A stretch of DNA of 41,637 nucleotides from Chloroflexota bacterium (lineage in GTDB: Bacteria; Chloroflexota; Dehalococcoidia; Dehalococcoidales; UBA2162). Location: contig JACPPR010000053.1 of the NCBI GenBank assembly GCA_016190895.1, positions 1-41,637 of the forward strand. The letters are read 5' to 3'. Positions within the stretch are counted from its first letter, which is position 1. Each line of letters starts with the position of its first letter. Below the pieces are notes generated by a model. The model searched no databases, was not told the origin of the DNA, and was given only the letters and a program-made list of their open reading frames with translations. Of the stretch, positions 1-41,637 are shown one piece after another. Both the position numbers and the translations under genes were made by a program.

Positions 1-70
1 CCCTTCACTACGTCCAGGGTCAGTGAAAACTAAGGCGAAGGGTAAAATCGAGGAGAGGGAGTTATAACCA

Positions 71-373
71 GTGGCAAAGAGAAAAGTCAGGGAAACCAAG
101 ACGACGCTGCGGCCGAGGCGACCGAGGTACACACCCAGCCGTAAGGTTTGCGCTTTTTGTGCCGGCAAGGTAGCGTTGATAGATTACAAGGATGTCGAGA
201 GACTGCGCGGCTTCATATCCGACCGGGCCAAGATATCTCCGCGGAGGAGAACCGGCACCTGCGCCAGACACCAGCGCGCCGTGGCAGTAGCCATAAAAAG
301 AGCGCGTCACCTGGCTTTGCTGCCCTATGTGCCGTCTCATATGCACAGAGTGGAGACTGTAGCCGCCGGTTAG
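71..373 (+). CDS. rpsR: 30S ribosomal protein S18 (GTG start)
   Basis: Translation [71 protein letters not shown]... has the S18 core (IDYKDVxxLxxFIS..KI.PRR.TG.CxxHQR). Confidence 0.96.
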
Positions 374-382
374 TCGCACTAC

Positions 383-500
383 CTTCTCTCTCCCCTTGCG
401 GGAGAGAGCTAGCGTGAGGGGTGAACTATGTCAGATTCACCCTCACCCCCGTATCAAGTACGGGGGCAGGCTTTAATCCTCTCCCGTCAAGGGAGAGGGG
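383..500. repeat. Dispersed 'CTCTCCCCTTGCGGGAGAG...CACCCTCACCCC...CTCCCGTCAAGGGAGAGGGG' repeat, copy 1
   Basis: Nested inverted repeats; related copies at 9381..9648, 28490..28672 and 30858..30981. Confidence 0.8.
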
Positions 501-546
501 GGACTGTGAAGTGACGCGAACTTTTTGTAACTAATAAGGGGTAAGA

Positions 547-687
547 ATGCCAAAGAGGACTTATCAACCGAAGAAAATCCCGCGCAAACGCGAGCATGGC
601 TTTTTAAAAAGAATGAGCAGCCGGGGTGGGCGGGATGTCTTAAAAGCAAGACGGCTCAAAGGGCGTCTGCGCTTGACCGTGGTCTAG
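547..687 (+). CDS. rpmH: 50S ribosomal protein L34
   Basis: Manual translation [46 protein letters not shown]; canonical L34. Not in the ORF track because it is short. Confidence 0.96.
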
Positions 688-813
688 TTAGCTCATACTT
701 GGTGGCGCACAGGCGTCCCCGCCTGTGCGAACCCGGGACAGCGCAGATTTACACAAGCAGGTACACCAGTTCCTGCAATATAACTCTGTCGCTAAGTCCG
801 GGTGGAGGCAGCA

Positions 814-1200
814 ATGAGGAAGGAAGAGCGTCTTACCAAGCCGCAGCAATATGCCTCCGTTTACCACAAAGGTATCTCACGGGCATCCACTTTACTGGTG
901 CTGAGGGCTTTGCCTAACGGGCTGACCTTGTCCCGGTTCGGCTTCTCTGTCAGCAAACGCGTGGGTGGGGCAGTCATCAGAAACCATATTAAACGTCTGC
1001 TGCGGGAAATTGTCCGCGTTATGCCGGTCAAACCGGGCTGGGACATCGTCTTCATCGTCCGCCCGCCGGCAGCTACCGCCGATTTCGCCACACTCAAAGC
1101 GACTGTCGAAACTTTGCTCGCCCGTAACGGCTTGCTCGAAAGCAAGGCAGAGCCTGAGTCTCTTATGGTCAGTGAAAAGAGGAATCTCGAGACCGTTTAG
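814..1200 (+). CDS. rnpA: Ribonuclease P protein component
   Basis: MRKEERLTKPQQYASVYHKG...RFGFSVSKRVGGAVIRNHIKRLLREIVR; RNase P protein signature; follows rpmH. Confidence 0.95.
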   Translation: MRKEERLTKPQQYASVYHKGISRASTLLVLRALPNGLTLSRFGFSVSKRVGGAVIRNHIKRLLREIVRVMPVKPGWDIVFIVRPPAATADFATLKATVETLLARNGLLESKAEPESLMVSEKRNLETV

Positions 1201-1224
1201 GCTTCCCCTTGAAGCACAATTCTC

Positions 1225-1330
1225 CATTCCGTGCTTGACACGGAATCCAGAAAAGCCGCCTCTGCTGTTAGTTTACGATTCTGGATACCGACCCCGTATC
1301 GGGTACGGGGCAGGCGTTTCGTCGGTATGA
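1225..1330. repeat. Dispersed palindromic repeat (CATTCCGTG-CTTGA-CACGGAATCC ... GGATACCGAC...GTCGGTAT)
   Basis: Two hairpin-forming inverted repeats with a nested CCCCGTATCGGGTACGGGGCAGGC unit; related copies at 27508..27590 and 38063..38159. Confidence 0.7.
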
Positions 1331-1379
1331 AGGAATATCGATAAACAGCTGAGACATTAAAGAAGGTTAGCGCCGGATT

Positions 1380-1589
1380 ATGAAAAGCCTTGCATTAGGA
1401 CTAATCAAACTCTACCAGCGAACCATCTCCCAGGCCTTGCCGCCGACCTGCCGCTTTTTGCCGACCTGTTCTCAATACACTTACGAGGCAATCAGCAAGT
1501 ACGGCTTGCTCAAAGGGGGGTGGCTGGGCGCCAAACGCCTCGCCCGCTGCCACCCCTTCCACCCCGGCGGCTATGACCCCGTGCCCTGA
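1380..1589 (+). CDS. yidD: Membrane protein insertion efficiency factor YidD
   Basis: [62 protein letters not shown] is a canonical YidD sequence. Confidence 0.96.
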
Positions 1590-1796
1590 AGACGGGGTTC
1601 GAGCTAGGTACCGCCCAGTGAACCCCTGCGAACTTTTGCAGAACTCTTTCCAAACAAAAGCGAACTCTGTTATTTAAACCTTTCTTTAATAGCTCCGCTC
1701 CTTATTAAAGGAAAATGGCATTTTGTTTAATGACGGCTACTTTTACCAGCGTACCTGACCTGACTCTCTCGTCATCTGCTGCTTACATCCAATATC

Positions 1797-1827
1797 TTGC
1801 CAATGTTGTCTAGACAAGTGATGGCAA
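1797..1827. promoter_or_regulatory. Putative HicB operator (imperfect palindrome upstream of hicA)
   Basis: TTGCCA-atg-TTGTCTAGACAA-gtga-TGGCAA, about 19 bp upstream of the hicA ATG. Confidence 0.45.
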
Positions 1828-1845
1828 TAGTGATACCATTGAACC

Positions 1846-2085
1846 ATGAAAGCCATGGAGAAGCTCGTCGAGCAGATGAGGGGAAACCCTAAAGATGTAA
1901 GATTCAGAGACCTATGCAAAGTTTGCGACTATTACTTCGGCAAACCCCGCCAAAAGGGAAGCCATCGAATATACAGGACACCCTGGCAGGGCGACCCGAG
2001 AATAAATATCCAGGATGATAACGGCAAAGCCAAAGCCTACCAGGTGAGGCAAGTATTACAGGCGGTAGAGAAATTAGGAGGTTAG
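1846..2085 (+). CDS. hicA: HicA-family toxin
   Basis: 79 aa with GSHRIYRTP...IQDDNGKAKAYQVRQVLQAVEKLGG (HicA dsRBD-like fold, catalytic His in GSH); directly upstream of HicB. Confidence 0.85.
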   Translation: MKAMEKLVEQMRGNPKDVRFRDLCKVCDYYFGKPRQKGSHRIYRTPWQGDPRINIQDDNGKAKAYQVRQVLQAVEKLGG

Positions 2086-2087
2086 GG

Positions 2088-2405
2088 ATGGACAAGTATA
2101 CATATCGGGTTACATGGTCGGAAGAAGACGGTCAATATGTTGGATTGTGTGCTGAGTTTCCCAGCCTCAGCTGGCTGGCGGATACTCAGGAAGCAGCTCT
2201 AGCCGGCATCAGGGATATGGTCAAGCAGGTTATCCAGGACATGAAATCAACTGGAGAGCCTATACCACAGCCCCTGGCAACCAGAAGTTATTCTGGCAAA
2301 TTTACGGTCCGTGTCCCGCCAGATGTGCATAGGAAACTCCAGATACAGGCCGCAGAATCCAACGTCAGCTTCAACCGCCTTATCAGTTCCAAGCTGTCCC
2401 AATAA
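2088..2405 (+). CDS. hicB: HicB-family antitoxin
   Basis: YTYRVTWSEEDGQYVGLCAEFPSLSWLADTQEAALAGIRDMV... followed by an RHH-like C-terminus (VRVPPDVHRKLQIQAAESNVSFNRLISSKL). Confidence 0.87.
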   Translation: MDKYTYRVTWSEEDGQYVGLCAEFPSLSWLADTQEAALAGIRDMVKQVIQDMKSTGEPIPQPLATRSYSGKFTVRVPPDVHRKLQIQAAESNVSFNRLISSKLSQ

Positions 2406-2660
2406 AAAGCCCTGGTAGTTATCCCGGTGCTCTCACACGTAATGCATCGGGGATTGCTATAGACGGAGTTGGTATGGCTACGACTGGAGAAATTAAGGAA
2501 CTGACAACGGTGGATGCCTGGCTTGGCGCATAGAACTGCGCCGGATTTAGACTTCGGTTCAGGAAGAGATTTTGGTCAAAAATGGAATAAAATCTGATAG
2601 CCCCACAAGGAGAAGTTCGAAATGTCAAAATGAGCTGTTCATAACAAATGGGTCTGTAAA

Positions 2661-3119
2661 ATGGGGATAGCACCACAAATCGCTGACTATATGCAAAGAG
2701 CAATTGACAGCAGCGGGCCTGCGGACAAGAAAATCATAATGCCGGAGGACTTCGCGAAACACTGTCAGGAGCCTAAGGTTATCTGGGCCGGACACAAGAA
2801 CTTGTCGATAGCCGATCTTACTCCCACCATGCACGATAGAGCTCGGAACAAGGCCATACAGACCGAAGACCTGAAGTTTCTCTTGTCAAAAGGGAATGAC
2901 TTCGTTAAGGCCTATTATATGCACTTCATTCTGGATTACTTGAACCATCCTACTATTCGTGAATTCATGAAGCAGGGAGATTCCATATCAGATTGCGTTG
3001 ATAAGTACGTAAAGAACAAGGTCGTTACTTTCCCAGGAACCAACCAAAGCCTGTCGGCGGTGGTTGAATTCTTGAAAGCCAACTCTGAGGAACTGCAGGC
3101 TGAATACAATCTGAAGTGA
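2661..3119 (+). CDS. Hypothetical protein, 152 aa
   Basis: Intact ORF 24 nt upstream of the LMW-PTP gene, same strand; no family recognised. Confidence 0.6.
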   Translation: MGIAPQIADYMQRAIDSSGPADKKIIMPEDFAKHCQEPKVIWAGHKNLSIADLTPTMHDRARNKAIQTEDLKFLLSKGNDFVKAYYMHFILDYLNHPTIREFMKQGDSISDCVDKYVKNKVVTFPGTNQSLSAVVEFLKANSEELQAEYNLK

Positions 3120-3143
3120 CTTTATCATAGCTGAGGTAGCGAA

Positions 3144-3599
3144 TTGGACGAACAAAATCCTCGAAAGAAAATCCTGCTCGTGTGTGGCGGGAACACCTGC
3201 CGTTCGCCAATGGCCAAAGTTATCTTCGAACAGAAACTCGAAGCAATAGGCAAACTGGACGAGTTTGAAACTGACTCTGCGGCATACGACGGCCCGACAT
3301 ACCAGAATGCTACTAAGGAAGCCAGGCAAGCCATGATAGCATTGTATGGGAAAGACCTGCTCGCTTCACATCAGGCGAAGAAGCTCACAGCTGACTTGAT
3401 GCAACAGGCTGACCTGATACTGGTCATGTCGGATAGGATGAAAAAGGGATTGCCAGCAGAAAAGACATACACTCTCAAGGAATATGCCGGAGAGACAGGG
3501 AGCATTGCCGACCCCTTTGGTGGTGACGTAGCCACTTATCTCAAAACGGCGAAGGAGATTTCAAACGCGGCAGACAAGATGATCCCAAAGCTCAAATAG
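3144..3599 (+). CDS. Low-molecular-weight protein tyrosine phosphatase family (TTG start)
   Basis: KILLVCGGNTCRSPMA (C-x5-R P-loop) and C-terminal IADPFGGD general-acid motif. Confidence 0.88.
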   Translation: MDEQNPRKKILLVCGGNTCRSPMAKVIFEQKLEAIGKLDEFETDSAAYDGPTYQNATKEARQAMIALYGKDLLASHQAKKLTADLMQQADLILVMSDRMKKGLPAEKTYTLKEYAGETGSIADPFGGDVATYLKTAKEISNAADKMIPKLK

Positions 3600-3716
3600 A
3601 TGAAAAGATGAAGGATCCAGAAGCCAAGTCAGCGGTCATATGTCGAAAGCTAACTCAAACGCCCTAGTTCTAGTCAAGTACCGCCCAGACAGTTTTCAGC
3701 CCGTCTAGGTGACATT

Positions 3717-4277
3717 TCACTTTCGGGGGCGCGCCCCCTTCCCCTCCCCCGCCCGTTCCTGTTCCTCATAGGTCTTCTGGACGAAGCCGGCCAGGGTTGT
3801 TTCCACCTGGCTAATCAAGTTTTCCGCTTCTCGCTGGGCTGGCACCTGCCAGAAATCGCGCTTCTTGACATCTGCAAACCAGCGTTTGATTTTCTCAAGG
3901 TCGCCTTCCAGTTCTTCGATTTCCTGGAAGTTGAACTCCTTCATATGGGTCTCTCTTTCGATATGCTTCAAAGCCTTGTGGCATTCCCCGATTATGCCGG
4001 AATACTCCCGTTCCCTTTCCTCTCTGAACCGGCCTATGTTGCGTTGTTCCTGAGCCTCGCTGAAGTGGGTGAGAGTATATAGGTTGGCGGTGCCCTCTAG
4101 CTCCTCGACGCTACGCATAATACCGGTAATAGCGTCGATTAGCGGCTCAGTTTTGGGCAGCAGCCAGCCGGTGCCCTCTACGGAGAGAGCGCCTACCTTC
4201 TTTAGCTGGCGCCAGATGAACACGCGCTTCCGGGAAGGTTCAGGAGGCAGCCAGTAGGTAAACAGTAACCACTCCAT
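3717..4277 (-). CDS. ChrB N-terminal-like protein (chromate-resistance-associated family)
   Basis: MEWLLFTYWLPPEPSRKRVFIWRQLKKVGALSVEGTGWLLPKTEP...; start placed at 4277 because of upstream AAGGGG; supplied ORF extends to 4364. Confidence 0.6.
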   Translation of the reverse strand: MEWLLFTYWLPPEPSRKRVFIWRQLKKVGALSVEGTGWLLPKTEPLIDAITGIMRSVEELEGTANLYTLTHFSEAQEQRNIGRFREEREREYSGIIGECHKALKHIERETHMKEFNFQEIEELEGDLEKIKRWFADVKKRDFWQVPAQREAENLISQVETTLAGFVQKTYEEQERAGEGKGARPRK

Positions 4278-4354
4278 AATTACCCCTTGACAAGTATTAT
4301 AGCAGAATGTAACATCTGAGTTATAGGTAACAGTTGTTACAAAGATAATTATCG

Positions 4355-4762
4355 ATGAACGCAACGAATAAACAGGCTTCCTGCGGCACCTGCACTTTGA
4401 AGCTGGTCAGCATTGCTTACAAGCGCGTTCCCTGCTTCCGGCTGGTGCGTGAGCCGATGCTGGCGGGAATGCGCTACTTCGTGGCTATTCACCATATCAA
4501 TGTCAACGACCAGCAATTCCCGGTAGCAGCCTGTCACGGCTGTGTCCGCTTCTATAAGGCTGCCCTGGTGGGGAAATCAGCTTCTTTCCGTTGGCTTCAT
4601 CGCCGGATGAACCGGCTGTTCGATTATTTTCTGGAAGGGAAAATCGTCACGCCGGAGGAATTGAGCCAGGCGAAGGCCTATGCCCGGGCAGCCACTAAAG
4701 GGACTCTGAGCCAGGAAGAAATCGATGACTGGATGAAAGGCATGAAGAGAATCGGACTCTAG
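4355..4762 (+). CDS. Hypothetical protein with two CxxC motifs
   Basis: SCGTC ... CHGCVRFYK; intact 135 aa ORF divergent from the ChrB-like gene. Confidence 0.55.
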   Translation: MNATNKQASCGTCTLKLVSIAYKRVPCFRLVREPMLAGMRYFVAIHHINVNDQQFPVAACHGCVRFYKAALVGKSASFRWLHRRMNRLFDYFLEGKIVTPEELSQAKAYARAATKGTLSQEEIDDWMKGMKRIGL

Positions 4763-4891
4763 TAGCCTATACTTGTTATGTTCCGGCATAGCACAGGCGG
4801 GGACGCCCCGTATCAAGTACGGGGCAGGCTCTGTGCCACCAAAAGAATAGGCGCTATGTAATACCAGGTGTGGACTGACAAGATAGTCACA

Positions 4892-4929
4892 AATATGGGG
4901 AGAGGCACTCGGGTGGCTCTCCCCATATT
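4892..4929. terminator. Bidirectional hairpin terminator candidate
   Basis: AATATGGGGAGAG ... CTCTCCCCATATT (13-bp perfect stem, 12-nt loop) between convergent genes. Confidence 0.6.
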
Positions 4930-4975
4930 AATGTTGCCCGGAGATCTCGGTTTCAGCCGGTCTTCCTAATAATTC

Positions 4976-5965
4976 CTAATAATTATAGTCGACTCCACCA
5001 CCCGGCGGAGGTGTGGTAGGCGGTGGGGTGGTGGGCTGCTGGGTGGTGGTCGCAGTTATTGTAATTGTTACTTTTGCCGTTACGGGCGGCTCGAGCGGGG
5101 TATGATTGTTATTGACCAGTTGTACCCCGAAGGTGTGCGTGCCGGCGCTGAGATTATCCCAGACTATAGAAGTCCCGGGGTCGGCCTTATAGGTGCCCGG
5201 AGCGGTTACTGCCCCCTTGCCCGGGGTAGTCGGAATTTCCACATCCAGGTAGTAGTGTAAGTGTCCCTGTCCGGCGACGTTCGTCTGACCGGGCGGTACC
5301 AGCTGGAGGTTGCCCACGTTTACCGACACAGTGACGCTGCCCGGAGGTAACGAGGCATTGGCCGCCGGTGAGGTGATGGTTAGCGTTGGCGCCGGTGCCG
5401 GTGCCGGTGCAGGTGACGGCGTCGTGGTAGGCGTGCTCGGTGCGGTTACCGTAACCGTTACTTTTGCCGTTACGGGCGGCTCGAGCGGGGTATGATTGTT
5501 ATTGACCAGTTGTACCCCGAAGGTGTGCGTGCCGGGCGTGAGGTTATCCCAGGTCATTGTGGTGCCCGGGTCGACCTTATACGTACCCGGAGCGGTTACT
5601 GCTGCCTTGCCAGGGGTGGTCGGAATTTCCACATCCTTATAGTAATGCAGGTGTCCCTGTCCGGCGACGTTCGTTTGACCGGGCGGTGCCAGCCGGAAGT
5701 TGCCCACGTTCACTGACACCGTGACGCTGCCCGGAGCTAACGAGGCGTTGACCACTGGTGAGTTGATGGTTAGCGTTGGCGCCGGCGCCGGTGCTGGTGA
5801 CGGTGGTGGGGTCGTTACGGGAGGTTGGGTGGCCGGTGGGGCGGTGGGGCTGGGTGCGGCAGGCGGCGCACACGCTCCTATCAAGAGCAGAGCCACCACA
5901 AGGGAGGTCAGGGCTATCGCGCAAATATTTCTTCGACTTAATATCATTCGCTTCATACTCTTCAT
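4976..5965 (-). CDS. Lipoprotein with two tandem ~130-aa domains and P/A/T-rich linkers
   Basis: Lipobox LLLIGAC; domain 'TLTINSPVVNASLAPGSVTVSVNVGNFRLAPPGQTNVAGQGHLHYY' is present twice; RBS AGGAGGG before ATG at 5965. Confidence 0.85.
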   Translation of the reverse strand: MKSMKRMILSRRNICAIALTSLVVALLLIGACAPPAAPSPTAPPATQPPVTTPPPSPAPAPAPTLTINSPVVNASLAPGSVTVSVNVGNFRLAPPGQTNVAGQGHLHYYKDVEIPTTPGKAAVTAPGTYKVDPGTTMTWDNLTPGTHTFGVQLVNNNHTPLEPPVTAKVTVTVTAPSTPTTTPSPAPAPAPAPTLTITSPAANASLPPGSVTVSVNVGNLQLVPPGQTNVAGQGHLHYYLDVEIPTTPGKGAVTAPGTYKADPGTSIVWDNLSAGTHTFGVQLVNNNHTPLEPPVTAKVTITITATTTQQPTTPPPTTPPPGGGVDYNY

Positions 5966-6365
5966 ACTATTGCTCCCTCCTGTTGATAACATTACTTACC
6001 CTGCCAGACTAACAGGCTGGCTGATTAATATTAAGAGCATATCAAACACAGTGTCAAGAAGTTATAACATTGGCAAGCGATTGGTTACAAAATTGTTACA
6101 TTTCTCTTCCTGGCTCAAATAACATGGGAAGATACCCTGTTCCGGCTATGGCTACCGCCCGCCCTTTAATATGCACCGCGGGGTTGCCGAACAGTTGGTA
6201 AGATGCTATACTCTTACGGCAAGGATTCTAAGGGCCTGTCCTGAGGGAAGTCGAAGGAATGTAAAACAAACTCGCCTCTTTGTGGGGCTTGTTCGGCGCA
6301 CCGGTAGACAGTTAATCGATTAGTAATCTCATTTCCCATTTGAATTAATGTTTCCTGGTTGAATA

Positions 6366-7508
6366 GTGAGTAAAATAATTAGAATCAAATCGAAAATAAG
6401 ACCGCAGTTCTGGCTGCTGGCTCTGCTTATTGCCGGACTTGTCTTGTCCGGGTGCATACCCGGCGGCGGAAGCGCGGCCAGGGGCTGGTCAGGTGTGACG
6501 GTAGCCGAGGGCACCGTGTTTCTAGGCTCCATGGACGGGCGGGTTATCGCAGTTAACACAGCTAACGGCACTCTGACATGGTCTGTGCCTCTTCAGCAGC
6601 CTGCCTCCGGGGGTGGAGGCTTTGGCTGTGGAGGGCCGACTTCGGTTCCCGTGGTCATCTATAGCACCCCGGTTACCAATGGAGACATTGTCTACATCAG
6701 CGGTTATAACGGTAAACTTTATGCCATCAGTTCCAGCACGCGGCTATCCAAGGAAACAGATTTACGTAAGGATGACAAGTCTCTGCCGGGTGCCCTTATC
6801 GGCGGCCCGGTCGTGGCTCAGGAAAAGGTCTATGCCGGTTCTTCAGATGGTCTGGTCTACGCTCTGAGTACAGTCAGCCTCGATAAGCGGTGGCAGTTTG
6901 CTACCGGAGACAAAATCTGGTCGACTCCGTCTGTCGTTGGAGACACCGTCTATGTTACCTCCTTCGATAAGAAAATCTATGCTCTGAACGCAGGCGATGG
7001 CAGCCAGAAGTGGGAATTCAAGACGGACGGCGCCATCGTCTCCTCACCTGTCATCGATGGGGGCACCGTCTATTTCGGCTCCCTGGACAGGTATTTTTAT
7101 GCGCTGAATGCGGCCGATGGCAGCCTGAAATGGAAATTTTTAGCCAAAAACTGGTTCTGGTCCAAACCGGTAACGCATAATGGCGTTGTTTATGCAGTGA
7201 ATCTCGATGGCAAAGTCTATGCCATCGATGCCGGAAGCGGAGAGAAACTGGTCGAGTTCGACCTGGGTGCCCCAGCTTCGGCGGCTCCGGTGCTGGTCGA
7301 CAGCCAGGTAATTGTGGTAACCGAGGCGGGAGTGGTCTACAGCCTGGACACCGCCAGTCGCGAGCAGAAGCGGCTGGCCGAATTGGGCGATAAGGTGTAT
7401 GCTTCCCCGGCTGCCAGCGCTGGCAAAGTTTACATTCACACCAATAGTAACAAGCTCTATGAGGTCGACGCCCAATCCGGAGCCAAACGGGAATTTAGCA
7501 TAAAATAG
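6366..7508 (+). CDS. PQQ-repeat beta-propeller lipoprotein (BamB-like, GTG start)
   Basis: Signal plus lipobox LVLSGC; repeated 'GTVYFGSLDRYFYALNAADGSLKWKF' PQQ-like blades. Confidence 0.85.
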   Translation: MSKIIRIKSKIRPQFWLLALLIAGLVLSGCIPGGGSAARGWSGVTVAEGTVFLGSMDGRVIAVNTANGTLTWSVPLQQPASGGGGFGCGGPTSVPVVIYSTPVTNGDIVYISGYNGKLYAISSSTRLSKETDLRKDDKSLPGALIGGPVVAQEKVYAGSSDGLVYALSTVSLDKRWQFATGDKIWSTPSVVGDTVYVTSFDKKIYALNAGDGSQKWEFKTDGAIVSSPVIDGGTVYFGSLDRYFYALNAADGSLKWKFLAKNWFWSKPVTHNGVVYAVNLDGKVYAIDAGSGEKLVEFDLGAPASAAPVLVDSQVIVVTEAGVVYSLDTASREQKRLAELGDKVYASPAASAGKVYIHTNSNKLYEVDAQSGAKREFSIK

Positions 7509-7511
7509 TAA

Positions 7512-7655
7512 GGTTCAAATGACAAAGCTCAAAGGACAAATAAAGCCCAAAGCCCAAATGACAAAGTAAGGCAATTGGATTTTGGCAATTGATTTGATAT
7601 TTGGGTTTTGACATTTGGATTTGTTTAGAGTTTAGGATTTCGAGCTTAGGATTTA
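7512..7655. repeat. Low-complexity dispersed repeat (CAAATGACAAAGCTCAAAGG... / ...TTTGGGTTTTGACATTTGGATTTG)
   Basis: Left arm roughly complementary to right arm; similar sequence at 38163..38205 just before another CDS. Confidence 0.6.
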
Positions 7656-7670
7656 AGAGAGGTAGATTCG

Positions 7671-8639
7671 GTGAGTATTGGGGGACTCTGGGACTTAATC
7701 ATATTGAACCCGATGGTGAATGTCCTCATCATCTTATCTAACTATCTCTTTGACAATTTCGGGCTGACCATTATCGTGTTAACTATTCTGGTCAACCTCG
7801 TTACGTACCCGCTGACGCTGAAGCAGCTCAAGGCGAGCAAGGCGATGCAGGACGTCCAGGGCAAAGTTGCCGAACTTCGCAAAAAGTATGCTAAAGACAG
7901 GCAGAGACTCGCTCAGGAGCAGATGAAGCTATTCAAGGAATCGGGGGTGAGTCCCGCTGGGTGTGTGCTGCCGATGCTGATTCAGATGCCTGTCTGGATA
8001 GTCCTTTACCAATCGATTATCCGTGTAATGGCAGCCGCCCCGGAGGAATTTCTCAATCTTTCCCAGCGCCTCTATACTAACTGGCCGGTTGTGTTTACCC
8101 AGCTACCCCTGGCGCACCGCTTTCTCTGGTTAGACCTGGCCGTCCCTGATATGATTATGGCGATTCTGACCGGCGCTAGCATGTGGGTACAGCAAAAGAT
8201 GACGGCTCCGCCCACCACCGACCCCCAGCAGCGGGCGCAGAGCGAGATGATGCAGTGGATGATGCCGATAATGTTCGGCTTGCTCGGACTCACTTTCCCC
8301 AGCGGTCTATCTCTCTACTGGGTAACTTCGACCACCATCAGGATTATTATGCAGTATTTCGCTACCGGGTGGGGAGGTCTGACTTTTCCGAAGCTGGGCG
8401 GCATGGGTAGCAAGGATAAAGAAATTAAAGGGCGGATAGTACGGCAGAAGAAACCATTGACGGCGGCGGATACCAGCGCCGATATCGTTATTAAGCCGGA
8501 GTCCGCTAAAGGAGAGGGGACTGAAGATGGAAAGTCTGGAGATAAGCGCCAGGACGGTGGAGGAAGCTATCCAAAAGGCTCTAGACCAATTAGGCGCCAG
8601 CCGGGAGGAGGTCGAGGTAACCGTCGTCAAAGAGGGTAA
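7671..8639 (+). CDS. yidC: YidC/Oxa1 membrane protein insertase
   Basis: FDNFGLTIIVLTILVNLVTYPLTLKQLKASKAMQ...ESGVSPAGCVLPMLIQMPVWIVLYQSI; YidC signature. Confidence 0.95.
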   Translation: MSIGGLWDLIILNPMVNVLIILSNYLFDNFGLTIIVLTILVNLVTYPLTLKQLKASKAMQDVQGKVAELRKKYAKDRQRLAQEQMKLFKESGVSPAGCVLPMLIQMPVWIVLYQSIIRVMAAAPEEFLNLSQRLYTNWPVVFTQLPLAHRFLWLDLAVPDMIMAILTGASMWVQQKMTAPPTTDPQQRAQSEMMQWMMPIMFGLLGLTFPSGLSLYWVTSTTIRIIMQYFATGWGGLTFPKLGGMGSKDKEIKGRIVRQKKPLTAADTSADIVIKPESAKGEGTEDGKSGDKRQDGGGSYPKGSRPIRRQPGGGRGNRRQRG

Positions 8640-9195
8640 GTCCGGAATTCTGGGGCTGGGCGCTGAGGATGCGGTGGTCAAAATAACTCGGGTTGTGCCC
8701 GCGGGGAACCGGGTGGAGACCGCCGAAGTAGTGAGAAGCATTCTGGAGAAACTGCTTGACTTGATGGGAGTCGACGGCTCGATAAAGCTTGAAACCGCGC
8801 CTGTTGTCGATGATGAAGAAGATGGCGAGGCAGCCGGGGCGGTAGTCTTAAATGTCGAGGGTGAGGACCTGGGTATTCTCATCGGGCGGCGGGGGCAGAC
8901 CCTGGCGTCCCTGCAATATCTGGTCAGGCTGATTGCCGGCCACCAAACCGGCTCTTGGGCGCCGGTGGTCATCGATGTCGAAGGATACAAGGAGCGGCGC
9001 TATCAGGCGCTGCAGGATTTTGCCCGTCAGATGGCCGAGCAGGTGAAGGCTAAGGGGTCACCATTCAGGATGGAGCCGATGCCGCCTGCCGAAAGACGCC
9101 TTATCCACCTGGCTCTGTCTAACGACCCCGATGTCTACACGGAAAGCACCGGCTTCGGTGAATCCCGCCGCGTGGTTATTATGCCGAAGAAATAG
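8527..9195 (+). CDS. jag: Jag/KhpB RNA-binding protein (Jag-N, KH, R3H)
   Basis: MESLEISARTVEEAIQKALDQLGASREEVEVTVVKEGKSGILGLG (Jag-N), ILIGRRGQTLASLQYLVRLIA (KH), PMPPAERRLIHLALSNDPDVYTESTGFGESRRVVIMPKK (R3H). RBS AAAGGAGAGG. Confidence 0.95.
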   Translation: MESLEISARTVEEAIQKALDQLGASREEVEVTVVKEGKSGILGLGAEDAVVKITRVVPAGNRVETAEVVRSILEKLLDLMGVDGSIKLETAPVVDDEEDGEAAGAVVLNVEGEDLGILIGRRGQTLASLQYLVRLIAGHQTGSWAPVVIDVEGYKERRYQALQDFARQMAEQVKAKGSPFRMEPMPPAERRLIHLALSNDPDVYTESTGFGESRRVVIMPKK

Positions 9196-9380
9196 ATTTT
9201 CCCCTCTGATAGTCAATCTCCCCCTGCCCCTTTTATAAGGAGTACGGGGGTTTGAGTGAAACCAGGTTATTTGGATTTTCCTGGCTGGAGATGTCAATAG
9301 GGAGTCCCTTTATCGAACATGGCAATGACCATGGAAATTAGCGTTTAATAGCCAACATTGTCGTTGCTACGAAATACTTT

Positions 9381-9648
9381 CCTCTCCCCTTGCGGGAGAG
9401 TCCCGACTCCGTGCGGGATCCCGTATGAAATCGGGAGATTAGATGTGCTTGGTTAATCAATGTGCTGTGACTAAGGTGAGGGGCACAATCCCGATTCTAT
9501 CGGGACACCCTCACCCCCGTAACTAGTACGGGGCAGGCTCTAGTTGACTCACTTCGTTCAGTGCAGGCTTCAACCTTCCGATTCGTTTCACTCATACGGA
9601 ATCCCGTATGAACGGAGTGAATCGGGACTCTCCCATCGAGGGAGAGGG
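9381..9648. repeat. Dispersed CTCTCCC-type repeat, copy 2, with several nested palindromic modules
   Basis: CCTCTCCCCTTGCGGGAGAG-TCCCGACTCCGTGCGGGATCCCGTATGAAATCGGGA ... GGGAGAGGG; closely matches 30858..30981. Confidence 0.75.
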
Positions 9649-9919
9649 AAAAACGAGAGAATTTTCATCCTTTGTGGTGCCCAAATGGGCATGTTAGATT
9701 GCGAGACTATTTCCCGATAAAATCGGGGAAGGCGAAGCAATCTCGAGAGATTTCTGAGATTGACATGGGCTTTCGTCTGCCAAAGCAATTGTTCGGCGAA
9801 TAGGCCGCCCTCGCAATGGCATCCGTTCATAAACAACCTCGAAAAATACCTTGCTTTTAGTGGCTGGTTTTGCTATAGTTATCATTTACTATAGTCAGAA
9901 GGTACAAGGAGAGAACAAA

Positions 9920-11059
9920 ATGCCTGCTCCCAAACTTAAAGAACTCCGCCGGGCTTATGGTTTCGATGAAGTCGCCATAGTCCCCGGAGATGTCACTATT
10001 AACCCGGAACAGACTAATATCGACCTGAAAATAGAGAATACCACCTTCTCCCTGCCCATTCTTAGCTCGGCGATGGATGCGGTGGTGGATGTCAAATTTG
10101 CTGCCCTGATGAGCAAACTAGGCGGGCTGGCCGTCCTTCACCTGGAAGGGTTACAAACACGCTATGACAACCCCGAAGAGGTGCTCGCTGAGATTGCCCG
10201 GGCATCCAAGGATGAAATCACTCCTCTGCTCCAGAAAGTCTATTCGCAGCCGATTAAGGAAAATCTTCTCAGCGAACGCGTGGAGGCAATCAAGAAAGCC
10301 GGTGGAATCTGCGCCGGCTCCGTAACCCCGGCAAACGCCAAACGCTTCGCTCCGATAGTCACGGAAGCCAAAGCCGACCTTCTCTTTGTTCAGTCCACAG
10401 TTACCACCGCCCGCCATGTCTCGAAAAGCGTTCGCGGGCTTATTTTCCCCGAGCTAATCAAGTCGATAAAAATACCTGTCGTTGTCGGCAACTGTGTCAG
10501 CTACACATCCTGTCTGGAACTGATGCGTACCGGCGTGGCGGGGATACTTATTGGCGTCGGCCCGGGGGCTGCCTGCACCAGCCGGGAAGTCCTTGGTATC
10601 GGCGTGCCCCAGATAACGGCAACTATCGATTGTGCGGCCGCCAGAGACGCTTACCAGAAGGAGTCAGGACGCTATGTGCCGGTAATCACCGATGGCGGTT
10701 TCCGCAAGGGTGGCGATGTCTGTAAGGCAATTGCCGCCGGAGCGGACGGGGTGATGATAGGTTCTATCTTTGCTCAAGCCAAGGAAGCTCCGGGACACGG
10801 CTACCATTGGGGAATGTCACAACCGCATGCGGCTCTACCCAGAGGCACCCGCATTAAGGTGGGCACCACAGCTACTCTGGAGCAGATTCTCTTCGGCCCC
10901 ACCTCGGTGACCGATGGCAGCCAGAATCTGGTCGGGGCATTACGGACGGCAATGGGCGTCTGCGGCGCTTTCAATATCCGGGAGATGCACAAGGCGGAGA
11001 TGGTCATCGCTCCGGCCATAACTACAGAAGGCAAGTCCTGGCAACTGGCGCAGAGTTAA
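9920..11059 (+). CDS. GuaB3-type IMP dehydrogenase-family protein
   Basis: LPILSSAMDAVVD, IGVGPGAACTSREVLGIGVPQ (catalytic Cys loop), ITDGGFRKGGDVCKAIAAGADGVMIGS; start at 9920 (MPAPKLKELRR) with AAGGAG upstream. Confidence 0.9.
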   Translation: MPAPKLKELRRAYGFDEVAIVPGDVTINPEQTNIDLKIENTTFSLPILSSAMDAVVDVKFAALMSKLGGLAVLHLEGLQTRYDNPEEVLAEIARASKDEITPLLQKVYSQPIKENLLSERVEAIKKAGGICAGSVTPANAKRFAPIVTEAKADLLFVQSTVTTARHVSKSVRGLIFPELIKSIKIPVVVGNCVSYTSCLELMRTGVAGILIGVGPGAACTSREVLGIGVPQITATIDCAAARDAYQKESGRYVPVITDGGFRKGGDVCKAIAAGADGVMIGSIFAQAKEAPGHGYHWGMSQPHAALPRGTRIKVGTTATLEQILFGPTSVTDGSQNLVGALRTAMGVCGAFNIREMHKAEMVIAPAITTEGKSWQLAQS

Positions 11060-11076
11060 TATTCAATTTAAGGTAC

Positions 11077-11118
11077 AAAAAAAGGAGGATGCCATTACAG
11101 ATGGCATCCTCCTTTTTT
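11077..11118 (+). terminator. Rho-independent terminator of the IMPDH-family gene
   Basis: AAAAAAAGGAGGATGCCAT-TACAG-ATGGCATCCTCCTTTTTT; perfect long stem with T-tract. Confidence 0.93.
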
Positions 11119-11171
11119 AGGTGGCAAACTGTTACCGGTTACTCGGCGTTGTGCACCTGGAACCGAGCTTG

Positions 11172-11898
11172 TCAATTGAGCAGTCGTGGCACCTCCTCTA
11201 GTCTGCTGATTATAAAGTCTGCCCTGATGCTTTCACTTTCAGGTGTAGATTGTCGCCCGGGGTTAAACCAGCAGGCGAGCATCCCGCCTTTAGCGCCAAT
11301 GACATCATCGGCATATGAATCTCCTATGTGCAAACACTCCTGAGGACGAACTCGTAACGAGCCAGCCGCATAGTAGAAAATTTCCTCTGGTCGGGCTTCT
11401 TGATACCGATTTCTTCAGACAGCACGATGCAGGAAAACAATCCACTTACGCCCATCGCCTCCAGCCTCTGCCGTTGCGGGATTGACGGCCCATTGGATAT
11501 TGCTCCCACCGGCATTCGGCGACTGAGTTCCTCCAACAGAGGCACGGCCCCTTCCGTCGCGGCATCCACCGTTGCGGCGCTATCGACGTAGGCTTCGGTG
11601 ACAGCATCCGCCAGGTCGTCGGAAAGATTCAGAAGCTGGAGGAATAAGCTGGTACGCTTTCGCCGGAGGCTATCGGCAACCAGTCCTTTCTGGAGTCGCC
11701 AGCGGTCAGTCGGTGAGACTGAGCAAACGCCTCAGAGATTTGCCTGATTGTCAGAGAGTCGAAGACTTTCGGAAACTTACGCACAATACATTCGAGGATT
11801 CTCCTCTGTGCCAACTCCTGGTCGAATAGAGTGCCGTGAATATCGAATAGTACTGCCTTTAGGGTCTTTTCCATTTTTTCTTTGTCCTCTTTCCGCAT
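11172..11898 (-). pseudogene. HAD-superfamily hydrolase, frameshifted at two places
   Basis: KAVLFDIHGTLFD (motif I, ORF 11629..11898), PVGAISNGPSIPQRQRLEAMGVSGLFSCIVLSEEIGIKKPD (ORF 11324..11569), then hand-translated ECLHIGDSYADDVIGAKGGMLACWFNPGRQ (motif IV) ending with TGA at 11172; three parts in different frames. Confidence 0.85.
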
Positions 11899-12074
11899 TT
11901 ATACAAGAGGCATAATAAAATGGAACAAGACCAAAGCGGTATCAGACAAGTCCGATTTTGGGATAAGGACACGGGGAGATTTCTTGTAGGATTAAGCCTA
12001 CACTTGAGATAAGCGGAAGCTGCAGAAATGAAATTGGGTTTCTGGTTATTGTGAGGCCGGTTTACAACGTTCCT

Positions 12075-12148
12075 GTCATTCCCCGCTTCAGGCGGGGAAT
12101 CCATATCGATGGAGGTTTTTGGATTCTCCGGTCAAGCCGGAGAATGAC
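12075..12148. repeat. GTCATTC...GAATGAC two-hairpin dispersed repeat
   Basis: GTCATTCCCCGC-TTCAG-GCGGGGAATCC ... GGATTCTCCGG-TCAAG-CCGGAGAATGAC; copies at 28982..29054 (opposite orientation) and 32202..32266. Confidence 0.75.
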
Positions 12149-12171
12149 AAACAAACTCGCATTATCACTTT

Positions 12172-13128
12172 TTAGGGGGAGAGATAAAACTTCTTTAGCA
12201 CTTCCTCAGCGGGCTTGCCATAAGGTATGGCGCTGGTATCTTTTGGTCCGCCTAGCCCCGCTTGAGCGCGCCACTCCCACCAGAATATTCCCGCCAGCCA
12301 GGGCTTTCCCCATAGGACTTCCAGCGCGGCCTGGTAGCAATCGGCCTGCTCCTGGAGGTCCACCGGCGCTGTGCTCGTCCAGTTGAGAGGCCATTTGTTA
12401 GCTCCATCCTGGCTTCTATAGCCAAATTCTATGGCGATGACCGGCTTGTTAAACTGCTTTGAAAGGTTTTCGATGGCTGCCAGGTAGCCTTTCTCCGTCC
12501 AAGCTGCCTTTAGTTCTGCCACCGTTGGGTCGTTCTTGTCGGTCAACGGGTAGAAAGGCTGCCAGCCGATGTAGTCCACCGCATCCCACCATTTTATGCG
12601 TACGTCCTCGCCATCGGAAAGGGAACCCTGGGCGTAAAGGGCGGCATAGGTAATCGGTCCCTTAAACCGCTCGCGGGCCTCTTTGATAACCCGTCGCCAG
12701 TCATTCTCCCGTTGCGTGGTCCCGACCAGCGCGTCTCCAATGACCAGCATATCCACGCCAGCTTCCTGACTGAAAGTGGCGTAGTAGTTGAGAAGTTCGC
12801 GGTACGAAGCGAACCACTCCTGCCATTGTGCTTCACTGGTAAAAGCTATCCCGATTTCACGCTGCGTATGCACTGGGTCGTTAGATAAATCGACATTAAC
12901 CAGCAGCGCGACTCTCATTCCAAGGCCGTGGGCCAGGTCAATCATGCGCTTCAATTCGGCATCCGCAGCCGTGCGAGGTTGTGTACGAAATACTTTCGTC
13001 GACGCGATTGTTTCCTGGCCGACATTGACGAGCAGCGATATCCAATTAGCCCCTGTTGCGGCGAGGTTTTTCAAAGACTCGTCAGCCCTGGGGGGGGCGA
13101 TAAAGCCCCCATTGCGCCGGTGCGGCAT
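12172..13128 (-). CDS. Second GH113-like TIM barrel, displaced 3' portion of the response-regulator fusion
   Basis: ADESLKNLAATGANWISLLVNVGQETIASTKVFRTQPRTAADAELKRMIDLAHGLGMRV... is collinear with the barrel inside 13082..15778; joined by removing one C from a C8 run at 13090..13097. Confidence 0.8.
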   Translation of the reverse strand: MPHRRNGGFIAPPRADESLKNLAATGANWISLLVNVGQETIASTKVFRTQPRTAADAELKRMIDLAHGLGMRVALLVNVDLSNDPVHTQREIGIAFTSEAQWQEWFASYRELLNYYATFSQEAGVDMLVIGDALVGTTQRENDWRRVIKEARERFKGPITYAALYAQGSLSDGEDVRIKWWDAVDYIGWQPFYPLTDKNDPTVAELKAAWTEKGYLAAIENLSKQFNKPVIAIEFGYRSQDGANKWPLNWTSTAPVDLQEQADCYQAALEVLWGKPWLAGIFWWEWRAQAGLGGPKDTSAIPYGKPAEEVLKKFYLSP

Positions 13129-15778
13129 CGAAGTTTTTCCAGTCGGTAAAATTGAACCCCTTCATAAAAGCGTCGGGAAGAGGCAGTGGACGGGTTGGCG
13201 CCGCCTCTGTTTGTCCGGGCGCTTTCTGAACGGAGTTCGATACTGTTGGTGCCGGTTGGGAGTAGAACTTCTTCAAGACATCTTCGGCGGATTTACCGTA
13301 AGGCGTCTCACTACCGTCGCCCGGTCCACCTATCTGTGTAACCCACCATTGCCACCAGAAGATTCCTTTCAGCCAGGGCTTGCCCCACAAGACCTCCAGG
13401 GCCGCCTGGTACAAATCGGCCTGCTCCTGAATGTCCACTGGTGCGCTACCTTTAGGAACATTGGGTTTCTTGGCGGCCCCATCGGTACTTAGGTACATTA
13501 ATCTGAGGATGACCGGCCGGTCAAACTGTTTTGCAAGGCTTTCCAGATGGGTCAGGTACCCCTTCTCCGTCCACGCGGCTTCCAGCTCCACCAAGGTCGG
13601 GCTGTTTTTGTCAGTCAAAGGGTAAAAAGCAAAGACGGAAATGTAATCCAATGCGTCCCACCATTTTATGCGTGCGTCATCGCCTGAAGTGCCGCCGGTA
13701 GCAGGGTAGTATGTAATAGGGCCTTGGTATCTCTGGCGTACGTTAGCAGCTATCCGGCGCCAATCCTCCTCCCGATGGATGGTGCCCCCCAACTGGGCAC
13801 CAATGGCCAGCGCATCCACGCCGGCCTCCTGACTGAAGGCGGCGTAATGGTCAATCATCTCTCGGTAGGATGCGAACCACTCCTGCCACTGGGCTTCGCT
13901 GACAAAAGCTGTCCCGATGTTACCCTGACCAAGGGCAAGGTCGGCAGCGACGCTTACCCGCGGCTCCAGCAAAACCCTCATCCCGAGGTTGTGCGCCAGG
14001 TCAACCATGCGACGCAGCTCGGCGTCCGTGGCCGTACGAGAGGACGTACGGAATATTTTCGTCGAGGCGATTGTTTCCTGGGTGACGCTGACGACCAACG
14101 AAATCCAGTTAGCGCCAGTGTCGGCGAGGTTTTCCAGGGACTTGTCCGCCATAGGAGAACTGTAAAGGCCTGGTGGAGCATCGAAGGATTTCCAGTCTGC
14201 GAAAGTCATCCCTTTCATAAACACATCCGGAGATGGCAGAGGCCTGGCAGGGGTTGCTATGGACGTGGAGTTTGCTGCCGTTGAGGCGGGGGATGACTGG
14301 CCTCCGGAGGAGAAGGGCTTCGACCCCCCACCGTACCCACCAACAACACGTATCATCCAGTTAACGTTATCTCTTGTAGCCCACCGCGATCCCGGGCCGA
14401 AGACAGGCCAATCCTGCCGCTCCTCGTGGCCGCCCTCGGATATCGGGCGCGTGAGGCCGGAATGCTCGTTCTTGGCACTGTCGTCTGCTCCGATGAACAC
14501 TCCCGTCAGAGGTCTGGAACCAGTCAATACGTGCGCATAGAAATCAGACTGCACCTCGATACCCGGCACGGGGATTTCCACCCACATCGCCGCGCTCATC
14601 GCCTGAGGAGGGCTATCGACCGCTGGGAATAACGTTGAGGGGAAAGCGGCGCTGTAGATAACCTTACGGTCCTGGTCCCAGAGTTGCAGGGTGAACTCCG
14701 GCCTTTCCGAAGGCAGCGCTGCACCGTTCATCCTGACCCGGTTGATAACGAAGGGAACAAAAGGCGGCGAAAAATGGACCAGGTAGCCGCCGGAGTCGGC
14801 GTGCACGTAGATTTCAGCTTGCCCGTCATCATGCTGGAGTTCCAGCGCCTTCGGAAGCGCAATAGATGTGCCATCCGCAGGTACGCCTGTTTCGTCTGGA
14901 ACTGCGCCAGACGGCGGAGCCGATTGTACCCGCCAGACGATTACCCCTGCCGCCACGCCAATAATCGCCAGGGTAACCGCAAACCATTGGGGCTTTCTCA
15001 AGAAGCTCGCCCGCTGTTTGTGAACTTCAGGCGCAGGACCAGCCGTCGACTGAGGAAGCTCACTTACGACATCAATCCCAGCGCCGCAGAAGGCGCAGTA
15101 CCTCACTACCTGCGGATTTTCCTGCCCGCATTTCTGGCAGCGCACGGTTCTGATATCAACGAATTGAGTATAATAGTGGGCCAGTTCGACATTGTTCTTG
15201 AGATTCAGCTTTTCCAGCACCCTCGAGCGGTAGGTGCTGATAGTCTTGACGCTTAACGACATCTCATTGGCAATTTCGCTAACTGTTCTGCCGAGGGCGA
15301 GCTTGCCCATTACCTGATACTCGCGGTCAGAAAGTAACTCATGAGGCGGCTTTTCCGTGCCCCTGACTAGTTCCGAAGCCAGTCTTTCACCGAGGGAAGC
15401 GCTGACGTATTTGCCGCCGTTCGAGATCTTCCTCACCGCCGTCAACAATTCGTCCGGCGTGCATGCCTTGGTGAGATAACCGGATGCGCCGGCCCTGAAG
15501 GCACGCATCGCCTCATCTTCGTCCACGTGAGAGCTCAGTACCAGAACAGGAAGGTGGGCATTTTGGCTCTTGAGTTCTTTGATTATGTCCAGCCAGCTTC
15601 TGCCCGGTATGGAGGTATCTAATAAGACCACATCATAGGAGTTTCTGGATATCTGGCTGAATACATCCTGGGCGTTGCTGGCCTCACCGGAGGCAACCGT
15701 GTCCCGGCTGCCAGCAAGAATCTGTTTCAATCCTTCCCTGGCAATGGCGCTTTCTTCCGCGACTAGTATTCTAAACAT
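13082..15778 (-). CDS. NarL/LuxR-type response regulator + zinc ribbon + TM + exported beta-rich region + GH113-like TIM barrel
   Basis: REC (VAEES..VVLLDTSIPG..LTKAC), HTH_LuxR (LSDREYQVMGKLALGRTVSEIANEMSLSVKTISTYRSRVLEKLNL), CQKCGQ..YCAFCG ribbon, TM WFAVTLAIIGVAAGVIVW, barrel from FMKGMTFADWKSFD. Confidence 0.88.
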   Translation of the reverse strand: MFRILVAEESAIAREGLKQILAGSRDTVASGEASNAQDVFSQISRNSYDVVLLDTSIPGRSWLDIIKELKSQNAHLPVLVLSSHVDEDEAMRAFRAGASGYLTKACTPDELLTAVRKISNGGKYVSASLGERLASELVRGTEKPPHELLSDREYQVMGKLALGRTVSEIANEMSLSVKTISTYRSRVLEKLNLKNNVELAHYYTQFVDIRTVRCQKCGQENPQVVRYCAFCGAGIDVVSELPQSTAGPAPEVHKQRASFLRKPQWFAVTLAIIGVAAGVIVWRVQSAPPSGAVPDETGVPADGTSIALPKALELQHDDGQAEIYVHADSGGYLVHFSPPFVPFVINRVRMNGAALPSERPEFTLQLWDQDRKVIYSAAFPSTLFPAVDSPPQAMSAAMWVEIPVPGIEVQSDFYAHVLTGSRPLTGVFIGADDSAKNEHSGLTRPISEGGHEERQDWPVFGPGSRWATRDNVNWMIRVVGGYGGGSKPFSSGGQSSPASTAANSTSIATPARPLPSPDVFMKGMTFADWKSFDAPPGLYSSPMADKSLENLADTGANWISLVVSVTQETIASTKIFRTSSRTATDAELRRMVDLAHNLGMRVLLEPRVSVAADLALGQGNIGTAFVSEAQWQEWFASYREMIDHYAAFSQEAGVDALAIGAQLGGTIHREEDWRRIAANVRQRYQGPITYYPATGGTSGDDARIKWWDALDYISVFAFYPLTDKNSPTLVELEAAWTEKGYLTHLESLAKQFDRPVILRLMYLSTDGAAKKPNVPKGSAPVDIQEQADLYQAALEVLWGKPWLKGIFWWQWWVTQIGGPGDGSETPYGKSAEDVLKKFYSQPAPTVSNSVQKAPGQTEAAPTRPLPLPDAFMKGFNFTDWKNFDAAPAQWGLYRPPQG

Positions 15779-15827
15779 TGCCTCTATCTACAGCAGTAGA
15801 GGGAATACCTGCTATCGGACTAAAGGG

Positions 15828-16625
15828 TTAGTAATCCTCTTCTTCCTCTTCCTCGTCCTCTTTACGGGGCGGTCTGCCCGGCTGCAGGCCGATGCGTGGA
15901 GCAATCACCTCAGCCCTCTTGGCGCGGCGTGAGGGAAACTCGACTTTGTCGATTTCCTGTCTTAGCCTGGCCAGCGCATCCGCCGGCTGATTGGCATCGA
16001 CGTCAATCACCACAGCGCTGATTCCTGCTTCCCACAGAGCCTCAAGCTCGCCAGCGGTCACGGTTAAAGGCACCGGTACCAGCAGGGGCTTGTTCAGCAA
16101 ATCGGCGAAGCGCCGGAAGAGCATCAGGTCCTGCCAGGTAAGAGCCTTGTTCTTCCCGTTGTCACGGGCAGTCAGCACCGCATCTACAGGTAATTCGTTG
16201 GCCGTTCTCAGTAAACCCTCGGTAAGCGATGCCGACACTTCCAGTATCTTGCCGGTTTCTTTATCGTTTTTCACGAGTGTCAGAGGAGTACCGACCGCCG
16301 AGAAAACAATAAAGTCACCGCCTGCCTTAGCCACCTGCTCTATTTTTTCTTGAGCGATGTTTTCCGTCTGCCCGCCCCAGATAATATCGGGTGAAGACTT
16401 AGACAGCTTTTGCAGAGCTTCAGCGCCATTACCTGGCTTTGCGATACCGACCAATCCGGCATCGGCCCCGGACAGGTGACCGGTCAGCTTTTCGGCATCC
16501 TCAGCGGATAGGCTTGCCACGACCTGTATTTTTGGTTTTGCGGAGGCGGCTTGTTTGGCGGTGAACCCCATAGGCGGGGTTTCACCACGTGACAAGCGGT
16601 TTAATCTATCAATGAATTTGCTCAT
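15828..16625 (-). CDS. Conserved hypothetical protein, acidic C-terminus (EDEEEEEEDY)
   Basis: Long intact ORF MSKFIDRLNRLSRGETPPMGF...; (beta/alpha)-like pattern; family not recognised. Confidence 0.75.
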   Translation of the reverse strand: MSKFIDRLNRLSRGETPPMGFTAKQAASAKPKIQVVASLSAEDAEKLTGHLSGADAGLVGIAKPGNGAEALQKLSKSSPDIIWGGQTENIAQEKIEQVAKAGGDFIVFSAVGTPLTLVKNDKETGKILEVSASLTEGLLRTANELPVDAVLTARDNGKNKALTWQDLMLFRRFADLLNKPLLVPVPLTVTAGELEALWEAGISAVVIDVDANQPADALARLRQEIDKVEFPSRRAKRAEVIAPRIGLQPGRPPRKEDEEEEEEDY

Positions 16626-16639
16626 TTTCTTTCTCCTGA

Positions 16640-16710
16640 GCCAGCGAAGAGAGTCGAACTCTTGACCAGCGGTTTACGAAACCGCTGCTCTACCACTGAG
16701 CTACGCTGGC
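16640..16710 (-). tRNA. tRNA-Thr (anticodon CGT)
   Basis: Reverse strand GCCAGCG TA GCTC AGTGGTA GAGC A GCGGT TTCGTAA ACCGC TGGTC AAGAG TTCGACT CTCTT CGCTGGC; complete 71-nt cloverleaf. Confidence 0.95.
16674..16710. repeat. attL core: 37-bp direct repeat (5' half of tRNA-Thr)
   Basis: TTACGAAACCGCTGCTCTACCACTGAGCTACGCTGGC, identical to 26048..26084. Confidence 0.93.
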
Positions 16711-16775
16711 ATGTTGGCATTATTTGAGGCTAATTCGCCGGATTTTGCGAAATCAGATAACTTGTCATAACCCAT

Positions 16776-16797
16776 TTTGCTACCCGATTGCTACCCA
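16776..16797. promoter_or_regulatory. Putative integrase arm-type sites (left)
   Basis: TTTGCTACCCGATTGCTACCCA; 20/22 match with 25910..25931 near the other end. Confidence 0.5.
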
Positions 16798-16802
16798 ACG
16801 GT

Positions 16803-17960
16803 CTAATCAGCCCCTTTCCCACGCTCATTATTATAGACGGTGGCCAAGGCTTCGTCAAAGCGAACTGCGGCGGCTTCCTGCATCCCCGGAGCTACGTGGC
16901 TGTATATGTCCAGGGTCGTGCTGATTGTGGCGTGCCCTAGTCTTTCCTGGGCTACTTTTGGGTGTACGCCCTGTTTCAGTAGCAGGCTGGCATGGGTATG
17001 CCTGGCATCATGCAAGCGAATATACTTAAGCCCGGTCTGGCGCACCAACTTAGTCCATGCGTGAGTCACGGTATCCGGGCGCAATGGGTCGCCGTTAATA
17101 TCACTAAACACAGGGCTATCGCTAGCGACTCTACTGCCCACAAGCAAACGCTCTGAAACCTGTTTTTCCCAATGCCGCTTGAGCAAGAGAGTGGCGGAAG
17201 GCGGGAGCGCTATCGTGCGCCGTCCCTTGGCTGTCTTGGGGCTTGAAAAGAAGACCTGGCCGCCTTTCAGGACATGAAGGGCACGATTGACCGATACTTG
17301 GCCAAGCATTAAGTCAACATCGCTCCAGCGCAAGCCAAGTACCTCGGAACGTCTCATTCCAGTAAATAGACTGATATAAAAAAGGGGATAGAGAGGGTGT
17401 GGCTGTGCGGCTTCGAGAAACGTTGCCATCTCGTGCTCGTCCCAGATTTGCATCTCTGTCCGTTTCGGCCTTGGCAATTCGACAGCATCAGCCAAGTTAT
17501 GATTGAGCAAGCCCCACTTAACGGCAGTCTGCAAGGCTTTGTGAATTACCATAGCGTGGTGCATGACTGTCATAGCACTCAGGCCATCGTTAAGCCTTTC
17601 TGAATAGTAGTTTTGCAGATGTTGCGGCCGGAGCTGTGTAAGGGTCAAGTGCCCCAAAGCCGGTATGGCGTACGTGTGGAATATCTGAGCGTAGCCTTGA
17701 GCCGTTCTGGGTGAAAGATTAGCGCGTGCGTAATCCTCTAGCCAACGTTCAAAATAGTCTCCCAGACTGGTCTTGTCAGGCTTAACGAAAGTGCCGGTAT
17801 CCAACTGGCGTAGAAGCTCGGTAAGACGCTTCTGGGCTGTCTTACTATCGCCCTTGACGGATACCCACTGGCGCTTGCGCTTGCCGGTTACCGGGTCTGC
17901 TCCTAAACTCAGCACGATGGAATAACTGTCTTTACCCCTCTTGACGATGTGACCTCTCAT
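16803..17960 (-). CDS. int: Tyrosine-type site-specific integrase
   Basis: TGMRRSEVLGLRWSDVD (Arg I), HDARHTHASLLLKQGVHPKVAQERLGHATISTTLDIYSHV (H-x-x-R ... Y). Confidence 0.95.
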   Translation of the reverse strand: MRGHIVKRGKDSYSIVLSLGADPVTGKRKRQWVSVKGDSKTAQKRLTELLRQLDTGTFVKPDKTSLGDYFERWLEDYARANLSPRTAQGYAQIFHTYAIPALGHLTLTQLRPQHLQNYYSERLNDGLSAMTVMHHAMVIHKALQTAVKWGLLNHNLADAVELPRPKRTEMQIWDEHEMATFLEAAQPHPLYPLFYISLFTGMRRSEVLGLRWSDVDLMLGQVSVNRALHVLKGGQVFFSSPKTAKGRRTIALPPSATLLLKRHWEKQVSERLLVGSRVASDSPVFSDINGDPLRPDTVTHAWTKLVRQTGLKYIRLHDARHTHASLLLKQGVHPKVAQERLGHATISTTLDIYSHVAPGMQEAAAVRFDEALATVYNNERGKGAD

Positions 17961-18802
17961 GGCTTGCCTCCTTCGGCTATGCTCTCCGTAGTCTTGGCTC
18001 TTAGCCTGTCAAAAACTCCCTGGCGGGTGAGTTCCGCGCGGAGATTGAAGAAGCTCCCGGTGATTGCCCGCTCCTGGCAGCGTGGGCATGCCTTGTCAAA
18101 CACGAGGTAGACACCTTCAATCTTGTGGGGTTGCTTATGACCTTCCACGGGTCCCACAAACAATGGCTCTTTCGAAGACTGCGTATTGTGCTGAGCAACG
18201 AAGTCGTTGAAATGTCTGATACCTCTGCTGAGCGCGGTATCAAGCTCTGAGGTATCGCAAGGGACATTGGCGAAGTCGCAAAGCAACTCATAGTCGGCAT
18301 AAGCAGCGGAAACTGAAAATAGCGTTCCCGGGTAGAAGTCATGGGATGCTTCGACCTTGAACCATTCATCCGCGTCAACCTGCTTCCTGACAATATCATA
18401 GAGACGGGCGGCCCAGAGGGCTTGTCTCAGTCTCAGGGAAGCAACGTCCGGGTTAACCCTCTTTGCTACTTCCGGGTCGCTATTCTCTAGCGACATCTTC
18501 AAGAGCCCATACATGTATCTCAGGTATTCTTGCGTTTCAAGGATATGCCTTATTGCTTCAGCCGAAAGGTGCGGGTAATCTCGTAGCAAGCCTAGATGCC
18601 AGGGGCGCTCCTTCTCTTGAAACTCCGGTGTATTCTCTATTCTTTTTGCCTCTGTGACGATTGTTTGTATTGACCGCAGACTAGGTTTTTTCCCCCTGAG
18701 CTTAAATATCTCTTTGGGGCCGAGTCCTTGTCTATACAACGCAATAACAGCCTCTTTTACGTCCCCTGTTATGCGTGGTCTCTTAATTTTTGTCTTTGCC
18801 AT
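17957..18802 (-). CDS. Hypothetical protein: N-terminal HTH-like segment, C-terminal CxxC
   Basis: 281 aa intact ORF; GDVKEAVIALYRQGLGPKEIFKLRGKKPSLRSIQTIVTEAKRIE; ...KACPRCQERAITG; overlaps the int start by ATGA. Confidence 0.7.
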   Translation of the reverse strand: MAKTKIKRPRITGDVKEAVIALYRQGLGPKEIFKLRGKKPSLRSIQTIVTEAKRIENTPEFQEKERPWHLGLLRDYPHLSAEAIRHILETQEYLRYMYGLLKMSLENSDPEVAKRVNPDVASLRLRQALWAARLYDIVRKQVDADEWFKVEASHDFYPGTLFSVSAAYADYELLCDFANVPCDTSELDTALSRGIRHFNDFVAQHNTQSSKEPLFVGPVEGHKQPHKIEGVYLVFDKACPRCQERAITGSFFNLRAELTRQGVFDRLRAKTTESIAEGGKP

Positions 18803-18967
18803 TTGTTAGCCTCATGATTCGCAATGTTTCGTTTTTGCTGTATCTATATTGCGCTATTTGCGTTTGACAGTCTAAAGCGGTTGCTGTTTACTATCATTAG
18901 TATTGCGTGGTTAGTTCGAGTTTAGCACTGCTGATAGCGGTTGTCAAGAGGCGAAAGGGAGGTCTTG

Positions 18968-19159
18968 ATGGAAAGCGAGAAGTTGTACACGGTTCGGGAA
19001 GTCGCAGCCAAGCTAAGAGTCTCAATCCAGGCTGTACGGCGGTACATCACGGAAGGACACTTGAATGCGGTCACGCTGCCAGGTGGCTACTACCGGATTC
19101 CGGAAAGCGAGCTGAGCAAAATCACACAGCCGGAAGCGCCAGTAACGCAGTCGAAATAG
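18968..19159 (+). CDS. MerR/excisionase-type HTH protein
   Basis: LYTVREVAAKLRVSIQAVRRYITEGHLNAVTLPGGYYRIPESEL; start chosen at the internal ATG with GGGAGG upstream. Confidence 0.82.
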   Translation: MESEKLYTVREVAAKLRVSIQAVRRYITEGHLNAVTLPGGYYRIPESELSKITQPEAPVTQSK

Positions 19160-19169
19160 GGGGTATGGG

Positions 19170-19370
19170 ATGGTAGAAAAACTTTGCCTGAATGTGGCTG
19201 AGGCCAGCCGATTATTAGGACTGTCGGAAAGTCTGACCTACCAGCTTTGTCGGGAAGGGAAAATCCCTTGCCTGAAAATCAGCGAAAGGCGCATCCTGAT
19301 ACCGCGTCTTCAGCTTGAGCGTCTTTTGGCTGAGGCTGGGGGCTTGGGGGGCCGGGGGGAGCGGGGGTAG
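19170..19370 (+). CDS. Excisionase-family HTH protein
   Basis: CLNVAEASRLLGLSESLTYQLCREGKIPCLKISERRILIPRLQLERLL. Confidence 0.8.
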   Translation: MVEKLCLNVAEASRLLGLSESLTYQLCREGKIPCLKISERRILIPRLQLERLLAEAGGLGGRGERG

Positions 19371-19377
19371 GGAAGAC

Positions 19378-21153
19378 ATGGCTGACTTTTTGGCTATCGC
19401 GTTGAGTGAATCCCAGCAAGGGCGGCGTGTATTCCCGCTAAGTGGGAAAGTGCCCGCAATCCCCAAAGACAAAGGCGGGAACGGCTGCCTTGACGCCACG
19501 ACTGATGAAGTCCGGATTGTGGAATGGGCAGCCTTCTATCCTGATTGTAACGTGGGAATCGGATTTTTTGATGATAGCCCTGAAATCGGGCTTGATGTGG
19601 ATACAGACAATCTCCCCATCTGGCAAGCATACGAGAAGCAATACGGACTGATTGACACTCGACTTGTCGCAACGGGCGGGGGCGGTTGGCACTACTACTT
19701 CCTCAGGCCGCCGGGAATCGCCCTGCCAAACATATCTAAATTCGAGCGCAAGGGCTTTGAGCTGAAGTCCAATGTCCAGTATTTGGTAGCCCCTGGAAGT
19801 GTTCACCCGGTTAGCGGAAAAGTCTATGAGCTTGTCCGCGACATTAACCCCCAGCCGCTGCCGGACTGGTTAGTCAAGATTTGTTTGAATCATAAACCAA
19901 CCGGGCAAGCAAAGACAGCCGATAAGAAGATACCAGTGGGGGAGCGCAATAGCTACCTATTCAGAATAGGCTCTGGACTTCGGGCAAAGGGTATGTCGTT
20001 TGAGACAATCTCAGCTACTATCCGGGCCGCCTACGGGAACGATTGCGACCAGAATCCGCCGATGGATGATAAGGAACTTACCACGATAGCCACGCAAGCG
20101 GCAAAATACGAGCAAGGGAAGCCCTCGGAGCCGGGCAATACCCACAAGCGGGATGATAATGAACCTACCAGCTTAAAGGTAGTCAGCTTGTCAGAGGTTC
20201 AGGCTAGTCAAGTAAGCTGGCTCTGGAAGCCATATATTCCATTGGGCAAGTTCAGCTTGTTAGAGGGTGACCCCGGCGTTGGCAAGTCCTGGGTAACGTT
20301 GGCGATAGCGACCGCCGTCAGCAATGGGATAGCTTTGCCCGGTGATACCAGTGGGAAAAACCTCGCTGTGTTGATTGCCAGCGCGGAAGATGGGCTATCA
20401 GATACCATCAAGCCCCGCCTGGCAGCTATGGGGGCTAACACGTCTGAAATTCACGCAATAGACGGGCTGTTTACTCTGAATGATAAGGGCTTTGAGATGT
20501 TGGAGGCTGCTATCATCGAGACGTTTCCGGGACTTATTATTATTGACCCACTGGTTGCCTACCTATCCGGCGAAATGGACATTAACAAAGCGAATCAAGT
20601 CCGGCATGCCACCAGCCGTTTAGCAGCTCTAGCCGAAAAATATAATACCGCCATCTTAGCAGTCCGGCACTTAACAAAAGGTGGCAGCCAAAAAGCCATT
20701 TATAGAGGACTTGGAAGCATTGACTTTACCGCCGCCGCCCGTAGTGTGCTTATGGCAGGGGCTGACCCTGATGACCTTAACATCCGGGGGATCGTCCACA
20801 TCAAGAGTAATCTTGCGCCTTTGGGAGAAGCTAGGGGGTATGAGTTAAAGCCAGGGGCTTCAATACCCTTTGCCTGGACTGCTGCTTGCCACTTGACGGC
20901 TGAAAAGATAATGGGCGGTGAGGACACAAGCGGTAGTAGCCTTCAAGAAGCTGTAGATATGATTAATGATATGCTTTCGGGCGGCCCGGTGCCGGCAACG
21001 GACATTTTTACCGAGGGGGAAAGTAGGGGACTTTCAGAAGCCACTATCAAGCGGGCTAAGTCGAAAATGAAGATACACGCCTACCGCGAAGGAACGGAAG
21101 GGGTGAAAGGCGGTGGTAGGTGGTGGTGGGAAAAGCCGAAAAATGAAGATTAA
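19378..21153 (+). CDS. Bifunctional DNA primase/polymerase (prim-pol) with RepA-like AAA helicase
   Basis: GNGCLDATTDEVRIVEWAAFYPDCNVGIGFFDDSPEIGLDVDTD...ATGGGGWHYYF (primpol) and GKFSLLEGDPGVGKSWVTLAIA...LIIIDPLVAYL...RHLTKGG (AAA_25/RepA type). Confidence 0.9.
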   Translation: MADFLAIALSESQQGRRVFPLSGKVPAIPKDKGGNGCLDATTDEVRIVEWAAFYPDCNVGIGFFDDSPEIGLDVDTDNLPIWQAYEKQYGLIDTRLVATGGGGWHYYFLRPPGIALPNISKFERKGFELKSNVQYLVAPGSVHPVSGKVYELVRDINPQPLPDWLVKICLNHKPTGQAKTADKKIPVGERNSYLFRIGSGLRAKGMSFETISATIRAAYGNDCDQNPPMDDKELTTIATQAAKYEQGKPSEPGNTHKRDDNEPTSLKVVSLSEVQASQVSWLWKPYIPLGKFSLLEGDPGVGKSWVTLAIATAVSNGIALPGDTSGKNLAVLIASAEDGLSDTIKPRLAAMGANTSEIHAIDGLFTLNDKGFEMLEAAIIETFPGLIIIDPLVAYLSGEMDINKANQVRHATSRLAALAEKYNTAILAVRHLTKGGSQKAIYRGLGSIDFTAAARSVLMAGADPDDLNIRGIVHIKSNLAPLGEARGYELKPGASIPFAWTAACHLTAEKIMGGEDTSGSSLQEAVDMINDMLSGGPVPATDIFTEGESRGLSEATIKRAKSKMKIHAYREGTEGVKGGGRWWWEKPKNED

Positions 21154-21237
21154 GGGTATCAAGCTATTAAGGACATCAAGAGATTTTAGCTTCAAAAGCG
21201 ATTAAGGGTGTCAATATTTGTGTGTGATACCCTTAAT
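21149..21237. repeat. Iteron-like repeats, candidate replication origin of the element
   Basis: ATTAAGGGTATCAAG (21149), ATTAAGGACATCAAG (21166), ATTAAGGGTGTCAAT (21201), inverted TGATACCCTTAAT (21225), immediately 3' of the primpol-helicase gene. Confidence 0.6.
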
Positions 21238-21727
21238 GAGCAGCCAACAAAAAGGTTATCCAATGACCGACGACCTGAAAACACAAATCCGAGAAGAACA
21301 CCGCCGGGCGGAACTCCAACGGCTTGACGCCGGTATGGATGGCTGTGCCTGCGGTATTTGCCAGGAATTCTACCGAGAGCTTGACCTTGCCAAATACGGC
21401 CGCCGGGTTATCCGGGTAGCAGGCATTATCCTGATAAGAGAGAAGCGGCACTTACATGGGCAACAGGACATCCCATCGGATAACGCTACAAGCGTTGTTT
21501 CACCTTGTCAGTCAAGCAAGGGAGGTGTTACAGGCGCGTCTCCGAGCGAAACCACCACCACGCCGCAAAAAGGAATTATGTTACAAGCCAATGGGGAGTC
21601 AAAACGGGGGAGAGGTAGGCCGGTCAAGCCAGCCGGTGAGCTGGCGAGCCGGATGACAAAGTGGCGGAAAAAGCACAGCCAGACGGATTTCGGTTGCTCT
21701 CAGGGAATAGCGAAAGCTGCCAAATGA
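21218..21727 (+). CDS. Hypothetical protein with AT-hook-like RGRPVKPAG motif
   Basis: Intact ORF; likely true start at the internal ATG ~21263 (MTDDLKTQIREEHRRAELQ); C-terminal SKRGRGRPVKPAG. Confidence 0.6.
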   Translation: MCVIPLMSSQQKGYPMTDDLKTQIREEHRRAELQRLDAGMDGCACGICQEFYRELDLAKYGRRVIRVAGIILIREKRHLHGQQDIPSDNATSVVSPCQSSKGGVTGASPSETTTTPQKGIMLQANGESKRGRGRPVKPAGELASRMTKWRKKHSQTDFGCSQGIAKAAK

Positions 21728-21730
21728 TTT

Positions 21731-22315
21731 ATGACATACACCGAAATGAGTAGAGGCGGTAGAAGGCACGGGCGGGCGCGCTTGCCAGTAGAGTCTTGCC
21801 ATACTTTGAGCGCGTGGGGTTACTTCCAATTCGCTCAACTGTGGGCAGGCCGCGATGCGCAGGATTCTTTTCAATGGGAGAGCAACTACGAAAGCGCGGT
21901 GATTCGATTCACACGTGACGGGCGCGAACACACACAGACGATTGCCTTCATGTTCACACCTTGCTGGTTTGGAGGCCGGCGAGCATGGTTTTCCTGTCCG
22001 TCTTGCGGCCGGCGCGTGGGAAAGGTATATCTCCCCTGCACTATGCACATTGGGGGTGAGCGTGTGACGTGGTTCCGGTGTAGGTTCTGCTATGGCTTGA
22101 CATACGCGCAAAGGCAAGACCGCGACCACGGATGGACTTTCGACAAGCGTATCGAGAGAATCGAGGCGCGCTGGCTGGGTGAAATTAGCGAAGATTGGAT
22201 TAGCAAACGCAAAGGGCAGCATTGGCGCACGTTCAACAAGTGGTGTAATAAGCGAGCCATACTCGTAGAAAAGTCAAATCAATCTTGGGTGGCTGCCCTT
22301 CAAGGATTACTATGA
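21731..22315 (+). CDS. Zinc-ribbon protein typical of mobile elements
   Basis: CPSCGRRVGKVYLP...FRCRFCYGLTYAQRQ; two CxxC pairs. Confidence 0.7.
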   Translation: MTYTEMSRGGRRHGRARLPVESCHTLSAWGYFQFAQLWAGRDAQDSFQWESNYESAVIRFTRDGREHTQTIAFMFTPCWFGGRRAWFSCPSCGRRVGKVYLPCTMHIGGERVTWFRCRFCYGLTYAQRQDRDHGWTFDKRIERIEARWLGEISEDWISKRKGQHWRTFNKWCNKRAILVEKSNQSWVAALQGLL

Positions 22316-22689
22316 GCAATGAGAAGAAAAGGGGCAATCCTAACTGGTATCGGGGTATGCCGTCAGCTAACCCTTATGGCAGACCGAGAGGTCAGAATAG
22401 CACGGAGGCTTTTTCCCAAGACCCGAACTGGTTTCTTATAAGACACCTTCGCTGGCGGAGATTTTGCTGGGAGCATATTTTGACGGCTGCCAATGGAGCA
22501 GAAGCAGCCCGGCGGGCCGGGTACTCCCGAAAGTCTGCAAGGTTTATCGCATCCCGCTTGATGAAAAAGAGCATCATTAGAGCGACACGCAACAGGATAA
22601 ACGAGCTTACCTGTCACCCGGATGACAGACACTTGTTCGCAGCGCCTTATGCGCAGTGGAACATCAGGTGGAAAAACGGGGGACTGTAA
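22312..22689 (+). CDS. Terminase small subunit-like HTH protein
   Basis: ILTAANGAEAARRAGYSRKSARFIASRLMKKSIIRATRNRI resembles the TerS/Terminase_2 HTH pattern; ATGA overlap with the upstream gene. Confidence 0.55.
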   Translation: MSNEKKRGNPNWYRGMPSANPYGRPRGQNSTEAFSQDPNWFLIRHLRWRRFCWEHILTAANGAEAARRAGYSRKSARFIASRLMKKSIIRATRNRINELTCHPDDRHLFAAPYAQWNIRWKNGGL

Positions 22690-22736
22690 GAAATTAGATA
22701 AAAGTCAACGTTTTTTACGGCTCCCTATCGGATTTT

Positions 22737-22979
22737 TTAATCGGCCTTTGAATTGTTTTGGTTACGTATTGAACCTTTGTATGATGCCCAAGTCTTTTTA
22801 CCTAAATATGCAAACAAAATACCAGGTCCGAGGGCTATCCAAAACATAAAACCATTTGATGAAGATGGTTCGCCTTCAAAGACAAGCCACTTTCTCAACT
22901 CTGTTTTTATGAGAAGTAAAAATGACGCAACAGATAAAACCCAAAAACAAATTGCGATAATCTTTATTATATTTTTCAT
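22737..22979 (-). CDS. Small membrane protein, two predicted TM segments
   Basis: IIKIIAICFWVLSVASFLLLI and NGFMFWIALGPGILFAYLG. Confidence 0.55.
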   Translation of the reverse strand: MKNIIKIIAICFWVLSVASFLLLIKTELRKWLVFEGEPSSSNGFMFWIALGPGILFAYLGKKTWASYKGSIRNQNNSKAD

Positions 22980-22981
22980 AT

Positions 22982-23287
22982 TTATAAACCTAATTCGGCT
23001 AATTTGGCTTTCAAAATACCTCGCATAACACCAAGCATTACTGCAAGTGCTAATCCAACATAGCCCAAAATCAAGCCCGCGATAGCAAGTCCCTTGCCAG
23101 AATATATGTCAGGATTGTTCTTGAGCTTACTGAGCGCTACATGACCAAGTATGACTGCAACGATGCTTGCCGAAGACGCCAAAGGATAGCCGCCAATGAT
23201 ACCAAAAATCAAGCTCGCAATTGCAAACCCCCGCCTCTTTTTTGTTTTCATAGCCATTTGGCTCCTTGCGATTATTGTCTCTTTCAA
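22982..23287 (-). CDS. DUF4190-like membrane protein
   Basis: RRGFAIASLIFGIIGGYPLASSASIVAVILGHVALSKLKNNPDIYSGKGLAIAGLILGYVGLALAV. Confidence 0.75.
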   Translation of the reverse strand: MKETIIARSQMAMKTKKRRGFAIASLIFGIIGGYPLASSASIVAVILGHVALSKLKNNPDIYSGKGLAIAGLILGYVGLALAVMLGVMRGILKAKLAELGL

Positions 23288-23288
23288 C

Positions 23289-24056
23289 CTATGGCACTAG
23301 GACTGGAAATTCATCTTCACTGATATGCTCAGTACTCGCTGTTCCGCCCGGAACCGGTTGTAGGCTTAACTCCCATGTAGTGTATTGGCGAGAGGTTGTC
23401 TGGAAAGTCAAATTGTCGTCAAATCGCTGATATGCTCTTTTTCGCATGAATTTATGCGAGCCATAATCCCAATCCTCTCCAATCTCAAAGTAAACCACAT
23501 AAGCACTGTCTCTTATGCCCGTGATAGTGTGAGAAGCCTCGCCTTTAATGTATACGGCCGTCAGAGCAATCTTTGGTTGTTCGGGGTGGGATAGAACCAC
23601 AATCGCATCCAAATCAAGCCCATTTTCGATGGTTAGCTCACCTAAGCCTCCGCCAAGATTGTTCATAAGGTAGGTTCCAGTGGGCAAACGCACTGGTGCT
23701 GGTGGGGCTGGTGGTGGGGAGAGGGATGCCGGGGTGGACTCAGGATTGGCGTTTGAAAGTATTATGAGTAAAAAAGAAAAAACAACAAGGCTCACCAGAC
23801 CGATTGCCCATGCTCCGCGAGCCGAAATGCGGTGCTTTCGACTAGACGGATGGCCTGGATATTCAATCCTGATTTGGACAGACACGAAATCATTAGCGAT
23901 TCCAACATTGCGCAATTTCACAATGGTGCCGGTCTTGACACCTGCCGGAATAGAGACTTCCAGCCGCCTGCCGTTTACCGTTACCAGCTTCTTGGTTCCA
24001 CCGGCAGCCTCACTCGGACTTACAGACAGAACGTGTTCAACGCTGATATTGTCCAT
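23289..24056 (-). CDS. DnaJ C-terminal-domain-like segment fused to TM and exported domain
   Basis: VLSVSPSEAAGGTKKLVTVNGRRLEVSIPAGVKTGTIVKLRNVG (DnaJ CTD pattern), TM ARGAWAIGLVSLVVFSFLLIILS, then Pro-rich linker and exported domain; no J domain. Start at 24056 is a choice. Confidence 0.72.
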   Translation of the reverse strand: MDNISVEHVLSVSPSEAAGGTKKLVTVNGRRLEVSIPAGVKTGTIVKLRNVGIANDFVSVQIRIEYPGHPSSRKHRISARGAWAIGLVSLVVFSFLLIILSNANPESTPASLSPPPAPPAPVRLPTGTYLMNNLGGGLGELTIENGLDLDAIVVLSHPEQPKIALTAVYIKGEASHTITGIRDSAYVVYFEIGEDWDYGSHKFMRKRAYQRFDDNLTFQTTSRQYTTWELSLQPVPGGTASTEHISEDEFPVLVP

Positions 24057-24128
24057 TTTGCATCGTGCCCTTTGTGCTTGGTTCAGCTTGAGAGCCGAGC
24101 CGCCAATCAAGCAAGCCCCACCGAACGG

Positions 24129-24761
24129 CTATTGTGACGCTCTTTTGGCCTTTGAGCGGTAATCTCTAGCCTGCCTGCGATACGCCTCCGCATTCCTCGA
24201 ATGCTTCAGTGAGGTCTCCCAATAGTCCATCCATGCCGGAGAGGGGGCATGAAAGGCCTTCTCTCCGGTTTCTCGTGCTAGTTCCAACTCTTGCTCGGCC
24301 ATATCATCATATAGTTTGGCCAGACTGTAGTAGAAATCTCTTTTTGCTTTGTCCGCTAGTTGCTGCTGTTCTTTGAGTTTGTCGGTCGGAGGCGGCGGAG
24401 GTGTACTCCGAACCGTGAACTGCGCAGCCTTACCGTTGATGTCAATCGCATACGTACCTACTGACATTTTTCTAATGGAGAACGCCACATTCTGAGTCTG
24501 CCCCGCGTTAAGAGTTATGTCCTTTGTTTCCTGAACGGCGCCATCGACTATTAGAGTTAACGCGTAGGTGCCTTCGGCATCACCAGCGTTGCTTACAGGG
24601 ATTGATATAGTCACCAGTTCACCAGCCTTAGCCTCTGGTGGGGATGCAGAGACCTCGCCCAGCACGAATCTGGCTGAGCCGCAGCCAAAGCTGGCTAACA
24701 AGACCACTAAGGCCAAGAACTGGGTTGAGTATCGAAGTATGCCTTTCATTTCAGCCTTCAA
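24129..24761 (-). CDS. CARDB-like domain lipoprotein
   Basis: Lipobox LLASFGC; FVLGEVSASPPEAKAGELVTISIPVSNAGDAEGTYALTLIVDGAVQETKDITLNAGQTQNVAFSI. Confidence 0.75.
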   Translation of the reverse strand: MKAEMKGILRYSTQFLALVVLLASFGCGSARFVLGEVSASPPEAKAGELVTISIPVSNAGDAEGTYALTLIVDGAVQETKDITLNAGQTQNVAFSIRKMSVGTYAIDINGKAAQFTVRSTPPPPPTDKLKEQQQLADKAKRDFYYSLAKLYDDMAEQELELARETGEKAFHAPSPAWMDYWETSLKHSRNAEAYRRQARDYRSKAKRASQ

Positions 24762-24767
24762 ACAAAG

Positions 24768-25241
24768 CTATTGACCCCAAAGTCCCCGTTGTCTCAGCTT
24801 GGCGTATTGCTCTAACTGGACTAAGGTTTGGCTATACCAATCAGCCGTGTCGAAGATGTACGCCCTGGCCAGCCCTTCGGCAACCAATTCGGCATTGACG
24901 AAAGTGCCATCCACATAAACGTATCTCAGGAAGCGGCCGTACTCGTCAATGTCACGCTGCCCCTTTTGAAGATACACAGTTTTACCTTCTACCAGTTCCG
25001 TGTTCCGGGCACTTGCCTCTGGTCCGAACGGCTGTACGGGCTTCGTGGGGTGAACTGTCTCCGGCGTGTCAATGCCCAAGTAGCGCACGTGTCTGCCGTC
25101 CTGTAATTCGATGGTATCGCCGTCAATTACCCTGGTGGTTGTTGAAGGTGCCGTTGCAGGTGTTAATGGCGCGGTTGCCGGGGCACAGGCGGATAGCAGC
25201 ATTGCCAGTGTCAGAGAGATAACCAAGTATTTACTGCGCAT
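24768..25241 (-). CDS. Staphylococcal-nuclease-like thermonuclease lipoprotein
   Basis: Lipobox MLLSAC; TRVIDGDTIELQDGRHVRYLGIDTPET...FGPEASARNTELVEGKTVYLQ...DEYGRFLRYVYVDGTFVNAELVAEGLARAY; SNase catalytic motifs. Confidence 0.92.
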   Translation of the reverse strand: MRSKYLVISLTLAMLLSACAPATAPLTPATAPSTTTRVIDGDTIELQDGRHVRYLGIDTPETVHPTKPVQPFGPEASARNTELVEGKTVYLQKGQRDIDEYGRFLRYVYVDGTFVNAELVAEGLARAYIFDTADWYSQTLVQLEQYAKLRQRGLWGQ

Positions 25242-25414
25242 AAGACCTCCTGCTGTTTCGGTTCTTTGCAGGCTTGGCTGATTCGGTGACTCATTCTAAG
25301 ACAATCTTTCTTTATTGTCAATTATCAATCTTTACCGATAATTATCGCCAAATTGTGCCAACTAACTCTCCGTAACCTACGATTACACCAAAACACTTTT
25401 AGGAGTTACCACAA

Positions 25415-25606
25415 GTGCCAAGAAAGAAGATGGAAGAACAGAAGATTGAGCCGATAATCCTCACGTTTACTGAGGCACATGAGTTTTTGAGAGTGAGCCA
25501 TCAGACGATTTACAAGCTCATGGCTCAAGGCTTGCCGTCTCACAAAATAGGCAAGAAGCGGGTGTTCCTGAAGGAAGACCTTATCCGGTGGATAAAAGAG
25601 CACTAG
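25415..25606 (+). CDS. Excisionase-family HTH protein (GTG start)
   Basis: PIILTFTEAHEFLRVSHQTIYKLMAQGLPSHKIGKKRVFLKEDLIRWIKEH. Confidence 0.85.
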   Translation: MPRKKMEEQKIEPIILTFTEAHEFLRVSHQTIYKLMAQGLPSHKIGKKRVFLKEDLIRWIKEH

Positions 25607-25646
25607 CGGCGCGCGAGCCAGGGGCAAGGCCGGGCTACGGCACGGA

Positions 25647-25713
25647 GCGCACTAACACTTTATGTACGTGGCTTCCTCTTACCCGCCAAAGGACATAAGA
25701 CTTGTTAGTGCGC
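25647..25713. repeat. Long imperfect inverted repeat
   Basis: GCGCACTAACA-ct-TTATGT ... ACATAA-gact-TGTTAGTGCGC in the noncoding end of the element. Confidence 0.7.
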
Positions 25714-25750
25714 TGGGGGGTATTAGGTCAGTATGACTACTCTCAAGAAG

Positions 25751-25793
25751 TTTCGGCTTGGCAGCCGAAAAAGTTTCGGTATCGTCACCGAAA
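25751..25793. repeat. Two tandem hairpins
   Basis: TTTCGGCT-TGGC-AGCCGAAA (25751..25770) and TTTCGGT-ATCGTC-ACCGAAA (25774..25793), each preceded by AAG. Confidence 0.7.
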
Positions 25794-25909
25794 TATGAGC
25801 GTCTTGTTCCGGGTGACAACCTGAAAGAATGCGACAAAAGGCGACACACTAAAAAAGCGTCCCCACCATTGTTGTCCTTCACGGCTTACGCACGAATTGA
25901 GGCTAGAAA

Positions 25910-25931
25910 TTTGCTGCCCGTTTGCTACCCA
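25910..25931. promoter_or_regulatory. Putative integrase arm-type sites (right)
   Basis: TTTGCTGCCCGTTTGCTACCCA; 20/22 identical with 16776..16797. Confidence 0.5.
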
Positions 25932-26047
25932 AGCCCTTGTTACTGGTTGTTGCTGGTTGAGGTTTCACGCTCAAAAGTGAAAAACCGCCGTCAAGCCGTT
26001 GGTGCTTATTTGAGGCTAAAAGCCCTCGTTGCGGTTGCCTCGTAGAA

Positions 26048-26084
26048 TTACGAAACCGCTGCTCTACCACTGAGCTACGCTGGC
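26048..26084. repeat. attR core: 37-bp direct repeat of the tRNA-Thr 5' half
   Basis: TTACGAAACCGCTGCTCTACCACTGAGCTACGCTGGC, identical to 16674..16710. Confidence 0.93.
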
Positions 26085-26183
26085 GTATACAACAATCGAC
26101 TGTAGCCCCTCACCCCATGTTTCTTCAATTATATGGCTGCAATCCTTGATTGTAAAGATAACGCTGCAGAAAGCTATGTTTCC

Positions 26184-27377
26184 CTATTTAGTGGAGCGTC
26201 TGGAGAGCCAGCGCATGGTGAGGAAGCTTGAGATGATAAAGACCCCGGCCGAGACGCCGAAGACGTTTTTGAGGCCGATTGTGCCCGCCAGTCCCCCACC
26301 GATAAGTGAACCCACCCCGCCCCCCAGCGAACTGGCGCTCTGCCCCAGTCCGTAGGCGATGCCCTGCTGGCTCTGGGCGACCGAGGCGCCGATCATAGCA
26401 TTGGTGGACGTTGCCTGCCCGCCCCGGAGCAGGCCGGTCAGTATCAGGGAAGTGGCCAGCACGCCTATCGTGGTCGCCCATATCGGCGGCAGATAGAGCA
26501 GTCCGATGATGAAGAAACAAAAAGCCATTATCTTCGGGAGGCTAGTCTTGTCACCCAAACGCCCGAAGGCGAAGCTGGAGATGGCCGCCGTGAATCCCAT
26601 CAGGCTGAATATCAATCCCGAAGTCGTTGCCACTCTGCTTGGGTCGGTGACGACCTCCTTCACCCGCAGCGAAGTTATCGGACCGACAAGCGATTGCCCG
26701 ATGCTCACCAGGCTCATAATAGCCAGCAGAGGCAGCATCTGTTTTGAAAACGCCGGGCGCAGCATATCCCGGAGAGAAATCTTGCTGCTTTCAGCCGGCT
26801 TCTGGAAATCCTCTTTCACCAACAGCAGCACGGTCAGTCCGCCGGCCAGCAGAAACGCGCCGGAGAGATAGAAGGCGGCCTGGTAGCCCAGGTGGTCGGC
26901 GACATACCCGCCGACGAGCGGCCCGATGCTCTGACCGCCGAACACGGCCAGCATAATAATGCCCATGGCGAAAGACATCCGGTTCCGGGGCACGATACTG
27001 CTTGCCAGAGCGGTCATGGCGGCGACGCTACCGGTAACCAGTCCCTGAAGCCAGCGCAGGACGATGACGAAATAGATATTTGGAGCTATCCCTATTAAGG
27101 ACAGAATAATTGCCCCGCCGAACATCGCCCGCAGCACCATCGGTTTGCGTCCGTAGCGGTCGGCGAGCATGCCCCAGATGGGGGAGATGAAGAACATAGC
27201 GATGCTCAGCCCGCTGGCCGCTATGCCCGCCCAGAAGGCAGCCTGCTGGGTGGTGAGGTCGCCTACTTTCTGGATGTATAGCGGCAGGAGCGGGTCGACG
27301 AAGGTAAAGGCAGTCATCGTCAACAGCTCGGCGAGGAAATTGGCTGCCAGATTCCTCTGCCAGGTATTAGAAGTCAA
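26184..27377 (-). CDS. MFS transporter (drug-efflux-like)
   Basis: 12-TM pattern; ISPIWGMLADRYGRKPMVLRAMFGG; VPRNRMSFAMGIIMLAVFGGQSIGPLVGGYVAD. Confidence 0.9.
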   Translation of the reverse strand: MTSNTWQRNLAANFLAELLTMTAFTFVDPLLPLYIQKVGDLTTQQAAFWAGIAASGLSIAMFFISPIWGMLADRYGRKPMVLRAMFGGAIILSLIGIAPNIYFVIVLRWLQGLVTGSVAAMTALASSIVPRNRMSFAMGIIMLAVFGGQSIGPLVGGYVADHLGYQAAFYLSGAFLLAGGLTVLLLVKEDFQKPAESSKISLRDMLRPAFSKQMLPLLAIMSLVSIGQSLVGPITSLRVKEVVTDPSRVATTSGLIFSLMGFTAAISSFAFGRLGDKTSLPKIMAFCFFIIGLLYLPPIWATTIGVLATSLILTGLLRGGQATSTNAMIGASVAQSQQGIAYGLGQSASSLGGGVGSLIGGGLAGTIGLKNVFGVSAGVFIISSFLTMRWLSRRSTK

Positions 27378-27507
27378 ATTGTTCCTGTTCTTTTACGGAC
27401 ACTCTAAAGTCAAGTCATTGCTGACCTATCAACCAAAATAATATCATACCATATTTTGGGAAAAATGGGTGGTGGGCGGGAGAGGTGGCTGTTCAATAAT
27501 AGGGTTT

Positions 27508-27590
27508 GTCATTCCGTGCTTGACACGGAATCCAGGAAGCCCCGGAGTTAGCTGACTTAGTATTCCGGATACCGACTTCCGTCGGTATGG
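27508..27590. repeat. Dispersed palindromic repeat related to 1225..1330
   Basis: GTCATTCCGTGCTTGACACGGAATCC ... GGATACCGACTTCCGTCGGTAT. Confidence 0.7.
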
Positions 27591-27674
27591 TGCACAGTAA
27601 GAAATAGTTTCAGACATTAAAGCATTTGGATTTCAATTCGGCGTGCGTTATAATAGCTAAGTCAAGGAAGTGAG

Positions 27675-28490
27675 ATGCCTATCCTCTATGTCGTGGCTAC
27701 GCCTATCGGTAATTTGGAGGATATTACCCTGCGCGCCCTCCGTATTCTGCGCGAGGTGACGCTGATTGCCGCCGAGGATACGCGCAAAACCAGGCGACTG
27801 CTGGCCGCCTATGACATCAAGACGCCGATGACAAGCTATTACGAGCATAATAAGCTGACTAAGCTAGATTACATTCTGGAGCGTCTGAAGGAAGGCGATG
27901 TCGCCCTGGTCTCAGAAGCCGGGACGCCGGGTCTGTCCGACCCCGGCTACGAACTGATTCGGGCCGCCAGCCAGCTTGGCATACAGGTAGTTCCGATTCC
28001 GGGAGCCTCCGTGGTTATCACGGCGCTAACTATTTCCGGGCTGGCCACGGACAGGTTTACTTATCTGGGTTTCTTGCCCCGCAAAGCCGGCGAAAGGCGG
28101 AAACTGCTGGAATCGGCGGCGGAGGACCCCGGCACAGTCATCATTCTGGAAGCCCCGCACCGCCTGCTGGCGACCTTGGAGGATGCACTGCTTGTCCTGG
28201 GTGATAGGAGAATCGCCGTTTGCCGTGAACTGACCAAGTTCCACGAAGAGGTCTTCCGGGGTAGCATCAGCCAGTCAACTGAACACTTCGCCGAGCCTAG
28301 AGGAGAGTTTACCTTGGTCATCGAGGGCAAGGTGGAGAAACCCCAGGCGGAATTAACCGAGGGTATCAAAGAAAGGCTGCGCAGGATGCAGCTTTCCGGC
28401 ATTAAGGCTAAAGAAGCGGTAGCTCAGGTCGCTGGGGAAACCGGTCTATCAAAAAAGGAATTGTACCGTGCCTGGCTCGAAAAGGTTTGA
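27675..28490 (+). CDS. rsmI: 16S rRNA (cytidine(1402)-2'-O)-methyltransferase RsmI
   Basis: LYVVATPIGNLEDITLRALRILREVTLIAAEDTRKTRRLL...SEAGTPGLSDPGYELIR. Confidence 0.96.
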   Translation: MPILYVVATPIGNLEDITLRALRILREVTLIAAEDTRKTRRLLAAYDIKTPMTSYYEHNKLTKLDYILERLKEGDVALVSEAGTPGLSDPGYELIRAASQLGIQVVPIPGASVVITALTISGLATDRFTYLGFLPRKAGERRKLLESAAEDPGTVIILEAPHRLLATLEDALLVLGDRRIAVCRELTKFHEEVFRGSISQSTEHFAEPRGEFTLVIEGKVEKPQAELTEGIKERLRRMQLSGIKAKEAVAQVAGETGLSKKELYRAWLEKV

Positions 28491-28672
28491 AGCAGCACTT
28501 CCACTCCCTTGACGGAAGAGGCGTAGAGCCTGCCCTGACCTGTCCTGAGCGAAACCGAAGGAGCGAAGAGAATGGGTGAGGGTGGATAATAATACTTTCC
28601 CCTTCACTTTCATCTCTCCCCCGCCTGCCAAAGTCTTGTACGGCGAGCAGGTGTGCGGCGGGCAGGCGCAAG
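28490..28672. repeat. CTCTCCC-type repeat copy with nested modules
   Basis: CTTGACGG...CCTGACCTGTCCTGAGCGAAACCGAAGG...CTCTCCCCCGCCTGCCAAAGTCTTGTACGGCG...GGCGGGCAGG. Confidence 0.6.
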
Positions 28673-28737
28673 GGAAGAGAAAATTATATAATTAGCTTTG
28701 GAACTAAGTACTGACTAGGTTATTAAGGAGGGGAGCG

Positions 28738-28959
28738 ATGCGCCGAGGCTGCATATCTTTAGGAGATGTTCGTTGTGACCAGTGCGGGCGCCCGGTACCG
28801 CATTCGGAACGGTATCTGGCTGTCGAAGAAGAGGGTGGAGTCGAGTCAGATAAGGGGAAGACAGTCCGCTATTGTGTGGAATGCGCCGTGAAGAAGGGTT
28901 ACGCCTCCTACCGGCAGGAGAAGGACGAAAAAATACTGACCGTATTCCCCGGGGTGTGA
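28738..28959 (+). CDS. Small zinc-ribbon hypothetical protein
   Basis: CDQCGRPVPHSERYLAVEEE...VRYCVECAVKKGY; RBS AAGGAGGGG. Confidence 0.7.
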   Translation: MRRGCISLGDVRCDQCGRPVPHSERYLAVEEEGGVESDKGKTVRYCVECAVKKGYASYRQEKDEKILTVFPGV

Positions 28960-28981
28960 AGAATAAAAGCAGCTCACTTCT

Positions 28982-29054
28982 GTCATTCTCTGGCTTGACC
29001 GGAGAATCCACTAATGCACTGGCCTATGGATTCCCCGCTTTAGCGGGGAATGAC
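28982..29054. repeat. GTCATTC...GAATGAC repeat, opposite orientation to 12075..12148
   Basis: GTCATTCTCTGGCTTGACCGGAGAATCC ... GGATTCCCCGCTTTAGCGGGGAATGAC. Confidence 0.75.
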
Positions 29055-29116
29055 ACGCCTGCGATGGTCATGCACACTATTTTCTAAGCAAGACTGATTG
29101 TGATAAAGTAATAGAA

Positions 29117-30787
29117 ATGAGCGAGAGAATCTTTATCGGGGTGGCCTGGCCCTATGCTAATGGATTGCTTCATCTGGGGCATCTAGCCGGAGCGTATCTG
29201 CCGGCTGATATTTTTGCCCGCTACCACCGCATCAAAAGAAACGAGGTGCTGATGGTATCCGGCTCTGACCGGCATGGCACGGCGATTACCATTCGTGCTG
29301 AACAGGAAGGTAAGAGCCCTGAGGAAATAGCCGATAAATACCACGACCTATACAAAGAAGCCTGGCAAAAAATAGGCATCACCTGGGACCTGTATACCTC
29401 GACCGGCACGGCAAACCATGCCGAGGTAACCCATGATATTTTCCTGAATTTGCTCAACAAAGGCTATATCTACAAGTCCAGCACATTTCAGCCCTACTGT
29501 CCCTCGTGCCGGCGCTTCCTCCCTGACCGTTATGTCGAGGGCAGTTGCCCGCATTGTCACGACCCCGGTGCCCGCGGCGACCAGTGCGATGAGTGCGGCA
29601 AGCCGCTCAGCGCTGCTGAACTGCTTAATCCGCGCTGCCGCCAGTGCGGCACACAGCCTGAGTTCCGCGAGACAGAGCACTTTTTCCTCAAGCTGAGCGC
29701 TTTCCAGGAACAACTGAAAGCGTGGGTCAGCCAGCAAAGCCACTGGCGGGCTAATGTACGTAATTTTACCCTTGGGTTTCTTGAAGAGGGTTTGCACGAC
29801 CGGGCTATCACCCGTGATATAGATTGGGGCGTCAGCGTGCCGATTGCTGGTTTCGAAGATAAGCGTATCTACGTTTGGTTCGAGAATATCATTGGATACC
29901 TCTCGGCCAGCAAGGAATGGGCGAAATCCTCGGGCAATCCAGAGGCCTGGCGGGCTTTCTGGCAGGGAGACACCAAGAGCTACTATTTTATCGGTAAAGA
30001 TAACATAGTTTTCCATACGATGAACTGGCCGGCTATGCTGATGGGCTACGGCGGCCTGAACCTGCCTTACGATGTTCCGGCTAATGAATTTTTGACTATC
30101 GAAAGTAAGAAAGTGTCCAAGAGCCGCGGATTGGCACCACCTCCGGTTCTTGATTGTCTCTCGCGCTACGACCCTGACCCGTTGCGTTATTATTTTTCAG
30201 CTAATATGCCGGAGATGGGCGATTCTGATTTTACGTGGGCTGATTTCATTCGCCGCAACAATGACGAACTGGTAGCCACTTACGGCAACCTGGTCAACAG
30301 GGTGCTCACCTTCACCTACCGCAACTTCGAGGGCAAAGTGCCTCAGCCCCAAACCCTTGATGGCGAAAGCCGGACTCTGCTCAAGAAATCGGAAGAGACC
30401 CTGTCGAATGTAAGCGACCTGCTCTACCGCTGCCACTTCAGGGAAGCCGTCAGGGTAGCTATGGTGCTGGCGCAGGAGACTAACCGCTACCTCGATGAAA
30501 AGGCGCCCTGGAAAACAATCAAGGAGAATAGGGAGTCCGCTGCTACGGCTCTATATGTAGCTATTTGCGTCATTTCCTGCCTGAAAACTGTATTCTATCC
30601 CTTTTTGCCCTTTAGCTCACAGAAAGTGCACGAGTATCTCGGCTTCGAGGGCCGGGTAGAAGATTCTGGCTGGCAGATGCTGCCGATGACCCCCGGACAG
30701 AAATTGCGAGAACCCAAGGCCCTGTTCGTCAAGCTGGATAAGGCTCTGGCTGAGGAAGAGTCCAGCCGGCTGGGGCAGGCTCATTAA
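29117..30787 (+). CDS. metG: Methionyl-tRNA synthetase
   Basis: FIGVAWPYANGLLHLGHLAGAYLPADIFARYHR; zinc knuckles CPSC..CPHC..CDEC..CRQC; KKVSKSRG. Confidence 0.95.
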   Translation: MSERIFIGVAWPYANGLLHLGHLAGAYLPADIFARYHRIKRNEVLMVSGSDRHGTAITIRAEQEGKSPEEIADKYHDLYKEAWQKIGITWDLYTSTGTANHAEVTHDIFLNLLNKGYIYKSSTFQPYCPSCRRFLPDRYVEGSCPHCHDPGARGDQCDECGKPLSAAELLNPRCRQCGTQPEFRETEHFFLKLSAFQEQLKAWVSQQSHWRANVRNFTLGFLEEGLHDRAITRDIDWGVSVPIAGFEDKRIYVWFENIIGYLSASKEWAKSSGNPEAWRAFWQGDTKSYYFIGKDNIVFHTMNWPAMLMGYGGLNLPYDVPANEFLTIESKKVSKSRGLAPPPVLDCLSRYDPDPLRYYFSANMPEMGDSDFTWADFIRRNNDELVATYGNLVNRVLTFTYRNFEGKVPQPQTLDGESRTLLKKSEETLSNVSDLLYRCHFREAVRVAMVLAQETNRYLDEKAPWKTIKENRESAATALYVAICVISCLKTVFYPFLPFSSQKVHEYLGFEGRVEDSGWQMLPMTPGQKLREPKALFVKLDKALAEEESSRLGQAH

Positions 30788-30857
30788 CGGTTAACTGACG
30801 GCTCATTATTTTGCCGTCTCGTAACGAGTTGCAGAAAACTGTTTCGTTACCTTTAAT

Positions 30858-30981
30858 CCTCTCCCCTTGCGGGAGAGTCCCGACTTCGTGCGGGATCCCG
30901 TATGGAATCGGGAGGTTAAAGGTGAGGGGGACACCAATAATACACACCCTCACCCTTCCCTCTCCCCTCAAGGGAGAGGGG
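30858..30981. repeat. Dispersed CTCTCCC-type repeat, copy
   Basis: CTCTCCCCTTGCGGGAGAGTCCCGACTTCGTGCGGGATCCCGTATGGAATCGGGAGGTT...CTCTCCCCTCAAGGGAGAGGGG. Confidence 0.78.
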
Positions 30982-31025
30982 AAAACAGCGAAGGCAATTT
31001 CTGCAGCGAAGCGGAAAGGAGAACT

Positions 31026-31988
31026 TTGCAACTAGACGCCATCTATACGCCGGTTCAGGATGACCTGGCAAGAGTGGAAGCCAGACTGAAGGCGGTGAGC
31101 CAGGTTGATTTCCCTCATCTCGCCGAGCTACTCGATTACAGTTTGAAGAGCAATGGCAAACGGATTCGTCCGGTGTTGACGCTAATCTCAGGCAAATTTT
31201 ATGATTACGACCTCGACAATCTGTTATCCATGGCAACGGCAGTCGAGATTATGCACACGGCCACCCTGGTTCACGATGACGCTATCGATAAATCCTCCGT
31301 CCGCCGGGGCAGGCCCACGGTTAATGCGGTCTGGAACGATGAAAAAGCCATCCTTCTCGGCGATTACCTCTTCGCCGAGGCTGGCGCTATGACAGCCAGC
31401 ACCAATAACCTGAGGGCAATCAAGCTCTTTGCCGAAACCCTGAAAACTATTTCCAGCGGCGAACTGAATCAAGCCTATAATGCTTTTAACCTGAAGCAGA
31501 GCCGCACCCAATATTTCCAGAGGGTTGCCCAGAAAACGGCTGCCCTGTTCTGTATGGCGACGGAATCCGGGGCAGCGATGAGCCAGGCCCCTGAGGAAGC
31601 AATCCAGGTTCTCAATGAGTATGGCTATAATCTGGGGGTCGCCTTTCAAATAGTCGATGATATTCTGGATTTTATCGGGACTAAAGAAGAGCTGGGCAAA
31701 CCGGCCGGTTCCGATTTGGCCCAGGGCACGATTACTCTGCCGGCGATGCTTCTTATGGAACGCTACCCCGATAACCCGATAAAGAGGTTAATGGACAGCA
31801 ATGATAGGCAAGGTGAGATAAAGCGGGCGATTGAGATGGTGCGCAACTCATTGATTATTCAAGAATGTTACCAGGTCGCTTCTGACTACTGTGATGAGGC
31901 TTGCCGCGGCCTCGAACTCTTACCTGATAAAGTCGGTCGCCAGTCGCTGATAGACCTGGCCGGCTATATCACCATTCGGAAGAAATAG
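31026..31988 (+). CDS. Polyprenyl (isoprenyl diphosphate) synthase
   Basis: SNGKRIRPVLTLIS; HTATLVHDDAIDKSSVRRGRPTVN; FQIVDDILDF. TTG start at 31026 preceded by AAAGGAGAAC; the longer supplied ORF (30867) runs into a repeat. Confidence 0.9.
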   Translation: MQLDAIYTPVQDDLARVEARLKAVSQVDFPHLAELLDYSLKSNGKRIRPVLTLISGKFYDYDLDNLLSMATAVEIMHTATLVHDDAIDKSSVRRGRPTVNAVWNDEKAILLGDYLFAEAGAMTASTNNLRAIKLFAETLKTISSGELNQAYNAFNLKQSRTQYFQRVAQKTAALFCMATESGAAMSQAPEEAIQVLNEYGYNLGVAFQIVDDILDFIGTKEELGKPAGSDLAQGTITLPAMLLMERYPDNPIKRLMDSNDRQGEIKRAIEMVRNSLIIQECYQVASDYCDEACRGLELLPDKVGRQSLIDLAGYITIRKK

Positions 31989-32201
31989 CGGAATCGATGA
32001 CCTCACTCACGCCCCATTTTCTTAGAAAGACGTTTGGTTCGAATAAAAATAACCGCGAACATTTATCGTACCTGACTTTCCCAAATTAGTGTCCCGTATG
32101 CGTAATTTAGCATTAATTGGTATGAGCTATTAATGCAAACCTGGTAAGTTCTATTGTATCCGAACGGCCATTGTCCCGAACATGAAAGCTTGCGCTCGCC
32201 C

Positions 32202-32266
32202 GTCATTCCAGCGCAGGCTGGAATCCAAGGGAGGGGACTGTGGATTCTGGCCTTCGCCAGAATGAC
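32202..32266. repeat. GTCATTC...GAATGAC repeat with different stems
   Basis: GTCATTCCAGC-GCAG-GCTGGAATCC ... GGATTCTGGC-CTTC-GCCAGAATGAC. Confidence 0.75.
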
Positions 32267-32472
32267 GCTTCCGGCGGTAATGTCGTTTAATATTTATCAT
32301 TTCTTATTGCGTTCGTATTAGTGTCCTGAAATCGTCCAATTTTGAGGCTATCTGGGTGGTCAAAATAACTCGAGTGGGAAAGTCAGGTCGTAGGGGCAGG
32401 TTTCAAACCCGCCCGTCGAGAGTTTGCCATTCTAATCTCGGACCAAAGAGGGCGTCAGAACATTCGAGGCTA

Positions 32473-32509
32473 AAAAACAATCCCCTTCCCTTGATAAGGG
32501 AAGGGGATT
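32473..32509 (-). terminator. Rho-independent terminator of ftsH
   Basis: Reverse strand AATCCCCTTCCCTT-ATC-AAGGGAAGGGGATT-GTTTTTT just after the ftsH stop. Confidence 0.9.
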
Positions 32510-32529
32510 AAGGGATAGTTACTGAATTG

Positions 32530-34464
32530 CTAATCGGAGGCGGCGGGAGCCTGTTTTGGCACAGTGCCTGGTATCAGCGGAGACTTCTTGGTTTTGAGTT
32601 CCGGCTTTGCCGATTCGGCTATAATATGGACGGGCGCCGGGGCCGGCGTCTGTGTGGCTTCTTGTCGAGGGGATTCTTTAGGAGGACCAAGAATCGCGTC
32701 CAATTCTGTACCCTCCAGGGTCTCTTCGGAGAGGAGTTTCTGGGCCAGCTCCAGCAATTTCGCCTTGTTTTCGGTCAGAATCTTTTTAGCTAAATTGTGG
32801 GCGCTACCAATAATCCTATCGACTTCTTCATCAATAACATTAGCTATCTTATCGCCGTAGTCTTTTTGTTCGGAGATTTCGCGGCCGAGGAAAATTAGCT
32901 CTTGCTTATCGCCGAAGGTTCGAGGTCCCAACTTGTCACTCATACCGAAGTCGGTTACCATGCGCCGGGCCCACGTAGTGGCTTCCTTAATATCACTCTG
33001 AGCGCCGGTGGATATGTCATTAAAGATTAGCTCTTCGGCGGCACGGCCACCGAGGGCCATTGCCAGCCTTTCCTCGATATAGGAGCGCAGCTCATAACCT
33101 CTGTCTTCGGACAGTGTCTTGGTATAGCCGCCCGCCAGCCCGCGCGGTATGATAGATATTTTCCGCACCGGCTCGATATTGGGTAGCATATGGGCGACCA
33201 GGGCATGTCCGGCTTCATGGTAAGCGGTAATCTCTTTTTCCTTGGGGCTCATCCGGTGGCTCTTTCTTTCCGGGCCGAGCAGCACCTTATCGATGGACTC
33301 CTCTAGCTCCATCATCTCTACTGCTTTCTTGCCCCGTCTGGCGGCCAGGATAGCTGCCTCATTTACCAGGTTGGACAGGTCGGCGCCGCTGAAACCGACC
33401 GTCTGTTTAGCCAGTACCTCCAGGTCAACCGACTTATCCATCGGCTTGTTTTTTATGTGAACCTTGAGTATGGCGATGCGTCCGGTCTGGTCGGGCCTGT
33501 CGAGGACGACCCGCCGGTCGAACCGGCCCGGGCGCAGCAGCGCCGGGTCAAGGATATCGGGGCGGTTGGTAGCCGCCAGCACGATAACGCTGGTATTGGT
33601 ATCAAAACCATCCATTTCGGTTAGAATCTGGTTCAGGGTCTGCTCTCTCTCATCATGGCTGCCCCCCAGCCCGGCGCCCCGCTGGCGCCCCACAGCATCG
33701 ATTTCATCGACAAAAATAATGCAGGGAGCGTGGTGCTTAGCCTGGTCGAAGAGGTCGCGCACTCTGGAAGCGCCGACGCCGACAAACATCTCGACGAATT
33801 CACTGCCACTGATGGAGAAGAAAGGCACGCCGGCCTCTCCGGCGACGGCTCTGGCCAACAATGTTTTACCGGTGCCGGGCGGGCCTACCAGCAAGACACC
33901 TTTGGGAATACGAGCGCCGAGAGTTTGAAATTTCTCCCGTGATTTAAGAAACTCGACTACTTCATATAGCTCCTGCTTGGCTTCATCGACTCCGGCGACG
34001 TCATCGAAGGTCACCGTCGGCTTATCCGGCGAGGAAAGCCGGGCGCGGCTGCGCCCGAAGCTGAGAGCCTGATTGTTGACTCCCCGCGCGCGAAAGAAAA
34101 GGAAGAAGAGAAGAACGCCGAATAGCAGCAGCGGCAAGAATCCGATAATAAGCTGGCCCCAATCGATGCCCGGCGCTTTAATCTCGTAGGGCACTTCGGT
34201 ACTTAGCCCTAGCTCACGCAGGTCGTTGTAGTTAAGCACGCCGATGCGGGTCTTGATGGCTCTATCATCGGTGGTTATTATCGTCAGCCACTCGCCCTCT
34301 TCGATAATCGTTTTGATATTATTCTGGTGAGACATGGCTATCGCCTCACTCAGCGGGATTTCAGAGGGCTTTGCGGGTGTAGAAAATAGAACAGTGGCGA
34401 TAGCTACTATACCAAGCAACATTGCCAGGTAGAGCAGGCCACTACGTTTCCAATTGACATCCAT
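32530..34464 (-). CDS. ftsH: ATP-dependent zinc metalloprotease FtsH
   Basis: [51 protein letters not shown] zinc motif. Confidence 0.97.
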
Positions 34465-34829
34465 TTTTCTAATTGTTACCTCAACTGCAAGTTTTCAAGA
34501 TTAGTCTGATTTCATTATATCAGAAAGCGTGTGAATAGGGAAATTAAGCAGGCGGAGCCTTCCGCGAAACACTTTAAATCCCTCTCAATCTCCCTTTAGT
34601 AAAGGGAGATGCCTGCCGATCTGCCACTCTTGTTCTAGGTATCCCCCTTTGAAAAAGGGGGACTAAGGGGGATTTTGAGTGAGTTAGTCTTTCCTAGTTT
34701 CGCGGAAGGCTTCCTCCAAGAACCAGGGCGTAGGCTTGTATACGGGTGGTCTTGTGGATGCGCAGAAAGTTATGGTGAGTTCCAGGGCAGAGCCAGCATG
34801 ACTGCAAAAATCTGGGTGGGCCCGGAGCC

Positions 34830-35534
34830 TTATTGTCCTCTTACGGCATTGGTATCTGCCTGCTGTTTGAGCAGCAAATAGTTGTTGTCTTTGGTCAACT
34901 GATAGAGCTCGTCATAGAGGCGGGACTCCTCCTGATAAACGACATTGTTCACGGCGGCTTGTCTCTTGTTCTTTTCGCCCACAAACCGCTCGAAAGTTTG
35001 CTGGCGCTGTTTCAACATGCGGAGGTATTCTTCCTGCCGGCCGCTTTTTTTGGCCAGTGCAGTGGCCTGGTCGAAATCTGCTCTGGCCCGCTTGACTGAC
35101 TCTTGGTCGCCGATATCAGGGTTGGCAAGATAGGCGATGCCGCGTTCATTACGGTATGACCAGTCGCCAGGACGGAGCTTGGTGGCCTGGTCATAGTGTG
35201 GTAGAACGTCCACCGTGACGCTGTCACCGGCGTAGAGCGCCGTACGGCCTTTTTCGGCCTCGTCTTCCGCCTGTTTAATCTTATAGACGACGCGTCCGGC
35301 GTCAATGGCGGCATCACCCTCTTCATCGCCGGTGGTGCCGACGCCAAGAGCCTCACCAGCCACAAACCTCGTCCCAGCGCCAAAGGTCGGTTGACCTTCT
35401 TCATTGGTGACATCATGGACGATTGCCCACAGTTTTGCGTAATAAATCAGTTGTTGCACATCGCCGGATTCGCAGGCGGACAGGACGGGAATCATTGCAA
35501 TGATTAGAGCCATGACTACCAACGTCTTTTTCAT
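34830..35534 (-). CDS. Lipoprotein, TPR-like
   Basis: Lipobox PVLSAC; helical repeats (YDQATKLRPGDWSYRNERGIAYLANPDIGDQESVKRARADFDQATALA). Confidence 0.7.
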   Translation of the reverse strand: MKKTLVVMALIIAMIPVLSACESGDVQQLIYYAKLWAIVHDVTNEEGQPTFGAGTRFVAGEALGVGTTGDEEGDAAIDAGRVVYKIKQAEDEAEKGRTALYAGDSVTVDVLPHYDQATKLRPGDWSYRNERGIAYLANPDIGDQESVKRARADFDQATALAKKSGRQEEYLRMLKQRQQTFERFVGEKNKRQAAVNNVVYQEESRLYDELYQLTKDNNYLLLKQQADTNAVRGQ

Positions 35535-35543
35535 TGCTGTCTC

Positions 35544-36128
35544 CTACTTCATCCGCTGTAGTAGCGCCAGCGCTGCGGGCGGGTCGCCGACCCGCAGTTC
35601 GACCTTTTCCATCAGTTGCCGGTCAGAAAGACTGCCTTGGGAATAGGCCACGGCGGCATCGGTAGGGACGGTGACGGAGACCAGCTCTTTACCAGCTTCG
35701 TCACGGTAGATTACAGCGGCGCGGTCAATCCCCATTCGCTGGGCGTCGACCATCAGTTTGGTGATGCTCTTGACCGGGTCTGTGCCCCGGCTCTTGCCGA
35801 AGTCAAAGCCCTGGGAAGCGTCTAGCACCACCACCACGACATTACGGTTGGTGTCACCAAACGGCAATACGTATACAGAGACTCCCTGCGTCGGGAACCC
35901 CGCCTGCTGCAAGTCCTGAGTGAGAACTGCAGCTTTTTCCCGGTCTGGCGTTCCCGATAAATAGCGTTCTGCTTTTGACGGTAGCAGGCCCATATTTTGC
36001 GGGACGCGGAAGAAGAGGAGCGTGCCGATACCGAGCACGATTATGACCAGTCCGAGGATGGTCAGGCCAATGATGCGCCCTGTGCGGCGCTTTGGTCTGG
36101 TGGGTGCTTCAGGTGTGGTCATGCTCAA
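35544..36128 (-). CDS. Membrane-anchored hypothetical protein
   Basis: N-terminal TM IIGLTILGLVIIVLGIGTLLFF; next to the lipoprotein gene, same strand. Confidence 0.7.
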   Translation of the reverse strand: MSMTTPEAPTRPKRRTGRIIGLTILGLVIIVLGIGTLLFFRVPQNMGLLPSKAERYLSGTPDREKAAVLTQDLQQAGFPTQGVSVYVLPFGDTNRNVVVVVLDASQGFDFGKSRGTDPVKSITKLMVDAQRMGIDRAAVIYRDEAGKELVSVTVPTDAAVAYSQGSLSDRQLMEKVELRVGDPPAALALLQRMK

Positions 36129-36309
36129 CCCCCCTTTGCCCTGGCGGAAGATGGTGCATACTAGAATGCCACTAATGCCGAAAAGTATATCAAAAAACGT
36201 CTAAGGATACAACCTGACGGAACGAGGGCGTTTAACAACCTATTCCCCTACCCCCTTTCCTTACCAAGGGGAAGGGATAAAGGGCGTAGGGTTACTACAC
36301 ACTCTCAAA

Positions 36310-37149
36310 CTAGCCTGTTTTTGCTAGCTCGAGGTAGGTCTTCTGCAGCAGCAGAGCGTCCTCTTCCAGATTCGGGCTTTCGCAGATTATCAGCCCTTTA
36401 ACGTCAAGGTCTTTGAAGGCTTGCAGCAATTCTTTATAGTTGAAATCAGACTCGGCGAGGTTCAAGTGGCTTATTTCTCCCTTTGCGCCGTACTTGATGC
36501 CTGAGAAATGGATATGAATATCCTGGAGCGCCGCTTTCCCCAGCCGTTCCCCAATTTGTGAGAAGAACGCGGCGAACTCTGGGTAGGTATTAAATTTGCC
36601 GGTACGGGCGTGCCAATGGGCGACATCGATGCAGGGCGCCAGCCCCGGCAATTCGGAACTCAGTTTCAGAATCTCGTCCAGGGTGCCGAACTGGGTCGGC
36701 CTGCCCATCAGTTCAGGGCGGATTTTGATGCGGTTGTTCTCCTTCTTCAGCGTATCCATCACTTCTTCGATGTGTTTCTTTATAGTTGCATAAGCTGTTT
36801 CGGGCGGGTCGCCTAGATAGAAGGCGGCGTGGACGATGACGCTTTGCGCCCCGCATATCGAGGCGATGCGGGCCGCGTGGAGCAATCTCTGCTGGCTAGC
36901 CGCTACCTTTTCAGGCTCGCGAGCGTTCATGTTGATGTAATATGAAGCATGGGCGGATAGCTTCACACCCAGTCTCGATGCCAATTCGGCGACCTGCTCG
37001 GCGGCGGCTTCCGAAAGGCTTACCCTCTGCACGAATTCAACCTCCATGCAGCCCAGCCCCAGCTCGGCAATCCGCTCGATGCCGGCTAGCGTGGTTTGAG
37101 GCCTGGTGCTTCTGGGCACGCCGCCCGTGCCGAAAAGAAGTTTGTCCAT
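36310..37149 (-). CDS. Endonuclease IV / xylose isomerase-like TIM barrel protein
   Basis: LLFGTGGVPRST...LSAHASYYINMNAREPEKVAASQQRLLHAARIASICGAQSVIVHAAFY...APCIDVAHWHAR. Confidence 0.85.
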   Translation of the reverse strand: MDKLLFGTGGVPRSTRPQTTLAGIERIAELGLGCMEVEFVQRVSLSEAAAEQVAELASRLGVKLSAHASYYINMNAREPEKVAASQQRLLHAARIASICGAQSVIVHAAFYLGDPPETAYATIKKHIEEVMDTLKKENNRIKIRPELMGRPTQFGTLDEILKLSSELPGLAPCIDVAHWHARTGKFNTYPEFAAFFSQIGERLGKAALQDIHIHFSGIKYGAKGEISHLNLAESDFNYKELLQAFKDLDVKGLIICESPNLEEDALLLQKTYLELAKTG

Positions 37150-37221
37150 CTATTGCCTCTGTTATTTCAATTTGACTCTTCGCTCTTCAGAAATGACAAT
37201 TGATACGAAGCCAAATGAGGT

Positions 37222-37857
37222 TTAACGGGCTGGCGGCGGGGGTGGGGTGCTGACCAGATTCTTCGGTGTGGCAAGCCACTCTCCCGTTGTTTCCAGCACT
37301 TTCAGCTTCAGGTCGAGATTCTGACGCCGAGCCAGAATCATATCGACGATATTGAAACCGCAGGTCTGCAGAATCCGCTCCATATTGAACATACAGCTTG
37401 GGCTTCCACCACCGCCTCCTCCAGAGATGCAAAAAGCCACGGCCGGTTGACCCTGAACGCCGGGAACTCCGGGTGTTCCCGGAGCGCCCTGCGGCGGAGC
37501 GCCAGGCGCTGTAGAGGCGACCCTGCGGAAACGAATCCGGCGCAGCCTATCGAGAAAGCTGCGCATACTCTCGCTCAGGTCGGCAAAATAAACCGGCGTG
37601 GCAAACAAGACGATATCCGCTGTTTTTATTTTGTCGACGACCGAGGCAAAATCATCCTCGATGATACAGACACCCTTGCTGCGGCAGATTCCCCAGCCAT
37701 CCTGTTCACATTGCCGGCAGCGCTCTAGCTTGAGGTCGATTAAGAACTGGCATTCTGAAGTGCCGCCGCCTTTTGCAAACCCTTTTTGCAGGGCATCGAT
37801 TGCCTGGGCGGTTCTGCCCTGGTGATTTCTGCTGCCGGATAGAGCTAACATTTTCAT
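37222..37857 (-). CDS. NADPH-dependent FMN reductase / iron-sulfur flavoprotein-like
   Basis: MKMLALSGSRNHQGRTAQAIDAL...DLKLERCRQCEQDGWGIC...DDFASVVDKIKTADIVLFATPVYFADLSESMRSFLDR. Confidence 0.85.
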   Translation of the reverse strand: MKMLALSGSRNHQGRTAQAIDALQKGFAKGGGTSECQFLIDLKLERCRQCEQDGWGICRSKGVCIIEDDFASVVDKIKTADIVLFATPVYFADLSESMRSFLDRLRRIRFRRVASTAPGAPPQGAPGTPGVPGVQGQPAVAFCISGGGGGGSPSCMFNMERILQTCGFNIVDMILARRQNLDLKLKVLETTGEWLATPKNLVSTPPPPPAR

Positions 37858-38062
37858 AAAATATCTCCCTTCATCACATTACCGTGTCGGTTCATTGTGT
37901 TTAAGTTTATCGCCTATATATCTGGCAGGTCAACTATGCTATACTTGGTTTTAAGCTCAAAGCCCCGACTGCCAAAGTTCAGGAGGAACGGCGGGCAGGT
38001 CAAAGGTCAGATAAAGTTCAAGTAATAAAATGGCAGAGGTTTCTTACGAATGCTACGACATA

Positions 38063-38159
38063 CCGACCCCCGTGTCGGTGTACGGGGTAAATTCCAGAAT
38101 GCCTGCACCGTAGTTCGTAGTCCGGGTTTTCTGGATTCCGTGTCAGGCATGGAATGACA
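38063..38159. repeat. Dispersed palindromic repeat, inverse orientation of 1225..1330
   Basis: ATACCGACCCCCGTGTCGGTGTACGGGGTAAATTCCAGAATG...GGATTCCGTGTCAGGCATGGAATGAC. Confidence 0.6.
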
Positions 38160-38209
38160 GGACGTTTGGTTTTGAGCTTTGGATTTTGACATTTGGATTT
38201 AGGGTAGAT

Positions 38210-38626
38210 ATGCCATTCAGTCATGAGACTCTATCCACAATCAATCTCATAGTGCAGGCAATCCTGCTGCTCACGGTCCTGCTGGCCGCCTGGCAGGCTA
38301 GAAAAAAGCGGCTTATCAAACACTGCAAAATTGTCAACGTGGTTATGGTGGTGCAGCTAATCGCCGTCTTCCTGGTGATGGCGCCGTCTTTTTTGAGTCT
38401 TTCGCAAAACGTTTCCGCTCCGCTGTTCTTCCATGTTGAAGCCCGGTTGCATCTCAGTCTTGGCTTGCTTATTGTCCTGTTGTGGCTCTATGTTAATCTG
38501 GCGGTTAGAGGGCGTGTCCGGGTATTTGGTCAACTTAAGACATATATGAGGACGGCGCTTGTTGCGTGGGTACTGACATTTGTTCTCGGCGTGCACCTCT
38601 ATTTGCTGCTTTATGTGCTGACATAA
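38210..38626 (+). CDS. DUF420-like integral membrane protein
   Basis: Four hydrophobic segments; NLIVQAILLLTVLLAAWQARKKRLIKHCKIVNVVMVVQLIAVFLVMAPSF. Confidence 0.7.
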   Translation: MPFSHETLSTINLIVQAILLLTVLLAAWQARKKRLIKHCKIVNVVMVVQLIAVFLVMAPSFLSLSQNVSAPLFFHVEARLHLSLGLLIVLLWLYVNLAVRGRVRVFGQLKTYMRTALVAWVLTFVLGVHLYLLLYVLT

Positions 38627-38764
38627 CGAAATTCAAATCTCAAATGGCAAAGGTCAAAGAACCCACACCCCCCAGGTTCTTCGCTACGGACAAAAGCACT
38701 TTTGATACATGACCCCTGAAAGGAGAGGGGGACAAAGAGGGTGAAGGGCAATCAATTTATGAAC

Positions 38765-39316
38765 TTATAAACCCAGCGAAGGGGCGATGCCCTGCATCGA
38801 CTGTAAGCCCAACTCAAGGAACTCGTCCAACCCGAGTCCCAGTCCGCTGCAGGTAGCGATGTACTCCCGGTTGGCGCCGGCGGCAAAGCTTTTCTCTTTG
38901 AATCTCTTTCTGACCGATTTGGCTTCGACGCTGCCCAGTTTCTTGTCGGGTCTGACCAGGGCGGCGGCGGTGATAAGACCGGTCAGCGGGTCGGCGCAAA
39001 AGAGCGCCTTATCGAGCTTCGTTTCGCGGGGCACGCCGTGGGCTTCATTATGGCAGAGAATTGCCCTGGCGATAGTCTCGCTCACACCCATCTCCCTGAC
39101 CATATCGGCCCCGAGACGGCTGTGTTTACTCATATCACCCTCGGTCATCTCCATGTCGATATCGTGCAGGAGACCGGCCAGCCCCCACTCATCCTCATTC
39201 TCGCCAAGGCGCTTGGCCAGCGCCCGCATAATTGCCTCGGCAGCCAGCATGTGCTTCACCGAGTTTTCATTCGTCACCTTGGATTTAATTGACTGAAGAG
39301 CTTCTTCCCGGTTCAT
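38765..39316 (-). CDS. HD-domain (HDIG) phosphohydrolase
   Basis: NSVKHMLAAEAIMRALAKRLGENEDEWGLAGLLHDIDME...LCHNEAHGVPRETKLDKALFCADPLTGLI. Confidence 0.88.
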   Translation of the reverse strand: MNREEALQSIKSKVTNENSVKHMLAAEAIMRALAKRLGENEDEWGLAGLLHDIDMEMTEGDMSKHSRLGADMVREMGVSETIARAILCHNEAHGVPRETKLDKALFCADPLTGLITAAALVRPDKKLGSVEAKSVRKRFKEKSFAAGANREYIATCSGLGLGLDEFLELGLQSMQGIAPSLGL

Positions 39317-40568
39317 TTTTCACCTCCTGGCGGATTGGCTTGAGCATGGTGATAAGTATTAAACCAATAATCGCCGCTAAAAGCAAGATTAGGAAAGCCC
39401 AGCGGTAAGTGCCGCTGACATCGAAGAGCCGTCCGGTAATGATGGGGCTAATGGCGCCGAAGAGGGTGCCGCTGAAAATAACGATGCCCAGCAGGCTGCC
39501 CTGGGAGCGGGTGCCGAACAGCCAGGCGATGAGCGGCGAGATTTGAGCAAAGAAGCCGCCGTGGTTGAAGCCATAGATGGCGGCGAATAAATACAACATC
39601 CATAATTCTTTAGCGAACTGCAGCCAGGATAAGGCCGTCACGAGGAGTATGAAGCAGATGAGGATGCCCCGCTGGCGCCCGATTTTATCACTGGAAAAGC
39701 CCATAATTAACCGGCCGGCGATGCTGCTCCCGCCAATGGTAGCCACGATGCTGGCGGCCAGCGGCTTCGAGATGCCGAGGTCGACGGCGTAAGGGACGAT
39801 ATGAGTCAGCACGCTTTGGGCGGCGAAGAGCAGAGCCGCGTAGAGTCCGCAGACCAGCCAGAGCTGCCGGGTACGGATGGCCTGGCGAAGACTCAACCCC
39901 GTTTCGGCGGCAATCTGTCCGTTAAGGTCTTGCCGTTTTTCTCCGTCCGGCAGCAGCCCTATTTCACGCGGGTCGCGCCGCAGTAACTGGGCAAGGGGAA
40001 TAACTGTGACCAGAACCAGGATGCCCAGAATCAGAAAAGCGGTGCGCCATTCGTACCGGTCGATTAATACAGTGGCTATTACAGGCATAACCGTCATGCC
40101 CACGCCGGTGCCGACCTTGGTGATGCCGCTCATCATGCCTCGCTTCTTGAAGAACCACCTGACGACGAGAGACAACGGCACCACGTCCGATGGGCTGAAG
40201 CCGATGCCGATAATGGCAAAGACCAGATAGACCTGCCAGAGAGTGCTGACCTGCGACATCAGCAGGTAGCCCGCGCCGAAAATAACCGTGCCGATACTCA
40301 AAACGATGCGGGGACCGAAGCGGTCGGCGAGTATCCCCATCAAGATAGCCATGAAACCCATTACGAAGAAGCTGAGCGAGGAGGCTGCCGAAATGGCTGC
40401 TCTGGAAGCCTGAAAGTAGTCCTGCAATGGGTTGAAGAAGACGCCGAAGGTATTGACGATGCCGTGAATTACCACCATCGCCAAGAAGCTGGCGGCGACC
40501 ACGATATAGCCGTAGAACAGTTTTGGCTTAGCGGCGGCGGTCAAAGGCAATGAGCGGTTACTTGCCAA
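39285..40568 (-). CDS. MFS transporter, OFA/monocarboxylate-like
   Basis: KLFYGYIVVAASFLAMVVIHGIVNTFGVFFNPL...SFFVMGFMAILMGILADRFGPRIVLSIG. Confidence 0.9.
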   Translation of the reverse strand: MASNRSLPLTAAAKPKLFYGYIVVAASFLAMVVIHGIVNTFGVFFNPLQDYFQASRAAISAASSLSFFVMGFMAILMGILADRFGPRIVLSIGTVIFGAGYLLMSQVSTLWQVYLVFAIIGIGFSPSDVVPLSLVVRWFFKKRGMMSGITKVGTGVGMTVMPVIATVLIDRYEWRTAFLILGILVLVTVIPLAQLLRRDPREIGLLPDGEKRQDLNGQIAAETGLSLRQAIRTRQLWLVCGLYAALLFAAQSVLTHIVPYAVDLGISKPLAASIVATIGGSSIAGRLIMGFSSDKIGRQRGILICFILLVTALSWLQFAKELWMLYLFAAIYGFNHGGFFAQISPLIAWLFGTRSQGSLLGIVIFSGTLFGAISPIITGRLFDVSGTYRWAFLILLLAAIIGLILITMLKPIRQEVKNEPGRSSSVN

Positions 40569-40574
40569 TCGACC

Positions 40575-41637
40575 TCACGAGCGGGTCCTTCCGGAAAGGA
40601 CGAGTTTACTATTTTTAGAGAGCGTCTTTTTCAGGTAACGCCCCGTGGCTGAAGACTTTTCCCGGGCAACTTCTTCAGGAGTACCCGTGGTCACGATGCG
40701 GCCGCCCGCGTCACCCGCCCCGGGACCAAGGTCGATAATATGGTCGGCATTCTTCATCACATCCAGGTGGTGTTCGATGACAACGACCGTGTTACCGACA
40801 TCGACCAGGCGCTGCAGCACGCCGAGCAAGGCATCTACATCTTGAAAAGAAAGCCCGGTCGTCGGCTCATCGAGGATGTAAAGCGTGCTGCCGGTGGCCC
40901 GCCGGGATAGTTCGGTTGCCAGTTTTACCCTCTGGGCTTCACCGCCGGAGAGGGTGGGCGCCGGCTGGCCGAGGCGGATATAGCCCAGCCCGACGTCTCT
41001 AATGGTCTCCAGTTTGTTCTTTATCTTGGGGAAATGTTCGAAGAAGGCAAGCGCCTGCTCGACGGTCATGTCCAGGACTTCGGCGATGTTCTTACCCCTG
41101 AATTTAATCTCAAGGGCTTCGCGGTTGTAACGCTTGCCCTGGCAGACCTCGCAGGGGACGGTCACATCGGGCAGGAACTGCATCTCTATCTGGATGAACC
41201 CTTCGCCTCCGCAGGCTTCACAGCGCCCGCCTTTGACATTAAAGGAGAACCGTCCGGGACCGTAGCCCCTCAGCCGGGACTCGGGCACGGTGGCAAAAAG
41301 CTCCCTGATTGGGGTAAATACGCCGGTGTAGGTGGCCGGATTGCTGCGGGGCGTCCTGCCGATAGGGGACTGGTCGATATCGACCACTTTGTCGATAAAC
41401 TCGGTGCCGGTAATTTCGTCGAAATCGCCCGGCCTCTCCCGTGACTTGTAGAACATTTGCGCCAGCTTCTTGTACATTATCTCGTTGATGAGAGTGCTTT
41501 TGCCGGAGCCGGAAACGCCGGTGACACAAACAAATTTGCCCAGCGGAATACCCACCGTCAAATTTTTGAGGTTATTGTGGCGGGCGCCCTTGATGACAAT
41601 TTCCCGGCCCGAGCCGGGGCGGCGCTGCCCCGGTACC
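40575..41637 (-). CDS. uvrA: Excinuclease ABC subunit A, partial (N-terminal part beyond window end)
   Basis: [97 protein letters not shown]. Confidence 0.95.

Follow-up and report, generated by a model that had tools for sequence, protein, structure and literature searches.

A response regulator fused through a membrane helix to a GH113-type barrel in a Dehalococcoidales genome, a candidate one-protein glycan receptor

The window analysed here is a contig of 41,637 nucleotides (JACPPR010000053.1, assembly GCA_016190895.1) from a Chloroflexota bacterium of the order Dehalococcoidales. On its minus strand, positions 13082-15778 form a single frame of 898 codons that starts with ATG and contains no internal stop. 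The ORF, Pfam matches, hydrophobicity and modelling showed, at the level of sequence, the order of parts in the predicted 898-aa fused protein: receiver, LuxR/NarL helix-turn-helix (HTH), zinc ribbon, transmembrane (TM) helix, beta-sandwich and GH113 barrel 1. The receiver (aa 4-116, 15431-15769) was recognized by alignment and by Pfam Response_reg (1.4e-22), and the HTH (aa 148-202, 15173-15337) by alignment and by Pfam GerE (6e-16). The zinc ribbon, CxxCG..YCxFCG (aa 214-233, 15080-15139), matched Zn_Ribbon_1 (2.3e-5) with 24.5 bits, slightly below the Pfam cut-off of 25 bits. The TM helix (aa 266-284, 14927-14983; FAVTLAIIGVAAGVIVWRV) is the sole strongly hydrophobic segment of the protein and, since the basic KQRASFLRKPQW stands before it, an N-in/C-out orientation would be expected from the positive-inside rule. 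The jelly-roll beta-sandwich (aa ~307-485, 14324-14860), which is predicted to be exported, and barrel 1 (aa 532-813, 13340-14185; Pfam 9e-59) complete the chain.

The REC-HTH model matched LiaR, VraR, RcsB and NarL (AlphaFold and Foldseek), and with the receiver and GerE matches this identifies a NarL/LuxR-type response regulator. The full-length AlphaFold model confirmed the receiver, the HTH and barrel 1; owing to a poor mixed alignment, its TM and beta regions are not reliable. A first-pass annotation made from the letters alone had proposed this domain order on the reverse strand, ending in a GH-like barrel, and had called for a check of the TM topology. The ORF, Pfam and AlphaFold/Foldseek confirmed the order, and the topology check returned one TM segment, with N-in/C-out expected.

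A second GH113 barrel (barrel 2, 12172-13128, minus strand; Pfam 3.7e-63, PDB 5ylh at 5e-37) follows in a shifted frame, as the first-pass annotation had also noted; past the meeting point of the frames, the barrel occupies 12172-13080. Both barrels belong to GH113 by sequence and fold, in agreement with their earlier description as GH113-like: Pfam recognized each, and the barrel 1 model matched 5yli/5ylh with a Foldseek TM-score of 0.84-0.85 by target. The two frames come together at eight consecutive C on the coding strand (13090-13097), the only C or G run of at least seven in the window. Seven C would preserve the frame and read GLYRPPRADESLKNL, the same as the relatives; in a 2.6-kb slice, the open run would then be 739 codons and not 436. 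The run may carry an error in its length, may be the product of a recent mutation or may serve as a slip site through which barrel number varies, and barrel 2 would be part of the same receptor as barrel 1. A systematic assembly error at all C8 runs was unsupported, as several other runs of eight or more C in the genome sit within intact long frames; most of these runs are inside intact frames or intergenic. On another contig, eight consecutive G interrupt a small gene (L217 around 3894, G000:C23) in the same way as at barrel 2, and one G fewer mends its frame. A HAD-like hydrolase gene beside the fusion in the same insert (11060-11898, minus strand) is split over three frames.

We compared the barrels with GH113 enzymes, taking the positions of the catalytic Glu residues from PMC10992819 and AxMan113A; in PcMan113 the two are E152 and E232 (PMC10992819). 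The acid/base position is Glu in 12/13 GH113 relatives and Asp in the remaining one; barrel 1 has Gln there and barrel 2 has Ala. All 15 relatives compared retain the nucleophile Glu, as does barrel 2, but barrel 1 lacks it. Neither barrel thus carries the pair of catalytic Glu that marks GH113 (Gln and a missing residue in one, Ala and Glu in the other), and this loss weakened the reading of the protein as an active mannanase. Several substrate-contact residues vary among the GH113 relatives too, so mannan specificity should not be assumed for the barrels and their ligand need not be mannan. The GH113 relatives within the order are lipoproteins that look active. One such lipoprotein gene is divergent from a histidine kinase and response regulator pair (L075:5185-9760, G463:C8). 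Between barrels 1 and 2, dN/dS was about 0.20, a rough value because dS is high (1.44); the sequences suggest that the barrels evolved under constraint, which counted against decay.

The beta-sandwich had no Pfam family in a search of the segment, and its relatives are mostly found in lipoproteins of one family within the class. Its model (pLDDT 83) is a jelly roll for which the Foldseek matches included the CBM6 and CBM35 folds as well as other beta proteins. Because these matches are weak, the model only suggests a carbohydrate-binding role.

The nearest relatives of the REC-HTH part are plain soluble regulators of about 210 aa from the same class, and most of the close relatives examined sit downstream of a PAS/HisKA_3 kinase gene. 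The alignment showed that the receiver keeps the phospho-Asp (Asp-54), Ser and Lys; the Asp and Lys had been pointed out in the first-pass annotation. Its acidic pair is EE, versus DD in nine relatives. Of the positions that are invariant in these nine related regulators, 10 of the 34 in the receiver are changed, acidic pair included, and none of the 15 in the HTH (Fisher p 0.02); leave-one-out analysis of the relatives gave at most 5/39. The branch length of the window regulator was 0.58 versus a median of 0.29. A HisKA_3-type kinase search of the fusion's contig found none, bearing out for this type, across the contig, the earlier remark that no histidine kinase is visible. The genome carries many HisKA_3 kinases, and the best kinase relative in it is only 34-35% identical. 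The HisKA_3 query also returned an orphan kinase-like protein (L218:1406-2227:-, G000:C39) with no Pfam match at 0.001, in which the phospho-acceptor His is seemingly replaced. In another family of the order, a response regulator of the same clade (L011:1297-2304:+, G018:C91) has Asn in place of the phospho-Asp (VVLLNSITPG), a C-terminal TM tail and no adjacent kinase; as judged from its sequence, it is a second membrane-anchored, receiver-degenerate regulator.

The fusion lies in a 4.77-kb stretch (11060-15827) between two conserved genes that, in five relatives, stand next to each other without it. There, the upstream gene (P0003) adjoins the IMPDH-like gene, the two being convergent with 5 to 53 bp between them. 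A chimeric contig was rejected as unlikely, given that both flanking genes are conserved and are adjacent in these five relatives. Elsewhere in the window (16638-21153), a tRNA-Thr lies near genes for a tyrosine integrase and a primase-polymerase, probably an integrated element.

The first-pass annotation had proposed looking for the same REC-HTH-TM-barrel architecture in other Chloroflexi, and no second case emerged from searches of up to 399 genomes each. None was found by a whole-protein search of 61 genomes, by GH113 searches of 12, 156, 393 and 399 genomes (overlapping sets), or by two class-wide scans (393 genomes), one using the middle part as query and the other the REC-HTH-zinc-TM part. 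In the whole genome-contig collection, the 898-aa query matched nothing closer than distant GH113 or zinc-ribbon proteins, and it had no match among viral contigs. Among the genomes searched, the fusion is therefore known from one draft genome (79% complete), and its absence elsewhere is provisional because the class-wide scans cover a sample of a larger group. The open literature searched held no precedent for membrane-bound response regulators.

The best explanation for the locus, to which we give about an even chance, is that one fused gene encodes a DNA-binding regulator tethered to the membrane and bearing a glycan-sensing ectodomain. An ancestral NarL-type response regulator probably served a PAS/HisKA_3 kinase, and its natural C-terminus would have been joined to a zinc-ribbon/TM/exported protein with a beta-sandwich and GH113 barrels. 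The barrels, having lost catalytic residues, would most likely bind glycan and not cut it. Ligand bound outside could alter how the proteins cluster or dimerise across the TM helix, or could lead to cleavage near the membrane, and the cytoplasmic HTH would thereby be switched on or off independently of a cognate kinase. The proposal of the first-pass annotation that the barrels act as sensors is partly supported by the sequence. It gains support because catalytic residues are lost in both barrels, because a degenerate receiver stands beside an intact HTH and because the lipoprotein relatives look active; receiver degeneration and kinase loss would fit a changed mode of control. If real, the protein would be a case of a two-component response regulator that, once fused to a retired enzyme, became a transmembrane receptor able to work without a kinase, so that a single protein could sense extracellular sugars and control genes within the cell. 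From an uncultured lineage, it would also offer a glycan-sensing switch that can be tested, and the enzyme-to-sensor step would be directly testable by comparing the dead barrels with their active-looking relatives. More tentatively, and with a chance clearly below even, there may be a class of one-protein carbohydrate receptors consisting of a kinase-less tethered response regulator with a dead GH113 tandem as sensor and a poly-C slip site that perhaps varies barrel number.

The junction between the HTH and the zinc ribbon bears on whether these parts are one protein at all. The HTH ends in QFVD, where the relatives have QLVD at their C-terminus, and IRTV and the zinc ribbon follow. The HTH thus ends at the stop point of the relatives and, three codons on, a typical zinc-ribbon N-terminus begins with an in-frame GTG (codon 212, 15143-15145, minus strand), a possible internal start. 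A TGA in another frame falls exactly at the junction. These features, along with the neighbouring frame breaks if read as local indels, would suit two tandem genes, a regulator ending at about residue 207 and a zinc-ribbon/TM/GH113 protein starting at GTG-212 (MRCQKCGQEN...), with the stop lost by a small assembly indel. We consider this unlikely, if still deserving of some weight. No Shine-Dalgarno precedes the internal GTG or TTG, and one is present for most of the window genes checked; by inspection of the frames, no single-base change yields a regulator tail clearly like those of the relatives. The degenerate receiver and missing kinase fit altered control, and the relatives yielded no stand-alone zinc-ribbon/TM/GH113 gene, their GH113 proteins being lipoproteins.

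The frame break before barrel 2 and the HAD gene lying in three frames make decay or sequencing error a live rival. Pseudogene erosion in a non-essential insert could account for the fusion, the lost catalytic residues and both broken genes, and the long branch of the regulator and the absence of the insert from relatives point the same way. Against erosion, 2.7 kb remain open without a stop, the HTH is intact at 15/15 conserved positions, the barrels appear constrained and barrel 2 stays open for ~300 codons beyond the break, so that we regard a decaying locus as rather unlikely. The retained phospho-Asp and Lys and the many HisKA_3 kinases of the genome would also be compatible with a regulator still under kinase control, whose ectodomain would serve only to anchor or present a glycan-binding surface protein, with no outside-in signal. 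This seems improbable in view of the altered acidic pair and other receiver invariants, the contig free of such a kinase and the low identity of the genome's best kinase relative.

By analogy, the proposed tethered receptor would most likely be a ToxR/RsgI-like regulator and a member of neither family, since the chain was checked for a domain that defines each of them and has neither. In the RsgI anti-sigma factors of Clostridium thermocellum, the exported sensor binds polysaccharide and may be of GH type, as with the GH10 domain of one member (PMC12203970). Like them, the fusion would have a cytoplasmic regulator part with its N-terminus inside, a single TM helix and an exported GH-type domain (PMC12203970), but its cytoplasmic part is a response regulator with an HTH and not an anti-sigma domain. 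Pfam found no RsgI anti-sigma domain in the chain, whose N-terminus is REC-HTH, and, unlike RsgI, the fusion has no identified sigma partner or autocleaving periplasmic domain (the beta domain is without a Pfam match). The RsgI comparison drawn in the first-pass annotation may hence stand for the way of working and fails for membership. With ToxR/CadC, the fusion shares an N-terminal DNA-binding domain, one TM helix and a C-terminal exported input domain in one protein (PMC5430869), and its predicted topology agrees with this type. However, its HTH is of the NarL/LuxR type (GerE in Pfam) and lies behind a receiver, in place of the OmpR-type winged HTH of ToxR/CadC, and its ectodomain is derived from GH113.

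The GH113 mannanases (AxMan113A 5ylh, AaManA, PcMan113; PMC10992819) and the same-order GH113 lipoproteins share fold and sequence family with the barrels, but not the loss of catalytic Glu (both in barrel 1, the acid/base in barrel 2) or the tether to a regulator. The same-class NarL/FixJ-type regulators downstream of PAS-HisKA_3 kinases are about 40-64% identical to the REC-HTH part; they are soluble and mostly kinase-paired, whereas the regulator here is fused, orphan and degenerate in its receiver. The Bacteroides hybrid two-component systems combine carbohydrate sensing with a receiver and HTH output in one protein (PMC3404733), as is proposed for the fusion. Unlike these, the fusion has no histidine kinase domain, as Pfam gave no HisKA or HATPase match within the 898-aa chain. 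Three PAS domains, HisKA_3, HATPase, a receiver and an HTH were observed in a single 889-aa chain at another locus (L209:1894-4563:-, G257:C516).
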